From Actinomyces glycerinitolerans (GTDB lineage: Bacteria > Actinomycetota > Actinomycetes > Actinomycetales > Actinomycetaceae), in the NCBI RefSeq assembly GCF_900098745.1, contig NZ_FQTT01000009.1:1-64000 (forward strand): 64,000 nucleotides of DNA, read 5' to 3'. The position numbers and the translations under genes were made by a program. The notes beneath the pieces were generated by a model that was not told where the DNA came from, made no database searches, and saw nothing but the letters and a program-made list of their open reading frames with translations. Below are positions 1 to 64,000 of the stretch, piece after piece. Every line of letters begins with the position of its first letter. The first letter of the stretch is position 1.

Positions 1-12
1 GCGGCTTGACGC
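1..12 (+). rRNA. 23S rRNA gene, extreme 3' end (partial)
   Basis: The window opens with GCGGCTTGAC, which matches the usual 3' terminus of actinobacterial 23S rRNA (the terminal stem ends in CTTGAC). A complete 5S gene on the same strand follows about 210 bases later, as expected for an rrn operon. Only the last few bases are present, so the call rests on that short match and the position. Bases 13-219 would be the 23S-5S spacer; no gene is seen there. Confidence 0.5.
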
Positions 13-219
13 GTGGGGCTTCCACAAGCAGCAGTGTTCAACCGGCAAACAACATGAGTTGAGTAGTTCTTTCAATCACTTGGTTTGTTTTTTGCGTCCG
101 CTGTACGGTTCACAGGCAACCCACCCCCGGGCGGGTGCTGATATGTGAACAGGGTGTGTGGTGCGTGCGCGAGCGCCCGCCTGGCCTGGTTGTTTCTGGG
201 TGGGTGTGGGTTGGTGTGT

Positions 220-344
220 GTGCCGGTGGTCATAGCGGGGTGGGTCATGCCCGGTCTTTCCTTTCCGAACCCGGAAGCCAAGCCCCCCAGCGCCGATGGT
301 ACTGCCCCCGGAAGGCGGGTGGGAGAGTAGGACACTGCCGGCAC
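220..344 (+). rRNA. rrf: 5S ribosomal RNA
   Basis: The universal 5S core is present: CCGAACCCGGAAGCCAAG at about 265-282, CGCCGATGGTACTGC at 291-305, and GGGAGAGTAGGAC at 321-333. The terminal helix is visible as GTGCCGG (220-226) pairing with CCGGCAC (338-344). The boundaries are set from that helix and may be off by a few bases, because the mature RNA is usually 117-120 nt. It is the last gene of the rrn operon whose 23S ends at the window edge. Confidence 0.93.
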
Positions 345-371
345 GCTCACGAACCCACACCCACAACCACA

Positions 372-392
372 CCCCGGGGCCCCGGCCCGGGG
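372..392 (+). terminator. GC hairpin after 5S rRNA, possible rrn terminator
   Basis: CCCCGGG (372-378) and CCCGGGG (386-392) form a 7-bp stem with a 7-nt loop, 28 bases after the 5S gene. There is no U tract. The position suits an rrn operon terminator, but termination is inferred from structure only. Confidence 0.4.
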
Positions 393-731
393 GGCACACA
401 CCACACACACCCAGCACAGCCCACACCAGACACCAACGCGGCAAAGCAGCCGCACCAGCCCACAAACCACGAGCCCACACAGGCCGCACACACGGAAATA
501 CGAGTGGGCAGACACCACAGCCAAAGGCCCAGGGGCCGTGCGCGATCACTGTCATCTGCGCTTGATTCCCGGAAACATGATCAGGGCAACACGGCAACGG
601 TGAGGCGGTGCGACCTTCGCAGGCACGCCCGTACTGGCTCGAGCCGCGAACCTCAGCCGGGCACGTACTCACCGAGGGGCCCCTTGGCCGTGTGCTCGGC
701 AACGGGGTACTCGACTGCTACGCCTGTTCGC
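393..731. other. Intergenic region, no recognisable gene
   Basis: A CA-rich stretch (about 393-480) is followed by ordinary high-GC sequence. Open frames on both strands have no recognisable protein content. No tRNA or known small RNA was recognised. Confidence 0.6.
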
Positions 732-825
732 GGTCTACTACGCCACTTGGTCGTCTGTTGAAGGGCTCCGAGGTATACAGCGGACCGTTAACCGGCGTAG
801 TAGACGGTGAAGTGGCGTAACAGAC
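732..825. repeat. 20-nt-unit palindromic array, copy A
   Basis: The array has 20-nt units at 732-751, 786-805 and 806-825 around a 34-nt core at 752-785 that contains GAGGTATACAGC. The units after the core are inverted relative to the one before it. GTCTACTACGC (733-743) pairs perfectly with 795-805, and ACGCCACTT (740-748) pairs with 810-818, so two alternative stems compete. The core closely matches that of copy B at 1409-1442. The family is unknown and no coding potential is seen. Confidence 0.75.
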
Positions 826-1010
826 GCCCCCAGCTCACGGGCGCCAGCCGGCATAGCATGACTTGTGGGTACTAAACCGGCTCTTCCGGTTTGAGGGTGT
901 GGTGCTTCCGGCGTGGTGGCTTCGGTCCGGGTTGCGGTGGTTGTGGTTGGGGTGGTGAGGTCGGTGTCGGGTCGGCGGGGACGTTCTCGGGGGCGGATGA
1001 GGTCGATGTC

Positions 1011-1070
1011 GGGCCGGCGTGGTCGTGCTCGGGCCGGCGTGGTCGTGCTCGGGCCGGCGTGGTCGTGCTC
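1011..1070. repeat. Three exact tandem 20-nt repeats inside element 1
   Basis: The unit GGGCCGGCGTGGTCGTGCTC occurs at 1011-1030, 1031-1050 and 1051-1070 without mismatch. A partial copy of its 3' half lies immediately upstream (1001-1010). The exact identity suggests recent slippage or selection. Confidence 0.9.
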
Positions 1071-1092
1071 GGTAGGTGCTGCTCTGCCGAGA

Positions 1093-1151
1093 ACGTCCTC
1101 GTCATCCCCAAACCCTCCACATGCGGGAGGGTTTGGGGCTTACGAGGACGT
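1093..1151. repeat. Long two-tier hairpin inside element 1
   Basis: CCCCAAACCCTCC (1106-1118) pairs perfectly with 1126-1138 across a 7-nt loop. Outside a 3x3 internal loop, ACGTCCTCGT (1093-1102) pairs perfectly with 1142-1151. The CGAGGACGT word of the outer stem recurs downstream (about 1171-1215) as part of the element's private repeat set. It is roughly central in the first array of the element. Function is unknown; it would fold strongly as RNA from either strand or extrude as a cruciform. Confidence 0.85.
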
Positions 1152-1348
1152 ATTCGACCAGTGTCGGGCGCACGAGGACGTTTTCGGGCCGGCGAGGGCG
1201 TCCTCAGGCCGGTAGGGGCGTCCTCGCCGCCGGCCGGGCGGAGTGCTCGAGGACGCGGGTTGAACCTCCACGGCGCCGGCTCACCACGCCAGAACGCCTG
1301 GCCTGGCTGCACTTGGCTGCCGACAGCTCCGGCGCCCGGAAGCGGGAC

Positions 1349-1465
1349 CGTCTGCAACGCCACTTCGCCGTCTGCAACGCCACTTCGGCGTTAACAACGC
1401 CAGTTAACCGTCTGCTGAAGGCCCCAGAGGTATACAGCAGAGCGTTAAGTAGCGTTGTTAACGCC
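1349..1465. repeat. 20-nt-unit palindromic array, copy B (inside element 1)
   Basis: Direct 20-nt units lie at 1349-1368, 1369-1388 and 1389-1408. Then comes the core at 1409-1442, which shares CTGAAGG and GAGGTATACAGC with copy A, followed by an inverted unit at 1441-1465. GGCGTTAACAACGC (1387-1400) pairs perfectly over 14 bp with 1452-1465, and TCTGCTG (1411-1417) pairs with 1435-1441. The architecture matches copy A at 732-825, although only copy B lies between visible MITE ends. Confidence 0.8.
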
Positions 1466-1591
1466 CAGCCGGCGTACCAAACACCCCACCCCACGTCACC
1501 CCACCCCATGCCATGTCCCAGGACATCGGCAGCACTCCTGCCGCCGCCCCAGACAACCACCACACCCCCAAACCGGAAGAGCCACTAAACC

Positions 1592-1858
1592 GTCACGACT
1601 CAGGTTACGCCCCGGGTAGGGCCCACGGTTGGCCCCCCGGCGTCGGTTTGGACCGCTCCAGCAGGAGGTGCCCGGGGCAGGGCCCGCGGAACGCGGACTC
1701 CGGCGGGCCCTACCGTGCGGCCGAGAGCTCAGCCGCACGTACCACATGGGGCGCCGGGCCTGCCGGCCCGGGAAGTGCCCCACCGCAGTCGCGCGCAGCG
1801 GAATGCCCCGTAGCTCCAACCAGGGGGACAAGACAGGGCTACCCCGTGGACGCCGGCC
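1592..1858. other. Hairpin-rich gap downstream of pmt, possible structured RNA
   Basis: No protein gene is recognised here. Perfect inverted repeats follow in series: GTAGGGCCC (1616-1624) with 1705-1713, CGTGCGGC (1714-1721) with 1732-1739, and CCGGGCC (1755-1761) with 1766-1772. Compared from memory with RNase P, tmRNA, SRP and 6S RNA, none of their conserved cores is seen. It may be a terminator region for pmt, debris of another mobile element, or an unassigned RNA. Confidence 0.4.
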
Positions 1859-3778
1859 CTAGATCCAAGAACTCAGCCACATGTGCCAGTGCCAGAACGT
1901 GTAGGACACGGTCTGTCCGGTCCAAATCGGCCACCACGCCACCGTGAACATCGCAGCGAGCACAATCACGCCGGCCATCAGTGCCAGTCCTTCTCCGCGC
2001 AGGCGCCAATGCGGTACGCCCGTCCAGGCTTCGGGAAGACGGGTGCGCGTTGCACGCATGCCGAAGCCGAAATATGCGGCCACGGCGCCACGTGGATAGG
2101 GGAGCCCCGGCCCAATCCGTCCCTCCGCGATCAGACGCGCCTCCTCACGCTCGGCTGCCGACCCGGGCACGGGCGTGAGCATGCCGGAAACTGCGCCCAG
2201 TGCCAACACCAGCACCAGCACCATGCACGGTTCGAACGCCACCGTGTAGAAGGTGAAGATGGTCCGGTTGGAGTAGATGAACCACGGCAGGTAAAGGCCG
2301 ACGTACCCGATCAGCGGCACCCAAACGCGCCAGTCGCGGCGGCCGATTGCCAGTACCACGATCACGAAGACCAGTGCCAGCACGGCCGCCCACCAGATGG
2401 GTATGTTGCCGATCGAGGTGATGGCCTGGATACAGCGGCCCGAACCACAATCGGCGCCGGCCAGCTCCTCAGAGCCCTTCCAGTACAACGACGTCGGCCG
2501 CCACTGCACCAGCCAGCCGATCGGCTTCGACATGTAGGGATGCTCGGTGTCCAGGCCAACGTGGAAGTTGTACATCGACAGGTGGTACTCGAGCAGGTCG
2601 TTGAGGGAATCCGGTAGCCAGGAGCGCGCCACCGTGCCGGTCTCCGCGCGCTGCGCCGCCGCCCAGCCGCGGTAGTAGGCGCCGTCGTGCAAGAACCACG
2701 AACCCCAGCCGGCCCCCAGATAGACGATGAAGGCCACCGGCACCAGGCGAATGAAATCCCCAACGCCGCGCGCAACGGTCCCCTCGAGGAACCAGGCGCG
2801 CGCCCCGACCCGGCGCAGCGCCAACGTATCCCAGACGACCACAAGAATCCCGATCGCAGCCAGCAGGTAGGCGCCGGACCACTTCACCGAACAGGTCAGC
2901 CCGGCGGCGATGCCCGCCCCAATCAGCCACGGGCGCAGGTGTGCCCGCGGTGCCAGGGGCGCAGGCACCTCCGCAGCGATGGGCACGCCCGCGAAGTCGG
3001 CCGCCAGGCGCGCCCGGGACCATTCCCGGTCGCGCACGACGCAGTAGAGCGCGAGCGTCGCGAACAGGCCGATGAACCCGTCCAACAGTCCGATCCGCGA
3101 CTCGGTGATCCCTACACCATCGATCGCCAGCAATACCCCGGCCAGGCCGGCGAGCAACGGCGAACGGGTCAGCCGCAGCGTGAGCCGCGCCAGCACAATC
3201 ACCGTCAAAACGCCCGCCAACGCCGGCATGACCCGCCAGCCGAAAGAAGAGTCCGCGCCGAAGATCTGCATACCCAGACCGATCAGCCATTTGCCCAGCT
3301 GCGGATGCACCACATAGCTGGGGTCGGTTGTCAGCGCAGAGAAGTCTCCCTGCGCGAACAGCTCATCGGCGCCGTCGCCCCACTTGGACTCGTAGCCGTT
3401 CTGCCACAGTGCGTAGCCGTCCTTGACGTAGTAGATCTCGTCAAACATGAGCTGATGCGGGTGACTCAGGCCAATCAGCCGCGTCAGCGCCGCCACCAGT
3501 CCAGCCAACGCGGTGGCCACCCAGCCGTTGATACGCGTCTGCCGCGGCAGTTCGGTGCCAAGCGGTTCCAGTCCCAGTAGAGACCGCAGCTGGTTCTCGC
3601 TGCGCGGAGTCTCGGTCTCACCGGGCTTACCGGCGTTGGTGTCGGTCTTGGAGGCGCTGTCGGTCTCGACGACGGCAGTCGCGGCAGCTGCCGCGTGCAG
3701 GGAGCCATCGCCGGGAGAGTCTCCTGGAGTAGGGGACGCGTCGGCGCCATCCGGTGAAGCAGCACAGGGTGAAGTCAC
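1859..3778 (-). CDS. pmt: Dolichyl-phosphate-mannose--protein mannosyltransferase (GT39)
   Basis: This polytopic membrane protein of 639 aa belongs to the PMT family, which transfers mannose from polyprenyl-phosphate-mannose to Ser/Thr of exported proteins. After a Ser/Pro/Thr-rich cytoplasmic N-terminus (about 80 residues) comes the first membrane segment. The acidic catalytic motif follows it in [16 protein letters not shown]. Many hydrophobic segments follow, and the protein ends [10 protein letters not shown] as PMT proteins often do. I chose the GTG at 3778 because TAGACT lies 7 nt upstream (leaderless arrangement); longer in-frame extension runs into divergent rsmI. The adjacency to rsmI resembles that in other actinobacteria, from memory. 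Substrates could include the secreted proteins of this region, but nothing here shows it. Confidence 0.93.
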
Positions 3779-3785
3779 GTCTGCG

Positions 3786-3808
3786 AGTCTAAGGCGGCCC
3801 GTCATACT
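3786..3808. promoter_or_regulatory. Back-to-back leaderless promoters for pmt and rsmI
   Basis: On the minus strand TAGACT (3791-3786) lies 7 nt before the pmt GTG. On the plus strand CATACT (3803-3808) lies 6 nt before the rsmI ATG at 3815. Neither gene has room for a Shine-Dalgarno leader if these -10 boxes are used. The two -10 boxes are only 11 bases apart, so polymerase binding in the two directions should be mutually exclusive. Confidence 0.6.
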
Positions 3809-3814
3809 GAGCCC

Positions 3815-4795
3815 ATGAATAACGACATGAGTGATGCCACGCCCGCGGACGACAGCGGCGCGCCGGCGGCCGAGGCCGACCGGACGGCAGAAACACGGCC
3901 GGCGGCCCCGGAGGATGTCGCGCCGCCTGCGCCTTCGGTGGACGCCGCCCCGCGCCCGGGCACGATCACCCTGGCCGCGACCCCGATCGGGAACGTCGCC
4001 GACGCCTCCCCGCGCCTGCGCCGGGCCCTGGAGTGTGCCGACCTCATCGCCGCGGAGGACACCCGCCGCCTGTTCGCCCTGGCCCGCCGTCTGGGGGTGA
4101 GCGTGGGCGGCCGCGTGGTGGCCTTCCATGAGCACAACGAGGCCTCCCGGGCCCCCGAACTGCTTGCGGCCGCCCGTGCGGGCAGCGCCGTCTTGGTTGT
4201 CTCCGACGCCGGCATGCCGGGCATCTCGGACCCCGGCTACCGGCTGGTGGTGGCCGCCGTCGACGCCGACGTCCCGGTCACCGCCGCGCCCGGGCCCTCC
4301 GCCGTGCTTACCGCCCTGGTGCTCTCCGGACTGGCCACCGATCGCTTCACCTTCGAGGGTTTTCTCCCGCGCAAGGCGGGGGAGCGCGTCCGCGCCCTGA
4401 CGGCGTTAGCGGATGAGCCGCGCACCATGGTGTTCCTGGAATCGCCCCGGCGCACCCACGAGACCCTGCGTGCCATGGGCCAGGCCTTCGGCGCGGACCG
4501 CCGTGCCGCACTGTGCCGGGAACTGACGAAGACGCACGAGGAGGTACAGCGCGCAACCCTGGGGGAACTCGCGGACGCCACGGCCGACGGCGTGCTGGGG
4601 GAGGTGGTGCTGGTGGTTGCCGGCGCCCCCGCCCGGGTGGTGGACCTACAGCAGGCTGCCGCCGAGGCGCTGGCCCTGGCGGACTCCGGCATGCGGCTGA
4701 AGGCTGCCGCCGCCGAGGTCGCCCCGCGGGCCGGTGCTCGCCCCAATGAGGTGTATCGGGCGGCGCTTGCCCGGCGCGACGCCGACGACGCCTAA
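3815..4795 (+). CDS. rsmI: 16S rRNA (cytidine(1402)-2'-O)-methyltransferase RsmI
   Basis: RsmI methylates the ribose 2'-O of C1402 in the 16S decoding centre using SAM. The 326-aa product begins with about 48 residues of low-complexity Ala/Pro/Asp sequence. The tetrapyrrole-methylase fold follows: [12 protein letters not shown] (about 49-60), EDTRR, the SAM-binding loop [18 protein letters not shown] (about 129-146), and APGPSA near 160. The family is usually 275-290 aa, so the extra length is the N-terminal extension. The ATG at 3815 has a -10 box 6 nt upstream and no leader. A downstream start near the conserved domain cannot be excluded. Confidence 0.95.
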
Positions 4796-4820
4796 AACGC
4801 CGGCGCCCGGAAGAAGAGGG

Positions 4821-5561
4821 CTAGACGCCCTGGCCGCCGTCGGGCGGGGGCAGCGGCCGGTAGACCACCTGCTGCGGGGCCAGGCCATAACCGACCGTCG
4901 GCGTTGCGGCGGGGGCGGGCTGCGGTGCCGACATCGGTGGTGCCGGAACGACGGTGGCTCCTGCAAGCGGATACAGTCGGCTCATCATGACGCGCGTGCG
5001 ACGACGTCGGCGCGCCACCAGCCAGATCGCGCCGACTACGGTGCTGGTCAGGCCCGCCACGCAGAAGGGGATCGAAGTGACGGCCATGCGCAGGCTACGG
5101 CTCCACTCCGGGGACACGTTGGACTGGTTGATGGTGATCGCGCTTGTCCCGGTGCAGGCGACGTCGTAGGTGCCGGCGTTGGTCGACCGGAAGCCGAGCA
5201 CCTGGGGCGGGTCGCTATTGTCATGATCCAGCGTATAGACATCCAGTGCCGTTCCCGCCGGGTCGAAGACCTTGCAGGCGACGTTGGCGTCGGCGGAGAA
5301 GAAGCCGTATTCGGTGTCCTCAAGCAGGGACAGCGCCGTCGACCGCCCACCCTGGTCGATCGCGACGGCGTCCTCCTCAAGCACACGCGGGGCAATCGCC
5401 ACCGCTGCTGCGAACAGTGCTACCGCCACCAGCAGCGCCGCCACGCCCCCGATGGTGACGACGCGCGGCACCGTCAGTGAGGGCAGGCCGTCCGCGTCCA
5501 CGCCTCGCGGGCGCTGCGGTGGTCCATTGACGCCCGGACCGGGCTGATTCCACACGGCCAT
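4821..5561 (-). CDS. Small bitopic membrane protein, paralogue 1 of 3
   Basis: I do not recognise a named family for this 246-aa protein. One hydrophobic segment lies at about 38-58. An extracytoplasmic stretch contains two cysteines (TEYGFFSADANVACKVF and GTYDVACTG). A second hydrophobic segment lies at about 165-185, followed by an Arg-rich stop-transfer sequence and a Pro/Ala-rich tail of about 55 residues. The order TM, Tyr-Gly motif, Cys, Cys, TM is shared with the next two genes on the same strand, so all three arose by duplication. ATG 5561 follows a purine-rich GAAGTAGAGG. The gene is convergent with rsmI, 25 bases away. Confidence 0.75.
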   Translation of the reverse strand: MAVWNQPGPGVNGPPQRPRGVDADGLPSLTVPRVVTIGGVAALLVAVALFAAAVAIAPRVLEEDAVAIDQGGRSTALSLLEDTEYGFFSADANVACKVFDPAGTALDVYTLDHDNSDPPQVLGFRSTNAGTYDVACTGTSAITINQSNVSPEWSRSLRMAVTSIPFCVAGLTSTVVGAIWLVARRRRRTRVMMSRLYPLAGATVVPAPPMSAPQPAPAATPTVGYGLAPQQVVYRPLPPPDGGQGV

Positions 5562-5680
5562 CGCCTGCACCTCTACTTCCTGCCGGTACTTCCCGCCGGC
5601 GGGCCGCCGCCGACTCCCACGAGATTCAACCGTGACTTTACGTGACTTTACGGGGCGATGCCGTCTTCGTCAGCCGAACC

Positions 5681-6187
5681 TCACAGCCTGGTGCCTGCGG
5701 TTGGATATGCAGCCTGCGTCTGTAGAGCTCGCCTGTTGTGTGAATTGCGTACGACGAGCCAGATGATGCCGCCGATTGTGAGGGGAACACCGACGATGAA
5801 CATGCAGACTGCGGCGAAGACGAGGAAAACGCTGCGTCCAACGTCCTGTGCTCCGATCGCGGGGCCGAAATACACGTCCTCACCGGCGACGGAGGTGGTG
5901 CAGGTGACGGTGTACTCGCCGGAGATGCCTGCCTCAACCGTGGCGAAGAGGAGGTGCCCGTTGACCGTCGTGTTTGACCACGGAGTGGCCAGCGTCGCCT
6001 CGGTGCCATCGGCGGCGGTTACGGAGCACTGTGAGTCCCCATTGCCGTAAAGGCCGTAAGTGACCGTGGAGTCCAACTGCACGCGGGTTGAGCCGTTGGC
6101 GTCAACGGGGCGCGGGTCGTGATCGAACCGGGTCATGTAGCCGGCGAAGGCCACAACGATCACGGCGGCCAACACGCACAGGACCAC
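5681..6187 (-). CDS. Small bitopic membrane protein, paralogue 2 of 3, N-terminus uncertain
   Basis: The 168-aa product has the same plan as its neighbours: TM (about 3-20), TYGLYGNGDSQCSV, GEYTVTCTT, TM (about 118-145). The only start in frame before a stop at 6323-6325 is a GTG at 6187 lying inside the first membrane segment, with no clear ribosome site. Upstream, another frame encodes a Pro/Ala/Gly-rich stretch (GSPYATAPRGAGPNSYAPAA) typical of such N-termini, preceded by a run of nine C (minus strand; plus-strand G at 6302-6310). This suggests one or more frameshifts near 6200-6310, so the gene may be decaying or misread at the homopolymer. Confidence 0.6.
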   Translation of the reverse strand: MVLCVLAAVIVVAFAGYMTRFDHDPRPVDANGSTRVQLDSTVTYGLYGNGDSQCSVTAADGTEATLATPWSNTTVNGHLLFATVEAGISGEYTVTCTTSVAGEDVYFGPAIGAQDVGRSVFLVFAAVCMFIVGVPLTIGGIIWLVVRNSHNRRALQTQAAYPTAGTRL

Positions 6188-6460
6188 CCCAGACAGCAGC
6201 AGAATAAGCGGCCCCTTGTGTCCCTTGGGGCCGGTGCGGCAGGGGCGTAGGAGTTGGGGCCGGCGCCACGGGGCGCGGTCGCATAGGGGGAGCCGGGAGT
6301 CGGGGGGGGGTAGGACAATGGGTTACTCCGGTGCGGTAGAGGGCTGGTGGCGTCGGTTGTCGCGCTATCACGCTCACGATACGTGCCGTGTCGCCCGCAG
6401 GCGGCTTCCGTGAGTGACGGCGAGACGTTGGCGGGAAGCAGATCGACGTTGGTACGCCGA

Positions 6461-7012
6461 CTATTCCCGGATGATTCCCCGGGTGGTTGCGGCGGGGCCG
6501 CGCCGGTTCGATCGGGCGCGCCTATTGTCGATAAAGTGCCAAATGCCCCCGAACGTAGCCAGCGGGAGGCCGACGAGGCCCATGCAGGTAGCGGTGATCG
6601 CTCCCCACCAACCGCAGTCGACGATCCGGAGGTCGGTCAGGCGCCCCACCGATACCTCCTGCTTCTCGTGCCCGGAACACGTGAAGGTGTGATCGCCGGT
6701 CGCTTCGGCCTCGATCACTCCGAGAATCCGATGATCGGCCACTGGCGTCTCCTCCGACGGCGGAAGAACCACGACGCCGTCCCCGTTCGGGCCGGTGACG
6801 GTGCAGTCCACGGTGCTATAACCCCACAGGCCATATGTGGTCGCCGCATCCAGGCTCACGGTGGTCACCCCAGCCGAATCCAGCGCCTGCAGGTCCCTGA
6901 TGGGGCGCGCCATGGGTAGACAGATGGCCAGCCCGGCCAGCGCCACCAGGCACAGGACCACGCCGATGCGCAACGGGACTCGCGGTCTTCCAGACGCAGG
7001 CGGTCGGGGCAT
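6461..7012 (-). CDS. Small bitopic membrane protein, paralogue 3 of 3
   Basis: The 183-aa product is of an unrecognised family. ATG 7012 follows GGAGGAG at good spacing. A hydrophobic segment (about 14-34) precedes an external region with TTYGLWGYSTVDCTV and GDHTFTCSG, matching the TYGLYG...C and YTVTC positions of paralogue 2. A second hydrophobic segment (about 140-160) and a short basic tail follow. The conserved cysteine pair suggests a disulfide-bonded extracellular domain; that is inference. The gene is divergent from metG, 134 bases away. Confidence 0.78.
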   Translation of the reverse strand: MPRPPASGRPRVPLRIGVVLCLVALAGLAICLPMARPIRDLQALDSAGVTTVSLDAATTYGLWGYSTVDCTVTGPNGDGVVVLPPSEETPVADHRILGVIEAEATGDHTFTCSGHEKQEVSVGRLTDLRIVDCGWWGAITATCMGLVGLPLATFGGIWHFIDNRRARSNRRGPAATTRGIIRE

Positions 7013-7134
7013 CGTGATCTCCTCCAAGCTCGATGACGCACACCTGGCGTGCTCGTCGCCGCCACCATAGGGGTGCCGGAGCCGCAAACACAGGGGGAGA
7101 ACAACCCGGGGCCGTACCCGGCCGCGGGAACGGA

Positions 7135-7140
7135 TAGGCT
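7135..7140 (+). promoter_or_regulatory. Leaderless -10 box of metG (TAGGCT)
   Basis: TAGGCT is followed by six bases (GCCCCC) and then the metG ATG at 7147. The same hexamer and spacing precede ksgA at 13335-13340. No Shine-Dalgarno is present. Confidence 0.6.
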
Positions 7141-7146
7141 GCCCCC

Positions 7147-8997
7147 ATGAGCCGTATCCTCTCCGCCGTCGCCTGGCCCTACGCCAACGGTCCCCGCCAC
7201 ATCGGACACGTCGCCGGCTTCGGCGTCCCGTCCGACGTCTTCTCCCGCTACATGCGCATGGCCGGCCACGACGTCCTCATGGTGTCCGGAACCGACGAGC
7301 ACGGCACCCCGATCCTGGTTGCCGCCGACGAGGAGGGAATCAGCCCGCGCGAGTTGGCCGACCGCAACAACCGGCTCATCGTCGAGGACCTGGTGGCGCT
7401 CGGCCTGTCCTACGACCTGTTCACCCGCACCACCGCCGGCAACCACTACCGGGTGGTGCAGGACATGTTCCGCACCGTGCGCGACAACGGCTACATGGTC
7501 GAGCAGGTCACCCGCTCCGCGATCTCCCCCTCCACCGGCCGTACCCTGCCCGACCGCTACATCGAGGGCACCTGCCCGATCTGCGGCGCCGCCGGCGCCC
7601 GCGGCGACCAGTGCGACACCTGCGGCAACCAGCTCGACCCCACCGACCTGATCGACCCCCACTCCCGCATCAACGGGGAGACCCCCGAGTTCGTCGAGTC
7701 CACTCACTGGTTCCTGGACCTGCCCGCCCTGGCCGATGCGCTCGGCGCCTGGCTGGACGAGCGGGAGGCCTCCGGCGCCTGGCGTCCCAACGTCATCCGC
7801 TTCTCCAAGAACATCCTGGCGGAGATCCGCCCGCGCGCCATGACCCGCGACATCGACTGGGGCATCCCCATCCCCGGTTGGGAGGACCAGCCGAACAAGC
7901 GCCTGTACGTGTGGTTCGACGCCGTCATCGGCTACCTGTCCGCCTCCATCGAGTGGGCCCGCCGCAGCGGTGACCCCGAGGCCTGGCGCCAGTGGTGGAA
8001 CGACCCGCAGGCCCTGTCCTACTACTTCATGGGCAAGGACAACATCGTCTTCCACTCCCAGATCTGGCCCGCCGAGCTGCTCGGCTACAACGGCCAGGGC
8101 GAGCGCGGCGGCGAGAGCGGCGACATGGGCGTGCTGAACCTGCCCACCGAGGTCGTCTCCAGCGAGTTCCTGACCATGGAGGGCCGCAAGTTCTCCTCCT
8201 CCCACGGCATCGTCATCTACGTGCGCGACTTCCTGGCCCGCTACCAGGCCGACGCCCTGCGCTACTTCATCTGCGCCGCCGGCCCCGAGACCGCCGACGC
8301 CGACTTCACCTGGGCGGAGTTCGTGCGCCGCACCAACGGCGAGCTCGTGGCCGGCTGGGGCAACCTGGTCAACCGCACCGCCGCCATGATCCACAAGCGC
8401 TTCGGCGCCATCCCCGCCCCGGGCGAGCTGGAGGACGTGGACCGCGCCCTGCTGGACGCCGTCGCCGCCGGCTTCGATACGGTCGGCGACCTGATCCGCC
8501 ACCACCGGCAGAAGGCCGCGCTCGCCGAGGCCATGCGGCTGGTGGGCGAGGCCAACAAGTACATCGCCGACACCCAGCCCTTCAAACTCAAGGGGGAGGA
8601 GGGCAGCCCCGAACACCGGCGGCTGGCCACCGTGCTGCACACCCTCGCTCAGGTGGTGGTCGACCTGAACCTCATGCTCTCCCCGTTCCTGCCGCACGCC
8701 GCCAACGACGTCGATCGCGTCATGGGCGGCGAGGGCACCATCGCCCCCATGCCCCACATTGAGGAGGTGGACGAGCTCGACCCGCAGGTGCTGCCCGATG
8801 CCTTCACCGGCCGCACCGGCTACCCGATCATCACCGGCGACTACAGCGGCGTGCCCACGTGGGAGCGCCACCCCGTGGCGGTCGGTACGCCGATCGCCAA
8901 GCCCAAGCCCGTCTTCGTCAAGCTCGACGAGGCCATCGTGGAGGAGGAGCTGGCCCGCTACGCCGACTCCCAGCCCGACGACGTCACCGGCGCATGA
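7147..8997 (+). CDS. metG: Methionyl-tRNA synthetase
   Basis: This class I synthetase of 616 aa charges tRNA-Met. The HIGH-type signature is in [15 protein letters not shown] (about 10-24). The zinc knuckle has two CxxC pairs in [18 protein letters not shown] (about 143-160). The KMSKS equivalent is GRKFSSSHG (about 344-352), a variant spelling of the loop. A helical anticodon-binding domain follows, and there is no C-terminal tRNA-binding-like domain of the long form. The mRNA is predicted leaderless. The stop overlaps the tatD start as ATGA, an arrangement common in actinobacteria. Confidence 0.97.
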
Positions 8998-9926
8998 GCC
9001 GCAAGCACCGCGACCGCTCCTGGCCGCCCGCCGACGCCGTCGCCCCTCTGGCGGCGCCGGTCACCGACAATCACACCCACCTGCCGGTTCCCGGAGAGGT
9101 TGCCGCCGGGCCCGGCGCCGACGCGCCGCTGGACGCCGCCGAACTGGTTGCCCGGGCAGCCGCGGTTGGAGTGACCGCCCTCATTACCTCCGCCGCGGAG
9201 ACCACCGCCTGGGCGCCGAGCCTCACCCTTGCGCGTGAGCTTCCCGGCGTGCGGGTCGCGCTGGCCATCCACCCCAACGAGGCCGTCGCCCACGCCCGGG
9301 TGCGGGAGATCGGCCCCGACGGCCTGGAGCCCGTGCGCCTGCCCCACCACGACGAGCCCCTGGACGAGGCGGTCAGCCGCTTGGAGGCGCAGGTGCGCGG
9401 TAACCGGGACGTCGTCGTCGCCGTCGGGGAGACCGGCATGGACCTCTTCCGCACCGGTCCGCGCGGCGCCGCCGTCCAGCGTGAGGCCTTCCGCGAACAC
9501 ATCGCCCTGGCCAAGCAGCTCGATCTGCCGCTGCAGATCCACGACCGCGACGCCCACGCCGACTGCATCGAGATTCTGGAAGCCGACGGTGCCCCCGAGC
9601 GGACCGTCTTCCACTGCTTCAGCGGGGGAGCGGCCCTGGCCGAGGCCTGCGCCGAGCACGGCTGGTACGCCTCCGTGGCCGGTCCCATCACCTACCCGGC
9701 CAACGAGGAGCTGCGCTCCGCCGTCGCGGCCGTGCCCGACGAGCTGCTGCTGATTGAGACCGACGCGCCCTACTTGCCGCCGAAGCGCTGGCGCGGCCGC
9801 CCCAACGGCTCCTATCTGATGCCGGACACCGTACGTTTTCTCGCGCAATTGCGCGGATACGACGAGGTGAAAATGGCCGCCGTGCTGGCCCGCAACACCG
9901 CTCAGGCCTACGGCACATGGGTGTGA
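8994..9926 (+). CDS. tatD: TatD family metal-dependent hydrolase / DNase
   Basis: The 310-aa protein has the amidohydrolase TIM-barrel of TatD enzymes, which act as 3'-5' DNA/RNA exonucleases or in D-aminoacyl-tRNA deacylation. Metal-binding motifs appear in order: DNHTHLP near residues 24-30, VGETGMDLF (about 144-152), LQIHDRDAH (about 180-188), HCFSG (about 207-211) and [10 protein letters not shown] (about 257-266). The ATG at 8994 overlaps the metG stop (ATGA), so translation is probably coupled. An Asp-rich insertion around 100-130 is longer than in E. coli TatD. Confidence 0.93.
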
Positions 9927-9963
9927 AATGTGTCAGTTTGTGTTGCTGAGCCACCCGTAGTCG

Positions 9964-9981
9964 GTTAGCGTGATCGGCAGT
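9964..9981 (+). promoter_or_regulatory. Promoter element shared by the two G5-domain genes, copy 1
   Basis: GTTAGCGTGA followed by two variable bases and GGCAGT occurs here, 25 bases before the GTG of the SLT-type gene, and again at 12337-12354 before the Rpf-type gene. TAGCGT within it fits a TANNNT -10 box. The identity of the two upstream segments suggests co-regulation or inheritance from the duplication. Confidence 0.5.
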
Positions 9982-10005
9982 TGTCAACCGTTAGGAAGAA
10001 TCCCC

Positions 10006-10950
10006 GTGGGTCGTCACTCCCAGAGCAGCTCCTTAAGCACAACGCTGGTTGAGCTTGGGGCACTGGCCTCAAAGAGCCTCACCAAAACCTCCGACGCACA
10101 TGGCCGCCGTCGCGCCGACGGCCCCGCGAAGACCTCGATTTCGCCGGCGATGTACCGGGCGGGAGGGGTGGCCGCCACCCTGTCCCTGGCGGTTTCCGGC
10201 GGCGCCTACGCCGCCACCCAGTTCGGTGACTCCGGCGTCGCCCCCCTCACCGAGTCCCAGGCGCGCATGCAGGCCCTCGCCGCCTCCGGCGAGGACACCG
10301 CCGACGCCCTGGTTGTGGGCGGCGACGTGGCCGAAGTGACCGCGGTTTCCGAGGACGAGACCGATGAGTTCGAGCAGGTGGAGCAGGAGACGGATGCTCT
10401 GCCCGAGGGTGAGACCGAGGTGCAGACCGAGGGCGTTGACGGCGTCACTCGGGTGGTCTATCGCGTAACGAGCGTCGACGGCCAGGAGGTCTCCCGCGAG
10501 GTGATCTCCCGCGTGGTCGTCAGCGAGCGGGTCGACGAGGTGGTGCTGGTCGGCACCGGCACGGCTGCAGACACCAGCGGTGAGGACGCCGACACCGAAA
10601 CCGAATCCACCACAACCACGGTGGCGGCTTCCGGTGACGGCACCACCGCTGCCTCCGCCCAGTCCATCGCCCAGTCGATGATGTCCTCCTACGGCTGGGA
10701 CGACTCCCAGTTCACCTGCCTGGTCAGCCTGTGGAACCGCGAGTCCGGCTGGAACTACCAGGCCCAGAACGCCTCTTCCGGCGCCTACGGCATTCCTCAG
10801 GCACTGCCCGGCTCCAAGATGAGCTCCGTGGCCTCCGACTGGGCCACCAACCCCACCACTCAGATCAAGTGGGGCCTGGGCTACATCTCCGGGCGTTACG
10901 GCACCCCCTGCTCCGCCTGGGCCCACTCCGAGTCCACCGGCTGGTACTGA
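10006..10950 (+). CDS. Secreted G5-domain protein with SLT-like C-terminal domain
   Basis: A likely cell-wall hydrolase of 314 aa. Start GTG 10006 is preceded by AGGAAG at good spacing. A long basic N-region leads to a signal-like hydrophobic stretch (GGVAATLSLAVSGGAYA, about 51-67). A G5 domain follows (about 120-180: VEQETDALPEGETEVQTEG, VSREVISRVVVSERVDEVVL), then an acidic Thr-rich linker. The C-terminal about 85 residues (FTCLVSLWNRESGWNYQAQN ... GAYGIPQALPG) resemble lytic-transglycosylase-like domains, with a candidate catalytic Glu in NRESGW. The N-terminal half is nearly identical to the Rpf protein at 12406. Signal cleavage is not certain. Confidence 0.88.
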   Translation: MGRHSQSSSLSTTLVELGALASKSLTKTSDAHGRRRADGPAKTSISPAMYRAGGVAATLSLAVSGGAYAATQFGDSGVAPLTESQARMQALAASGEDTADALVVGGDVAEVTAVSEDETDEFEQVEQETDALPEGETEVQTEGVDGVTRVVYRVTSVDGQEVSREVISRVVVSERVDEVVLVGTGTAADTSGEDADTETESTTTTVAASGDGTTAASAQSIAQSMMSSYGWDDSQFTCLVSLWNRESGWNYQAQNASSGAYGIPQALPGSKMSSVASDWATNPTTQIKWGLGYISGRYGTPCSAWAHSESTGWY

Positions 10951-11000
10951 TCCCCGCCGCACTCGTCACCGCACCGGTCGCAACGGCCGGTCTCGGTGCG

Positions 11001-11513
11001 TTACATCCACCGGCCTCGGCGTGTTAGATGTGCTGGTCCCGGCGAGGACGTCGGCGGGATCGGCTGCTGTAGGGCGGCGCGGCGCGTTAGCGCCGCCCCC
11101 TCGACGGCCGCGACGATGAGCGCCACAACCCATGCGAGCAGGTACGCGAGTACGAGTCCGTAGCCGATGGCTCCTGCGGCGTCGGAGGACATGCCGGCTC
11201 GAGTGAGAATGCCGTCGAACTCCGGCCAGTCGGTAAGTGCCGGTACCAGCGGAGGCCACAGCAGCGCCAGGGCGAGCACCACCAGCGCCGTCCGATTGGT
11301 CCACGGCGGCAGTTCCCGCCATGCATTGCTGTTGGGCGCCGCCGCGACACTGGCCAACAGCAGCTGCAGGAATAGCTGGATGAGCAGCGCGTAGGGGATG
11401 AAGAAGAGTTCCCACCCCACGGCGCCGTCAATCACGGATCCGATTACGGTCCACAACGGCAACAGCCCGCTGCACCACCACAGGTCCTTCACGCGCAACT
11501 GGATCACTCTCAT
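11001..11513 (-). CDS. Hypothetical polytopic membrane protein
   Basis: The 170-aa protein has about four hydrophobic segments (about 14-32, 36-56, 74-92 and 118-140) and a Pro/Arg-rich C-terminal tail. I recognise no family, catalytic motif or close paralogue in the window. It lies alone on the minus strand between the SLT-type gene (convergent) and MITE element 2. The start at 11513 is the first ATG and begins MRVIQLRVKDLWW; no strong ribosome site is seen. Confidence 0.6.
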   Translation of the reverse strand: MRVIQLRVKDLWWCSGLLPLWTVIGSVIDGAVGWELFFIPYALLIQLFLQLLLASVAAAPNSNAWRELPPWTNRTALVVLALALLWPPLVPALTDWPEFDGILTRAGMSSDAAGAIGYGLVLAYLLAWVVALIVAAVEGAALTRRAALQQPIPPTSSPGPAHLTRRGRWM

Positions 11514-11622
11514 ATGGGTAGGTTAGGGGCGGCGTGAAAGACCGGCCATGGGGTGACCTGCCCATGCGCTGCCGCTCAAAACGCCTGGGGGTCGCCACTT
11601 CTACCGATCTCGGCACATAACC

Positions 11623-12180
11623 GGCTCTTCCGGTTTGTGGGTGTGGTGGGTGAGGGTGGGAGCTGTCAGCTGGGGTGCGGGGTGCGGGCCTGGTCGTTGA
11701 TGCCCGCGCCGCCGGGTGCAGGCCGGCCGGGTTGTCTGGTGTGTTTTCCCGGGTGGGATCTGGCGCGTAGGTCGGCGCGGGCCCTGGCGGTTGGTACCTG
11801 TGGTTGACGGTTCGGCACTTAGCACCGGCGATTCGTACCCTCTCGTGGCGGTTCGGCACCTAGAGGTACGTACCGTCCCATAGGAGTACGAATCGTTGAT
11901 CAGAAGGTACGTACTGTCGTCGGAAGTGTCGAATCGTCGACCCGAGAAGGGGGGCCCCGTCAGGCGAGCAGCCGAGTCCTCCCGCCCGGACCGCCGCATT
12001 CGAGAGGGTAGGGCCGGGGCTCGCCGCGTCCGCCGGGACCTGTTGTGGCCTGCCCGGGCTCGCGACGATCAATCGCGCCCGCCCTACCCGTGCCTGCCAG
12101 AGCAGCCCCGCTGGAACGTCCACAACGACCGCCACCAGGCCCTCACTTGTACATCACCACACCCCAAAACGCGAAGAGCC
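11623..12180. mobile_element. MITE with ISL3-like termini and 8-bp target duplication (element 2)
   Basis: The left end GGCTCTTCCGGTTTGTGGG, continuing TGTGGTG, starts at 11623. The imperfect inverted right end (CACCACACCCC, AAAACGCGAAGAGCC) stops at 12180. ACATAACC flanks it at 11615-11622 and 12181-12188, an 8-bp duplication. Inside, about 11800-11950 carries roughly 20-nt spaced words (CGGTTCGGCAC twice, GATTCGTAC, then inverted GTACGAATC and GTGTCGAATCG, and GGTACGTAC twice). The 558-bp element has no transposase frame. It shares only its ends with element 1. Confidence 0.8.
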
Positions 12181-12188
12181 ACATAACC

Positions 12189-12218
12189 GGCTCTTCCGGT
12201 TTGTGGGTGTGGTGGGTG
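12189..12218. mobile_element. Solo MITE left end abutting element 2
   Basis: Directly after the second ACATAACC, the sequence GGCTCTTCCGGTTTGTGGG continues TGTGGTGGGTG, identical to the left end of element 2 over 30 bases. No matching right end occurs before the Rpf gene at 12406. It is a truncated older copy, into whose edge element 2 inserted, or a partial tandem duplication. It lies about 120 bases upstream of the shared promoter element. Confidence 0.75.
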
Positions 12219-12336
12219 TTGCCGGCCTGGTGGGCTGGTTGGCGGCGGTGAGGCCGGCCGGGACAGGTGCGGGTTTGCCCGCTCGCACCGGCGCCCCGAT
12301 CCGTGACTGACGTCATTGTCCGCTGCCGCGCTCTTC

Positions 12337-12354
12337 GTTAGCGTGAATGGCAGT
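12337..12354 (+). promoter_or_regulatory. Promoter element shared by the two G5-domain genes, copy 2
   Basis: GTTAGCGTGA, two variable bases and GGCAGT match 9964-9981. It lies about 50 bases before the Rpf ATG at 12406, so the mRNA should have a short leader. The leader is too short for the large c-di-AMP riboswitch often found upstream of rpf genes. Confidence 0.5.
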
Positions 12355-12405
12355 CGACGTCGAGTTCAAGGATTCGGTGGCGGCCGCCACCGACGAGAGG
12401 ACCCC

Positions 12406-13227
12406 ATGACACCCGTTAAAGATCTGCTTAAACCCGGCATGCTCCGCGCCGGAGGCGTCGCAGCGGCCCTGGCCCTGTCTGTCTCGGGCGGCGCCTACGC
12501 CGCGGTCCAGGCCGCCGCTCCGGGTGGTGACGCCGAGGCGCTCCCCGAAACCGCGGTGGTCGCCTCGGCGGCGAGTGGAGACATCGCCGCCGACGCGGAC
12601 GCCGCCGATGTGCTGGTCGCGGGCGGTGACGCGACCGAGGTCTCCTCGGTATCCGAGGACGAGGTCGATGAGTTCAAGCGGGTGGAGCAGGAGACGGATG
12701 CTCTGCCGGAGGGCGAGACCGAGGTACAGACCGCGGGTGTGAACGGGGTCACCCGAGTGGTCTACCAGGTCACCAGCGTGGACGGCCAGGAGACCTCACG
12801 CGAGGTGATCTCCCGCGTGGTGGTCAGCGAGCGCGTCGACGAGGTGGTGCTGGTCGGCACCGGTTCCACCACCGAGGACACCGCCGAGGCCGCGGACGCC
12901 TCCGCCGCTGCTTCCGACTCCGCCAGTTCCTCTGGTTCCACGGCGTCCAGCTCGAGCAGCTCGACTTCCGGCAGCGCATCGGCCGCCGACGACGCGGTGT
13001 GGGCGGCCCTGGCCCAGTGCGAGTCCGGCGGCAACGCGGCCACCAACACCGGCAACGGCTTCTACGGGCTGTACCAGTTCTCCCTGTCCACTTGGCAGGC
13101 GCTGGGCGGCACCGGCTACCCGCATGAGGCCGACGCCGCCACCCAGACCGCCATGGCCAAGAAGCTCCAGGCCCAGTCCGGCTGGGGCCAATGGCCGCAC
13201 TGCGCCGCGCAGCTCGGCCTGCTCTGA
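12406..13227 (+). CDS. Resuscitation-promoting factor with G5 domain (RpfB-like)
   Basis: This secreted muralytic protein of 273 aa would cleave peptidoglycan glycan strands during growth and resuscitation. A signal peptide occupies about 1-33 (MLRAGGVAAALALSVSGGAYA). A G5 domain lies at about 85-150 (VEQETDALPEGETEVQTAG; VISRVVVSERVDEVVLVGTG). A Ser/Ala-rich linker follows. The Rpf domain at about 195-273 has the catalytic Glu in WAALAQCESGGNAAT, then GFYGLYQFSLSTWQALGG and a second Cys near the end. DUF348 repeats of mycobacterial RpfB are absent. ATG 12406 follows GAGGACCCC. Its N-terminal half is nearly the same as in the SLT-type protein at 10006, and a perfect hairpin follows the stop. 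Confidence 0.94.
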   Translation: MTPVKDLLKPGMLRAGGVAAALALSVSGGAYAAVQAAAPGGDAEALPETAVVASAASGDIAADADAADVLVAGGDATEVSSVSEDEVDEFKRVEQETDALPEGETEVQTAGVNGVTRVVYQVTSVDGQETSREVISRVVVSERVDEVVLVGTGSTTEDTAEAADASAAASDSASSSGSTASSSSSSTSGSASAADDAVWAALAQCESGGNAATNTGNGFYGLYQFSLSTWQALGGTGYPHEADAATQTAMAKKLQAQSGWGQWPHCAAQLGLL

Positions 13228-13231
13228 CCAT

Positions 13232-13276
13232 CCGGGCGGCGCGGCACCGGCAACGCGGCGGTGCCGCGCCGCCCGG
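13232..13276 (+). terminator. Perfect 18-bp hairpin after the rpf gene
   Basis: The left arm (13232-13249, CCGGGCGGCGCGGCACCG) and right arm (13259-13276) are exact complements with a 9-nt loop. It starts 4 bases after the stop codon. There is no U tract, as is common for high-GC actinobacterial terminators. Confidence 0.75.
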
Positions 13277-13334
13277 CCGTACCACCCCGCGTCGCCCAAT
13301 TGGTCTCGCGGCGGCTCGATCACCGCGCCTGGCA

Positions 13335-13340
13335 TAGGCT
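13335..13340 (+). promoter_or_regulatory. Leaderless -10 box of ksgA (TAGGCT)
   Basis: TAGGCT, then six bases (GGGCGC), then GTG 13347: the same hexamer and spacing as metG. It implies that the ksgA-ispE-ABC-F operon starts here without a leader. Confidence 0.6.
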
Positions 13341-13346
13341 GGGCGC

Positions 13347-14300
13347 GTGCCCCAATCCGACGCCCGCGACAGCGACCCCGGCCTCCTCGGCCCCGCCGAC
13401 ATTCGCCGCCTCGCCCGCGCCCTGGACCTGCGCCCCTCCAAGACGCGCGGGCAGAACTTCGTCCATGACGCCGGCACCGTCCGCCGCATAGTGCGCCTGT
13501 CCGGCGTTGCCCCCGGCGAGACCGTCCTCGAGGTCGGTCCCGGGCTGGGCTCCCTGACCCTCGCCCTGCTTCAGGCCGGCGCCCGCGTCATCGCCGTAGA
13601 GATCGACCCCGTGCTGGCCCGCGCCCTGCCGGTCACCGTGGCCGACCGCCTGCCCGACGCCGCAGACCGCCTGGCGGTGCTGGCCGCCGACGCCCTGACC
13701 ATAACCGGGCCGCAATCACTGCCTGCCCCGCCGCCCACGCGGCTGGTCGCCAACCTGCCCTACAACGTGGCCGTGCCCGTACTACTCAACGTGCTCGCTG
13801 CCCTGCCCAGCCTGCGCACCGCCACCATCATGGTGCAGGCGGAGGTCGCCGATCGGCTCGCCGCCGCCCCCGGCTCGCGCACCTACGGGGTGCCCAGCGT
13901 CAAAGCCGCCTGGTACGGCGAGGTGCGCCGCGACGCCCGCATTGGACGCACCGTCTTCTGGCCCGCCCCCAACGTCGACTCCGCCGTCGTCACCCTCACC
14001 CGCCGCGAGCCCCCGGCCACCACCGCCACCCGCGAGCAGGTATTCGCCGTCGTCGACGCCGCCTTCGCCCAGCGCCGCAAGACCCTGCGCCGGGCGCTCG
14101 CGCCACTCGCCGGCTCGCCTGCGGCCGTGGAGGTGGCCGCCCGCGCTGCCGGCATCGACCCCGGCGCCCGCGGCGAGAGCCTGGACGTGACCGCCTTCGC
14201 CGCCCTGACCCAGGCCCTGGCCGAAGCCGGCGACCTGCCCGCCGCCCCGGGCGCCGCCGTCGCCCCGGCATCGACGCAACCGGATAGGAACCAGACATGA
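13347..14300 (+). CDS. rsmA: 16S rRNA dimethyladenosine transferase
   Basis: RsmA (KsgA) dimethylates A1518 and A1519 of 16S rRNA with SAM, a late step of 30S assembly. The 317-aa product shows TRGQNFVHD (about 33-41), SAM motif [15 protein letters not shown] (about 60-74), acidic motif [11 protein letters not shown] (about 82-90) and the catalytic [11 protein letters not shown] (about 135-145). The C-terminal helical domain is typical, with a short Ala/Pro tail. The GTG start is set by the TAGGCT box 6 nt upstream. Its stop overlaps the ispE start (ATGA). Confidence 0.96.
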
Positions 14301-15262
14301 ACCCACTGCACGCCGTTCCCGGGGCCGCCCCGCAGCCGCCCCGCTCCGGATCACTGACGCAGGTGCGCGTGGAAGCGCCCGGCAAGGTCAACCTGTTCCT
14401 GTCCGCCGGTGTCCCCGGCCCCGACGGCTACCATCCCCTGACCACCGTCTTCCAGGCCGTTCGGCTGATCGAGACCGTCACCGCGCGCCGCCAGGCCGCC
14501 GACCTGCGCGGCACCATCACCCTGACCCTGGCCGAGCCGGACCCCACCGTCCCCACCGACGCCACCAATCTGGCCGTGCGCGCGGCGGCCCTGCTGGCCG
14601 AAACCACCGGCGTGGGGGATGGTGTCGACCTGCTGCTGCGCAAGCGCGTCCCCGTTGCCGGCGGCATGGCCGGCGGTTCCGCCGATGCCGCCGCCGCCCT
14701 GGTCGCCTGCAACGCCCTGTGGGGCACCGCGCTCACCCAGGCCGAACTGTCCGGGCTCGCCGCCGAACTCGGCGCGGACGTGCCCTTCCCGCTGCACGGC
14801 GCCACCGCAGTCGGACACGGCCGCGGCGACCGGCTCACCCCCCTGCTGGCCCGCGGCACCTACCACTGGGTTTTCGCCACCTCCGCGCAGGGACTGTCCA
14901 CCCCCGCCGTCTTCCGCCGCTTTGACGAGCTCACCCCCGTGGCCGCAGCCCCCGCCGATGTGCCCGCCGCGTTGACCGCCGCCCTGCGCGACGGTGACAC
15001 CGCCGCCCTGGCCGCCGCCCTGCACAACGACCTGCAGCCCGCCGCCCTGGACCTGCGTCCGCAGCTGGCCGAGGTCATCGCCCTGGCCGAGTCCGCCGGC
15101 GCCCTGCGCGCGATCGTCTCCGGCTCCGGCCCGACCATCGCCGCTCTGGCACCCGACCCGACCACCGCGGCCGCCGTGGCCAACGCCCTGAATGCGTCTG
15201 GCCTGGTCGCCGGCGCCCTGCGCGCCGACGCCCCCATTGCCGGCGCCCGGATGGTGGGCTGA
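14297..15262 (+). CDS. ispE: 4-diphosphocytidyl-2-C-methyl-D-erythritol kinase
   Basis: IspE phosphorylates CDP-ME with ATP in the MEP isoprenoid pathway, which feeds undecaprenyl and polyprenyl carriers and menaquinone. The 321-aa GHMP kinase has [13 protein letters not shown] (about 25-37), the glycine-rich ATP loop [17 protein letters not shown] (about 118-134) and the third motif [12 protein letters not shown] (about 274-285). ATG 14297 overlaps the rsmA stop and the ispE stop overlaps the ABC-F start (TGATG), so all three are translationally linked. The rsmA-ispE pairing is widespread in actinobacteria. Confidence 0.96.
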
Positions 15263-17118
15263 TGGCGCACCTACTCGGCGTCGAATCCGTCCGCGCCACC
15301 GTCGGCCCCCGCATCCTGCTCGACGACGTCAACCTCGGCATTGAGGACGGCGACCGCGTCGGCGTGCTCGGCCCCAATGGCGCCGGCAAGTCCACCCTGC
15401 TGGCCCTGCTGGCCGGCACCCGGGAGCCCGACTCCGGCCGTGTCACCCGCGCCGGGGACACCCGCGCCGCGCTGCTGTCCCAGTCGGACCGGTTCGCCCC
15501 GGAAGCCACCGTGCGCACCGCCGTGCACGGTGCCGCCCCCGAGCACGCCTGGGCCTCCGACCCGGCGGTGCGCGACATCCACGCCGGCCTACTGGCCGAC
15601 CTCGATCTGGACGCCCCGGTCTCCTCCCTGTCCGGCGGGCAGCGTCGCCGCGTCGCCCTGGCCGCCGTCCTGACCGCCGACGCCGACCTGGTCATCCTCG
15701 ACGAGCCCACCAACCACCTGGATGTGGAGGGCGTCGACTGGCTCGCCCGCCACTTGTCCGCCCGCTTCTCGCGCCGCCGCGACGCCGGCGCCCTGGTCAC
15801 CGTCACCCACGACCGCTGGTTCCTGGACGCCGTATGCAACCATGTGTGGGAGGTCGTACCCGGCGTGGACCCCGGCGGCAACCGCCCCCAGATTCCCGGG
15901 CGGGTGGAGACCTACGACGGCGGTTATGCCGCCTACGTGCTGGCTCGCGCCGAGCGCGCCCGCCTGGCCGCGACCGCCGCCGCCAAGCGCCAGAACCTGC
16001 TGCGCAAGGAGCTGGCCTGGCTGCGTCGCGGCGCTCCCGCCCGCACCTCCAAGCCGCGCTTTCGCATCGACGCCGCCGAGGCCCTCATCGCCGACGTGCC
16101 ACCACCGCGCGACACCGTGGAACTCGCCGCCATGGCCACCGCCCGGCTGGGCAAGAAGGTCATCGACCTGGAAGACGTCAGCGTTGACTACCCCGACCCC
16201 GCCGCCCCCACCGGGCGGCGAGAGGTGCTGCGCCGGGTCACCTGGCGACTCGCACCGGGCGAGCGCGTCGGCGTCGTCGGCGTCAACGGCGCCGGCAAGA
16301 CCACTCTGCTGCGGCTACTGGAGGGCACTCTCGCCCCCACTCGCGGGCGGGTCGTGCGCGGCCAGACCGTCGCCGTCGCCACCCTGTCGCAGACCACGCA
16401 TGAACTCGACCCGCTGGCCGAGATGCGCGTGGTCGACGCCGTCGCCATGGTCGGGGAACGCACCCTGGTCGCCGGCAAGGAGCTGACGGCCGCGCAACTG
16501 GTGGAAAGGCTCGGCTTCACCCGCTCGCGCGCCTGGACGCGCGTGGGGGAGATCTCCGGCGGGGAGCGGCGCCGCCTGCAGCTGCTGCGGCTGCTGATGG
16601 GGGAGCCCAACGTGTTGCTGCTGGACGAGCCCACTAACGACCTGGACACCGACACGCTCGCCGCCATCGAGGACCTACTCGACTCCTTCCCCGGCACGCT
16701 CGTGGTCGTCTCCCACGACCGCTACCTGCTTGAGCGAGTCACCGACCACCAGGTCGCCTTGCTCGGGGACGGCGCCCTCCAGGATCTGCCCGGGGGAGTG
16801 GAGCAGTACCTGCAACTGCGCCGCGAGGCGTCCGACGCCGCACAGGCGGCCTCCCGACAGTCCCATTCCGCCCCGGCGGCCTCCGCGCGCAGTGGCGCCG
16901 CGCTGCATGCCGCACGCAAGGAACTCGCCCGCCTCGAGCGCCGCCTGGAGAAGACGACGGCCCATATCGACGAGCTGAACCGGCAGATGGAGCTGGCCTC
17001 GGCGCAGGTAGACGTGGAACAGCTCACCGAACTAGGCCGGCAGCTCGCCCGGGCCGAGGCCGAGCGGGAGGAGTTGGAGGCCCAGTGGCTCCAGGCCGCC
17101 GAAGCGGCCGAGTACTAA
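15262..17118 (+). CDS. ABC-F family ATPase (Uup/Etta-like)
   Basis: A soluble 618-aa protein with two ABC ATPase domains and no membrane segments, the mark of ABC-F translation factors that act at the ribosomal E site. The first domain has GPNGAGKST (about 37-45), LSGGQRRRVAL (about 122-132) and LVILDEPTNHLD (about 143-154). The second has GVNGAGKTT (about 341-349), ISGGERRRLQL and NVLLLDEPTNDLD. The linker carries the Arg/Lys-rich helix between them. The C-terminal about 65 residues (ARKELARLERRLEK onward) form a coiled coil as in Uup. Conserved position after ispE suggests a housekeeping ABC-F rather than a resistance determinant. Confidence 0.92.
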   Translation: MAHLLGVESVRATVGPRILLDDVNLGIEDGDRVGVLGPNGAGKSTLLALLAGTREPDSGRVTRAGDTRAALLSQSDRFAPEATVRTAVHGAAPEHAWASDPAVRDIHAGLLADLDLDAPVSSLSGGQRRRVALAAVLTADADLVILDEPTNHLDVEGVDWLARHLSARFSRRRDAGALVTVTHDRWFLDAVCNHVWEVVPGVDPGGNRPQIPGRVETYDGGYAAYVLARAERARLAATAAAKRQNLLRKELAWLRRGAPARTSKPRFRIDAAEALIADVPPPRDTVELAAMATARLGKKVIDLEDVSVDYPDPAAPTGRREVLRRVTWRLAPGERVGVVGVNGAGKTTLLRLLEGTLAPTRGRVVRGQTVAVATLSQTTHELDPLAEMRVVDAVAMVGERTLVAGKELTAAQLVERLGFTRSRAWTRVGEISGGERRRLQLLRLLMGEPNVLLLDEPTNDLDTDTLAAIEDLLDSFPGTLVVVSHDRYLLERVTDHQVALLGDGALQDLPGGVEQYLQLRREASDAAQAASRQSHSAPAASARSGAALHAARKELARLERRLEKTTAHIDELNRQMELASAQVDVEQLTELGRQLARAEAEREELEAQWLQAAEAAEY

Positions 17119-17134
17119 CCGGCTGTTTCGAAGC

Positions 17135-17719
17135 TCACTGGCCGGGTGACTCGTTGAACACGTCCACCGGGGCCACCGCCTGGCCGAGGGAGACGATGTC
17201 ATCCAGCGCGCCGGCCACCACTTCCGGGCTGGCCTTCCACGCGCGCATGACCAGGTCGACCGGAACGGTCGGCAGTCCCGCCATGCGCAGCACGACCATG
17301 GCGCTGGGGTGGGCGGTTGTGCCCGGGGCGGTGTCCGTTGACACGGCCTGGAATCCGGCCGTCTGCGGCGTGGGGCGCAGCCGCTGCGGTTCGGACTGTG
17401 GAAGCAGGTCGGCGATCAGTGCGCGCTGGGTGGCCCGCCGCCCCTCCTTGGTGCCGTCGTCCTGAGCGATTACCAGGCTGAGGTCGACCGCGAAGATCTG
17501 ATGTCCGCCCTCGCCGACGTGCAGCAGCCGCGCCAGGGAAACATCCCGCTCGGTGTGTCGCAGCTCCTCCAGCAGGTTCGCGAAGGCCGTGCGCCACTGG
17601 GGGCCGGTCATGTCGAGCATGCGGCTGCGGGTCTGCGCCTCCATGCGTGCCCACCCCGGCGGGGGAAACTCGGGGATGACGACCCAGCGGTCGAGGTTCG
17701 GGGAGACGGCGATCTGCAT
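17135..17719 (-). CDS. Hypothetical soluble protein beside the FHA/kinase locus
   Basis: The 194-aa acidic protein has no signal peptide or membrane segment. It begins MQIAVSPNLDRWVVIPEFPP and contains alternating beta and helical stretches. I do not recognise its family. It is divergent from the RDD-FHA gene (63 bases apart) and convergent with the ABC-F gene. Such orphan genes often accompany FHA/kinase or type VII secretion loci in actinobacteria, but I cannot tie this one to a named family. Confidence 0.65.
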   Translation of the reverse strand: MQIAVSPNLDRWVVIPEFPPPGWARMEAQTRSRMLDMTGPQWRTAFANLLEELRHTERDVSLARLLHVGEGGHQIFAVDLSLVIAQDDGTKEGRRATQRALIADLLPQSEPQRLRPTPQTAGFQAVSTDTAPGTTAHPSAMVVLRMAGLPTVPVDLVMRAWKASPEVVAGALDDIVSLGQAVAPVDVFNESPGQ

Positions 17720-17769
17720 TGTGCTACTCCTTTAACAGGCCTGTGCAATATATCGGATGCGGCAGGACC

Positions 17770-17775
17770 TATGCT
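17770..17775 (+). promoter_or_regulatory. Leaderless -10 box (TATGCT) of the RDD-FHA gene
   Basis: TATGCT is followed by six bases and GTG 17782. This decides the start: the longer frame from 17719 would begin inside the promoter region. Confidence 0.6.
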
Positions 17776-17781
17776 GTGTGG

Positions 17782-18510
17782 GTGGCCGACTCCGCTCCTT
17801 CACCGATCCCAGCCTCCCGGCGTCGGCGCGTGGTTAGCGGCATCGTGGACATCGCGATTATCGCTGCGGTCGGCATCCTGGCACCGCTGTCGCCCGCGGG
17901 TCGGCTGGCCGCGGGCCTGCTGACGGCGGCGCTGATGACTCTGGTGCAGGCGCTGACCGGTGCCAGCCCGGGGCAGTTGCTGACCTCGATACGGCTGCGG
18001 CGCGCGATCCGCCCCGCGGATCCTCCGGGGGCCGCGGCCGCCGAACGCGCCTGGCTGTTCACGCTGGCGGCCCTGCCGACATTCGGGGTGCTCCCGCTTG
18101 CCATGGTGGTGAGCATGGAGGCCGGCGGCTGGCACCGCACCTGGTATGACCGCATGGCTGGGACAATCGTGGTCGCCAAGGAGCGCAGCCCGGAACTGGT
18201 GCGGGTGGCGACGGCGAACGGGCGCCTGTTCACCGTGGCGCAGCCGACCGTGGTGGGGCGGGCGCCCGATCCGCTCCCGGGAAGGGCGAGCCGGCTATTG
18301 GTGGACTTCCAGGATGACCCATCGGTTTCCAAAACTCACGCGCTGTTGGAGCCGGTGCGCGGCGGCGTGCTCATAACCGACTTGTATTCGACCAACGGCA
18401 CGCATGCGGAGGACGCCCACGGGGTTCATCGTTTGACTCCGGGGCGGGCGCAGACGGTGGAACGTGGACGGCGCGTCTACTTCGGAGATGCCGAATGCAC
18501 AATTCAGTAA
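17782..18510 (+). CDS. RDD-family membrane protein fused to an FHA domain
   Basis: The 242-aa protein has an N-terminal RDD-like membrane domain with hydrophobic segments at about 17-35, 38-58 and 90-115, ending in the family motif HRTWYDRMAGTIVV. A cytoplasmic FHA domain follows (about 150-242) with VGRAPDP, SVSKTHALLEP and LYSTNGTHAEDA, the residues that bind phosphothreonine. GTG 17782 is set by the -10 box 6 nt upstream. It leads a + strand set with another FHA protein and a kinase and probably docks a Thr-phosphorylated partner at the membrane. A second RDD-FHA protein lies at the end of the facing operon (21553-22812). Confidence 0.9.
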   Translation: MADSAPSPIPASRRRRVVSGIVDIAIIAAVGILAPLSPAGRLAAGLLTAALMTLVQALTGASPGQLLTSIRLRRAIRPADPPGAAAAERAWLFTLAALPTFGVLPLAMVVSMEAGGWHRTWYDRMAGTIVVAKERSPELVRVATANGRLFTVAQPTVVGRAPDPLPGRASRLLVDFQDDPSVSKTHALLEPVRGGVLITDLYSTNGTHAEDAHGVHRLTPGRAQTVERGRRVYFGDAECTIQ

Positions 18511-18670
18511 CGGCTTGGGGCGGGGGCGCCCGCTTCGGCCACAGACGGGTAGTTAGTGGTGACGGGTTACGCCGGCCATTGCGGTTGGCGCGGGTTGTCG
18601 CGTGTGAGACACTTCCCAGCAGGTGTGCCATCGCTTCGAGCCCACTGGACAACGGCTGTAAGGAGATAAC

Positions 18671-20014
18671 GTGAGCGACGCGAACAACGAACGCGAGACT
18701 CTGTGGGCGGAAGGCGCCTGGAGCGCAGCCGTGACGCCGCGAGGGGTGTTGCTGTTGCCGCCGGAAGTGCCGGAGGAATTGGTGACTCAGCTTTGGCGCC
18801 TGCTGCGATCCCCCGACGGCGGCCTGACCGCAATTCTCGATCGACTCGTGATGGGCACCGGCGGGCACCTCGCCCGCATCCCCGACTTCGCACTGGTGCT
18901 GCTGGAGGACTCGGGGACCCACCTCGCCCTGCGCGGCACTCCGTCCCTGGAGGTTGACGGCCAGCGCCTCGACGCCGCCAAGGTGGCCACCTGGGTGGAG
19001 GCTTCGCTGCCCGGCGAACCCGGTATCTCGTTGTCCGTGCCCGGGCAGCCGGGGACAGTGCTGCGCCCCGTCGTCGACGCCGTACTGCGCGCCGGCAGGC
19101 TCCAGCTGGGCGCGCCCGACACCGGTTCCGCGGCGGAGAACACCGACAGCGAGCAGGCGGATGCCGCCGCCCCAGAGCCCGACACCCAGCCGGAGACGGT
19201 CGAGCCCGACATCCAGCCGGAGACGGTCGAGCCCGACATCCAGCCGGAGACGGTCGAGCCCGACATCCAGCCGGAGACGGTCGAGCCCGACGCGGCGCAG
19301 CCCGAGGCCGACTCCGCCCCAGACTCGCCCCCTGCCGTGGGACGCGACTCGGAGGCAACCCCGGAGCCCGAGCAGGCTGCGGAAAGCCAGGACCGCCCCG
19401 GTGACCACGACGGCTGGACGGTGGCAGACCTACCCGAGGATCTCGTTGACGAACTCGGTCGGATGCTGCCGGACCAGCAGGAGCAGGCGGACTCTGGTTC
19501 TGCCGCGCCGTTGCCGGCGGCCCACACGGAGGTGCCTGAAACGGAGAACACCCGTATGGCCCTGTCGGTGGTGTGTCCATCCGGGCACGCCAACCCCACC
19601 AACTACGTCACCTGCCGCGAGTGCGGTGCCGAACTGACCCAGCCGGCGCGCATCATTCCCTGCCCGCCGCTCGGCCGGGTGCGCGTCTCCTCCGGCGGAG
19701 AGGTCGTGCTCGACCAGCCGGTGCTCGTGGGCCGGGAGCCGTCCCCGGACGGAGTCAGTGAACTGGGAGGCGCCACACCGGCGCTGATTACGGTGCCCAG
19801 CCCGGAGCAGGTCATCTCCCGCAACCATCTGCTCATCCAACTCGACGAGTGGTCCGTGCTGGCTCGCAGCCTGTCCACCGCCAACGGCACCGTGCTGCGG
19901 CGCGACGGCGCCGCCCCGATGCGGATGCCCCCCACCGAGCCGGTGCTGCTGCGCAGCGGTGACATCCTCGACCTGGGCGACGGCCAGTCGCTGCTGCTGG
20001 AGGACCTGCCGTGA
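18671..20014 (+). CDS. FHA-domain protein with zinc-ribbon-like motif and 9-aa repeats
   Basis: A 447-aa cytoplasmic protein. GTG 18671 follows AAGGAG at ideal spacing. The N-terminal about 150 residues form an unassigned mixed domain. An acidic Pro/Glu linker includes four 9-residue repeats (EPDIQPETV type, about 169-204). A Cys/His motif, CPSGHANPTNYVTCRECG (about 301-318), looks like a zinc ribbon. The C-terminal FHA domain (about 335-447) has VGREPSPDG, VISRNHLLIQL and STANGTVLRR. The stop overlaps the kinase GTG (GTGA), so the protein is made together with the kinase and is an obvious candidate substrate or adaptor. Confidence 0.88.
   Translation: MSDANNERETLWAEGAWSAAVTPRGVLLLPPEVPEELVTQLWRLLRSPDGGLTAILDRLVMGTGGHLARIPDFALVLLEDSGTHLALRGTPSLEVDGQRLDAAKVATWVEASLPGEPGISLSVPGQPGTVLRPVVDAVLRAGRLQLGAPDTGSAAENTDSEQADAAAPEPDTQPETVEPDIQPETVEPDIQPETVEPDIQPETVEPDAAQPEADSAPDSPPAVGRDSEATPEPEQAAESQDRPGDHDGWTVADLPEDLVDELGRMLPDQQEQADSGSAAPLPAAHTEVPETENTRMALSVVCPSGHANPTNYVTCRECGAELTQPARIIPCPPLGRVRVSSGGEVVLDQPVLVGREPSPDGVSELGGATPALITVPSPEQVISRNHLLIQLDEWSVLARSLSTANGTVLRRDGAAPMRMPPTEPVLLRSGDILDLGDGQSLLLEDLP
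19175..19282 (+). repeat. Four tandem 27-bp repeats in the FHA gene linker
   Basis: Four consecutive 27-base units encode EPDTQPETV once and EPDIQPETV three times. The repeats are in frame, so copy-number change would shorten or lengthen the linker by nine residues without breaking the gene. Confidence 0.9.
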
Positions 20015-21468
20015 CCCATGACCGCGAGGAGTCCCCTCCAGAAATCCCCGGATACACCTATCTGAGGGACCTGGGGGCGGGGGGCTACTCGCGGGTTTAC
20101 CTGTACGAGCAGCACATGCCACAGCGGGAGGTGGCCGTCAAGGTCATGAGTTGCGGCGTGGCTCTGGGCCCCGTCTCCCGCTTCGAGTCCGAGGCCAACC
20201 TGATGGCGCAGGTGTCCTCGCACCCGGCCATCCTGTCCATCTACGGTGCGGGTACGGCCGACGATGGGCGCCCGTTCCTGGTGATGGAGTACTGCCCGCC
20301 GCCGCAGTTGAGCACGGTGCTGCGCCGTGGGCCGCTGAGCGTCGCCGACGCCTTGAGCACCACCATTCAGATCGCCGGGGCGGTGGAGTCCGCGCATCGC
20401 GTCGGCATCGTGCACCGCGACATCAAGCCCGCCAACATCCTGTTCACCGCTTATCGTCGGCCGGTACTTTCCGACTTCGGTATCTCCGCCATGAGCGGGC
20501 CGCGCAGTGAAGGCGACGAGTTGCGCGGCATGAGCGTGCCCTGGGCGCCGCCCGAGCAGCTGGTCGGATCCCACCTGGCCGATCCGGCCTCGGACATCTA
20601 TTCCCTGGCGGCGACCGCCTATGCGATGCTCACGGGCCGCAGCCCGTTTGAGATTCCCGAGGCCTCTGACTCTGTTTACGAGTTGTCGCGGCGCATCATC
20701 AAAGACCCGCTTCCGCCGCTGGGGCGCCAGGATGTGCCGCCGTCCCTGTACCGGGTGCTCAGCGTGGCGATGGACAAGGACCCTGCCCGACGCTACCCCT
20801 CGGCTCTGGCATTCGCACGAGCACTGCAGCAGGTTCAGGCCGAACTGGGCCTGCCCATCACCGCGGTGGATCTGTTCCACGCGGCCGGCGACGCTGAACC
20901 CATCCACGATGCCGACATCCTGTTCGACGATCCCAAGGCCACGCGCCTGGGCGTGTTCGAGCCCGTCGCAGAGGCCGAGACGCAAGTTCCCGTCGTCGAC
21001 GTCCAGGCGACGGATGAGGAGCCGGGGGACGGAACGCGGCGCTCGCGGCTGTCGATCGGGATACTCGCCGCGATCGTCACGGTGGCGTTGGTCATTGCCG
21101 CCGTGGTCAGCTCACGCATGGCGGAGAACAGTCGGCCCGTCGCAACCTTCGCGACCCTTGCCCCGGCGGCCAGCGCCGACCCGCTGGGAGCATCGGTGAC
21201 ACCACCCCGCAACCTGGTCGGCAACCTCTCCGACGACGGCGCTACGGTCACGTTCACCTGGGAGGCGCCGGAGGAGGACTGGGACGGCAGCTTCCTGTAT
21301 CGCGAGGACCTGGCTGGGGAGCGGGACCCCGCCATGCAGTCCACGCAGGCAACCACGGTCACTTTGCCGGCCCGATCGGGCAGCACCTGCATCGAGGTCT
21401 ACAGCGTGCGTGCCGATGGCAGAACCTCCGCCCCTACCTCACTGTGTGTGAGCACGACGGCAGGGTAG
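20011..21468 (+). CDS. Transmembrane Ser/Thr protein kinase (PknB/Hanks type)
   Basis: The 485-aa product has a cytoplasmic kinase domain (about 14-285): glycine loop LGAGGYSRVYL (21-31), Lys44 in VAVKVM, catalytic HRDIKPAN (135-142), DFG (155-157), and SVPWAPPEQL in place of the usual Gly-Thr-x-x-Tyr-Met-Ala-Pro-Glu. A long juxtamembrane region leads to one membrane segment (about 348-368). The external about 115 residues contain an FN3-like beta domain (PPRNLVGNLSDDGATVTFTW), not PASTA repeats, so it should not sense muropeptides as PknB does. It is translationally coupled to the FHA gene. No PP2C phosphatase is encoded in the window. Confidence 0.93.
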   Translation: MTHDREESPPEIPGYTYLRDLGAGGYSRVYLYEQHMPQREVAVKVMSCGVALGPVSRFESEANLMAQVSSHPAILSIYGAGTADDGRPFLVMEYCPPPQLSTVLRRGPLSVADALSTTIQIAGAVESAHRVGIVHRDIKPANILFTAYRRPVLSDFGISAMSGPRSEGDELRGMSVPWAPPEQLVGSHLADPASDIYSLAATAYAMLTGRSPFEIPEASDSVYELSRRIIKDPLPPLGRQDVPPSLYRVLSVAMDKDPARRYPSALAFARALQQVQAELGLPITAVDLFHAAGDAEPIHDADILFDDPKATRLGVFEPVAEAETQVPVVDVQATDEEPGDGTRRSRLSIGILAAIVTVALVIAAVVSSRMAENSRPVATFATLAPAASADPLGASVTPPRNLVGNLSDDGATVTFTWEAPEEDWDGSFLYREDLAGERDPAMQSTQATTVTLPARSGSTCIEVYSVRADGRTSAPTSLCVSTTAG

Positions 21469-21552
21469 GCGCAAAGCGCCGAGTAGTGGCGCGCCTTGGC
21501 AGGATGGGGCGGGCGCATGAGCGCCGCGGCCCGGCGGGGCCGGCGGCGGCCG

Positions 21553-22812
21553 TCAGCCCTCCACGCGGAAGGACGCCCGCCCGAGGATGAGGACCGAGCC
21601 GACCGGCGCGGGGGCCGGCACCTCCGGCTGCACCTGCCTGACGCTGCCCTGCTGCTCAACGCGGGTGCCGTTGGTGGAGTGCAGGTCCGTGACCCATAGG
21701 CCTCCGGGGACTGGGGCCAGGGCCGCATGCGTCTTGGAGATGGAGCGGTTGACGTCGGGCAGGATGACGCATGCCGCCTGCGGGTAGGCGGAAATGTTGT
21801 CCGGATCCCGGCCGACCACCGTGGGGGAGACCAGCGTGATCGGTGCGCCACCGTCCGCCGGCACGAGCCTGATTCGCACCGTCTCGGGTTCGGGCTTGCG
21901 GTGCGAGGTACGTCTCCGGCGGCGCGTGCCCCCGCTGGGCTGCGCCGGTTGCGTTTCGGAGCGCGCAGGCTCGGCGGCATGGGCACTGCGGCCGGCGGAG
22001 CCGACGGCGATGCCGGAGGGGGCGGTGGGGGCGTCATCGGTGGTGGCGTCCAACGCGGTGGGCACGGCCGACCAGGGCACCGAGTCGATGATCGCCGCCC
22101 GGCTGTTCGGCACGGAGGATGCCCTGGCGCTGTCGACGGTGTCCTGCACCTGCGTAATCGGGCCCCCGGATGGCATGAATGCGAAGCGCGCTTCTGAGAA
22201 GGGCCCGCGTGCGCCGGCTCCAGAGGTTGGGACGGCCTCGGGTTGCGAGGCGGGGACATGGTCAGGAGTGTGTGGATTCACGCTCACCATCCTGACGCCG
22301 GTGAGCCGATCATGCCAACCTCGGCCCTCCGGGTCCGCGGCAGCCGTGTACAGCAGCGCAATGGCGCCCAGTCCAAGCGTCGGTGCCACACATATGAAGG
22401 TGAGGTCCGCGTGAAGGAGCACGCCGACTCCCGGGGGAAGCCCGTTGCGGTCGTTGACCACACGCACATCCATGAGGCGGCCGCCCGGGCTCCAGCCGGT
22501 GCGCCCAAGGCCCACCTCGCGCACTGCCAGTACGATCACAGCCGCCAGCAGTGCCGCGATTACCCAACTACCGAGCCCGATCAGGTGTAGGAGCGTGGTG
22601 AGCACCGCGCCCGCCAGGGTACCCCCGGCCAGATCGACCAGCCCCGCGAGCACGCGCGCCCGGATGGGTGCCGGGCGGGCGGCGTCGGCATGGGTGGGCG
22701 AGAGCGTGGTGGCGGGGGCCTGCGGGGTGCGCGTGACGGGGGCCTGCGCCGGGTCGGGCAGGGGCGGTGTCGGCACACCCTCGGCGCGATGCGATGCTGA
22801 AGTGGCCGTCAC
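21553..22812 (-). CDS. RDD-family membrane protein fused to an FHA domain (second copy)
   Basis: The 419-aa protein has a Pro/Thr-rich N-terminus and an RDD domain with membrane segments (about 55-75, 80-100, 128-155) ending GRGWHDRLTGVRMV. A long Ser/Ala/Pro linker (about 180-310) leads to a C-terminal FHA domain (about 318-419) with VGRDPDNIS, SISKTHAALAP and LHSTNGTRV. GTG 22812 overlaps the transglutaminase stop (GTGA) and follows GAGGAGG. It is the last gene of the minus operon, converging with the kinase 84 bases away. Same architecture as 17782-18510 but with a much longer linker. Confidence 0.9.
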   Translation of the reverse strand: MTATSASHRAEGVPTPPLPDPAQAPVTRTPQAPATTLSPTHADAARPAPIRARVLAGLVDLAGGTLAGAVLTTLLHLIGLGSWVIAALLAAVIVLAVREVGLGRTGWSPGGRLMDVRVVNDRNGLPPGVGVLLHADLTFICVAPTLGLGAIALLYTAAADPEGRGWHDRLTGVRMVSVNPHTPDHVPASQPEAVPTSGAGARGPFSEARFAFMPSGGPITQVQDTVDSARASSVPNSRAAIIDSVPWSAVPTALDATTDDAPTAPSGIAVGSAGRSAHAAEPARSETQPAQPSGGTRRRRRTSHRKPEPETVRIRLVPADGGAPITLVSPTVVGRDPDNISAYPQAACVILPDVNRSISKTHAALAPVPGGLWVTDLHSTNGTRVEQQGSVRQVQPEVPAPAPVGSVLILGRASFRVEG

Positions 22813-25109
22813 AGGTGTGTCCTCCTCGAAGTGCTTGGCCGCGCTCTGCGCCCAGCGGGCCGCCACAACGACCGCGGTGACAGGCGCGCCAGCAGGCGGC
22901 GCCACCACGGTCGATCGGACCCCATCACCGGGATGATGAGGTCGGCGGATTCCCAGATCTGGTTCAAATCGTACGATGACGGGTCGCCCGCCGCGAATAC
23001 CTGAGCGTCGATTGCCCGCGCGAAGCGGTGAAGCTCCGCCTGAGGGAACCCCGAGGAGAGCTCGGCGGCCGCCTCCCTGCGGGTTACGCCGTCCGGCGCC
23101 CTCCTACCGAAGTCGCGGGCGCGGTCGACCACCTCGTCCCACGCCCCCAGGGCGCGTTCAACTCCCTGCCGACGGCGGCGCCGTTTACGGCGCAGCGCCT
23201 TTGCGGCGAGTATGGCCGCCAGCAGTGCCGCAATCCCCGCGACCACTGCCGCCGTGACGATCACGGCGGTGGGGACGCCGGTGACGTGGTCCTCCTCCGA
23301 GCCGTTGTTGTCATTATCGTCGTAGACCGGCGGCAGTTCGGCCGGGTCCTGCTGGGGCAGCGGGGGCTGGAGCACCTGCGGCTCGGGGTTGGACACCTTG
23401 CGGGCGTTCTGCTGTTGGGGCACCTGGTCGCGTTCGGGGGTGACGGTGAAACCGATCCAGCCGGCCTGCTCGAAGGGCACCTCCACCCAGGCACTGACGT
23501 CTTGTCCGGTGACGTCGGAGGCGTCGCCGTCGATAGCCGGATCGAAGCCCATGACTACACGCGCCGGGATCCCCAGCGAACGGCACATGAGCATCATCAG
23601 CACCGCGTACTGTTCGTCGTCGCCCACCAGGGAGTCGGCGGTGACCATGGCCGCCAGGCGGGCGGCGCCGTGCCCCGGGGCGGAGGGGCTCTTGGTGCCG
23701 TCGGAGTAGTAGCCCGTGCGCAGTGCCTGCTGGAGGATGCGGATCTGGTTGAGCGGCTCCGATTCGGAGCCGACCAGTGAGTGGGCCAGCGCCTGGACGG
23801 CCGCCGGAACATCCTCGACGGGGCCGAGTTCGACGTCGGCGAGCGCCAGCCGGGACAGGTCCGAGTCGGAGAGGGCGTCCGGGACCGCGATGTTCTCGGT
23901 CAGGACGTCGCCCGCGGCCAGTCGGGCAGTGACAATCCCGGTTGAGGAGAAGGAGTCGTAGAACAGGGAGTCCGCGATGGCATCGGCGCGAGCCCCGGAG
24001 GGGGTGATGGACAGCGCGTCGGCGACGGTGGGCACCCAAGGGTAGGTGTAGCCGTCGAGAGTGAAGTTGACGGTGACGGCGTCGGCTGTGTTTCCCGTGT
24101 TTACCGAGTTCACCGCGCCCGCCGCATTGCCTGCGGCGGAGGCGGTGTCCGTGGCCACCAGCGGCGTCCCCTTGCCGACGTGCTGGAAGTGAGAGCCGGT
24201 GCCGGCATCCTGACCGATGCGCGCGGACAGGCCGTCGTATGAGTCCAGGGCGGCGATGCGTATGCGGGCGCCCTCGGGCAGACCGGAGAGCTCCATGAGG
24301 TTGGTGGAGGCCATCTCCGTCTCCAGCGTGCGTACCAGCGACAGGGGGGTGGCGTACTCGGTGAGGTCCAGCGGCGGGGTGAACAGGTCCCGCAGCACCG
24401 TGCGGGTGTGTGGTGCGGCGGGGGCGGTGATGGCGACGGCGAGTGCAACCGCCAGCAGCAGCGCACCCGCCCGGGCCACGCCGCGACGGGTACCCGTAGC
24501 GATGCCCGAGTCGGAGTCCTCCAGGGCCTCGGCCACGCGCTCGCGCCGGCCTCGCTGCGCGGCCAGCGCCCACGTTCCGAGCACACCGGCCACAAGTACC
24601 GCGCCGATGGCGGCCGGCAGGGGCGCGTCCGCGTCACCCCAGGCGACGCCGATCGCCGCCGCGCCCAGGACTACGAATCCGGCCAGGTGGAGCCGGTCCG
24701 CCGCGATGGCACGGGTCGCCAGCACGCCTCCGGTCAGCCCGGTCAGCCACGGCAGGACCGTCATGGCGGAGAAGGCGGTCAATGGCAGCGGTAGGGCGAG
24801 CGCGTCGCGCCATACGGTGATGGTGGCGGACAGGACCGTATGCAGCCCGTGCAGGTTGTGGTCAACGTCGGGTAGCAGCAAGGGGGCGAGCAGCACGTGC
24901 GCCGTCGCCGTGACGGCGAGGGTGGGCAGCGCCGACAGGTGGGCGCGGGCGGTGGCCAGGCCGATGACCACGCCCAGGATTACTCCGACCGCGGCGACGA
25001 GCATGCCGACCGTGGAGCCGAAGGGAATGATGAAGGGCACGGTGCCGATCAGCAGCAGCACGGTGACCAGCAACTGGTAGAGCCAGCGCTTTCCAAGCAG
25101 GGCGCTCAT
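22809..25109 (-). CDS. TgpA-like membrane protein, transglutaminase domain lacking Cys and His
   Basis: The 766-aa protein has about six N-terminal membrane segments (within 1-235), a large extracytoplasmic part, another membrane segment (about 610-632) and a cytoplasmic DUF4129-like tail. The transglutaminase core is recognisable (SLVGDDEQYAVLMMLMCRSL then GIPARVVMGFDP, about 493-525; SAWVEVPFEQAGWIGFTVTP, about 539-558). The catalytic Cys expected in the GxCxxYA motif is Asp (about 498) and the His of the (D)xHAWVEV motif is Ser (about 539), so peptide cross-linking is unlikely. ATG 25109 overlaps the DUF58 stop. MoxR-DUF58-TgpA sets are common in actinobacteria and proteobacteria. Confidence 0.88.
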   Translation of the reverse strand: MSALLGKRWLYQLLVTVLLLIGTVPFIIPFGSTVGMLVAAVGVILGVVIGLATARAHLSALPTLAVTATAHVLLAPLLLPDVDHNLHGLHTVLSATITVWRDALALPLPLTAFSAMTVLPWLTGLTGGVLATRAIAADRLHLAGFVVLGAAAIGVAWGDADAPLPAAIGAVLVAGVLGTWALAAQRGRRERVAEALEDSDSGIATGTRRGVARAGALLLAVALAVAITAPAAPHTRTVLRDLFTPPLDLTEYATPLSLVRTLETEMASTNLMELSGLPEGARIRIAALDSYDGLSARIGQDAGTGSHFQHVGKGTPLVATDTASAAGNAAGAVNSVNTGNTADAVTVNFTLDGYTYPWVPTVADALSITPSGARADAIADSLFYDSFSSTGIVTARLAAGDVLTENIAVPDALSDSDLSRLALADVELGPVEDVPAAVQALAHSLVGSESEPLNQIRILQQALRTGYYSDGTKSPSAPGHGAARLAAMVTADSLVGDDEQYAVLMMLMCRSLGIPARVVMGFDPAIDGDASDVTGQDVSAWVEVPFEQAGWIGFTVTPERDQVPQQQNARKVSNPEPQVLQPPLPQQDPAELPPVYDDNDNNGSEEDHVTGVPTAVIVTAAVVAGIAALLAAILAAKALRRKRRRRRQGVERALGAWDEVVDRARDFGRRAPDGVTRREAAAELSSGFPQAELHRFARAIDAQVFAAGDPSSYDLNQIWESADLIIPVMGSDRPWWRRLLARLSPRSLWRPAGRRARPSTSRRTHL

Positions 25110-26410
25110 ACCGCCCTCCGCATCACCGCGGGCAGCGTCTCCAGGCGGTCCAGGTCGAAGGCGGTGAGAGTGCCCAGGGTGCGGCGTCCGAATGGGCGGG
25201 ACCCACAGCGCAGTGCAATCACCACCGTGTCCACCGGGGTGATGGTGCGCACGCGCCCCAGCACGGTGTCCTCGCAGCGCTGACCGGTGACCAGCACCAT
25301 CACGGAGGCCTCCGGGTGGCGGGTCGTGGCTTGGCGGGCCAGCTCGTCGCAGCCGTAGGCGTCGGGCGTCTCCGTCAGCAGGCAGGAGGCGTCCAGCAGG
25401 CGCATGCCGGTGGCGGTCGGCAGCGCCTCGGTCTGAGTGAGGACGGTGACCTCGCGGCCGTCGGAGATGGCGCCCAGTGCCAGTGAGCAGGCCACCGAGA
25501 TGGCGGTCTCGAAGTCCTCGGCGGTTTCGTAGTCGTCGGGCCGGGTGTCCAGGAGCACCAGTAGGTTGGCTCGATGCGTCTCCTCGAACTGACGCACCAT
25601 GAGCCGGCCGGTGCGGGCCGTGGTGCGCCAGTGGACGTTGCGGCGGTCGTCTCCGGGGACGTAGTCACGCAGCGCGTGGAAGGACACGTCCGAACTTGAC
25701 AGCTCCTGGGTGACGGCGCCCTCGACGTCGCGCATGATGCCGCGCAGGGTCACACCCAGCCGGACCGTACGCGGATGAATGTGCACGGTCTGCGCCTCGG
25801 TGCGATTGCGCTCGCGGCGCAGTAGGCCGACCGGGTCGGAGTTGACCGAGATGACCGGGCCGACGGTGACGACGCTGCGGCGGGCCGTGGGCAGGATGAA
25901 GCCGCGCTCGTGGTCGCCTCCCGGAGACAGCGTGGGTACGGCGAAGACGGCGTTGGCGGCTCCCACGGGCATCTCCATGCGGGTGGGCAGCAGGGGGTGG
26001 CCGGTGGGGTTGTGCACGGTCACGTGGACGATGGCGTTGTCCCCGACCGTGACGCGCCGCTCGAACAGCTCGTGGTGAACGGTGTGCCCGCCGCGCGGCA
26101 GCAGCCACAGCCAGGCGGTGGCGACGACGACGCCCAGCACCGCGGCGGCGGCCCATGCCTCCTGCCAGCCGGCCCGAACCCCGCCGACGACGCAGATACC
26201 CAGCAGCAGCAGACACGCCCAGCCGGTTGAGGTGACTACGGCCAGGCTGCGGCGCGCAGCCGTGACCACCCCCCAGCTGCGCCACCGGGAGGTGCCGGAG
26301 CGGAGCCGGGCGGTGGCGGTGCGGGCGGTCCGCAGTGTCTCCTGCACGGTGTGCCGCATGGCCGAGGGCGTGTCGGCTTGTGTCTGCGGGGGCGAAGCTG
26401 GGCTGGCCAT
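25106..26410 (-). CDS. DUF58 domain protein
   Basis: The 434-aa protein has two hydrophobic segments near 55-95 and the DUF58 signature SFHALRDYVPGDDRRNVHW (about 235-253) in a von Willebrand A-like domain with LLVLLDTRPDD. DUF58 proteins are partners of MoxR AAA ATPases, which are thought to remodel metal-dependent VWA complexes. ATG 26410 is 10 bases after the moxR stop and its own stop overlaps the next start, so the three genes form a tight operon. Longer in-frame extension overlaps moxR and is Pro-rich without coding character. Confidence 0.92.
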   Translation of the reverse strand: MASPASPPQTQADTPSAMRHTVQETLRTARTATARLRSGTSRWRSWGVVTAARRSLAVVTSTGWACLLLLGICVVGGVRAGWQEAWAAAAVLGVVVATAWLWLLPRGGHTVHHELFERRVTVGDNAIVHVTVHNPTGHPLLPTRMEMPVGAANAVFAVPTLSPGGDHERGFILPTARRSVVTVGPVISVNSDPVGLLRRERNRTEAQTVHIHPRTVRLGVTLRGIMRDVEGAVTQELSSSDVSFHALRDYVPGDDRRNVHWRTTARTGRLMVRQFEETHRANLLVLLDTRPDDYETAEDFETAISVACSLALGAISDGREVTVLTQTEALPTATGMRLLDASCLLTETPDAYGCDELARQATTRHPEASVMVLVTGQRCEDTVLGRVRTITPVDTVVIALRCGSRPFGRRTLGTLTAFDLDRLETLPAVMRRAV

Positions 26411-26420
26411 GAGTGTTCGC

Positions 26421-27383
26421 TCAGCGGGTGGTGGGGGCGGGCACGTCGGCCAGCGCACGGGTGATGACCCCGGCGGCGGTGGCGCCGGAGAAGGCGGCGT
26501 CGGGGTCCATGACCAGGCGGTGCGCCCACACCACCTCGGCGAGTTCCTTGACGTCGTCCGGCAGCACGTAGGGGCGCCCCTGCGAGGCCGCCCACACGCG
26601 TGTCACCCGGGCCATGGCGATGGCGCCACGGGTGGATACACCCAGCTGCGTGTCCGGGGATTCGCGGGTGGCCTCCACCAGGGCACCGATGTAATCCAGG
26701 ATCGAGTCCTCCACGTGGTTCTGTGACGCGATATCCGACATGGAGGCGATCGCACCGGAGGTGATGACGGCCTCCAGCCCGCGGGAGCGGTCGGGGTGAT
26801 CCGAGCCCGCCAGGATGCTGGTGAGGGCCTCTCGACTGGGGTAGCCGATGGAGGTCTTCATCAGGAAGCGGTCCAACTGCGCCTCGGGCAGCCGGTAGGT
26901 GCCGGCCTGCTCAATGGGGTTCTGGGTGGCGATCACCATGAAGGGACGGCCGGTCTCGTGCTGCACGCCGTCGACGGTGACCGTCGACTCCTCCATGACC
27001 TCCAGCAGGGCGGACTGGGTCTTGGGGGAGGCGCGGTTGATCTCATCGGCCAGGAGCACGGAGGCGAAGACCGGACCGGGGTGGAACTCCCAGGCGGTGG
27101 TCTTCTGGTTGTAGATGGTCACGCCGGTGATGTCCGACGGCAGCAGGTCCGGTGTGAACTGGATGCGCGAGTGGCTGCCCTGCACGCTGGCGGCCAGGGC
27201 GCGGGCCAGTGCCGTCTTGCCGGTGCCGGGGGCGTCTTCCAGCAGGAGGTGCCCCTCGGCGAGCATGGTGGTCAGCGCCAGGCGGATCACGTCCTGCTTG
27301 CCGAGTAGGGCCTCCCCGACGTTGTCCACCACCTTGTCAAAGGTTTCGGCGAACCACGTCGCGTTCTCCTGGGTCATGGGCAT
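26421..27383 (-). CDS. MoxR-family AAA+ ATPase
   Basis: A 320-aa cytoplasmic ATPase. Walker A is in LLLEDAPGTGKTALARAL (about 46-63), Walker B in VLLADEINRASPKTQSALLE (about 111-130), and the MoxR signature ATQNPIEQAGTYRLPEAQLD follows (about 153-172). ATG 27383 has AAAGGAG upstream; ATG 27377 is an alternative two codons in. It heads the MoxR-DUF58-transglutaminase-RDD/FHA set and lies 110 bases after the giant repeat gene, so it may have its own promoter. Confidence 0.94.
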   Translation of the reverse strand: MPMTQENATWFAETFDKVVDNVGEALLGKQDVIRLALTTMLAEGHLLLEDAPGTGKTALARALAASVQGSHSRIQFTPDLLPSDITGVTIYNQKTTAWEFHPGPVFASVLLADEINRASPKTQSALLEVMEESTVTVDGVQHETGRPFMVIATQNPIEQAGTYRLPEAQLDRFLMKTSIGYPSREALTSILAGSDHPDRSRGLEAVITSGAIASMSDIASQNHVEDSILDYIGALVEATRESPDTQLGVSTRGAIAMARVTRVWAASQGRPYVLPDDVKELAEVVWAHRLVMDPDAAFSGATAAGVITRALADVPAPTTR

Positions 27384-27493
27384 GGGGTTGGGTGCTCCTT
27401 TCGTCCGAGCGTGGCTGGCCGAAGGATTATCGACCATCGTCTGGGCTACTCAGGCAGCCTCTAGAACGTTGAACTCTTTAGGGGTATGCCGGG

Positions 27494-30400
27494 TCAATTG
27501 CACCCGAACCAGCCCGCTGGATCCAAATCATGCGTCAACAGTACGTTTTGAATTCTGCCGTCGGAATCCTTCCATGTCGGGCTTCCTGACCAGCTCCCGG
27601 AGGAATCTACTGTGACTGTCGTGGAAAGCGTAGTCTCCCAATTCGGCCAGGCCTCCCAACCGCTCCCCTTCCAGGAGGCCTGACAAGTGACCTGAGTATC
27701 GGGTGCCCAGTTTGTTAGCGTCAGCCCGGTGACGCGTCTATTCCACCATGAGGGGCGGCCCTGATAATCCCAGCCTCCCGATGCGACATTTACTGTTAAG
27801 TCGTTGCTGTAATGATTGGGCATGGTGATCGCATTCGAGCGCACCGTGGCGGAGACGATGGACTCGTCGTCGTCCACCACCGTGCGCGCCTCCACGTAAT
27901 AGGTGGCGCCCGGGGTCAGGCCGGAGAAGGAGGTGTTGTCGTCGTCCCAGCCCTTGACCTGGTTGCCGGCGGCGTCGACCAGTCGGTACTCGATCTCGAG
28001 CTCGCCGGCGTCCCAGCCGCCGCCGGAGGCGGCAACCGAGCCCTGGGTAATGGTGATCGTGGTCCCGGAGGCGGCCGCTACGGGTGCCGACGGTGCGCTG
28101 GGCTTGCCGGTGATGCGGAAGCTCTTGGAGCCCGGCGTGGAGGTGGCCGAGCCGGCCTGGTTCGCGGCGGTGACGGTCACCGAGACGGCGTGTGTGCCCG
28201 CCCCCAGCGAGACCGGTACGGACACCGAGGTGTTGGTCCCGGCCTGGACCGTCTGCATGACCGAACCGGAGATGGCGACGGTGTAGCTGACGGCGTCACC
28301 GTTGTTAGCCGCGGCGGTCCAACTGATGTTCAGGTTGCTTCCGTCCCAGCTGATGCTGGGCGTGCCCGGTTTGCCCGGGGCGCCGTAGACACTGGCGCTG
28401 CCGGCCGACGTGGCCCAGGCGGACTGCCCGGAGCCGGACACCACCGCCCGCACGCGGGCGGTGTAGCTGCCCGGATTCAATTGGCCGAAGGTCGCCGAGG
28501 TGCCGGAGACCTTCTGGGTGGAGGACACGTTGCCTCCCTGCAGCAGCTGCACCTCATAGGTGATGGAAACCCCGCTGATGGGGGTGGCTGCGCCCCAGGA
28601 GACCGTCACGGAGCCGTTCCCGCCGGTCAGGCTCACGCCGGTGGGCGCGTCCGGGGTGACGGTCAGGGTCACCGGGGCGGAGGCGGCCGACGGTGCGGAG
28701 TCTCCGGCGGCGTTGGTGGCCACCACCTGGAAGGAGTAGGTGCCGCCCGCCGTCAGGCCGGTGGCGGCGCAGGGAGAGCCGGCGCACCGCCAGGAGCCGG
28801 CCCCGTTCACCTCGGTGACGGTGTAACCGGTGATCGCGGAGCCGTTGTCCGCCCCCGGCACCCAGGACACCTTCATGGCGGTGGCGCCGGACGGGCTGGC
28901 CGAGACCCCGGTGGGGGCGTTCGGCACGGCGGTGACCGTGACGGTGACCGTGCCGGTGACGGCACGCGAGGCGGAGCCGGTGGCGTCCAGTACCTCGTAG
29001 CGGACCACCAGGCGGCCCGCGAAGCCGGCCCCGGGCGTGATGGTGAGCGTGGTGCCGGAGGTGGTCACGTTCCCGGTGCCGGAGGTGACCTGCGGGGAGC
29101 CGGACAGGGTGATCGGCTGGTCGGGGAAGGGGTTGGTCACCAGCGTGGAGACGTCGATGCTGACGGGGGAGCCGTCGGAGGTCAGCACGGCCGGCGCCGT
29201 CGTCATCAGCGGCTGGGTGGATTCGGAGACTCGCAGCGGCAGCTGGCCTATCACCGGGTCGTTATTGCCGTCGTCCACCGTCACCGGCAGGGTGCCGGTG
29301 GTGCCCGTCGCCGTGCCGGCCTCGGCCGATACCGACACGGTTGAGCCGGACAACGAGGCGGTGAAGCCGGCGGGGGCGGAACCGATCGAGAAGGAGAGTT
29401 CGTCGCCGTCGGCGTCCTGGGTCATGGCCGACAGGTCGACGGTGACGGCGTCCTCTCCGGCGGCCACGATCACTTCGGTGGGGGTGAAGCCGGGGGGTGT
29501 GTTCCCGGTGGCCTCCACCACCACCGGCAGGGTCAGGTTGGAGGACAGGGCGCCGTCGCCTCCAGAGTCCGTCACCGTCAGGGTCACGGAGGTCTGCCCG
29601 GAGAAGCCCGCGGCGGGAGTCAGGTCCAGGGAGCCACCACCGCCGGACACCGCGGCCTCATCCAGGCCGGTTCCGGTGCGTACCGTCGCGTCGTCGGCGA
29701 CCGTGGGCGTCGTGCCGACGCGGGTGAGGATGTAGTCGGCCAGATCCACGGTAGTGGTGGTGTCCGCCGGGATGCGCACCGGGATGGCGGCCGAATCCAG
29801 CCGCGGGCGCAGGTCGTCGCGGGAGGGGATGACGATGACGGCGTTCCCGGTCAGCCCGTCCTGATCGGTGATCGTGTACAGCACCAGGCGCTGCTCGTCG
29901 CCGACGCTGACCCGGATGGAGGAGTCGACCACCTCGGCGGTCGGGTCCGCGGTCGTGACGGTCAGGTCCCAGGGGGAGCCGTCGGCGTCCTGGTCGTTGT
30001 CCAGCACGGATACGGTCGCCATGCCGTCTGCGTCCACCTGGTCCACCGTGACGTAGTCGTCCACGCCGATGGGGCTGATCAGGGGAGCGTCGGCCAGCAC
30101 CTGGTAGGTGATGGTGCCCACGTCCATGCCGCCGCGTCCGTCGGCGACCCGGTAGTGGGCCGTATACACACCCTCCGTGCCGGGCAGGTCTGCCACCGCC
30201 CGCCCGGAGCGCATGGAGGTCGTCAGTGCCGGGTCATCGCTCAGGGGCGCGTCCTCCATGGCGAGGGTGTCGCCGTCGGCGTCGAAGTCATTGGAGACGA
30301 CGTCGGTGACCACGGTGCGGCCGGGCTGGGCCACCACCAGGTCGTCGGTGGCCACCGGAGCCGTGTTCGTCTCGGGCGCTGCGGCCACGCCCACGCGCAC

Positions 30401-33310
30401 GGTCCCGGTGGCCTGCGCCCCGAAGCGGTCCTCGACCGTGTAGGTGAAGGTGTCGGTGCCGGTGGCCCCCTCGTGGGGGGTGTAGGTCAGGTAGGTGGAG
30501 TAGGCCTCCACGGTTCCCGACGTCGGGGTCTGGGCCAGCCCCACCAGGCTGACGGAGTCGCCGTCGGGGTCGATCCCGTCCAGCGGCACGGTGATGGCCA
30601 CCGCCGAGCCGGCGACGGTGCTGGCCTCCAGGCTCTGCGGGACCGGAGCGGCGTTGGCGGCGTCGTCGCGGGCTCGCACCTCGATGTCGATCTGGCCGAA
30701 GGCGCTCTGCCCCTGGGTGTCGGACACCGTGTAGGACAGGGTGGTGCGGCCCGGGGCATCGTCGGCCTTGAAGCGAACCACGTCGCCGCTGGTCCAGGCG
30801 GTGCCCAGGTCCGCACCAGCCACTCCGAGCTCATCCGCGACGCTCAGGGCCAGTCCCGAGGGGGAGGTGTCATTGTCCAGCACGGACACGGTCACCACAT
30901 CGCCCACGCGCACGACGGCGGAGTCGGGGCTCGCGATCGGCACCTGCAACTCGGCAGTGGTGACCGGGACCACGGTCATGTGGCCGGTGGCGGAGGCGGT
31001 CCCGTTGGAGGCCGTGTACTCCACCTCCACACTCTGCCCGATCGCGCCGGGGGCGGACACCTGCAGCAGGGAGTGGTCCACCACCGTGACGCTCACCCCC
31101 GACTGGTCGGGGGCACTCGCCGACTGCAGCACCAAGACGCCACCCGCGGGGTCGAAGTCGTTGTTCAGCGGCGCAACCGTGGCGGAGCCGCCCTCCCGCA
31201 GCAGCACGGTGTCGTTCTCCGTGACCGGGGGGACGTCCGGCTCGGAGGGCTCAACCACATCTGCGCGCACGATCCCCTGGGCCACGGCGGAGCCGGCGGT
31301 GACATCGTAGGTGACGTAGTAGGTGCCGGCCTGCTCGGCGGAGAAGGTGAAGGTGCCGGCCTGCTGGTTGACCTCCAGGCTTGTGCCGGCGGGGGTCTCC
31401 TCCACGCCCGCCAAGCTGAGCGGGTCGCCGGTGGGGGAGACGTCGTTGTCCAGGGGGGAGACCACGGTGGATGTCCCGGCGACCACCAGCACGTGATCGG
31501 CGTTGGCAATGGGGGCGACCGAGTCAGCGGACTGTACGTCCACCGTAACGGTGCCGGAGGCGGCCTGCTGCCCGTCGGAGACGACCACGGTCAGGGTACG
31601 GGTGCCGACGGCGCCGGTCATGTCGCGCACGGTGACGGTGCCCTCGTTGGTGGTGCGCACGTCGAAGCCCTCGCCCTGCGCGGACACCAGGTAGAGGGTG
31701 TCGCCATCGGGGTCCAGCCAGTTGCCCAGCACGTCTAGGGACCCGGAGGCGTCGGCGGCGATCACCAGCGTTGGGGTGGAGATTTGCTCGGGGGCGTTGT
31801 TGACGCTCCAGTCGTGTACCTCCACGGCGGCTACCGCGGAGTCGGCGCCGCCGCGCCCGTCGGAGGCGGTGTAGGGGACGGTGTAGGTGCCGGTGGCATC
31901 CTCGGGGACGTCGATGCGCAGCGCCAGGCCGGACTGGGAGGAGGTCACCTGGGCGGTGCCGGTGTCCCCCGGTTCGGCGCTGAGTACGTCGCCGTCCGGG
32001 TCGGAGTCGTTGGCCAGCACCTGCAGCACGGTGGAGCGTCCGGGGCGCACGCCCAGGGTGTCGTCATTGGCCTGGGGCGGGTGGTTCTCCTCGGTGCGCT
32101 CGGGCTGAGACTGGGCGTCGGAGGTCTCTGCCGATTCGTCCTTGTCGTCGGACTGGTCGTCGGTCTGGGAGGTGATATCGGTCCAGTCCTCCACCAGGAC
32201 CAGGTTCTCGTCGGGCAGCCACACGGTTCCCTGGGTGATGTCGTTGAGGACGATCGCGTCCCGGTTCACGCGGAACACGGGCCGGGAGGAGGAGGCCAGG
32301 GCGTCGTCGCTGACGGCGTCGACGTCGTCGCCACACTGCCGCAGGAACTGGCCGGAGCCGGACCAGGCGCCGTAGACACAGTCGCCCAGGCGCACAGGCT
32401 GGGCGGCGACGCCGGGAGCCGCCTCGCCGTCGGCAGAGGCCGGGATGGTGGTCGCCGGTGAGCCGTCCAGCGGGACGGACATAATCGCGGTCCGCGAGGC
32501 CACCAGGACGGCGTCGGCGCTCGGACCGGGCTGCTGCAGTACCAGGCCGGAGGTCCCCAGATCCGTGCTCGTCCCGTCAGGCAGGTGCACGATCCCGGTG
32601 CCGCGCTCGAGCACGACCGGCCGATCGCCGACGGCAGTGATGGCCAGGTCGGTGGCGTCGGTGAAGCTCAGCGACTGTGCCGAGGCCTTTCCCCATCCGG
32701 AGGAGTTCGCCGGAACCGTGGTCAGTGTGCCGGATCGGGAGGACACGGCATACAGGGAGCCGTCGGTGCCGGCCACGGCCACGACGCCTGGCATGCCCTC
32801 GATCAGGGTGGGGGCGGCGGCGAGCAGGTCAACCGCGTCGACGGTGGTGCCGGATACGGTACCGGCCTCGGCATCCACGGCGAACACCCGGTCCGCGCCC
32901 TGCAACACGGTAGTTCCGCCGGTCAGCTGCGTGCTGGTGGATAGTGCCACGGCGGTGGGATCCACCGCCGCCACCGAGCCGGCCGCCAGGTCGGGGACGA
33001 GCACGTCCTCCCCGCTCTGGGTGACGTCGAAGTCCGCGGACGCGGTGCGGATTGAACCGTCCACCTGCTTGGACGGATAGTTCAATCGGGCCACCAGGTG
33101 CTCCGCGGTGCTGGTCACCCACACACCGCCGTCGTTGAGCGAGACATCCGCCTGGGGGACGCCGTCGTGCAACCAGGCGGCAGTGCCCAGGCAGAGCGCG
33201 GCCAGGCCCGCCAGGGCAGCGGACAGGCCCCGGCGCCGCCTTCGAGACAGTTTGAGGCTTGGCCAGCTGGAGCGGGGGAAAAGGCGCTTTGGGGCAGGCA
33301 TGCCCTTCAC
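27494..33310 (-). CDS. Giant surface protein: propeller-like head, tandem Ig/cadherin-like and FN3 repeats
   Basis: A 1938-aa protein. A basic N-terminus and one hydrophobic segment (about 27-46) make it a signal-anchored envelope protein; no LPxTG motif is seen. Residues about 50-380 resemble a beta-propeller. An acidic Asp/Ser linker follows. About eleven Ig/cadherin-like repeats (about 410-1490) share words such as VLANDSDPDGD, PLDNDVSPTGD and VSNDFDADGD. Four FN3-like domains follow (about 1490-1840: APTGVSASPSG, APTGVSLTGGNG, KPGTPSISWDG) and then a Trp/Cys-containing end domain. GTG 33310 overlaps the preceding stop (GTGA). Similar proteins accompany MoxR-DUF58 loci in actinobacteria; function unknown. 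The last 100 or so codons look less GC-rich than the rest. Confidence 0.85.
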   Translation of the reverse strand: MKGMPAPKRLFPRSSWPSLKLSRRRRRGLSAALAGLAALCLGTAAWLHDGVPQADVSLNDGGVWVTSTAEHLVARLNYPSKQVDGSIRTASADFDVTQSGEDVLVPDLAAGSVAAVDPTAVALSTSTQLTGGTTVLQGADRVFAVDAEAGTVSGTTVDAVDLLAAAPTLIEGMPGVVAVAGTDGSLYAVSSRSGTLTTVPANSSGWGKASAQSLSFTDATDLAITAVGDRPVVLERGTGIVHLPDGTSTDLGTSGLVLQQPGPSADAVLVASRTAIMSVPLDGSPATTIPASADGEAAPGVAAQPVRLGDCVYGAWSGSGQFLRQCGDDVDAVSDDALASSSRPVFRVNRDAIVLNDITQGTVWLPDENLVLVEDWTDITSQTDDQSDDKDESAETSDAQSQPERTEENHPPQANDDTLGVRPGRSTVLQVLANDSDPDGDVLSAEPGDTGTAQVTSSQSGLALRIDVPEDATGTYTVPYTASDGRGGADSAVAAVEVHDWSVNNAPEQISTPTLVIAADASGSLDVLGNWLDPDGDTLYLVSAQGEGFDVRTTNEGTVTVRDMTGAVGTRTLTVVVSDGQQAASGTVTVDVQSADSVAPIANADHVLVVAGTSTVVSPLDNDVSPTGDPLSLAGVEETPAGTSLEVNQQAGTFTFSAEQAGTYYVTYDVTAGSAVAQGIVRADVVEPSEPDVPPVTENDTVLLREGGSATVAPLNNDFDPAGGVLVLQSASAPDQSGVSVTVVDHSLLQVSAPGAIGQSVEVEYTASNGTASATGHMTVVPVTTAELQVPIASPDSAVVRVGDVVTVSVLDNDTSPSGLALSVADELGVAGADLGTAWTSGDVVRFKADDAPGRTTLSYTVSDTQGQSAFGQIDIEVRARDDAANAAPVPQSLEASTVAGSAVAITVPLDGIDPDGDSVSLVGLAQTPTSGTVEAYSTYLTYTPHEGATGTDTFTYTVEDRFGAQATGTVRVGVAAAPETNTAPVATDDLVVAQPGRTVVTDVVSNDFDADGDTLAMEDAPLSDDPALTTSMRSGRAVADLPGTEGVYTAHYRVADGRGGMDVGTITYQVLADAPLISPIGVDDYVTVDQVDADGMATVSVLDNDQDADGSPWDLTVTTADPTAEVVDSSIRVSVGDEQRLVLYTITDQDGLTGNAVIVIPSRDDLRPRLDSAAIPVRIPADTTTTVDLADYILTRVGTTPTVADDATVRTGTGLDEAAVSGGGGSLDLTPAAGFSGQTSVTLTVTDSGGDGALSSNLTLPVVVEATGNTPPGFTPTEVIVAAGEDAVTVDLSAMTQDADGDELSFSIGSAPAGFTASLSGSTVSVSAEAGTATGTTGTLPVTVDDGNNDPVIGQLPLRVSESTQPLMTTAPAVLTSDGSPVSIDVSTLVTNPFPDQPITLSGSPQVTSGTGNVTTSGTTLTITPGAGFAGRLVVRYEVLDATGSASRAVTGTVTVTVTAVPNAPTGVSASPSGATAMKVSWVPGADNGSAITGYTVTEVNGAGSWRCAGSPCAATGLTAGGTYSFQVVATNAAGDSAPSAASAPVTLTVTPDAPTGVSLTGGNGSVTVSWGAATPISGVSITYEVQLLQGGNVSSTQKVSGTSATFGQLNPGSYTARVRAVVSGSGQSAWATSAGSASVYGAPGKPGTPSISWDGSNLNISWTAAANNGDAVSYTVAISGSVMQTVQAGTNTSVSVPVSLGAGTHAVSVTVTAANQAGSATSTPGSKSFRITGKPSAPSAPVAAASGTTITITQGSVAASGGGWDAGELEIEYRLVDAAGNQVKGWDDDNTSFSGLTPGATYYVEARTVVDDDESIVSATVRSNAITMPNHYSNDLTVNVASGGWDYQGRPSWWNRRVTGLTLTNWAPDTQVTCQASWKGSGWEAWPNWETTLSTTVTVDSSGSWSGSPTWKDSDGRIQNVLLTHDLDPAGWFGCN

Positions 33311-33747
33311 CTGCCGGTTGCGCCCGAGTGCGTGGCGATCTCCTGTGTGAGCATGCGCCGCAGCATGCTGGAGGACGTGGTGGGCGTGTAGGGCAGGTAG
33401 ACGACGGTCGCGCCGACCTCCGCCATTTGCTGCTCCAGTCGGTCGCCCTTCTCCGTGCCCTGCCAGTCGGTGCCCTTGAACAGGATGTCGAAGGGCTCGC
33501 GCTTCCAGGCCAGGCGCTTGTCCTGATCGAAGTCGGGGACGACGGCGTCGACCACCCGCAGTGCGGCGACCAGTGCCATGCGCTCATCCTGCGGCACGAT
33601 CGGAGGACGCCCCTTCATGCGCTTGAGGGACTCGTCTGTGGCGACGCCCGCGATCAGACGGTCGCAGCGGGTGGCGGCCGCGGTGAGGATGTTGAGGTGT
33701 CCGATATGCAGCATGTCGAAGCCGCCGGGCACGTAGCCGGTGATCAT
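33307..33747 (-). CDS. TagD-like cytidylyltransferase-family protein
   Basis: The 146-aa nucleotidyltransferase has the family's GFDMLHIGHLNIL (HxGH motif at about 14-17) and a C-terminal YLPYTPTTSSSMLRR resembling the conserved T-S-S motif that binds nucleotide phosphate. Members activate glycerol-3-phosphate, ethanolamine-phosphate or sugar-phosphates as CDP or ADP derivatives for teichoic-acid-like polymers or lipids. The substrate cannot be told from sequence. ATG 33747 overlaps the upstream stop (TGATG) and its stop overlaps the giant gene start, linking polymer synthesis to the surface-protein operon. Confidence 0.88.
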   Translation of the reverse strand: MITGYVPGGFDMLHIGHLNILTAAATRCDRLIAGVATDESLKRMKGRPPIVPQDERMALVAALRVVDAVVPDFDQDKRLAWKREPFDILFKGTDWQGTEKGDRLEQQMAEVGATVVYLPYTPTTSSSMLRRMLTQEIATHSGATGR

Positions 33748-35222
33748 CAGTACGCTCCCTTGCCGCCGACGACGGCCTTGAAGGTTGACAGGAAGATGCT
33801 GGCGTCCAGGCGGGCGCCTCGGTTTTCAACGTAGTGGCGGTCCAGCGCGACCGTCGAGTCCCAGGACAGGTCGGAGCGGCCCGACACCTGCCACAGGCCG
33901 GTAAGACCGGGCTTGACCAGTAGCCGTCGGCGGGCCTCGGCGTCGTACTCGGCGACCTCACTGGGCAGTGCCGGGCGTGGGCCGACCAGGCTCATCTCCC
34001 CGCGCACCACATTGATCAGCTGCGGCAGCTCGTCGATGGAGGTGCGGCGGATGAAGCGACCCACCCGGGTGATACGCGGGTCGGTGCGGTTCTTGAACAG
34101 CACCTCGTTGCCGACGTCACCACCGGCGCTCACCACGGCGGCGCGGCGGGCATCGGCATCGGTGTACATCGAGCGCAGCTTCCACAGGGTGAAGTGCTTG
34201 CCGCCCGCCCCGACCCGGGTCTGGGTGTAGAAGGCGGGGCCGGGGGAGTCCAAACGTACGGCCAGTGCGGCTCCGGCCAGGATCGGGGAGGCGATCAGAA
34301 GCAGGAGGCTGCCGGCGACGCGGTCGAACACCTCCTTGGCGAGCAGCCGCGTGCGGCGCAGGCTCACGTCGATCAGACCCGTCCAGCCGTGGGTGACGGG
34401 TAGCCCGCGCATGCGTCCGGGCACCACGTCCTGCAGACCGGGGGCGACCACCAGGCGCGCACCGGTCGAGGTCAGGCCACGCATCAGGGTTACAAGATCC
34501 TCCGGGCCGACTCCTCCGAGCGTCATTACGACGTCGATGTGCTCGGCGCGGATCATCGCGTTGATCGCGTCCTGGTCGCCCAGGCGAGCGGCGGCTCGGG
34601 AGTGGTTGGTACTGGAGGAGACGTAGCCGACGACGAGGAAGCCGTCTCCGGGGTGAGAGCGCAGATCGCGCAGAATCGGCTCGGCGCCCGGTCCCATCAC
34701 GATGAGCGTGCGGCGCAGGCCGTGCCCCTCCATGCGGCGGGTGCGCAACCAATTGCTTTCGATGGTGCGTCCGACGACTGCTAGCGCGAACTGCGTGGCC
34801 AGTGGCGCCAGTACCGACCCGGCGGGGAGGCCGGGGGTAAGCAGTTGCCCCAGAAGAAGTGCCACGGGCGCGGTGATCAGAGTGGCCAGGGCTACCCGCT
34901 CGCCGCCCGAGCGTGCCTGGTCGACAACATCGACGCCCAGTGCGCCCGACGCCCAGGTGAGTGACACCATCAAGATACCGGTGAGCGCGGTCAGCAGCAG
35001 CCGTGATGCCCCCCAGCTCAGGCTGATCAGCGCCACCCATACCGGAAGCACCACGGCCGTGAGGTCGCTGAGCATGATCCAGGACAGCAGATCCTGGCGC
35101 ATGGTCGGCCAGTCGGTGAACAGCGGTGACGTCAGCCGCGGCAGGATCCGCGCGGAGTCCGGGTTCTGGTCGTCGTGCCCGGCGGACTGTGGTCGAGACG
35201 AAGGGCTGGTCGGGCTGGCCAA
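33747..35222 (-). CDS. Polyprenyl-phosphate sugar-phosphate transferase (initiating enzyme)
   Basis: The 491-aa protein is a WbaP/CpsE-type phosphoglycosyl transferase that loads the first sugar-1-phosphate onto undecaprenyl phosphate. Four to five membrane segments occupy about 45-150 and a Rossmann-like middle domain about 165-290. A further membrane helix precedes the catalytic domain (about 305-491), with DSPGPAFYTQTRVGAGGKHF, KLRSMYTDAD, RRTSIDELPQLINVVRGEMS and LVKPGLTGLWQVSGRSDL. The start is a TTG at 35222, chosen because GGAG lies 5 nt upstream; ATG 35102 is an alternative. It likely initiates the polymer made by the glycosyltransferases at 38-52 kb. Confidence 0.93.
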   Translation of the reverse strand: MASPTSPSSRPQSAGHDDQNPDSARILPRLTSPLFTDWPTMRQDLLSWIMLSDLTAVVLPVWVALISLSWGASRLLLTALTGILMVSLTWASGALGVDVVDQARSGGERVALATLITAPVALLLGQLLTPGLPAGSVLAPLATQFALAVVGRTIESNWLRTRRMEGHGLRRTLIVMGPGAEPILRDLRSHPGDGFLVVGYVSSSTNHSRAAARLGDQDAINAMIRAEHIDVVMTLGGVGPEDLVTLMRGLTSTGARLVVAPGLQDVVPGRMRGLPVTHGWTGLIDVSLRRTRLLAKEVFDRVAGSLLLLIASPILAGAALAVRLDSPGPAFYTQTRVGAGGKHFTLWKLRSMYTDADARRAAVVSAGGDVGNEVLFKNRTDPRITRVGRFIRRTSIDELPQLINVVRGEMSLVGPRPALPSEVAEYDAEARRRLLVKPGLTGLWQVSGRSDLSWDSTVALDRHYVENRGARLDASIFLSTFKAVVGGKGAY

Positions 35223-35742
35223 GACGACTCCAAGGATGTTTGCGGTTGCTTATGGAAGACGCGTGAGAGGACGGAGCGGAAGGACCGCTGAAATGACCTG
35301 CGAGGGCGCCGGGTTAGGCGCTGGGCGCGGGTTTATTCGTCGATGTCCCCACCGAATCTACTACCTACGCGAGGCCGTTGGGTATGAACGTGAACAGATG
35401 CACAGAAAGAGACGGCGTGAAGCTAGTGTTCGGGGCGGAGGTGGCGGCGGGGTGCTTCAAGGGCTTGGGAGGTAAGCGGCGTGATGATGCGGTTTGTGGG
35501 GTGTGTTGGGGTGGGTGTGCCGGGTTGGGTGGAGGTCTGAACGGGGTTGGGTGTAAAAGTAAAGAATTGATTATGGCGGCGACGCCGCCGTGACATTACT
35601 GAGATTTTTAGCGTGGCGGACTCGTTGTTTCTGGCGGTATATGAGCGTCGTGCGTCACATTTAGCAACTTTTTTATAACGTACGGTCACGATTTGTGTCC
35701 GCTCGAGGGCCTGGTTGGATGATTATTCGGCGGTGCTAATGC
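35223..35742. other. Intergenic promoter region with AT-rich segment
   Basis: No gene is recognised. About 35,550-35,740 is noticeably richer in A and T than the rest of the window (for example TAGCAACTTTTTTATAACG near 35662). A GGCGGC/GCCGCC hairpin near 35576-35590 is followed by ATTTTTA about 20 bases on. The promoter of the minus operon should lie close to 35230-35350. Some of the AT-rich DNA may be part of a mobile-element insertion. Confidence 0.4.
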
Positions 35743-36122
35743 GGATCTTCCGGTTTGCGGGTGTGGAGGCGGGGGTTGGGGCGGCGTCTGGGGTGCGTGG
35801 CGGCTCGCGGTTCGACCGACTGGCCCGCATCCGCTTGGACCGCCCAGCTGTACTTGGACGGCCCAGCTGTACTTGGACCGCCGGGCTCTGCTTGGACCGC
35901 CCCGGACGCACTCTTGAGCGGTCCAACCGCAGAATCGCGGTCCAACTGAAGAGACGCGGTCCGAGTAGGGGAGCGGGAAAGGTGCGGGCGCCGGGACGGG
36001 TGCGGGCGCCGGGCAGAGCCGCAAGCCCCCGGGCGGGCCCAAACCAGCTGTGCTGGTCGCCGTCGAGTTGGACAGTCCCGGGCGGGCCCAAACCAGCTCT
36101 TCCAGCTTCGGGGGTTGTGGTG
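35743..36122. mobile_element. MITE remnant(s): two left ends in the same orientation
   Basis: GGATCTTCCGGTTTGCGGG continuing TGTGGAGG at 35743 matches the MITE left end with few changes. A more diverged left-type end lies at 36095-36122 (AGCTCTTCCAGCTTCGGGG then GTTGTGGTG). No inverted right end and no 8-bp duplication were found, so this is one or two truncated copies. The interior holds 19-nt repeats (35834-35971) and a 20-nt direct repeat, CGGGCGGGCCCAAACCAGCT, at about 36032 and 36080. Confidence 0.6.
35834..35971. repeat. 19-nt-unit array that switches orientation
   Basis: Units beginning CTTGGACCGCC or CTTGGACGGCC start at 35834, 35853, 35872 (exactly 19 nt apart) and 35891. After about 35913 the complementary word appears three times (GCGGTCCAA, GCGGTCCAA, GCGGTCCGA) at similar spacing. 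The layout of forward units, switch, inverted units mirrors the arrays at 732-825 and 1349-1465, with an unrelated unit sequence. Confidence 0.8.
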
Positions 36123-36333
36123 TTGGATTCCGGGGCGACGCCGGGTGCGTGGGCGGCCGTCGGCGGCGTCGAGCAAGCCGAACCGCCCGCCCGGGCGCCA
36201 TACTCGCGGCTCCCGTGCGGCGGTCCCCTGTGCGCCCAGTGCCGCCGAGGGGCGTCCTTGGTGCCCGGCAATGCCGGTCGGGGTGAAACGGCCCGCGTGT
36301 GCCGCCGACAGGGGCTTCGCAGGCGCGCCGTGT

Positions 36334-36339
36334 TAGGCT
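36334..36339 (+). promoter_or_regulatory. -10 box (TAGGCT) upstream of tetR
   Basis: TAGGCT is the same hexamer used by metG and ksgA. Here the tetR start is about 130 bases downstream, so the transcript would have a leader that contains the palindrome at 36390-36409. Confidence 0.45.
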
Positions 36340-36382
36340 CACTTTGAAGCAGGAGGAAGCCGAAAGCCGTCGTTTGTCCCCG

Positions 36383-36469
36383 ATGCCCAGGCGTTGCGCG
36401 CGCAACGCCTTGTCGGACGCCCCGGCATACCCGAGTTGCAAGACGCAGACACCCAACGAGCAGTTATGA
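36383..36469 (+). CDS. Possible 28-aa leader ORF overlapping tetR
   Basis: ATG 36383 opens a 28-codon frame (MPRRCARNALSDAPAYPSCK and eight more residues) whose TGA overlaps the tetR ATG at 36466 as ATGA. The palindrome 36390-36409 lies inside it. The nearest AGGAGG is about 26 bases upstream of the ATG, too far to be its own ribosome site. Coding is therefore weakly supported; the ATGA overlap is the main argument. Confidence 0.25.
   Translation: MPRRCARNALSDAPAYPSCKTQTPNEQL
36390..36409. promoter_or_regulatory. Perfect 20-bp palindrome, candidate TetR operator
   Basis: GGCGTTGCGCGCGCAACGCC is perfectly self-complementary and lies about 50 bases downstream of the -10 box and 57 bases before the tetR ATG. 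Dimeric TetR-family repressors usually bind such palindromes near their own promoter, so autoregulation is likely. As RNA it would be a hairpin with a minimal loop. Confidence 0.55.
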
Positions 36470-37101
36470 GCAGCAAGGCCAGCAAGAGAACCCGGATGAG
36501 CGCCTCCGAACGGCGTGAGCAACTGATCACCGTGGCCCGAGCGCTGTTCGCTGAGAAGGGCTTCGAGGCCACCAGCATCGAGGAGATCGCCAACCGCGCC
36601 AAGGTGTCCAAGCCCGTGGTCTATGAGCACTTCGGTGGCAAGGAGGGCCTGTACGCCGTCATCGTGGACCGCGAACTCACCGCCATCTCCACCACGATCA
36701 CGCAGGCGCTCAAGTCCTCCTCGTCCGCCTCGGTGATCGTCGAGCGCGCCGCGCTGGCGCTGCTCACCTACATCGAGGAATCCTCCGACGGCTTCCGCAT
36801 CCTGTCCGCCACCAACACCCACAGCTCGGACACCTATTCCACCCTGCTGGCCGACGTCGCGATCCAAGTGTCGGGGCTGCTCGCCAAGCAGTTCTCCACG
36901 CATGGGCTCGATCCGCGCACCGCCCCGCTGTACGCGCAGATGCTGGTCGGCATTGTGGCGATGCCGGCGCAGTGGTGGCTGGACAACCCGGCGATGAGCA
37001 AGGAAGAGGTGGCCGCTCACATGGTCAACCTCGCCTGGAACGGCTTGCGCGCCATGACTCCCAATCCCACTCTGCGCGACGTCCCGACCACGGCGGAGTA
37101 G
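36466..37101 (+). CDS. TetR-family transcriptional regulator
   Basis: The 211-aa protein has the N-terminal TetR helix-turn-helix: REQLITVARALFAEKGFEAT (about 17-36), SIEEIANRAKVSKPVVYEHF (about 37-56), GGKEGLYAVIVDRE. The C-terminal ligand-binding domain is helical and not assignable to a ligand. ATG 36466 is chosen because the conserved domain begins soon after; the longer frame from 36394 starts with TTG inside the palindrome. The gene is monocistronic, with a CDP-alcohol phosphotransferase 90 bases downstream on the same strand. Family members of this length often regulate mycolate, lipid or efflux genes. Confidence 0.92.
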   Translation: MSSKASKRTRMSASERREQLITVARALFAEKGFEATSIEEIANRAKVSKPVVYEHFGGKEGLYAVIVDRELTAISTTITQALKSSSSASVIVERAALALLTYIEESSDGFRILSATNTHSSDTYSTLLADVAIQVSGLLAKQFSTHGLDPRTAPLYAQMLVGIVAMPAQWWLDNPAMSKEEVAAHMVNLAWNGLRAMTPNPTLRDVPTTAE

Positions 37102-37191
37102 CACGCCGGGAACTACCGGCCTCGGCCGGAGTCGGCGCCGCGCGGGGCGTGCTAACTTGTTATGTCGTTGTACTACTGATTGGAGCTCTGG

Positions 37192-37935
37192 ATGAGCGCA
37201 TCCGCGTCCCAGACGAGTCCTCGCCCCTCAATCCGGGAGAACATTCATGCCTTGGCATCGGCGCAGAAGGCGAAGGCGGGTGCCCCGCTGTACTCCCGCC
37301 TGATCAACCGGCCCGTGGGGCGGGTACTCGCCGCAATCGCCCACCGGCTGGGCATGACGCCTGACCAGGTCACGGCGGTCTCCGCCTGCTGCACCTACGC
37401 CGGCATCGTGCTGCTGGCCGTATGGCGCCCCTCGGTGCTCGCCTGTGTGGCCACATCCCTGCTGCTGATGCTCGGCTATGCCCTGGACTCGGCGGACGGC
37501 CAGTTGGCGCGTCTACGCCATGGCGGCTCGAAGGCGGGGGAGTGGTTGGACCACGTGGCCGACGTGATCAAGCTGTCCACTATCCACGGTGCCATCGCCA
37601 TCGGCCTGTTCGGCTTCGCCGACCTGTCGACCCCGGCACTGCTGCTGGTGCCGCTGGCCTTCGGCGCGGTGCAGAACATCCACTTCTTCAGCTACATCCT
37701 CACCTACCAGCTGCGCTACGCCGGCGGCACCCCGCTGGCGAAGGATGAGGGCCGCGCGGGCGTGCTTAAGTCGCTGCTGTCGGTGCCCACCGACTACGGG
37801 CTGATGTGCCTGGTGCTGGTGCTGCGCTTCGCGCCCGTGGTGTTCCTGTGGGTGTACGGGCTCATGTTGTTGGGACATGCCGGCTATGTGACGCTGGCAC
37901 TGCCCAAGTGGTATCTGGAACTGCGCCGCGGATGA
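37192..37935 (+). CDS. CDP-alcohol phosphatidyltransferase family membrane protein
   Basis: The 247-aa polytopic protein carries the CDP-alcohol phosphotransferase signature, here DSADGQLARLRHGGS then KAGEWLDHVAD (about 99-124), matching D-x2-D-G-x2-A-R-x8-G-x3-D-x3-D with all Asp present. Five to six membrane segments surround it. Family members join a CDP-activated alcohol to an acceptor in phospholipid or polymer synthesis. The acceptor and donor cannot be told. ATG 37192 has GGAG 6 nt upstream. With the TagD-like enzyme at 33307 and the GDPD-like protein at 46758 it hints at phosphodiester-linked surface polymers. Confidence 0.9.
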   Translation: MSASASQTSPRPSIRENIHALASAQKAKAGAPLYSRLINRPVGRVLAAIAHRLGMTPDQVTAVSACCTYAGIVLLAVWRPSVLACVATSLLLMLGYALDSADGQLARLRHGGSKAGEWLDHVADVIKLSTIHGAIAIGLFGFADLSTPALLLVPLAFGAVQNIHFFSYILTYQLRYAGGTPLAKDEGRAGVLKSLLSVPTDYGLMCLVLVLRFAPVVFLWVYGLMLLGHAGYVTLALPKWYLELRRG

Positions 37936-38028
37936 CATGACGTAAGTCGAGACAGCCCGCCCGCTCGTGCGACCAGGCTTCCTGTATAGCCTTGCCGCGC
38001 GGCCTCTACGCATGACGAGGATCGGTCT

Positions 38029-39198
38029 TTAGCTACGAGTGAGATCGCGGACCACCGCGGTCATGGCAGCCCGGTAGCCGGCGACGCTGAAACGTGCCCG
38101 TGCCTCCTGCTCCCCGCGCCGGGCCAGGCGGGCGGCGAGGTCGGGGGCGGCGGCGAGCCTGCCCAGCGCAGTCGCGAGCGCCGCGGGGTCATCCGGGGGC
38201 ACGAGCAGGCCGGTGACGCCGTCGTCTACGACTTCCTTAAGGCCCTGCACGCCCGAGGCGACCAGCGGACGGGCGGCGTGCATGGCCTCCACGGCCGTAT
38301 TGCCGAAGGGCTCCTGCCGCGAGGGCACGACGACGACATCAGCCCGGTCGAGCACCGGCCAGGTCGGATGCACATAGCCGAGGAAGTCGACGTGCCCGGC
38401 CAGGTCCGGTGCGGCGGCACGCTCGCGCAGTTGCGCCTCGTACCACTCGTATCCCGGGAAGATCGAGCCGGCCACCTCCAGGGAGGCGTCGATACCGCGT
38501 TCGCGCAGCAGCGCGACCGCTTCCAGCAGCACGTCCACGCCCTTGCGGGGGGACAGCCTGCCCACCATGGCAATCCGCAGCGGTGCGTGGGGAGCGCGTT
38601 CATGCAGCGGGACGGGCGGCTGTGGCGGGCCCGCCACGCCGTTGTGCACCACCCGGGTGCGCCCTGCCAGCAGCGGCTGCGCGGACAGCAGCGCTTGCCG
38701 GGCGGCCTCGGAGTTGGCCACGATCCGGGTGGCGGCGAGCAGTGGCGCGTTCAGACCCGCGCGGATAAGCAGGTTCTGGGTGTCCTCGGCCTCGTGCACG
38801 TGTGACAGCACCGGCACGCCGGCTGCACGTCCCGCCAGCGGCCACCACGGGATCGTCACGGTGTTGGCCAAAAGCGCGTCGGCGCCGCAGGCCTTGATCA
38901 GGCCGCGCAGCCGGGCGAGTTCGCCGGGCGCCCGCGCCGCCAGGCCCGCCAGACCGCGGGGACTCAGCAGCGCCTTGCGCAGCACCGTGAAGGGGACGAC
39001 GGCGACGCGCGCCCCCACACCCTCGAGTACGCCCACCAGCGGACCGTCCTCGGGCAGGGCCACGTTGACGCGGTAGCCGGACTCGATCAGTCCGGTGATG
39101 GTCTCCACCAGCTGCCAGTCGGAGCCATACAGATCCGGGGAGGGGTGGGCGACCAGCACCAGGGGTGAGCCGGCGCGGGATGAGGTGGGAACGCTCAT
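38029..39198 (-). CDS. Glycosyltransferase family 4
   Basis: The 389-aa GT-B fold enzyme has an N-terminal Rossmann half (VLVAHPSPDLYGSDWQLVET) and a C-terminal donor-binding half with MVGRLSPRKGVDVLLEA (about 205-221) and the E-x7-E-type region VVPSRQEPFGNTAVEAMHAA, then RPLVAS (about 285-310). It probably transfers a hexose from an activated donor to a lipid-linked intermediate. ATG 39198 overlaps the upstream stop (ATGA). It is the last of three minus-strand glycosyltransferase genes (40363, 39195, 38029) that form an operon. Confidence 0.92.
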   Translation of the reverse strand: MSVPTSSRAGSPLVLVAHPSPDLYGSDWQLVETITGLIESGYRVNVALPEDGPLVGVLEGVGARVAVVPFTVLRKALLSPRGLAGLAARAPGELARLRGLIKACGADALLANTVTIPWWPLAGRAAGVPVLSHVHEAEDTQNLLIRAGLNAPLLAATRIVANSEAARQALLSAQPLLAGRTRVVHNGVAGPPQPPVPLHERAPHAPLRIAMVGRLSPRKGVDVLLEAVALLRERGIDASLEVAGSIFPGYEWYEAQLRERAAAPDLAGHVDFLGYVHPTWPVLDRADVVVVPSRQEPFGNTAVEAMHAARPLVASGVQGLKEVVDDGVTGLLVPPDDPAALATALGRLAAAPDLAARLARRGEQEARARFSVAGYRAAMTAVVRDLTRS

Positions 39199-40373
39199 GC
39201 GGGAAATGCCCCCGTTCGCCGTCCGGAGGGGCGCCGGTGTCGCGGGCCCTGCTCGGCCAGGCGGCGGCACAGTGCCTCGTAGCGGTCGGTCACCTGATCC
39301 CAGTCGTACAGGGCGGCCCGACCGCGGGACAGCTCCCCGCGGCGCGCCTGCGCGTCCGGGTCGGCCTCCGCGGAGTCGACCAGGGCGGCGACGTCGGCGG
39401 CCGTGGCCCAGTAGCGTCCGGCGTCACCGAGCACCTCCCGGTTGAAGGAGACGTCGAAGGCGTCCACGGCGGCCCCGGCGCCGATGGCGCGCAGCAGGGA
39501 GGGATTGGTGCCGCCCACGGAGTGGCCGTGGTAGTAGACGAGCGCGCCCGCGTACAGCTGGTCGAGCAGTTCCTGGTCCCAGACCCCGCCGAGTAGGCGG
39601 ACGCGGGAGTCGGCCAGCTGCTCGATGCGGGCCGTGTACTCATTCGCGTAGGGGGCTGAGCCGACGACGACGAGTGGCAGTCGTGCCCCCGAGCGGACGT
39701 AGCCGTCGACGATCACGTCCACGTGGTTCTCGATCTCGAAGCGGGCCACCACCAGGTGGAAGCCGCCGGCCTGCAGCCCGAGGTCGGCCAGCCGGTCGGT
39801 GCCGACGGCGACCTGCGGGGCCCCGTAGGCGATCAGGTCCGTGTCCGCCTCGAACTCCTCGGCGTAGTAGTCGGCGATGCCCTGGGCGTCGGCGATCAGC
39901 GCGTCCGAGTAGCGCACCGCCAGCGCCTCGGCCGCCCGGTAGTAGCGCCTGCCCGTGGGACCCCATTTGCCGCGCCGCCACTCCAGGCCATCCACGTGGG
40001 TGGCCACGGGGATGCGGGCGGCGCGCAGGGCCGGCAGGAAGGGCGAGTTGGCGGCGTTGAAGACGATGGCGACGTCCGGGTGCACGCGCGGCAGCAGGTG
40101 CCGCACCGACAGTGCGGTGTGGGAGAGCGTCTCCAGGGAGCGCTTCTTCAGCGCCGGCAGCTCCACCACCCGCATGCCGCGATACATGCGGGGCAGGGGC
40201 GTGTCCGGGTCGGGGTTGCGGGAGTAGACGAGTACCCGGTGGCCCCGTGCGGCGAGGCGACGGCCTACCTCCTCGATGGCGGTCTCGAAGCCCCCGTAGC
40301 GTGCGGGCACACCGCGGGTTCCGAGCATGGCGATGCGCAGCCGGTCGGGCCACGCGGTGGAGCTAGCAGTCAT
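39195..40373 (-). CDS. Glycosyltransferase with DUF1972 N-terminus (rhamnosyltransferase-like)
   Basis: The 392-aa protein starts with the DUF1972 signature LRIAMLGTRGVPARYGGFET (about 12-31) and has a GT1/GT4-like C-terminal half with HLVVARFEIENHVDVIVDGY and YYHGHSVGGTNPSLLRAIGAG. Relatives act as rhamnosyl- or galactosyltransferases in cell-wall rhamnan and exopolysaccharide synthesis. Its start overlaps the upstream gene by 11 bases and its stop overlaps the next start, so expression is coupled. The linkage made cannot be read from sequence. Confidence 0.92.
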   Translation of the reverse strand: MTASSTAWPDRLRIAMLGTRGVPARYGGFETAIEEVGRRLAARGHRVLVYSRNPDPDTPLPRMYRGMRVVELPALKKRSLETLSHTALSVRHLLPRVHPDVAIVFNAANSPFLPALRAARIPVATHVDGLEWRRGKWGPTGRRYYRAAEALAVRYSDALIADAQGIADYYAEEFEADTDLIAYGAPQVAVGTDRLADLGLQAGGFHLVVARFEIENHVDVIVDGYVRSGARLPLVVVGSAPYANEYTARIEQLADSRVRLLGGVWDQELLDQLYAGALVYYHGHSVGGTNPSLLRAIGAGAAVDAFDVSFNREVLGDAGRYWATAADVAALVDSAEADPDAQARRGELSRGRAALYDWDQVTDRYEALCRRLAEQGPRHRRPSGRRTGAFPA

Positions 40374-41379
40374 TGGGCCTCTCTCGTGGGGTGAAGCGTT
40401 CCCGGTGGACGAGACGCAGCCCGTCGATCGCCCCGCGTACGGCGGGCACCAGGGTGGTGGTGGGATGGGTCAGTAGCTGACGGCGGCCGCCGCGCAGGAG
40501 GATCCGCCAGGACTCCTGGGGGGTGCGCCGCACCCAGCGGGCCAGTTCTCCGCGGCGCGCCCAGCGCGTACCCAGCAGCAGGCGGTTGCGGACGTTCCAG
40601 TAGTAGTAGGTAGCCGAGTGCCGCTGCCCGCCCGGCCGTTCCCGCGACTCGGTGTCGGCCGCGCCGGCGGGGTCCGCCGATTCGCTGCCGGTTGCGTCTC
40701 GGCGGGGGCGCTGGGTTCCGCCCTCCACATGGCGGGCGACGATGTCGGTGTCGTTGAGCAGACGACCGCCGGCGGCCAGTACGCGTAGGGAGAAGTCGAC
40801 GTCCTCCCAGTACAGGAAGTAGTCCTCCGCCAGGCCACCGGTCGCCTCCCACAGCCGGCGGGAGACCGCGAAGCAGGCGCCGGTCAGCCATTCCGCGTGA
40901 CGGTGCCCCGGGATCAGAGTGGTGCGTGGGGACCGGGTAGCGCCGTCGGTCAGGTCCACGCGGTAGCCGTAGAAGACGGGCCTGCCGACATCGTCGACGA
41001 TCATGGGAGCGACGAGCGTCATGGGGTCCGCCTCTACATGCGCCACGAGCGCGGCGAGCTGATCGGGGGCGATGGTCGCGTCCGGATTGAGGATGGCGAA
41101 CGTCTGGGCGCCGGCGTCGAGTGCGGCTCGTACGCCTCGATTCACGCCGGCGCCGAAGCCGAGGTTGGCGTCGGGCAGTACCGTCAGCCAGCCGTGGGCC
41201 TGGGCCTGGGCGGTCACGGCTGCCCGCTCGGCGGGGGTCGTCGCGTTGTCTACGACCACAATCCGAGGTGTCCCGGTACTCGGGGAAGCGTCGGCGGAAA
41301 GGGGGACGAGATTGGTCTCCAGCAGCTCGTGCGATCCGTAGTTGACGACTATGACTGCCGTGGAGGAGAGGTTAGTCAT
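40363..41379 (-). CDS. Glycosyltransferase family 2 (rhamnosyltransferase-like)
   Basis: The 338-aa GT-A enzyme has VIVVNYGSHELLETNL, VVVDNATT, DANLGFGAGVNRGVRAAL (about 70-87) and LNPDATI with the metal-binding Asp, then GACFAVSRRLWEATGGLAED and WEDVDFSLR (about 193-201). This pattern is typical of WbbL/RfbF-type rhamnosyltransferases. A Gly/Arg/Ser-rich insertion (about 217-250) is unusual for the family. It is first of the three-gene minus operon and divergent from another GT2 gene. Confidence 0.92.
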   Translation of the reverse strand: MTNLSSTAVIVVNYGSHELLETNLVPLSADASPSTGTPRIVVVDNATTPAERAAVTAQAQAHGWLTVLPDANLGFGAGVNRGVRAALDAGAQTFAILNPDATIAPDQLAALVAHVEADPMTLVAPMIVDDVGRPVFYGYRVDLTDGATRSPRTTLIPGHRHAEWLTGACFAVSRRLWEATGGLAEDYFLYWEDVDFSLRVLAAGGRLLNDTDIVARHVEGGTQRPRRDATGSESADPAGAADTESRERPGGQRHSATYYYWNVRNRLLLGTRWARRGELARWVRRTPQESWRILLRGGRRQLLTHPTTTLVPAVRGAIDGLRLVHRERFTPRERPNDC

Positions 41380-41543
41380 GCCAGCCGTATCTTCTTAACC
41401 GGGGTCCGATTGGATGGTTGTGGTCGCAACCAAGGGGAGCGTCTCAGCGAGACCGCGTACTTGGGGGCGATGATACTATGCCGAGACTATTCACGAGTGG
41501 TCTACGTCGGTGGACTACTCCCGTGATCCGTTGGGAGTTCCCC

Positions 41544-42491
41544 ATGCCCGCAGACCCGCTCACCCTTGACGTGGCGGTGTGCACCTACAAGCGCCCCGAA
41601 CGGGTGGCCGGCCTGGTGCCGCAGCTGCTCTCGCAACTGCAGGACCTGGAGGAGGTCGATGCGCGGGTAGTGATCGTGGATAACGATGCCGCGGGGTCGG
41701 CCCGCGAGCGTCTCGTCAATGCCGGCGGGGTCGGTCAGGACGGGCGCGTGCATGTGGTCGTGGAGCCCACCCCGGGGCTGTCTGCGGCGCGCAACCGTGC
41801 CCTGAGCGAGGCCGCTGAGCGCGATCTGCTGGTCTTCATCGACGACGACGAGTTGCCGGGCGACGGCTGGCTCGCCGCACTGGTGGCGACCTACCGGAAC
41901 ACTGGCGCGGTCGGGGTGACGGGGCCAGTGGAGTCGGTCTTTGAGCAGCAGCCGGATCCGTGGGTGGCATCGGCTCCCGTATTCCGCAGGGTGCAGCGCC
42001 CTACGGGAACGCCCATGCGCAGTGCCGCCACCAACAACCTGCTGCTGGACATGACCGTGGTGCGCCGCCTGGGACTCGAATTCGATCCGCGCTTCGCCTT
42101 CACCGGCGGGGAGGACACCTTCTTCACCCGCTCGCTGACCGCCCGCGCCGGTGCACTCGTCTGGTGCGACGCGGCTGTGGTTTCCGAGACCGTTCCCTCC
42201 GAGCGGACCAGCCGCGAGTGGGTGCTCACCCGGGCCCGTCGTAACGCCGAGACCTGGGCCTGGGTGCGACTGCTGGACACGAGCGGCTGGCGGCGTGCCC
42301 GGCGGCGCCTGGAGTTTACGGCGCGTGGTACGGCGCTGTGGCTGGTCGGCTCGGCCTGTGCCCTGGCATCCCGAGGCGAGGATGCGGACCGTCAGGCGCA
42401 GCGGGCGCAACATGAGCACCGCGCCGCGGGCGGCCGCGGCATCCTGCGGGCGACGCTGCTGGGGCCGCGCACCGCGCCCTACGCACGCTGA
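41544..42491 (+). CDS. Glycosyltransferase family 2, copy 1 of a paralogue pair
   Basis: The 315-aa GT-A enzyme has DVAVCTYKRPERV (about 9-21), VVIVDNDAAG, PGLSAARNRALSEA, LVFIDDDELPGDGWL (about 95-109) with the DxD-type acidic cluster, and FTGGEDTFFTRSL. It is clearly paralogous to 51376-52377 (same order, SAGRNRALEEA, LLFIDDDGTPVSGWL, LSGGEDTLLTRTL). ATG 41544 is chosen for the GGGAG upstream; a longer frame to 41418 has no supported start. It converges with the beta-helix gene 60 bases downstream. Confidence 0.9.
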   Translation: MPADPLTLDVAVCTYKRPERVAGLVPQLLSQLQDLEEVDARVVIVDNDAAGSARERLVNAGGVGQDGRVHVVVEPTPGLSAARNRALSEAAERDLLVFIDDDELPGDGWLAALVATYRNTGAVGVTGPVESVFEQQPDPWVASAPVFRRVQRPTGTPMRSAATNNLLLDMTVVRRLGLEFDPRFAFTGGEDTFFTRSLTARAGALVWCDAAVVSETVPSERTSREWVLTRARRNAETWAWVRLLDTSGWRRARRRLEFTARGTALWLVGSACALASRGEDADRQAQRAQHEHRAAGGRGILRATLLGPRTAPYAR

Positions 42492-42551
42492 GACGCCGCA
42501 GCAGGTCGAATCCACGACCCCCGTGCGGGCCGTGGCCCAGCTCGCCGGTGC

Positions 42552-45326
42552 TCAGGGCTGGACCCTGGTCTCATCCTCCACACTCAGCACGGCGACCTTC
42601 AGCGCTTGCCCGGTTGAGGTGGCGCTTCCCGAGAGGTAGGTGTTGATGCGGACGACGCCGCGGCGCTGGAGCCTGGGGTCGTCGTCGGTGGCCGTGGCAT
42701 CCCACTCGGTGGGCGCGGAAGTCTCTCCCAACCAAACCTTGGCTTGCAGCGTGGTAGGCGAGGTCCCAACCGCCTCGACAATGACATTCACCCGCATCCC
42801 CGGGCTGAACGTGCCCTCTACCGGGATCGTTGCCAGCGTGGTCTCCTCGCTGCCGATGCGTTTCATCAGGGATGCGGACAGCTTACCGTTGTCCAGGGCT
42901 GTCTTGACATAGTACGAGTCAGCTACACCGGCCATGCCGCGGGCCGCGATGGAGACGTAGGTTCTACCTCCCGCTCCGTTCTCGGCGAAGGTGAAGTAGG
43001 CGTTGACACGTGTGGTCGTAGAGCTGTAATTGCGGACCGTCGCACTCGAACCAGTGCCGGCGACGTCCATCGCTATGATGCCGTACTTGCCTGTGCCGCT
43101 GGTGAAGCGGACCGCGGGGTCGACCGACCAGGATGTGCCCCAGCCGCCGCTGATCACGGTCTCGAAGTGCTCGCCCCAGATGCCGTCGCTCAGATGCGTG
43201 TTGCTGCCGAGATCGGTGGAGGAGGTATTCCAAGCCACGTTCACCAGAGCGCCTCGGTCTACCGTAGTTCCTGTTGGGAGTCCCAGGGCTGAGGCGACTA
43301 CTGCGCTGAGTGGCTTGCCCGAACCGTCGGCCGGGGAGCCATCGCGAATCCGGTAGTCGCCGCTGTAGTCGGTGATGGTGCTGGTCTCACGAACAAAGAT
43401 CGGAGAGTCGCCGCGATCGGCGCGCAGGTCGAGCGAGTGGGTGTCCTTGCCAGCAATCGTCAGGCCCTGCGCCTGCGATTCCTGCTTGAGTGTCTCGGAC
43501 ACGGCCCAGGAATCGGGTCCGATACCGAAGTTGGTCAGGTATAAGTCGGATCCCGTTGCGGGATCGATTGTCTCTGGCCGGACGAATACGTTGTAGTCGG
43601 ACTCGGAGAGCTGTTCGTTTACGCCCGCGAATCTTCCCTCCGCCTCGCCCGAGCGCCGCAGGTTTCTGGAGGCCTCGACCAGGATCATGTTCATATAGCG
43701 ATGATTCTTGTTAGCGCTGGGACTGGTGAAGGCGGTGCGCGGCTTCGATGCGATAACATTGTTGATTAGCTCGTTGTCCAGGGAGTCCCACGGCATCGGT
43801 TTACTAGTGTCTCCGCCGTTGTACTGTCCCGCACTCCACTTCTCCGTGTACGTGGCAGGACAGGTCTCCCACTCGGCCGACAGATTGCATGCGTCGACGC
43901 GTCCGTCCTCGCGCACGTAGATCGGGTCTATGGTACCAACGATCGTATTGTTCCAGACCTTGTCCCGTGCGCTGCCGGAGAGTTGTATCCCCGTCTTGGA
44001 GCCTTGAATCAAGTTGGATGCGATGACGTTGTCCTGGCCGATCTCATCGAAGATGGCGGCCTGATCGATGTTGGCGAATGAATTCGCGACGATCGTGGAG
44101 TTGATAACACCCTCATCGAGCCAGAGTGCGCTGAACGCGGTCTGGCGCTCGTGATTCATCGTCAAGTCCGAGGCGTCGAAAGGATCGTCAGAGTTCTCCA
44201 GGCGAGTCTGCGAGCGATCGAAAGCGTTGGACTCGATGCGTGCAGCATTGGTGTGGGTGATCTTAAGGTCCGCCGCTGTGCAGTACGCTCCGCATCCGGC
44301 GGTGATGAAGTTCTTCGCGCCGTTATCGCTAAAGGTGTTCCCGGACATGAATAGGCGATGTGCTCGATTAGCCCCGGCGCCATTGGAACCGTTGCCGGTG
44401 AAGCTGGAGTTCGTTACGGTGACGTCGGTAGCGTCAGAGATATGAAGTGCAGGTCCGGCCTGTGAGCCGGAGAAGGTGACGTCATCGATGTAGGAGTTGC
44501 TTGAAGCGTTGAAGACCATGGTGGCGTTGGCATTCGTGCCCCAGACCGGCTCGACGTAGCTCCACGACTGGATCGGCGCGTAGTTGCTGATCGTCAGGCC
44601 CATCACCGCTGCGCCGTTGCCGGTCATGGTGAGGGCTCGGCCGTGCTGGATGATCTCGACCGTATTGTCGCCAGGGTCGGAGCCCAGGACGTACTGTGCG
44701 CCCGTGTGCGGCCCCTGCACCCAGGAGGAGTCGCTGTCAGAGTTTGCCAACCGGGAGGCGATGGCAGGGTTCTCCTCAGCGGCCAGGTCCCTGACGTAGA
44801 AGGTCATCGTCCCCGGCTTGACCTCGCCAGGGTGGTCCACCTGGGTCAGCTCTTCGACGGTTCCGTCGGTTCCAACGAAGAACACGGCCTCTGGGAAGCG
44901 AGACATATCGCCGTCCACCTTCTTGGGATTTGTGGAGGCGTCCTGGTTGAACCGCACGAAATCAGTGCGCTTGCTGGTCCAGATGCCGTTCTGGCCAGTG
45001 AAGTCGGCCCGCGCCAGCGCCTCGGTGCCGGTAAGAACGGGCTTGGTCCCATTCTTGGCCTTGAGCGTGACTCCGTTGAGGACCAGTTCGCCCTCACGGT
45101 AAGTGCCGCTGTCAACCTCCACCGTGTCGCCCGGCTCGGCCTGCTTGAGCGCGTCCGCGATGGTTTGGAAGGGGCGTGAAGCAGTGCCGTCCGCGGGTTC
45201 ATTATTCGCTGAGGCGCTGACGTAGATGATGCTTGTCGTTGGCGCGGCCACAGCAATAGGTGGATAGGTGAGAATCAATGGCGTGAGCGTGAGCAACAGA
45301 ATGAGGGGCAGGGTAAGCCGTTGCAT
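42552..45326 (-). CDS. Secreted right-handed beta-helix protein with shared C-terminal domain
   Basis: The 924-aa protein has a signal peptide (about 1-28, MQRLTLPLILLLTLTPLILT onward). A DUF1565-like start (IIYVSASANNEPADGTASRP, FQTIADALKQAEPGDTVEV) is followed by beta-helix repeats to about 640 (NSYIDDVTFSGSQ, NTFSDNGAKNFIT, NVIASNLIQGSKTGIQLSG). This is the fold of polysaccharide lyases and surface glycan-binding proteins. The last about 220 residues form a jelly-roll-like domain also found at the end of 53309-56332. Its place among glycosyltransferases suggests it binds or trims the local polysaccharide. Codon use in 43.6-44.6 kb looks more AT-tolerant than its neighbours. Confidence 0.85.
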   Translation of the reverse strand: MQRLTLPLILLLTLTPLILTYPPIAVAAPTTSIIYVSASANNEPADGTASRPFQTIADALKQAEPGDTVEVDSGTYREGELVLNGVTLKAKNGTKPVLTGTEALARADFTGQNGIWTSKRTDFVRFNQDASTNPKKVDGDMSRFPEAVFFVGTDGTVEELTQVDHPGEVKPGTMTFYVRDLAAEENPAIASRLANSDSDSSWVQGPHTGAQYVLGSDPGDNTVEIIQHGRALTMTGNGAAVMGLTISNYAPIQSWSYVEPVWGTNANATMVFNASSNSYIDDVTFSGSQAGPALHISDATDVTVTNSSFTGNGSNGAGANRAHRLFMSGNTFSDNGAKNFITAGCGAYCTAADLKITHTNAARIESNAFDRSQTRLENSDDPFDASDLTMNHERQTAFSALWLDEGVINSTIVANSFANIDQAAIFDEIGQDNVIASNLIQGSKTGIQLSGSARDKVWNNTIVGTIDPIYVREDGRVDACNLSAEWETCPATYTEKWSAGQYNGGDTSKPMPWDSLDNELINNVIASKPRTAFTSPSANKNHRYMNMILVEASRNLRRSGEAEGRFAGVNEQLSESDYNVFVRPETIDPATGSDLYLTNFGIGPDSWAVSETLKQESQAQGLTIAGKDTHSLDLRADRGDSPIFVRETSTITDYSGDYRIRDGSPADGSGKPLSAVVASALGLPTGTTVDRGALVNVAWNTSSTDLGSNTHLSDGIWGEHFETVISGGWGTSWSVDPAVRFTSGTGKYGIIAMDVAGTGSSATVRNYSSTTTRVNAYFTFAENGAGGRTYVSIAARGMAGVADSYYVKTALDNGKLSASLMKRIGSEETTLATIPVEGTFSPGMRVNVIVEAVGTSPTTLQAKVWLGETSAPTEWDATATDDDPRLQRRGVVRINTYLSGSATSTGQALKVAVLSVEDETRVQP

Positions 45327-45437
45327 GATGTTCCCCTAACTTCGGGCGCATGCATTCTAACACGATGCGGTTGCGTGGTTAAGGGGCTGAGGTGCGTTCG
45401 TCCTGGCCGGGGGAATCCGTGCGGCCGGCGGGTTACC

Positions 45438-46103
45438 TCAAATCCGGCTGGCCTCGGGGTCGGGGGGCGGGTCCTGGTCGGCGCCGTCGTCGTCGGCGTT
45501 ATTCGTACGGCTGCGGAAGAGTATCAACGAGACCACCAGGCCGATTGCCGCCCCGGCAACGCCACCGTACACGCCGTAGCGAACCCGCGAGGGACCAGAT
45601 GGCTCCGTGGGTAGCGAGGCGGCGTCTACATCCGTCAGGGTCAGGTAGGTCTCCTCCTGAGGGCTGACCGACAGCTCGGAGACAATATGGCGCAACGCCG
45701 TCACCTCCGCCTCTGCAATCGCCTGTGCGGTCTCGGCGGATGTGGCGGTGGCAGAAACGTTGATGATCAGGCTGTTGGTGGAACTCGACACCGAGACCGC
45801 CTGCTTCACCTCCGACTCATCGAGTCCGGTGGCCTGTGCGACCTCGGACAGCGCCGACGCCGAGGTACTCAGCTGGACGATCGTGGGCATGACAGCGTTG
45901 ATGATCGTGCTCGCGGAGGAGACGCTGCGGCTGCCGTCGCTGGCGTTGGCGGCAACGAGTGCACTTGCCGTAGAGGTGTAGACGGGTGCGGCGGTCGAGG
46001 CCACGATGAGACCGACGACGACGCCAAGCGCAAGGTGTGCCAGCCATAGCGGAGCGAACCTGTAAAACAGGGCGCTGGTGCCGTCCGTTCCATCGCGGTT
46101 CAT
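45438..46103 (-). CDS. Wzz/YveK-like chain-length determinant, copy 1
   Basis: The 221-aa protein has two membrane segments (about 20-42 and 183-203) flanking an extracytoplasmic helical domain with a Ser/Thr/Ala-rich sequence, the plan of polysaccharide co-polymerases. There is no fused tyrosine-kinase domain. Start ATG 46103 follows GGAAGG at 5 nt; ATG 46121 is an alternative. It is paralogous to 57800-58414 (PVYTSTASALVAAN versus PVYRSSVTNVLAVS; SSTNSLIINVSAT versus NPTDTLLIVVRAT). It probably sets chain length with the Wzy-like protein at 56452. Confidence 0.83.
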   Translation of the reverse strand: MNRDGTDGTSALFYRFAPLWLAHLALGVVVGLIVASTAAPVYTSTASALVAANASDGSRSVSSASTIINAVMPTIVQLSTSASALSEVAQATGLDESEVKQAVSVSSSTNSLIINVSATATSAETAQAIAEAEVTALRHIVSELSVSPQEETYLTLTDVDAASLPTEPSGPSRVRYGVYGGVAGAAIGLVVSLILFRSRTNNADDDGADQDPPPDPEASRI

Positions 46104-46248
46104 GAGTACCCTTCCCGTCATGGCCGCTGCTCACTCGGGATGCGGTAAGCCACTGTGAGCGTCTTCGGGCCGCTGTCAGCGTAACAGGTTAGCCACGGTC
46201 CCGCGTCTGTGGGGTGGAATGGGCGGTGATCCCCATCGCGACCGGTGT

Positions 46249-46761
46249 TCAGGCGAGTGAGAATGGTGCCTGACTCGAGGTCGCCACGGGCACCGATTCG
46301 ATCAGGCTCAGCCCAGGGAAGAGCACCTCAACATCGCCGTTGCCTGTGACCCCGTCGAAGACGGCGAAGGCGGCAGTAAGAGATGCGTCCGTGGTGGTGC
46401 TAATCACCGCGGGCTGTTCGCTCAACGGGCGCAGACCGAGTCCGCGACTGAGCGACAGCAGGCGGATCTTCCCGGGCGTGTAGCCCATGGGGGCCATTTT
46501 GAAAGCACCGGTACTGGTCAGCAGGTCGACGCCGGCTGAGTTCGTCGCCACACGCAGCACCGTCTTGCCGTTCATAACAGCTGCAGGCCCGACGATCAAC
46601 TCCGCAGCGGCGGCGTGTGCCGACGGCGCTGTGTAATGGAGGCCGAGAGTCATCGCTGTACTGCCGACGATGATCAGGCCGAAGCGGCGTCGGCTCAGTG
46701 AGAGCTGCATGCTTGGTGTGCCCGGGGCGTGACCTCGGGTGGTCGCTAGCGATGCTTTCAT
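46249..46761 (-). CDS. Secreted protein with twin-arginine signal, unknown function
   Basis: The 170-aa product has a Tat-type signal: LSRRRFGLIIVGSTAMTLGL (about 21-40), then an APSAHA-type cleavage site near 50. The mature part is Gly/Ala/Val-rich beta-like sequence with no recognised domain. ATG 46761 overlaps the stop of the upstream GDPD-like gene (ATGA), so they are made together. Tat export suggests folding or cofactor loading before secretion. Confidence 0.72.
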   Translation of the reverse strand: MKASLATTRGHAPGTPSMQLSLSRRRFGLIIVGSTAMTLGLHYTAPSAHAAAAELIVGPAAVMNGKTVLRVATNSAGVDLLTSTGAFKMAPMGYTPGKIRLLSLSRGLGLRPLSEQPAVISTTTDASLTAAFAVFDGVTGNGDVEVLFPGLSLIESVPVATSSQAPFSLA

Positions 46762-48137
46762 TGGATCACCATCTCGTCGATTTTTGCGCACATGGCGCCG
46801 ATCGCGCCATGGCTAATGCAGGTATCCAGTGCTTGTTGGCTATTGCAGATGTGGCCGATGAGGGGAACGCCATATCCAGCTGCGGTCTGCCAGGCGGCTT
46901 CGCTTGCATACCAGGGGACTCCGAACAGATCCCAGTGGGGTGCCCAGGTGGCGGCTTCGCCGCTGGTTATGTGCTCCTCGTACGCGTAGCCCCACGTTCG
47001 GAAGCCTGCTTCGCGCCAGATGTCGGCCAGCCAGGTCGCATCACCGGAGAACTTGAGAATGGTGTGGTCGGGGTCCAGCCACGGCAGGTAGGTTTGGTGA
47101 GCCGCGCCGCTGTGTTTGGGGTCGATGAAGAGGACGTGGTCGTCACCATAGGCGGCCTGCAGGTCGTCGAGCCGGATGAAGGGTTCGCCCATGGTGGTAT
47201 ATCGGCGTACTTCGGCCCAGGTCATCTGGGATACGCGGGTACTGGGGGCGCTGGGGTCGACCGCCTGCAGATTCTTGTTGTGAACCCCCACGGGAACGCC
47301 ATCGGAGGTGAGGTTAAAGCTGAACTCCAGGGCTGGAACGTTCCTGGAGACGGACTCGCTGTAGGCGCGCAGGCTCATCTCCGGCCAGTCCGCCGATCCG
47401 CCGCGATGGGCGATCATCCAGCCGTCCGTACGTGAGACCAATGATTCTACGTTGAAGCTCGTCGGCTCGTTCAGAGCGGTCTGAGTAGTGGAGATCGTTC
47501 GCTCATCGGCGCCGCGCACTGACACGCTCACGGCCATCGCTGAGGCTTGTGCGGGCTGTAGCTCGACCGCCGCCCACACGGTGGTGGCCTGGGTCGGTGT
47601 CTCGATGATGTTGCCGCCTGATGGAGAAGTGAGTAACACTCGCAAAGATGACCATGCGGATGTGGTGCTGGCCTGGCCGGCGTAGGCAACCTGCGCATCA
47701 GGTACCGTGAAAGCGTTGAGTATCGAATACTTGGTCGCGTGCTGCTGGGTGATTAGCAACCCTGGAGTGGGGGTGACGGGTTTTTCTGCGGTCCAACCGG
47801 TCACAGTGGGAATCGAGTCGGGGGCAACCCCGGAAACAGCGAGCAGAAGTCCACGTTGGCGGGAGGCGTTGGTAGATACGCCGCCCCACCACTGGGAAAC
47901 GGTTACATCGCCGGGCCGAGAGGCCCGGGTCCAGGCGATGAAGCCGGACCGGCCCAGACTGTTCGTTCCGTTGGAGTAGGAGTACTCCCAGCCCGTCGGG
48001 ACGCCGCTTGTGCCGACGGATCCGAACTGTGAGCTTGTGATCAATACCAGCAATTGTCCCGGCTGGGTCGAGACAGTGAGCGGGGCGCCGGAACCTGCCT
48101 GGGCTTCGGCGTGTGCCAGGTCTCGAACCTCGATCAT
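46758..48137 (-). CDS. GDPD-like protein with N-terminal beta domain and altered metal site
   Basis: The 459-aa protein starts at ATG 48137 behind GGAGGA. Residues about 20-180 form a beta-rich domain of the kind seen in phage-tail or glycan-associated proteins. Residues about 225-455 are a glycerophosphodiester-phosphodiesterase-like TIM barrel: WMIAHRGGSADWPEMS (about 226-241), EFSFNLTSDGVPVGVHNKN (about 256-274), FIDPKHSG. In active enzymes the ExD ligand pair and the HD step are usual; here Ser replaces the Asp of ExD (EFS) and Asn the Asp after His. No signal peptide is obvious. Partner gene: the Tat-signal protein. Confidence 0.8.
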   Translation of the reverse strand: MIEVRDLAHAEAQAGSGAPLTVSTQPGQLLVLITSSQFGSVGTSGVPTGWEYSYSNGTNSLGRSGFIAWTRASRPGDVTVSQWWGGVSTNASRQRGLLLAVSGVAPDSIPTVTGWTAEKPVTPTPGLLITQQHATKYSILNAFTVPDAQVAYAGQASTTSAWSSLRVLLTSPSGGNIIETPTQATTVWAAVELQPAQASAMAVSVSVRGADERTISTTQTALNEPTSFNVESLVSRTDGWMIAHRGGSADWPEMSLRAYSESVSRNVPALEFSFNLTSDGVPVGVHNKNLQAVDPSAPSTRVSQMTWAEVRRYTTMGEPFIRLDDLQAAYGDDHVLFIDPKHSGAAHQTYLPWLDPDHTILKFSGDATWLADIWREAGFRTWGYAYEEHITSGEAATWAPHWDLFGVPWYASEAAWQTAAGYGVPLIGHICNSQQALDTCISHGAIGAMCAKIDEMVIQ

Positions 48138-48349
48138 CGGGTCCTCCTGTCGCATCCTGAGCGGCGTGTATGTGTTATGCAATCGCGTGGTCGATAGCGA
48201 GACGCACGCTAGCAGGCAGCTAACGGATGCAGGCAACTACGTTGTCAATGTGCAATGGTCGGTTGCGAGGCCGAGATGCGGAAGGAGCGGCGGCGAGAGT
48301 ATGAGAAACTATGCCGGCGCCCGGCCGCACGGTCGGCCACGGGCGCTCT

Positions 48350-48421
48350 TCCGCCCTGGTGTAGAGGCAGCACGCAGGCCTTTGGAGCCTTGAGAGCCGG
48401 GTTCGAATCCTGGGGGCGGAA
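48350..48421 (+). tRNA. tRNA-Gln (anticodon TTG)
   Basis: The acceptor stem TCCGCCC (48350-48356) pairs with GGGCGGA (48414-48420), with discriminator A. The D arm is GTGT/GCAC, and the anticodon loop CTTTGGA has TTG at 48382-48384. The T arm has GTTCGAATC between CCGG and CCTGG stems. One mismatch sits at the top of the anticodon stem (C27-U43). CCA is not encoded. Confidence 0.93.
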
Positions 48422-48569
48422 CCGAGCCGGCACGACGCCACGCAGTCGCGCCGGCTGAATAGACGGTGCGCGGATCGGGTTGGGGCCTGGCGGCGGGCGA
48501 CGTAGGATGGCATCGCCGGGCCGCCAGCGGCCTTGAGCCTCACCTTGAGATCCACTGAGAAGAGGACCC

Positions 48570-49574
48570 GTGGCTTCCACCTCCCCCGCCGCCGTCATCG
48601 TCATGGCCGCCGGCAAGGGCACCCGCATGCGCTCGTCTCTGCCCAAGGTGCTGCACCGCATCGGTGGGCGCAGTCTGTTGGAGCACGCCGTCGTGGCCGC
48701 CCGCGGGCTCGAGCCGGAGCACCTGGTGGTCGTGGTGCGCCACCAGCGCGACGCGGTCGTGGCCGAGCTCGCCGACTTCGCCCCGGACGCCCTTCCCGCC
48801 GACCAGGATGAGATTCCCGGTACCGGACGCGCCGTCGCCTGCGGGCTGGCGGCCCTACCCGAGGACCTGGTCGGACCGGTGGTGGTCACCAGCGGCGACG
48901 TTCCGCTCCTGGATACCGCCACCCTGCGGGCGCTCGTGCGTCAGCACGCCGAGCACGACGACGCCGTAACCGTGCTCACCACGGTGCTGGACGACCCCAC
49001 CGGCTATGGGCGCATCCTGCGCGACGACGCCGAGGCCGTGACCGGAATCGTCGAGCAGCGTGATGCCAGCCCGGCTCAGCTCGCCGTCAACGAGGTCAAC
49101 GCCGGCGTGTACGTCTTCGACGCCGCCCACCTGCGCCGGGCCCTGGCCACTCTGGGGACCGATAACGACCAGGGCGAGGTCTATCTCACCGACGTCGTCG
49201 CCCACGCGTACCGCGAAGGACGGGCCACCTCCGCGCTGGCCGTAACCGACCACTGGCTCGTCGAGGGCTGCAACGACCGCGCCCAGCTCGCCTCGCTCGG
49301 CGCCGAACTCAACCGGCGCGTCCTCTCGGCTTGGATGGAGCAGGGCGTCGGCGTCGTCGATCCGGCGGGGACCTGGGTGGACGTCACCGTCGAGCTCGCC
49401 CGCGATGTTCGGCTGGAGCCCGGCGTCCTGCTGCGCGGCGCCACCCGCATCGGTGAGGGCGCCGTCGTCGGACCGTACTCGGTGCTGACGGACGCCGACA
49501 TCCCGGCGGGCGCCGTCGTCGCCCCCTTCAGTCTGCTCGGATCGGACCTGCCTGCCGCCGGAAGACCGGCCTGA
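48570..49574 (+). CDS. glmU: UDP-GlcNAc pyrophosphorylase domain of GlmU, lacking most of the acetyltransferase domain
   Basis: The 334-aa product has the uridyltransferase half of GlmU: VIVMAAGKGTRMRSSLPKVL (about 9-28), GTGRAVACGL, VVTSGDVPLLD (about 108-118), GYGRILRD, EVNAGVYVFDA. It ends soon after a few hexapeptide-like turns (ARDVRLEPGVLLRGATRIGE, about 276-295), whereas full GlmU is about 450-480 aa. The catalytic His/Lys region of the acetyltransferase left-handed helix is absent and does not occur in another frame before prs. The GTG start and TAGGAT at 48503-48508 suggest a leader of about 55 nt. Acetylation of GlcN-1-P must be done elsewhere, or the enzyme works only as pyrophosphorylase. 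Confidence 0.9.
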   Translation: MASTSPAAVIVMAAGKGTRMRSSLPKVLHRIGGRSLLEHAVVAARGLEPEHLVVVVRHQRDAVVAELADFAPDALPADQDEIPGTGRAVACGLAALPEDLVGPVVVTSGDVPLLDTATLRALVRQHAEHDDAVTVLTTVLDDPTGYGRILRDDAEAVTGIVEQRDASPAQLAVNEVNAGVYVFDAAHLRRALATLGTDNDQGEVYLTDVVAHAYREGRATSALAVTDHWLVEGCNDRAQLASLGAELNRRVLSAWMEQGVGVVDPAGTWVDVTVELARDVRLEPGVLLRGATRIGEGAVVGPYSVLTDADIPAGAVVAPFSLLGSDLPAAGRPA

Positions 49575-49640
49575 CCGACTCTTCCCACCGTCCGAGCCCA
49601 GAAATCCGGACCGCACCGGCCACGAGAGAGGAACCACGTC

Positions 49641-50615
49641 ATGACCGGCATCATCACCAAGGGCGAGAAGCGGCTCGTCATCGTCTCGGGCCGGGCCCAC
49701 CCGCAGCTCGCCCAGGACGTGGCCTCCGAACTCGGCACCGAGGTGCTCTCCTCCACGGCCTACGACTTCGCCAACGGTGAGACCTATGTGCGCTTCAACG
49801 AGTCCGTGCGCGGCTGCGACGTGTTCGTCATGCAGTCCCACGGCGACCGGGTGAACGACTGGATCATGGAGCAGCTCATCATGGTGGATGCGCTCAAGCG
49901 CGCCTCCGCCAAGCGCATCACCGTGGTCGCCCCCTTCTACCCCTACGCGCGGCAGGACAAGAAGCACCTGGGGCGCGAGCCCATCTCCGCCCGGCTCGTC
50001 GCCGACCTGTACAAGACCGCCGGCGCCGACCGCATCATGAGCGTGGACCTCCACTCCAGCCAGGAGCAGGGGTTCTTCGACGGCCCCTGGGACCACCTGT
50101 GGGCCCAACCCGTGCTGGTGGACTACATCCGCCGCCGCATCGACGTGGCCAACGCCGCCGTGGTCTCCCCGGACGCGGGACGCATCCGCGTCGCCGAGCG
50201 CTGGGCGAACGCCATGGGCGGGGTGCCGCTCGCATTCGTCCACAAGACCCGCGATGTCACCCGGCCGAACGAGTCCGTGGCCAACCGCGTGGTCGGCGAC
50301 GTGGAGGGACGCTCCTGCGTACTCGTGGATGACATGATCGACACCGGCGGCACCATCGCCAAGGCCGTGCAGGTGCTGCTGGCCTCCGGCGCCAAGGATG
50401 TGATCGTCGCCGCCACCCATGGCGTGCTCTCCGGCCCCGCCGTCGAGCGCCTGTCGGGCTGCGGCGCCCGCGAGGTGGTGGTCACCGACACCCTTCCCAT
50501 CGTCCCCGGCAAGCGCTTCGACTCCCTGACCGTGCTGCCGATCGCGCCGCTGCTGGCACGTGCCATCAAGGCCGTCTTCGACGACGGCTCGGTGACCAGC
50601 CTGTTCGAGTCCTGA
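49641..50615 (+). CDS. prs: Ribose-phosphate diphosphokinase
   Basis: The 324-aa enzyme makes PRPP from ribose-5-phosphate and ATP for nucleotide, His and Trp synthesis and, in actinobacteria, decaprenyl-phosphoryl-ribose/arabinose. It shows the ATP-site segment YARQDKKHLGREPISARL (about 95-112), SVDLHSSQEQGFFDGP, VVSPDAGRIRVAERWA and the PRPP loop VLVDDMIDTGGTIAKAV (about 226-242). ATG 49641 follows GAGAGAGGAA. The glmU-prs order is a conserved housekeeping pair. Confidence 0.97.
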   Translation: MTGIITKGEKRLVIVSGRAHPQLAQDVASELGTEVLSSTAYDFANGETYVRFNESVRGCDVFVMQSHGDRVNDWIMEQLIMVDALKRASAKRITVVAPFYPYARQDKKHLGREPISARLVADLYKTAGADRIMSVDLHSSQEQGFFDGPWDHLWAQPVLVDYIRRRIDVANAAVVSPDAGRIRVAERWANAMGGVPLAFVHKTRDVTRPNESVANRVVGDVEGRSCVLVDDMIDTGGTIAKAVQVLLASGAKDVIVAATHGVLSGPAVERLSGCGAREVVVTDTLPIVPGKRFDSLTVLPIAPLLARAIKAVFDDGSVTSLFES

Positions 50616-50656
50616 ACACGATCGGTCGGCATGGCGGCCTCGGGCTGCGGTCGGCC

Positions 50657-51379
50657 TTAATGCGAGAAACTGAGCCGACGGACCGGGGTGCCGGTGGTCA
50701 GCGCCGTTCCCAGTGACACCGCGGACAGGTCGCGTTCCTCCAGGCCCGTGAGCACCTCGGACAGCAACGCCACCTTGTCGACCCCGCCCACGGCTTCCTC
50801 CGTCGCCAGATCGGAGGCGTCGGCGGCACCATCGTGGGCGAGCAGGATCGCCCCGGGGACGGCGTCGCGCATGGCGCGCGCGACGCGCTCCTCGTGGGAG
50901 ACGTCCTTCCAGTCCCAGGTCGTGCCGGACCACAGGACAGTGGTCAGCCCCGCCGCCGACGCGGCCAGCCGACTGCGCGGGGACTGCGCGCCGTGGGGCG
51001 GCCGGAACCAGCGCACCGGCACGCCGGCGATGTCCTCCAGTTCGGCGCGGGCGTCCCGCAGCCAGGGGGCGAGGTCGTGGCGGGGCAGGGTGGTGACCCG
51101 GCGGTGATCGAGCCCATGCAACGCGACCTCGTGACCCGCCTGGACGAGTTCACCGACCAGACCGGGGCTGCGTCGCGCCCGGGTGAGCAGCATGAAGAAG
51201 GTCGCCTGCGCGTTGTGATCGGCCAGGACGGTGGCAAGCGGCTCGGTGCTGCCGGGCAGGGGACCGTCGTCAAACGTCAGCACCACCTGACGAGAACGCG
51301 TACGCACACTCATCACCGATCCCATCACGGGGCCGAGGAGGGCGTCCGCAGGCCGTCTGAGCAATGATTTCATGGTCAT
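50657..51379 (-). CDS. Polysaccharide deacetylase (NodB homology, CE4)
   Basis: The 240-aa protein has the NodB core: TFDDG (about 36-40, catalytic Asp and metal Asp), HEVALHGLDHR with the His pair spaced H-x3-H (about 90-100), the WFRPPHGAQSPRSR motif (about 122-135) and a late LAHDG. CE4 enzymes remove N-acetyl from GlcNAc in peptidoglycan or exopolysaccharide. The N-terminus has no convincing signal peptide, so location is uncertain. ATG 51379 overlaps the upstream GT2 stop (ATGA), so it works with that transferase. Confidence 0.9.
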   Translation of the reverse strand: MTMKSLLRRPADALLGPVMGSVMSVRTRSRQVVLTFDDGPLPGSTEPLATVLADHNAQATFFMLLTRARRSPGLVGELVQAGHEVALHGLDHRRVTTLPRHDLAPWLRDARAELEDIAGVPVRWFRPPHGAQSPRSRLAASAAGLTTVLWSGTTWDWKDVSHEERVARAMRDAVPGAILLAHDGAADASDLATEEAVGGVDKVALLSEVLTGLEERDLSAVSLGTALTTGTPVRRLSFSH

Positions 51380-52377
51380 CGTGTGCCCTCCTCGCGGCGG
51401 AAGGAACCTGGGGCGAGGGAACGGGGCGCCCGGACCAATCGGCTGAGCGGCCGGGGCGAACGCGCGTACTCGTTCCATGACAGCCCCAGGCCGGCCAGAG
51501 TCATGCCGGCTCCGCGAGCGGCCAAGCGCCAGCCCCGTGCGTCGGTGCGCAGGTCGCGGCGTAAGGCTCCCCAGCCGGCGCGCGTCAGGCCGACGGCGAC
51601 CCTGCCCGCGCCGCCTGCCAGCACGCGTACTCGTGCCAGCGGGCCGGTGCCGAAGTGCAGGTCGAGCAGGCCGGAGGTGTTGCCATGGCTGAGTTGGCGG
51701 GCCAGCACCCAGCGGCGAGTAACCCGCTCGGTGGCCACGTGGTCGACGACGACCGCATCCCGAGCGAAGACAATGCGCCCGCCCCGTGCCACCAGCGTGC
51801 GGGTCAGCAGCGTGTCCTCTCCACCTGACAATCCCAGTGCAGTGCTGAAGCGGAGATCGCCGAGCTGATGCAGGTCGAGCAGGAGGTTCCCGCAGGCGGC
51901 CGCGGGCCGTTCGGAGCCGTCGGGGAAGCGACTGCGTTCGAAGAAGCCCCCGGCGAGAATCCAGGGGGAGGGACGAGTCGGGTAGCGGGTGTCGACCCAG
52001 CCGGCGACGGCGGCCGCACCCGTCTCCCGCCAGCGCTCCAGCATGCCCTCGAGCCAGCCGGATACCGGCGTTCCGTCGTCGTCGATGAACAGCAGGAGGT
52101 CGCGCCCCGCGGCCGACGCCTCCTCCAGCGCACGGTTACGACCCGCGGAGATGCCCGGAACCGGTTCCACCACGCAGCGCACCCCCGCCAGCCCCAGCGC
52201 TTCGACGGCCTCTTTACCCGAGGCGGCCGGATCGTTGTCCACGACCAGCACGTCGACTTCGCACCACGGCGGGGCGGCGGCGGCCTGGGCGTGGACCAGC
52301 CGCACCGTCTCGCACACCTGCTCCGGGCGGTGGAAGGTGAGGATTGCGACCGTGGCGTGCATGCGGGAATCCGTCAT
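51376..52377 (-). CDS. Glycosyltransferase family 2, copy 2 of a paralogue pair
   Basis: The 333-aa GT-A enzyme has ATVAILTFHRPEQV, VLVVDNDPAAS, PGISAGRNRALEEA, LLFIDDDGTPVSGWL with the acidic cluster, and LSGGEDTLLTRTL. The C-terminal region is basic and may associate with membrane. Paralogue of 41544-42491. ATG 52362, five codons in, is an alternative start. It is divergent from the lipoprotein gene and coupled to the deacetylase. Confidence 0.9.
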   Translation of the reverse strand: MTDSRMHATVAILTFHRPEQVCETVRLVHAQAAAAPPWCEVDVLVVDNDPAASGKEAVEALGLAGVRCVVEPVPGISAGRNRALEEASAAGRDLLLFIDDDGTPVSGWLEGMLERWRETGAAAVAGWVDTRYPTRPSPWILAGGFFERSRFPDGSERPAAACGNLLLDLHQLGDLRFSTALGLSGGEDTLLTRTLVARGGRIVFARDAVVVDHVATERVTRRWVLARQLSHGNTSGLLDLHFGTGPLARVRVLAGGAGRVAVGLTRAGWGALRRDLRTDARGWRLAARGAGMTLAGLGLSWNEYARSPRPLSRLVRAPRSLAPGSFRREEGTR

Positions 52378-52488
52378 CGCCAGGGGTGCCGGTGCGGCGC
52401 GGGGAGAAGGTGGGCAAGGTACATACTCAACTCCTTGAGCGACTCGGGACGGGGCGCAGGTTCACACGGTACATGCACCCGCATTCCT

Positions 52489-52494
52489 ATACTG
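52489..52494 (+). promoter_or_regulatory. -10 box (TATACT) of the lipoprotein gene
   Basis: TATACT lies 8 nt before GTG 52503, consistent with a leaderless or near-leaderless transcript. TTCACACGG about 18 bases upstream could be a weak -35. Confidence 0.55.
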
Positions 52495-52502
52495 TTTAGC
52501 CC

Positions 52503-53126
52503 GTGAAGATGATTCGTTACTCCGGAGCGTTGATTCTGCCCCTCCTGATGGTGGCCGCATGCTCAAACTCCACGGACACCACATCGGCGGATGCGTCGGC
52601 CGCATCCAGCGCCGCGCCGACGCAGTCCACGGCAAGGCCCGCCGCGGTTCCCACCGGTGCCATAATCCCGTCGCCGGCCCCGGATGATCAGGACCAGGCG
52701 CTCGCCGATGGCGACATGAGTGCCGACTGGCTCGACCCGGTTGAGCTGACGCAGGCGGTCGCGCTCGAGGACTCCGTCACCGTGGCCATCGGCGAGCTGA
52801 GCAGTCGGCATCTCGACGCCGCGCTTCCCGATGAGGTCTCCGGCGACGGCATCATCATCCCCGTCACGGTGGCGAACACCGGCACCGATGAGCTGTCACT
52901 TGCAGGACTCGTGGTCACGGTGGCAGCGGGTGAGGAGGATATTCCCGCGTCACAGATGCTCTCGGCCTCGGACCAGATCCCGGCGTCGCTGGCCTCCGGC
53001 GAGGCCGTGACCATCGACATGGCCTTCGTGGTTCCGCAGGAACTACGCGGAAAAATCAGTATCGTGGTCGACTTGGGGGCGCAGAGTCGGGCGGCGGTGT
53101 TCCAGGGTGCCGCCCCCACCTCCTAA
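52503..53126 (+). CDS. Lipoprotein with DUF4352-like domain
   Basis: The 207-aa product has a lipoprotein signal, with lipobox LMVAAC near residues 15-20 and Cys20 the predicted lipidation site. A Ser/Thr/Ala-rich spacer is followed by an Ig-like beta domain (VTVAIGELSSRHL, IIIPVTVANTGTDELSLAGL, SGEAVTIDMAFVVP). The pattern of a small-molecule or protein-binding DUF4352-type domain is suggestive, not certain. It stands between a glycosyltransferase and a large secreted protein on the same strand as the latter. Confidence 0.75.
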   Translation: MKMIRYSGALILPLLMVAACSNSTDTTSADASAASSAAPTQSTARPAAVPTGAIIPSPAPDDQDQALADGDMSADWLDPVELTQAVALEDSVTVAIGELSSRHLDAALPDEVSGDGIIIPVTVANTGTDELSLAGLVVTVAAGEEDIPASQMLSASDQIPASLASGEAVTIDMAFVVPQELRGKISIVVDLGAQSRAAVFQGAAPTS

Positions 53127-53308
53127 AATCACGGTTTGGAGTCGAAAGCGTCTCAACATATCGGTTGGGGAGCGGTCGGACGTGATCGTGTTACGAAATG
53201 GTCCCGTACGGCGTTTTATGTGGCCATACTTCATCTTCGACGGGACCCGGCGGGACGCCTTGCCGAGACTTGCCGGCCCGTCTCTCCCCGCCCAACTCTG
53301 GAGGTTGT

Positions 53309-56300
53309 GTGAAACACGTCGGTCTGCTTCGCCGCGCCTTGGCGCTGCTGGTCACATCTTTGCTGGTGGCCTTGCCGGTAATGGCCTCAACATCGGCTCA
53401 GGCAGCGGAGGGTGATGCCGCGGAAGTCCTGCCGGACACCGTCTCCGCCGATGCGCTCCCGACCCCACAGGTCGTCAACGGGGTCGTGCGTGATCAGGTG
53501 GTCGTCGGTAGTACCGTGTACGTCGTCGGCGAGTTCACCACCGTCCGACCGGCGGGCTCCGACTCCACGGTCACCCGCACCAACGCTCTCGCCTACGACA
53601 TCGCCACCGGTGATCTGCTGGACTGGGCTCCGCAGACCAACGGAGCGATTCAGTCGATTGCGGCTATGCCCGACGGCTCCCGCCTCTTCATCGGCGGGGC
53701 CTTCTCCCAGGTGAACGGCGAGACCGTGTGGAGGGTCGCCGCGATAGATCCCGTCACCGCCGAGCGCAAGCCCCTCACGGCTGCGGCGAACGCCAAGGTG
53801 TTCGCCGTGGAGGTGTCGGCCGATGGATCGACGCTATACGTGGGCGGAGCCTTTACCCAGGTGAACAACCAGGAGCGCCTGCGCTTCGCGGCCGTGGATC
53901 TGACGACCAAGAAGCTTCTTGACCTAAAGGCGAACATCCCCGACTTCAGCGTGCGTACGATCGCCGCCGAGCCGAACGGCACCGGGGTGGCCATCGGCGG
54001 CTCGTTCACCTCGGTCAACGGCTCTACCAACCCCGGCTACGGCATGGCCATCCTGGAACAGGACGGCAGCGTGCGTCAGAACAACCTCACCTCCGTGGTC
54101 AAGTCCGGCAATACCTACGGCGGCATCATGGACCTGAAGGCGGACGAACAGGGGCTGTACGGCGCCGCCTACACGCAAAGCCGTGCGCAGGGGAACCTGG
54201 AGGGCGTGTTCCGCGCCGACTGGACGACCGGGGACGTGGACTACATCGCCGACTGCCACGGAGACTCCTACGACGTGTTCCCCAGCGGTGACGTCGTATA
54301 CGCGGCCAATCACGGGCACGACTGCTCGAACATCGGCGGTTTCCCCAACAACACGGCCAACTACCACTACGCGCTGGCCTACGCCAACTACGCCACCGGG
54401 ACCGTGGGCACGAATACCGCGTCCGGGTACTTCGACTTCGGTGGCCAGCCGGGTACCACCAACCTCAACTGGTACCCCGACTTCACCCCGGGCACCTACA
54501 CCGGACTCGGCCAGGCCACCTGGACGGTGGAGGGCAATGACGAGTACATCGTCTTCGGAGGCGAGTTCACCGCCGTCAACGGCGAGTCCCAGCAGGGCCT
54601 GACCCGTTTCGCACGCCGGGACATCGCTCCCAACCAGCAGGGGCCCGTGAACAAGGGCGGCAGCTACCAGGTGACGGTCAGCAGCCCGACCGCCGGCGTG
54701 GTCCGTCTCAGCTTCTCCGCGAACTGGGACCGCGACGACAAGACCCTCTCATACGCCGTATACCGCGACAGCCTGGACAGTGAACCGATCTGGACGCATG
54801 ACGTCACCGCGGGATTCTGGGAACTGCCGACCCTGACGGTGACCGATTCGGTCGATCCCGGATCCACGCACCAGTACGTCGTGCGCGTCACCGATCCGTA
54901 CGGGGCGGCCACCCGCTCGGACTGGGTCACCGTGACCGCAGCCTCCGGAGACGGGGTGGCCCTATACGGCCAGCAGGTGACTCTCGACGGCGCTACCAAC
55001 TACTGGCCCCTGGACGAAGACACGCGATCAACGACGGCCGCCGACATTATCGGCGGTACGGATCTGACCTATCGCGGAAGCCGGTACACCACCGGCGTGC
55101 AGGGCGTGTGGGATGGAGGGGCCGCAGCCTCCTTCTCCTCAACCAGTCGGTTCCGCTCCTGGGCGGCGCAGACCGCGGCATCCGCCGCGCCGTCGACGTT
55201 CTCCGTCGAGGCCTGGTTCCGCACCAGCAGTAGCAGCGGTGGCGAGATCGTCGGATTCTCCTCCCGCAACGACCGCGACGGCCAGAACAAAGATCGCATG
55301 ATCTACCTGAGTAACAACGGGACGATCAGCTACATGCTCTACCCCGGCTCAACCCGGGTCGTCTCCTCGGCGGCGGGATACAACGACAACGCCTGGCACC
55401 ACGTGGTGGCCACCACCGATGGCGCCTCGGGCACGGTGCTGTACGTCGATGGCGAGGCCGTAGCCGCGGATGCCGCGATGACCTCCGGCCAGTCCTACAA
55501 CGGGTACTGGCGCATCGGCGGCGACACTAACTCGGGACTACCCAATGCGGGCTCGAGTGGTTACTTGGCTGGGGCGATCGATGAAGTCGCCGTTTACGGG
55601 AAGGTGCTGAGCGCCCAACAAGTGGCCTCTCACCACACCCTAGGCACTACAGGTGAACTGCCGGAACAGGATCCCGCCGAACAGGGCGAAATGGCGGACG
55701 GCGTGCTCATCTCCGATTCGTTCACGCGTGAGACCACCAGGGGTTGGGGTACGACGGATTCCGGGGCTGTATGGACTGCCAACTACGGTGTGAGCCGTAT
55801 GTCGGTGGACGGATCGGTCGGCCTGATGACGATGACCGGTGCAGGTACGGCGAACTCAGTGTCGTCGCCGGTCGTTGACTCGACCTCCACCGACTCCACC
55901 GTCGATTTCGTTCTTGACCAGATGCCCACTGGGGCTGCGGCTTATGTGACCTACGTGGCCCGCGCCAACTCGGCCGGACGCTACCAGGTGCAATTCGACA
56001 TTGCTCCAACGGGCAGTGTGCTGATGACGCTCTCTAAGAGGGTCGGTGCGACGCAGACTGCGCTCGGCACCGCTCGTGTGAGTGGAAACTACAGTGCGGG
56101 TCAGGTCCTTCATATGCGGTTCGTTGCGGATGGGGCGGATTCCACGGACCTGCGGATCAAGGCCTGGATTGGTGAGGTCGAGGAGCCCCAGGACTGGGGA
56201 ATCGAGGTCACCGACGAGGAGGCCGCGCTGGCTGACCCGGGGTCGGTTGGAATCATCACTTTCACCTCGGGGAAGGCAGATTCGTCCGAGCTCACGCTGC

Positions 56301-56332
56301 GCGTGGACAATCTGCTGGTCAAGATCGCATAG
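53309..56332 (+). CDS. Secreted propeller-FN3-LamG protein with shared C-terminal domain
   Basis: The 1007-aa protein starts at GTG 53309 behind GGAGG. Signal peptide about 1-34 (LLRRALALLVTSLLVALPVM). Residues about 45-430 are kelch/WD-like propeller repeats (LFIGGAFSQVNGETVWRVAA, LYVGGAFTQVNNQERLRFAA, IVFGGEFTAVNGESQQ). An FN3-like domain follows (about 450-550), then a LamG/concanavalin-like lectin domain (about 563-770: FSVEAWFRTSSS, WHHVVATTDGASGTVLYVDG). The end domain (about 790-1007) is homologous to the end of the beta-helix protein. No anchor motif is seen. It likely binds glycans at or beyond the cell surface. Confidence 0.87.
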   Translation: MKHVGLLRRALALLVTSLLVALPVMASTSAQAAEGDAAEVLPDTVSADALPTPQVVNGVVRDQVVVGSTVYVVGEFTTVRPAGSDSTVTRTNALAYDIATGDLLDWAPQTNGAIQSIAAMPDGSRLFIGGAFSQVNGETVWRVAAIDPVTAERKPLTAAANAKVFAVEVSADGSTLYVGGAFTQVNNQERLRFAAVDLTTKKLLDLKANIPDFSVRTIAAEPNGTGVAIGGSFTSVNGSTNPGYGMAILEQDGSVRQNNLTSVVKSGNTYGGIMDLKADEQGLYGAAYTQSRAQGNLEGVFRADWTTGDVDYIADCHGDSYDVFPSGDVVYAANHGHDCSNIGGFPNNTANYHYALAYANYATGTVGTNTASGYFDFGGQPGTTNLNWYPDFTPGTYTGLGQATWTVEGNDEYIVFGGEFTAVNGESQQGLTRFARRDIAPNQQGPVNKGGSYQVTVSSPTAGVVRLSFSANWDRDDKTLSYAVYRDSLDSEPIWTHDVTAGFWELPTLTVTDSVDPGSTHQYVVRVTDPYGAATRSDWVTVTAASGDGVALYGQQVTLDGATNYWPLDEDTRSTTAADIIGGTDLTYRGSRYTTGVQGVWDGGAAASFSSTSRFRSWAAQTAASAAPSTFSVEAWFRTSSSSGGEIVGFSSRNDRDGQNKDRMIYLSNNGTISYMLYPGSTRVVSSAAGYNDNAWHHVVATTDGASGTVLYVDGEAVAADAAMTSGQSYNGYWRIGGDTNSGLPNAGSSGYLAGAIDEVAVYGKVLSAQQVASHHTLGTTGELPEQDPAEQGEMADGVLISDSFTRETTRGWGTTDSGAVWTANYGVSRMSVDGSVGLMTMTGAGTANSVSSPVVDSTSTDSTVDFVLDQMPTGAAAYVTYVARANSAGRYQVQFDIAPTGSVLMTLSKRVGATQTALGTARVSGNYSAGQVLHMRFVADGADSTDLRIKAWIGEVEEPQDWGIEVTDEEAALADPGSVGIITFTSGKADSSELTLRVDNLLVKIA

Positions 56333-56350
56333 TCGTCCGCTCAGCTCCGG

Positions 56351-56409
56351 TCACGGGCCCTGTATTCGGCCACATGCTTTGACATGCGTGCATGGTACAG
56401 GGCCCGTGA
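56351..56409. terminator. Perfect 14-bp hairpin between convergent genes
   Basis: TCACGGGCCCTGTA (56351-56364) is the exact complement of 56396-56409, with a 31-base loop that itself contains ACATGC/GCATGT-type inverted words. It lies between convergent genes ending at 56332 and 56452 and would act on both transcripts. Confidence 0.7.
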
Positions 56410-56451
56410 TCTGTACAGGCGTCTTCGCGGGCCGTGCTTCGAGTGCCCGCG

Positions 56452-57693
56452 TCATCGGACCTGCGTGGATGACCGGTACTGAGCCGTCTGCTCGGCCACT
56501 GACGGCATGCAGACCGCGGCGGCCACGGCCAGCTCCATATAGGCGACGATCGTGCTGAGCGGACCGAATAGGCAGTTCCATGCCACGACGACCGCCACGA
56601 AGACAATCCACCCCCGGGAACGCAACGTTGTCAGTGTGCGTCCCAACGCCACGAAGGACAACCCCATCACCGCCAGGCCGAGCAGCAGGCCCGGGATGGA
56701 CAGCGCGGCCCACAGGTCAGCCAACGCGGAGTGCAGCTCGAAGTGACCGCCACCCAGCATGTAGTGCAGGACGTAGTTGTTGTTCGGTTCATATCCGAGC
56801 GTCTGCATTCCGTCCATGGCCACCCGGATATCGCCGTAGCGCGGCGCGACCCCGGCTCCGTAGCCCCAGGGGCGGTCGCGCAGCAGCGCGAAGGTGGCAC
56901 CCATTTCCGGCCGTGCCGCGGTGAGGACGTTCGAGGTCGCGGACTGAGTCGCGGTGCGTGCGCGCGCTGCCTCGCCCAGGTACCCGGACGACGACGCCGC
57001 CAGCACCACACCGACAGCGCACGCTCCCAGCACGGCGATGAGCGAGGCCTGCGCGCCGAGGGCCGCTCGTGGCGATGGGTGCACGTGGGTGCGCGAGGCA
57101 ATCGCCTGGCACAACAGGATCGCAGTTGTGACGAGGAGGAACCCGATAGCCGATCGGGAGTCGTTGAGCAGATAGGCGGCCGCCAGGACGACCGCGGCGA
57201 GTATCTCGGCCGCGCGGCTTCTCCGATGTGCCAACGCCAGCAACAGCACACTCGTCGGAAGGCCGAAGGCGAACTTCCAGGGGTTGTCGAGTGAAACCGC
57301 GCGGATAGAGGCGTCGGCCAGCAGCCCGATCATGAAGCAGGCGGCGGCGAGATCCACGCCCAGCTCCTTGGCGGCCCAGATGATTGCGCAGGCGCCGGCG
57401 GGGATGGCGGCCGCCGCCAGCACCATGGACATGGCGCCGCTGGGAACGATGACGAACTCGGCGGCCGCGGCGAGCATCAGCACCAGGCCTGTCGCAATCG
57501 CCGCCAGCGAGCACAACATCAGCAGGCCGATCGCCCGCGAGTACCGAGCCGCCTTCCAGGTCAGCGGAAACAGCGTCACCGCGAGCACATCGCCGAGGTT
57601 GATGCCGAATGCCAGGCTCGTCCGCCAGGACACCGCGGCGACGGCGGCGGCCGCGAGCAGCTTTCTTCTGGTCGGGGTCAGGCGGGTTGGCAT
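56452..57693 (-). CDS. Wzy-like / O-antigen ligase-type polymerase
   Basis: The 413-aa protein has about ten hydrophobic segments and a larger extracytoplasmic loop (about 255-320) with LLRDRPWGYGAGVAPRYGDI and NNNYVLHYMLGGGHFE, the pattern of the Wzy_C/ligase family that polymerises lipid-linked repeat units outside the membrane. Sequence conservation in this family is low, so ligase versus polymerase cannot be separated. ATG 57693 is the first plausible start; longer frames are not membrane-like. It lies beside a Wzz-like gene on the same strand, as expected for a Wzx/Wzy system. Confidence 0.8.
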   Translation of the reverse strand: MPTRLTPTRRKLLAAAAVAAVSWRTSLAFGINLGDVLAVTLFPLTWKAARYSRAIGLLMLCSLAAIATGLVLMLAAAAEFVIVPSGAMSMVLAAAAIPAGACAIIWAAKELGVDLAAACFMIGLLADASIRAVSLDNPWKFAFGLPTSVLLLALAHRRSRAAEILAAVVLAAAYLLNDSRSAIGFLLVTTAILLCQAIASRTHVHPSPRAALGAQASLIAVLGACAVGVVLAASSSGYLGEAARARTATQSATSNVLTAARPEMGATFALLRDRPWGYGAGVAPRYGDIRVAMDGMQTLGYEPNNNYVLHYMLGGGHFELHSALADLWAALSIPGLLLGLAVMGLSFVALGRTLTTLRSRGWIVFVAVVVAWNCLFGPLSTIVAYMELAVAAAVCMPSVAEQTAQYRSSTQVR

Positions 57694-57799
57694 CGGGCAG
57701 AGGTCGCTAGGGGCCGGTGGTGCGGCACATGAGAACGAGGGGTAACTGTCATGAGAACAAAAGCGTAGACCGGATGCCGGCCATTCGGGCCCGGGTTGC

Positions 57800-58414
57800 T
57801 CACAAACCTGTGTCAACCGTTGGCTGTCGAACCGCCTCGAGCCGGAGCGCCACCAGGAACCCCAGGCATGCTCCAGCAATCAACCCGATGGCCCCGTTGC
57901 GTGACTTGGACGGGGCGATGAGCTGTGCCGTGGAAGAGGAGTCAACCTCCGATAGGGACAGATGCGTACTGGCGGAACCGATATTCACACTCATTGACGC
58001 GGTGCGCTCGGCAAGCGCATCAGCGGCGGACGCCGCCATCGCCTGGGACTGCTCCGGCGAGGACCCCGTAGCTCTTACGACGATCAGCAGGGTATCGGTC
58101 GGGTTTGAAACCGTGATGTGCTCCGCGACCTCCTCGGCGGGGATCCCGGTGTCCTCCGCCACGGTGTCGAGCATCGAGGACGACATGCTGATCTCGGCGA
58201 GCGTGGGCGCCACCGCGTCGATGACGGCGGCGGCGCTGGTCACGTTGTTGCCGCCATGGGCGGATGACACGGCGAGGACATTGGTAACCGAAGAACGGTA
58301 GACGGGGGAGCTCGTTGCCGCTGTCAGGATCCCCAGCGCGGCGGCGAGAGCGGACAGGGCTACGATGACGGGCCAGCGTCTGTGCAGGGCCCGAACGATA
58401 AGTTCAGGGGTCAC
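57800..58414 (-). CDS. Wzz/YveK-like chain-length determinant, copy 2
   Basis: The 204-aa protein has membrane segments at about 15-34 and 175-193 around an external helical domain. GTG 58414 is preceded by GGAGG at 7 nt. Paralogue of 45438-46103. It lies upstream of the Wzy-like gene and probably belongs to the same transcript. No kinase partner is seen in the window. Confidence 0.83.
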   Translation of the reverse strand: MTPELIVRALHRRWPVIVALSALAAALGILTAATSSPVYRSSVTNVLAVSSAHGGNNVTSAAAVIDAVAPTLAEISMSSSMLDTVAEDTGIPAEEVAEHITVSNPTDTLLIVVRATGSSPEQSQAMAASAADALAERTASMSVNIGSASTHLSLSEVDSSSTAQLIAPSKSRNGAIGLIAGACLGFLVALRLEAVRQPTVDTGL

Positions 58415-58687
58415 GGGCAGACCTCCAGCAGGGGCAGGGCTTTGCAGCGCTGCGCGACGGTAGCGGTGGGCTCGTTCATTCGCGCACGACGTTACCGGTC
58501 ACGAGGCATAGCCGCGGCAATCCCCGATGCACGTGCGCAACATCACTGGGGGTGGTTCAGTGTCTGCCCGGTGTGAGGCGGTGATAACGCCATGGTCCCG
58601 CGCCGTAGGGGTACTCTGGCTCCGGCCTTCAAGCGAAACGGTTTTGCGCTCACGGCCCTTACGTCTTCACCAGCTACGAAGGAATCC

Positions 58688-59776
58688 ATGCGCATTCTGA
58701 TCCTCTGGGCCTCGCTCGATCAGCCCAACCTCGGCGTGCGGGCGCTCGCCGTCGGTACCCGGGCGGTCGCTGCAAAGGTGTTCCCGAACGCGGAGATTCA
58801 GATTCAAGGCACCGGGCACGGAGACGCCCCGACGTCGTTGTTCATGAGTCGGAGGGGGCTGCTCAAGGAACGCGTGACCGGCGCGCACGGCCTGTTCGAC
58901 TGGCTTGCCTCCTTCGACCTGGTGCTTGACACGCGCTCGGGAGACTCCTTCGCCGATATATACGGGTTGGACCGGATGCGCGACATGTCTCGCTTCCCCG
59001 AGATTCTGCACCGGATGGGCGTGCCTGTGGTCCTCACTCCCCAGACCATCGGCCCGTTCAGCACCAGGCGCGGTGCCCACCTGGCCCGCCGCGCCCTGAA
59101 CCATGCGCGGCTGGTGGCCAGCCGGGACGCCAGCTCGGCCGCCTGCGCGGCGCAACTGGGACGGCCCGTGGATGTGGAGTCCACCGATGTGGTCTTTGCG
59201 ATCGACCACCCGCCGGTGCCGACCACCCGGGACGTGGTGCTCAACGTCTCCGGACTCCTGTGGGACGACAACCCCCATGTCGACGCCACCCGCTACCGCC
59301 GCGACGTCCTGGAGATCGCTCGCCGTTTACAGGCAGAGGGCCGCACTGTCGCCCTGCTGGCGCACGTCGTCGGTCCCGATGACTCGGCGGGAGACAACGA
59401 CCGCTACCCGTTGGCGGACCTGCAACGCGAGCTCGGGGACATGGAGGTCATCGTGCCCGATGGGGCAGACGCTCTGGGGCAGGTGCGTGAGGCGGTCGGC
59501 TCGGCCCGAGTGGTGCTGGGTTCGCGCATGCATGCCTGCCTCAACGCCCTGTCCATGGGCACCCCCGCCATCCCGCTGGCCTACTCGCGCAAGTTCGCGC
59601 CACTGCTGGCAGGACTCGGCTGGGACCACGTCGTCGACCTGCATGGCGACGACGTGGTCGACCGCGCCCTGGCCGCCGTCGCCTCCCCCGGTTTGCAGGA
59701 CGACGCGATTGAAGTCCGAAGGCACGCCGACCGCGACCTTGATCGCTTCTCCGGAGCGCTGGGAGAGCTACTGTGA
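58688..59776 (+). CDS. Polysaccharide pyruvyl transferase family protein
   Basis: The 362-aa protein begins MRILILWASLDQPNLGVRAL, the N-terminal signature of the CsaB/WcaK family that transfers pyruvate from PEP to a sugar as a ketal. It continues with VVLTPQTIGPFSTRRGAHLA (about 115-134), VGPDDSAGDNDRYPLADLQR, and the C-terminal VLGSRMHACLNALSMGTPAI, then PLAYSRK (about 278-305). ATG 58688 has GAAGGA upstream. Pyruvyl ketals give surface polymers negative charge and can anchor SLH proteins. Its stop overlaps the flippase GTG. Confidence 0.92.
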   Translation: MRILILWASLDQPNLGVRALAVGTRAVAAKVFPNAEIQIQGTGHGDAPTSLFMSRRGLLKERVTGAHGLFDWLASFDLVLDTRSGDSFADIYGLDRMRDMSRFPEILHRMGVPVVLTPQTIGPFSTRRGAHLARRALNHARLVASRDASSAACAAQLGRPVDVESTDVVFAIDHPPVPTTRDVVLNVSGLLWDDNPHVDATRYRRDVLEIARRLQAEGRTVALLAHVVGPDDSAGDNDRYPLADLQRELGDMEVIVPDGADALGQVREAVGSARVVLGSRMHACLNALSMGTPAIPLAYSRKFAPLLAGLGWDHVVDLHGDDVVDRALAAVASPGLQDDAIEVRRHADRDLDRFSGALGELL

Positions 59777-61281
59777 CCGGTGCCGACGCGGAACGTACCG
59801 AGCACTCCCTGAGCCCGAGCCTGGAGGGCGCTGGCGTCCTTGGCAAACGTGCCGCCAAGGCGGCCGGGCAGACTGTATGGACCCAGGGCCTGCGTATTCT
59901 GCTCCAGCTCGGCAACGTCGTGGTGTTGGCGCGCCTGCTCGACGACCGCGCCTACGGCGTGGTGGGCATGGTCACCGCCGTGGTCGGCGTGGCCACTATC
60001 TTCCAGGACTTCGGCCTGTCCACCGCCGCAATTCAGGGACGCACTCTGAGCCACGGACAGCGCTCCAACCTGTGGTGGTTGAACACCTTCGCTGGGCTGG
60101 TGCTAACTGGTATCGGTGTGGCCATTTCCCCGCTGCTGGCCTCTTTCTACCACGAGTCGGCAGTAGCCGGGGTGTGCGCGGCCATTGCTCCCACCTTCCT
60201 GATGGCCGGGATGGTCAACCAGTACCGCGCGGACCTGAACCGCAGGCTGCTGGTGGGGCGCGTACTGATGGTTGATCTGACCGCCGCGGCCCTGGCGCTG
60301 GCGTTGGGCGCGCTGACCGCGGCCTGGGGCTGGAGCTACTGGGCGCTGGTGGTGCAGCGAATCATCGCGGCACTCGTCCCCTTCATCGCCCTGCCGATCA
60401 TCGCGGGCTGGTTGCCGTGCGGTTACGACCGCCGTGAGCCCATGCGCGCCCTGCTCGGCTTCGGCATGCAGATGGCTGGCACCCAGATGGTCTCCTATCT
60501 CGCCTCCAACCTGGACTCGATCCTCATGGGGCGGCTCTTCGGCGCCGGCACCCTCGGGCTGTACAACCGCGCCGTGCAGACACTGCGTACCCCGCTGAAC
60601 CAGTTCCGTCCGCAGGTGAGTACGCTCGGCCTGGCGGTGACGGCCAAGCTCCAGGACGACGACGAACGCACCCTCGCCTATCTGCGTCGCGGGCAGCTCG
60701 CACTGGGATACCCGGTTTTTCTCTCTTTGGGCATCGTGGTGGCCGCCGCTCCGGCGGTCGTGTCCGTTGTGCTCGGCGATCACTGGCTCAGCGTGGTTCC
60801 CTACATGCGACTGGTGGCGGTTGGAGAGGGGCTCACCACGCTGTCGATGGTCGGGGGCTGGATCTACACCTCGCGCGCACTCGGGCGCGCATACCTGCGC
60901 TACACGATGTTCTCCGCGGTGGTGCGCATGACGGCGATTATCATCGGTGCGCAGTTCGGGGCCCTCGGTGTCGCCTACGCCTACGTGGCCAGCCCGCTGA
61001 TCCTGTGGCCCGTCTCCCTGCTGTTGTCCGGGCGGCAATCGGGGCTCAACACCGTGCCGCTGGTGTGGAACGGGCTGCGGATCCTCGCCGTTTGTGCTGC
61101 TGCTACGGTCACCGCGTGGGCATTGTGCACGCTGGCGTCCGACCTGCCCGCAATCATGGTTTGCCTGGCCGCCACCGTAGCCATGGGCCTAGCCATGGCG
61201 CTGCTGTGGCTGGTGCTGCCTAGCGTCCGCGTGGATATGCGCGAATTGAGCAGGATGACGCGCATGATGGTCAAGCGCTGA
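59773..61281 (+). CDS. Wzx-type polysaccharide flippase
   Basis: The 502-aa protein has about fourteen hydrophobic segments of the MATE/MOP-type polysaccharide transporter fold. It shows family words such as LLDDRAYGVVGMVTAVVGVA (about 55-74), FQDFGLSTAAIQ (about 77-88) and RLFGAGTLGLYNRAVQTLRT (about 254-273). It would move the lipid-linked repeat unit across the membrane. GTG 59773 overlaps the pyruvyl transferase stop (GTGA). With Wzy- and Wzz-like genes adjacent, this is a complete Wzx/Wzy export set. Confidence 0.92.
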   Translation: MTGADAERTEHSLSPSLEGAGVLGKRAAKAAGQTVWTQGLRILLQLGNVVVLARLLDDRAYGVVGMVTAVVGVATIFQDFGLSTAAIQGRTLSHGQRSNLWWLNTFAGLVLTGIGVAISPLLASFYHESAVAGVCAAIAPTFLMAGMVNQYRADLNRRLLVGRVLMVDLTAAALALALGALTAAWGWSYWALVVQRIIAALVPFIALPIIAGWLPCGYDRREPMRALLGFGMQMAGTQMVSYLASNLDSILMGRLFGAGTLGLYNRAVQTLRTPLNQFRPQVSTLGLAVTAKLQDDDERTLAYLRRGQLALGYPVFLSLGIVVAAAPAVVSVVLGDHWLSVVPYMRLVAVGEGLTTLSMVGGWIYTSRALGRAYLRYTMFSAVVRMTAIIIGAQFGALGVAYAYVASPLILWPVSLLLSGRQSGLNTVPLVWNGLRILAVCAAATVTAWALCTLASDLPAIMVCLAATVAMGLAMALLWLVLPSVRVDMRELSRMTRMMVKR

Positions 61282-61306
61282 CAACCAACTCGACTCGGAA
61301 GAGAAG

Positions 61307-62608
61307 ATGACTGGAATCTCCAAGCGCCCGGTGAACGTTGCCACCGAGATCAACCGTGTGGTCGACTCACTCAATTGTTCGGGATGCGGCCTGTGCGCTC
61401 AGTTCGAGGGCGTCACCATGCAGCTGCAGGGCGGCTTTATGCGTCCCACTGTGAGCCCCGAAGCCGCATCACGTATGGACTCGGAGGAGCTACGACACTT
61501 CCGCGCATCCTGCCCAGGAATCCGCACCCAAGCACAGCGACCTGCGGGCGTCCAGTGGGACTCGGACTTCGGCCCGGTATTGGGAGCCTGGGAGGCCTAC
61601 GCCACTGACGAGACCATTCGCCACCAGGGCAGTTCCGGCGGCGTGCTCACCGCCATCGCGTCATGGCTGCTGGAGTCAGGACGTGCCTGCCGCGTCGTCG
61701 GCGCCCGCAAGGACCGGGACGATCCCTCCCACACTCTGACTCAGACCGTCGAGGCGGCGCAGGAGGTCCTTACCCTTGCCGGCAGTCGATACGCTCCCGC
61801 GGCCAATGCGGCAGCGCCGGATGCGGCCACCAGCGGGACGGCGTTCATCGGTAAGCCCTGTGAGGCGCAGGCGATACGCAGCCTCAGCCGGGAACGCGGG
61901 CAGCGTCCCATCATCCTGAGCTTTTTCTGCGCGGGCACCCCCGATCAGCGTGCCACCGACAGGCTCCTGGATGAACTCTTCACAGGGACGGACGCCGACC
62001 GTACCCGGCCCCTGTGCGACATGCGCTACCGTGGCCACGGCTGGCCGGGCGAGTTCACGGCAGTCGCGGCCGACGGCACTACGGTGAGCACCTCCTATTC
62101 GGAGTCGTGGGGGCGGGCCCTGGGACCGACCGTGCAGTGGCGCTGCCGGGTATGTCCCGATGGTGTCGGGGAGTACTCGGATATCACCGCCTCCGACTTC
62201 TGGCGGGCCACCCCGGACGGCTACCCTGACTTCACGGAGGGAGCAGGCGTTAGTGCCCTGCTGGCACGTACGCCGCAGGGGCTGGAGATCATCCGGGATG
62301 CGGCGAAGGCGGGGGTGATCTCGGTGTCCCCGCTCGACTTAGACGATCTGCGCGCGGTCCAGCCTTATCAGCACGGGCGCCGGGACTTCCTGGTGTCCCG
62401 CCGAACGGCGGCTCGGCTCATGGGACTGCGCACCCCGCGCATGACCGGATTCGGCATCTGGCGGCGGGCGCTGCGGCGTCCTCGTGACTCCTGGCATCAA
62501 CTGCGAGGATCCATCAGTCGTTTGCGTCGCAAGTTCTCCGTCGACTGGCCCTGGGGCAGACATAAACCGGGGACCAGGCGAGGCTGTGCCGGGGCCGTTC
62601 AACGCTGA
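61307..62608 (+). CDS. F420 hydrogenase beta subunit-like (FrhB) protein
   Basis: The 433-aa protein has an N-terminal CxxCxxC (LNCSGCGLC, about 22-30) plus a later Cys-Pro (SCPG, about 68-71), suggesting one Fe-S cluster. FrhB-type domains follow, with SSGGVLTAIASWLL (about 107-120), FIGKPCEAQAIRSL, ILSFFCAGTPDQRAT, MRYRGHGWPGEFTAV and CRVCPDGVGEYSDITASDFW. In polysaccharide clusters such proteins often sit next to pyruvyl transferases and flippases; their reaction is not established. It closes the + strand operon. Confidence 0.88.
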   Translation: MTGISKRPVNVATEINRVVDSLNCSGCGLCAQFEGVTMQLQGGFMRPTVSPEAASRMDSEELRHFRASCPGIRTQAQRPAGVQWDSDFGPVLGAWEAYATDETIRHQGSSGGVLTAIASWLLESGRACRVVGARKDRDDPSHTLTQTVEAAQEVLTLAGSRYAPAANAAAPDAATSGTAFIGKPCEAQAIRSLSRERGQRPIILSFFCAGTPDQRATDRLLDELFTGTDADRTRPLCDMRYRGHGWPGEFTAVAADGTTVSTSYSESWGRALGPTVQWRCRVCPDGVGEYSDITASDFWRATPDGYPDFTEGAGVSALLARTPQGLEIIRDAAKAGVISVSPLDLDDLRAVQPYQHGRRDFLVSRRTAARLMGLRTPRMTGFGIWRRALRRPRDSWHQLRGSISRLRRKFSVDWPWGRHKPGTRRGCAGAVQR

Positions 62609-62644
62609 CGGCATACCGCCGCATCACCGCGGCCGCAGGCCTCG

Positions 62645-62650
62645 TACACT
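62645..62650 (+). promoter_or_regulatory. Leaderless -10 box of mfd (TACACT)
   Basis: TACACT is followed by 7 bases and GTG 62658. Downstream codons match the Mfd N-terminus, which supports both the start and the leaderless reading. Confidence 0.6.
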
Positions 62651-62657
62651 CCCCACC

Positions 62658-64000
62658 GTGCGTCTGACTGCTCTCCTGCCCCCGCTGCTGACCGACCCCG
62701 CCATCGACTCCCTGGTTACGGCCGCCGGCAGCCGCTCGCGCACCGACCGCAGCGTCGTCGTCGCCCCCGGCGCCCGCCCCGCCGTCCTGGCCGCCATGGC
62801 CCTGGGCGCGGCCGGCGTCGACCGCGTCACCGGGGCCGGCCCGGATCCCTCGGGCCGCCTCGCGCGCCCCGGGGTGGGAGCAGCCGGCGACGGCACCCCC
62901 CTGCTGGTGGTCACCGCCACCGGGCGGGAGGCCGAGGAGCTCGCCGCCGCCCTGCGCTGCTACCTGCCCGACCCCGACGTCGCCGTCTTCCCCGCCTGGG
63001 AGACCCTCCCGCATGAGCGGCTCTCCCCGCGCGCCGACACCGTCGCCACCCGGCTGGCCGTGCTGCGGCGCCTGGCCCATCCCGAGGACGGCGCCCCGGC
63101 CGGCCCCGACGCCATGCCGGACCCGTGGCGCGGCCCCATCCGCGTGCTGATCGTGCCCGTGCGCGCCCTGCTGGCGCCGGTGGTCGACGGCCTGGGGGAA
63201 CTGGAACCGATCCACCTGGCCGCGGGAGACCGCGCCGACCTGGAGGAGCTCGCCACCCGCCTGGCGGAGGCCGCCTACACCCGGGTGGACATGGTCACCG
63301 GTCGCGGTGAGTTCGCCGTCCGCGGCGGCATCCTCGACGTCTTCCCGCCCACCCAGCCGCGGCCGGTGCGCGTGGACTTCTTCGGCGACGAGATCGAGTC
63401 CGTCTCCTCCTTCGCCGTCACCGACCAGCGCACCATCGCCGACCTCGGTGCCGTCACCGCCACCGCCTGCCGGGAGGTGCTGCTCACTCAGCAGGTGCGC
63501 GAGCGCGCCCGCGCCCTGATCGGAGTCATCCCCACCGCCGCCGACATGTTGGAGAAACTGGCCGCCGGCATCCCGGTGGAGGGCATGGAGTCCCTCGCCC
63601 CCGTCCTGACCGAACGCATGGTGCCGCTCCTGGACCTGGTGGGGGACCGCCTCGTGGTCCTGGCCGAACCGGAGAAGGTGCGGGGGCGCGCCGAGGACCT
63701 GGCGGCCACCACCGAGGAGTTCCTCGCCGCCGCCTGGACCTCGGCCGCCTCCGGCGGCAACGCCCCCATCGACCTTTCCGCCGCCGCCTTCGCCCACCTC
63801 GCCGAGGCCCGCGCCCTGGCCCTGTCCACGAACCGCGGCTGGTGGTCCTTCACCTCCCTGAAGGCCTCCCCGGACACCCTCGAACTGCCGCTGCGCGACC
63901 CCGAGAGCTACCGGGGGCGCCTGGACGCCGCCGTGAAGGACATCGGCGAGCTGACCCGGGGCGGCTGGAGCGTCGTCGTCGCCACCGAGGGGCCCGGACC
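62658..64000 (+). CDS. mfd: Transcription-repair coupling factor Mfd, N-terminal part (cut by window end)
   Basis: Mfd removes stalled RNA polymerase and recruits UvrA to lesions. The visible 447 residues begin VRLTALLPPLLTDPAID and cover the UvrB-like N-terminal region. Landmarks are LLVVTATGREAEELAAAL (about 77-94), FPAWETLPHERLSPRADTVA (about 111-130), TRGEFAVRGGILDVFPP-like sequence (here GRGEFAVRGGILDVFPPTQP, about 215-234) and VRVDFFGDEIESVSSF. A full protein is near 1200 aa, so about 60 percent lies beyond the window, including the RNAP-interacting and helicase domains. No frameshift is seen. Confidence 0.95.
   Translation, partial: MRLTALLPPLLTDPAIDSLVTAAGSRSRTDRSVVVAPGARPAVLAAMALGAAGVDRVTGAGPDPSGRLARPGVGAAGDGTPLLVVTATGREAEELAAALRCYLPDPDVAVFPAWETLPHERLSPRADTVATRLAVLRRLAHPEDGAPAGPDAMPDPWRGPIRVLIVPVRALLAPVVDGLGELEPIHLAAGDRADLEELATRLAEAAYTRVDMVTGRGEFAVRGGILDVFPPTQPRPVRVDFFGDEIESVSSFAVTDQRTIADLGAVTATACREVLLTQQVRERARALIGVIPTAADMLEKLAAGIPVEGMESLAPVLTERMVPLLDLVGDRLVVLAEPEKVRGRAEDLAATTEEFLAAAWTSAASGGNAPIDLSAAAFAHLAEARALALSTNRGWWSFTSLKASPDTLELPLRDPESYRGRLDAAVKDIGELTRGGWSVVVATEGPG

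Follow-up and report, generated by a model that had tools for sequence, protein, structure and literature searches.

ISL3-type MITEs with shared ends and unrelated interiors, and phased dyad arrays, in Actinomyces glycerinitolerans

Introduction

Actinobacterial insertion sequences of the ISL3 family, such as IS31831 and ISCg1, encode a transposase, carry terminal GGCTCTTCCGGTTT and show 8-bp duplications. Duplications of this length also accompany another ISL3 transposon (PMC9782665). In Microcystis aeruginosa, a 187-nt ISL3-type MITE has GGCTCTTCG ends matching ISL3 elements of the same genome and is bounded by 8-nt direct repeats; its movement by an ISL3 transposase is considered likely (PMC11448079). 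A MITE with an internal tandem repeat, BrickBuilt, is intergenic and multicopy in Porphyromonas gingivalis, with a 23-nt unit of about two helical turns (PMC4596501).

Here we analyse a stretch of 64,000 nucleotides from the rumen bacterium A. glycerinitolerans (contig NZ_FQTT01000009.1, positions 1 to 64,000; "the window"). The ISL3 elements of Actinomyces resemble IS31831 and ISCg1 in their terminal GGCTCTTCCGGTTT and 8-bp duplications, whereas the Actinomyces MITEs encode no transposase. The Microcystis MITE is one short element; the Actinomyces MITEs have many unrelated interiors and phased arrays, and no ISL3 gene was found in their own genome. They are intergenic and multicopy with a repeat unit of about two turns, like BrickBuilt. 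However, the BrickBuilt repeats follow each other without spacers, while the Actinomyces arrays are not direct tandem repeats of this kind: their 9-bp cores are set apart by spacers and face each other across a dyad, and some of the arrays are free-standing. Iteron arrays of plasmid origins comprise ~20-bp direct repeats on one helical face, in contrast to the Actinomyces arrays, which are dyad-symmetric and lie at tens of chromosomal loci. Our literature searches returned neither a report of such MITEs from rumen Actinomyces nor one of such phased arrays.

Results

A preliminary description of this DNA had proposed two complete copies of one MITE family, with inverted ISL3-like ends, 8-bp direct repeats and no transposase-length gene. 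Rechecking the window sequence confirmed the ends, their orientation, the positions of both elements and the perfect 8-bp duplication on each side of either. Element 1 (705 bp, 879..1583), an ISL3-type MITE of a subfamily with B- and C-type repeats, lies between two copies of ACTAAACC (871..878 and 1584..1591) and ends in terminal inverted repeats at 879..906 (+ strand) and 1554..1583 (- strand). Its interior holds 20-bp direct repeats of the GGGCCGGCGTGGTCGTGCTC type (988..1071, +) and a B-type array (1350..1482, +) with GTCTGCAACGCC-like cores at 1350, 1370 and 1390, of which the imperfect inverted arms (1370-1417 and 1435-1482) are 77% complementary. A B-like array also lies outside the element (712..830; 71% identity to 1369-1487), in a region where 345-879 aligns to the closest relative, G058, and 718-819 to G051.

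Element 2 (558 bp, 11623..12180), an ISL3-type MITE with an A-type array, is flanked by ACATAACC at 11615..11622 and 12181..12188, and its right terminal inverted repeat occupies 12153..12180 (-). The A-type dyad array (11786..11938) consists of GACGGTTCG cores with at most two mismatches, starting at 11786, 11806, 11827 and 11847 on the + strand and at 11869, 11889, 11910 and 11930 on the - strand, a spacing of 20-21-20-[22]-20-21-20. The right copy of ACATAACC doubles as the 8-bp gap before a third left end (12189..12293, +; left-end match at 12189-12218), which had been noticed before and is apparently truncated: no right end lies within reach downstream in the window, and alignment to relatives resumes at 12294 (G012) and 12302 (G058). 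A further left end (GGATCTTCCGGTTTG..., 35743..35771, +) is solitary, with no partner found nearby.

The two complete elements are alike at their ends only, no BLAST match extending beyond ~30 bp there, and they fall into separate clusters. They are not, as first proposed, two copies of one element. Among ORFs of at least 80 aa inside the elements the longest is 170 aa, and six internal ORFs scanned against Pfam gave one sub-threshold match and none above the cut-off, in agreement with the absence of a transposase-length gene.

Further copies of the ends are numerous. The pattern GGCTCTTCCGGTTTG with up to three mismatches occurs at eight places in the window (1.70 expected; 0 of 100 shuffles reach eight) and with up to two mismatches at 82 places genome-wide, compared with 17 for the reversed control pattern. 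Depending on threshold, 73 to 97 such ends were counted in the genome (97 with matches at E up to 1), and two relatives have more than 120 each; viral contigs gave no match to the pattern. In the own genome, 27 facing end pairs enclose many unrelated interiors of 285-1078 bp. Their flanks are identical at 8/8 positions in eight pairs and at 7/8 in three, whereas among 702 swapped-flank control pairs 8/8 identity never occurred and 7/8 in 1.1%. The relatives contributed 38 pairs, 16 of them with 8/8 flanks (nine MITEs and seven autonomous elements; control 0/1406). Flank identity is lower in others (5/8 in five and at most 3/8 in six of the own-genome pairs; at most 6/8 in 17 of the 38), which indicates that the set includes composite, rearranged or mistaken pairs. 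In two relatives, similar copies occupy different positions, and their duplications are intact.

Insertion takes place in an A/T-rich core that lies between G/C. The preferred target ACNNAACC suggested initially was rejected, as it fits 2 of 24 perfect duplications, the very two that had prompted it, and the proposed junction palindrome AACCGG lost its support with it.

The comparison with empty sites in relatives that the preliminary description had recommended succeeded for one element of the two. At the place of element 1, G058 has a single ACTGAACC with both flanks aligned at ~90%. For element 2 no clean empty site was obtained, its flanks being diverged or deleted in G058 and G012: G058 is without the region 10953-12301, and G012 retains a related MITE remnant at this place.

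The search for an ISL3 transposase gene in the own genome, also recommended, found none: PF01610 has no match in this draft assembly, from which the gene may be missing. This absence is relevant to current activity and does not touch the question of origin; the source element has presumably been lost from the strain or is missing from its assembly. Four of six relatives rich in the ends do contain the ISL3 transposase (PF01610), and the other two (G012 and G056) have the ends with no PF01610 match. G058 carries an intact 1448-bp ISL3 element within its own 8-bp duplication, GCATACAT. The right end of this element is identical to the first 26 bp of element 1 (26/26) and matches the right end of element 1 at 27/28 positions. 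G005 has ten full-length PF01610 matches of equal score, and the five elements read there are 1448 bp each, mutually 100% identical and all bounded by 8/8 duplications.

Arrays like that in element 2 were absent from the preliminary description and are the most unusual part of the locus. Among the stretches examined, GACGGTTCG-like dyad arrays occur in element 2 and at 27 other loci of the genome, partly within MITEs and partly free-standing. Their 9-bp cores are separated by variable spacers of 11-12 bp and inverted about the centre, and the centre spacing is 22 in 39/39 paired arrays. The two-core signature is present in 7 of 49 Actinomyces genomes, the control pattern in none. Twelve viral-contig stretches also show the two-core pattern, but the dyad geometry is missing from all of them, so that viral arrays were rejected as a candidate; two of the viral stretches (L190 and L200) contain dense short repeats of another kind. 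In four stretches with Actinomyces ISL3 elements we found only one array, in a neighbouring MITE. Nameable ORFs beside free-standing arrays are mixed (FolD, glycerol-3-phosphate dehydrogenase, UDPGP, AMIN, exo/endonuclease-phosphatase, ROK, solute-binding, AhpC/TSA, ketoacyl synthase, one TetR and one Phd/YefM antitoxin). The neighbouring ORFs scanned at a subset of loci yielded no shared candidate for a common regulator, and the array-neighbouring ORFs scanned included no replication gene.

Discussion

The autonomous ISL3 elements of the relatives, the site in G058 that lacks element 1 and the duplication statistics bear out the initial view of MITEs with ISL3-like ends and 8-bp duplications. 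Judged from sequence comparison, the window elements are very probably non-autonomous MITEs moved in trans by the ISL3 transposase of a ~1448-bp autonomous element. This element would supply an ISL3-family DDE transposase that binds the ~26-bp MITE ends in trans; the MITE would insert into an A/T-rich core between G/C, and 8 bp would be duplicated. MITEs with unrelated interiors could coexist because sharing of the ends alone would suffice. Simple internal deletion of the autonomous element, the usual origin of MITEs, appears improbable here. Two of 53 interiors (L042 and L134, terminal 30 bp trimmed) do continue to match the G058 element for a further 32 bp, in its right subterminal region, but the window elements match four autonomous elements over the terminal 14-28 bp only. 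Moreover, three of their four ends (both of element 1, the left one of element 2) are closer to the autonomous right end (GTGTGGTG) than to the left (GTGTAGTA); the fourth, at the right of element 2, is ambiguous between the two. Five other interiors (L040, L059, L110, L111 and L118) hold IS-end-like sequence, which points away from deletions and towards composite or nested elements.

Many interiors carry dyad arrays in which a 9-bp motif is phased, and several explanations of these arrays were weighed. The inverted cores, which allow a standard pair in 91.5% of core cells, could form a long transcribed hairpin with arms pairing core to core. Such an RNA role is highly improbable, for the arms do not covary, which largely refutes it: arm likeness is 0.572 within and 0.575 between arrays (13 distinct arrays, permutation p 0.60), shuffled partners pair equally well (the observed value is attained in 369 of 500 shuffles), and the consensus fold as predicted brings different partners together and has an unfavourable covariation term (+0.35). 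In addition, an Rfam search of ten stretches gave no family at gathering score inside an array. Neutral minisatellites, arising by slippage and template switching and riding along by chance, are rather unlikely. Tandem repeats within a MITE have a precedent in Porphyromonas (PMC4596501), and related MITEs in G051 differ in copy number of the unit TGACGGTTCGGCACTTCGCC, as slippage would give. However, the 20-21-20-[22]-20-21-20 geometry of the arrays is fixed despite a mean p-distance of 0.31, and one free-standing array is kept in place in four species with 92% of core and 84% of spacer positions invariant, compared with 76% in the intergenic flanks, figures that refer to this single locus. 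One sequence model detects the arrays throughout, so they are probably homologous; that descent from one ancestor, and not selection, accounts for the shared geometry is nevertheless unlikely. Array pairs differ by 35.1 substitutions and 0.118 indels on average, a count lowered by the 19-22 bp spacing required for detection, whereas in two MITE controls an indel comes with every 7.6 or 15.6 substitutions, rates that predict 2-5 indels per array pair at 35 substitutions.

Arms without covariation and very rare indels lead us to read the arrays as a DNA platform at which a putative protein would bind cooperatively and which MITEs would have spread in part as cargo, a reading whose chances we consider evenly balanced. 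In such an eight-site platform, the core centres would lie ~11, 31, 52 and 72 bp from the dyad on both sides. More tentatively, and again from sequence, rumen Actinomyces might possess chromosome-wide eight-site symmetric platforms for a putative clade-specific polymerising DNA-binding protein, a network multiplied and reshuffled by ISL3-type MITEs, with the B-, C- and D-type ~20-bp arrays as possible sister networks with other cores. If true, such a network could serve regulation, chromosome organisation or defence.

As MITEs alone the elements are ordinary, since an ISL3-type MITE has already been described. Two features are noteworthy: a single set of ~26-bp ends would move many unrelated interiors, and an array of protein-site-like motifs, highly regular and restricted to a clade, occurs both as cargo and free-standing. 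The arrays offer a direct route to a putative new DNA-binding system, and a transposon may have spread its putative binding sites through a bacterial genome.

Element ends and a candidate transposase source

Both elements that the preliminary description reported, with inverted ends and 8-bp duplications, are present in the sequence at 879-1583 (element 1, 705 bp) and 11623-12180 (element 2, 558 bp). They had been taken for two copies of one element but are different ones, since their interiors do not match and they fall into separate clusters. The end motif occurs eight times in the window versus 1.70 expected, and 82 times in the whole genome (G000, a draft of 3,695,248 bases in 19 contigs) versus 17 for the reversed control, both far above chance. 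A sequence model of the ends (R1), built from 47 ends, matched G000 97 times at E ≤1 and 73 times at E ≤0.01, with the 47 building ends among the matches.

Element 1 and a B-like array lie just downstream of a 5S rRNA gene (222-343) at the contig start. Within the element, positions 1088-1156 form a strong hairpin (CCCCAAACCCTCC...GGAGGGTTTGGGG), and similar hairpins are readable in two other stretches (L113, L124). Element 2 is flanked by two related G5-domain proteins (9970-10950 and 12316-13227), the second also with a transglycosylase-like domain; the stretch 10953-12301, comprising a small gene and element 2, is found in part in the relative G012 and is absent by alignment from the relatives G058 and G051.

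Judged from their sequence, the MITEs are of ISL3 type, as the preliminary description had proposed, because of their ends, their duplication length and partner elements in relatives. The ISL3 transposase gene sought in the own genome was not found: PF01610 (DDE_Tnp_ISL3) has no match in G000, nor in the relatives G012 and G056, and in G000 this may reflect loss or a gap in the draft assembly. Matches, including fragments, were obtained in G051 (9), G053 (2), G058 (1) and G005 (22). G058, G053 and G005 harbour elements of 1447-1448 bp with MITE-like ends and perfect 8-bp duplications; reported open frames and a 464-aa ORF in one stretch (L128) suggest that they may carry an unbroken gene. Five autonomous-size copies read in G005 are all identical, and the right end of the G058 element equals the left end of element 1 over 26 bp.

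Exact end matches among named genomes were restricted to Actinomyces (A. succiniciruminis, A. ruminis and A. ruminicola; five stretches) in a search that possibly excluded records of the window's own genome, and the end pattern had no match in the viral contigs searched.

Movement and target sites

In the closest relative, G058, which is 94% identical to the window over 1911 bp near element 1, the site of that element is unoccupied: the window sequences on its two sides (345-879 and from 1584) align to adjoining G058 sequence with a single ACTGAACC. The own genome has 27 pairs of ends that face each other, and their 8-bp flanks were identical at 8/8 positions in eight, 7/8 in three and 6/8 in five; counting against movement are five pairs at 5/8 and six at ≤3/8. 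Swapped flanks gave 8/8 in 0 of 702 pairs. In relatives, 16 of 38 end pairs had 8/8 flanks, five had 7/8 and 17 had ≤6/8 (control, 0 of 1406 at 8/8). Five MITEs in G005 share 95.5-98.8% identity; four measure 718 bp and each of these is flanked by a perfect duplication, every time of another target, and the fifth, of 738 bp, lacks a perfect duplication.

Across 24 perfect duplications (eight own, 16 in relatives, seven of the latter from autonomous elements), positions 3-5 are 92-100% A/T, position 6 is 62% A/T, and positions 1, 2, 7 and 8 are 4-33% A/T. The suggested preferred target ACNNAACC fits only two of the 24 and does not hold.

Right and left ends ≤15 bp apart were seen at six distinct places among the stretches examined, with gaps of exactly 5 bp (four places) or 8 bp (two, including window 12181-12188), the 8-bp gap arising because the duplication is shared. 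The circle junction of IS1411 has a 5-bp spacing; by analogy, the 5-bp gaps (L043, L046, L108, L114) are possible traces of ISL3 circle junctions. One paper refers to ISL3 elements in circular form (PMC3812183).

Geometry and spread of the A-type array

Element 2 contains eight GACGGTTCG-like cores, four per side and pointing inwards. Scanning own and relative stretches for such arrays of 9-bp cores (A type) yielded 58 rows. Central spacing was 22 in 39 of the 39 arrays with both arms paired (15-45 allowed), many of which are similar MITE copies, with 17 left after dropping those >90% identical. Going outwards, the first three spacings per side are 20, 21 and 20, no rank having more than one exception, and any units beyond these continue in steps of 20 or 21.

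The two-core pattern is present in seven of 49 Actinomyces genomes (control 0), and a slightly narrower one, searched in 213 genomes of the family, added a single occurrence in one more genome (control 0). A model of the array (R2; ≤76 candidates scored per genome) gave 35-86 matches in each of the seven and a single weak one in G003; 41 others had none. Because the dyad is matched on either strand, the number of loci is about half that of matches. The R1 end counts cover 29 of the 49 genus genomes, and among these the seven array-bearing genomes are the end-rich ones, with 32-132 matches each; the next has 14.

An ISL3-type MITE with 8-nt repeats is already described from Microcystis (PMC11448079), and Porphyromonas has a MITE that contains a tandem repeat (PMC4596501); our literature search found no description of an ISL3-type MITE combined with a phased dyad array.

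Two very similar arrays stand 1.5 kb apart in direct orientation in L201 (~1600-1752 and 3094-3227; G000 C7:509918 and 511413), separated by a gene that matches no Pfam family; G058, G012, G051 and G053 also have a second array at a distance of about 1.5 kb. Two contig ends, L176 (775-1196) and L177 (705-1126), have 423 bp in common (93% identical) that cover part of an array, which places arrays near assembly breaks. The L176 array has a TetR gene next to it.

Arrays outside MITEs and apparent constraint on spacing

Of 28 own array loci >65 bits in the stretches examined, 15 have an R1 end (E ≤0.1) within 1 kb and 13 have none, a proportion biased towards MITEs because stretches were selected partly by MITE ends. 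Candidate ends in a decayed state were seen at three of these 13 loci (L163, L164, L171), with a 7/8 duplication in L171 only. The L168 array has kept its position in G058, G012 and G051, and at this one locus invariance is 92% in cores, 84% in spacers, 76% in the intergenic flank and 90% in coding sequence.

Further ~20-bp arrays with different cores occur in other MITEs. B-type arrays (21 clusters) have a spacing of 20, with one step of 19 in four; D-type arrays (six clusters) have a centre of 17 in four, and the D-type cluster at window 1021 probably belongs to the direct repeats of that region. Unit number varies by whole units among related G051 copies (L106, L108, L104, L117), a subfamily of 77.5-95.1% identity, gaps counted.

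RNA pairing between the array arms is unsupported, as no covariation between them was detected. Over 136 array pairs, each pair differed on average by 35.1 substitutions and by 0.118 indels, under a detection rule (19-22 bp spacing) that itself biases towards few indels; MITE sequence used as a control had one indel for every 7.6 or 15.6 substitutions. The controls came from two subfamilies, one represented by six G051 elements (their first 250 bp, ahead of the array) and the other by five elements taken at full length. Because indels per substitution are far rarer in arrays than in these controls, array spacing looks constrained. Such constraint fits protein binding on one helix face, and we put at about even chances that the array is a cooperative DNA-binding platform.
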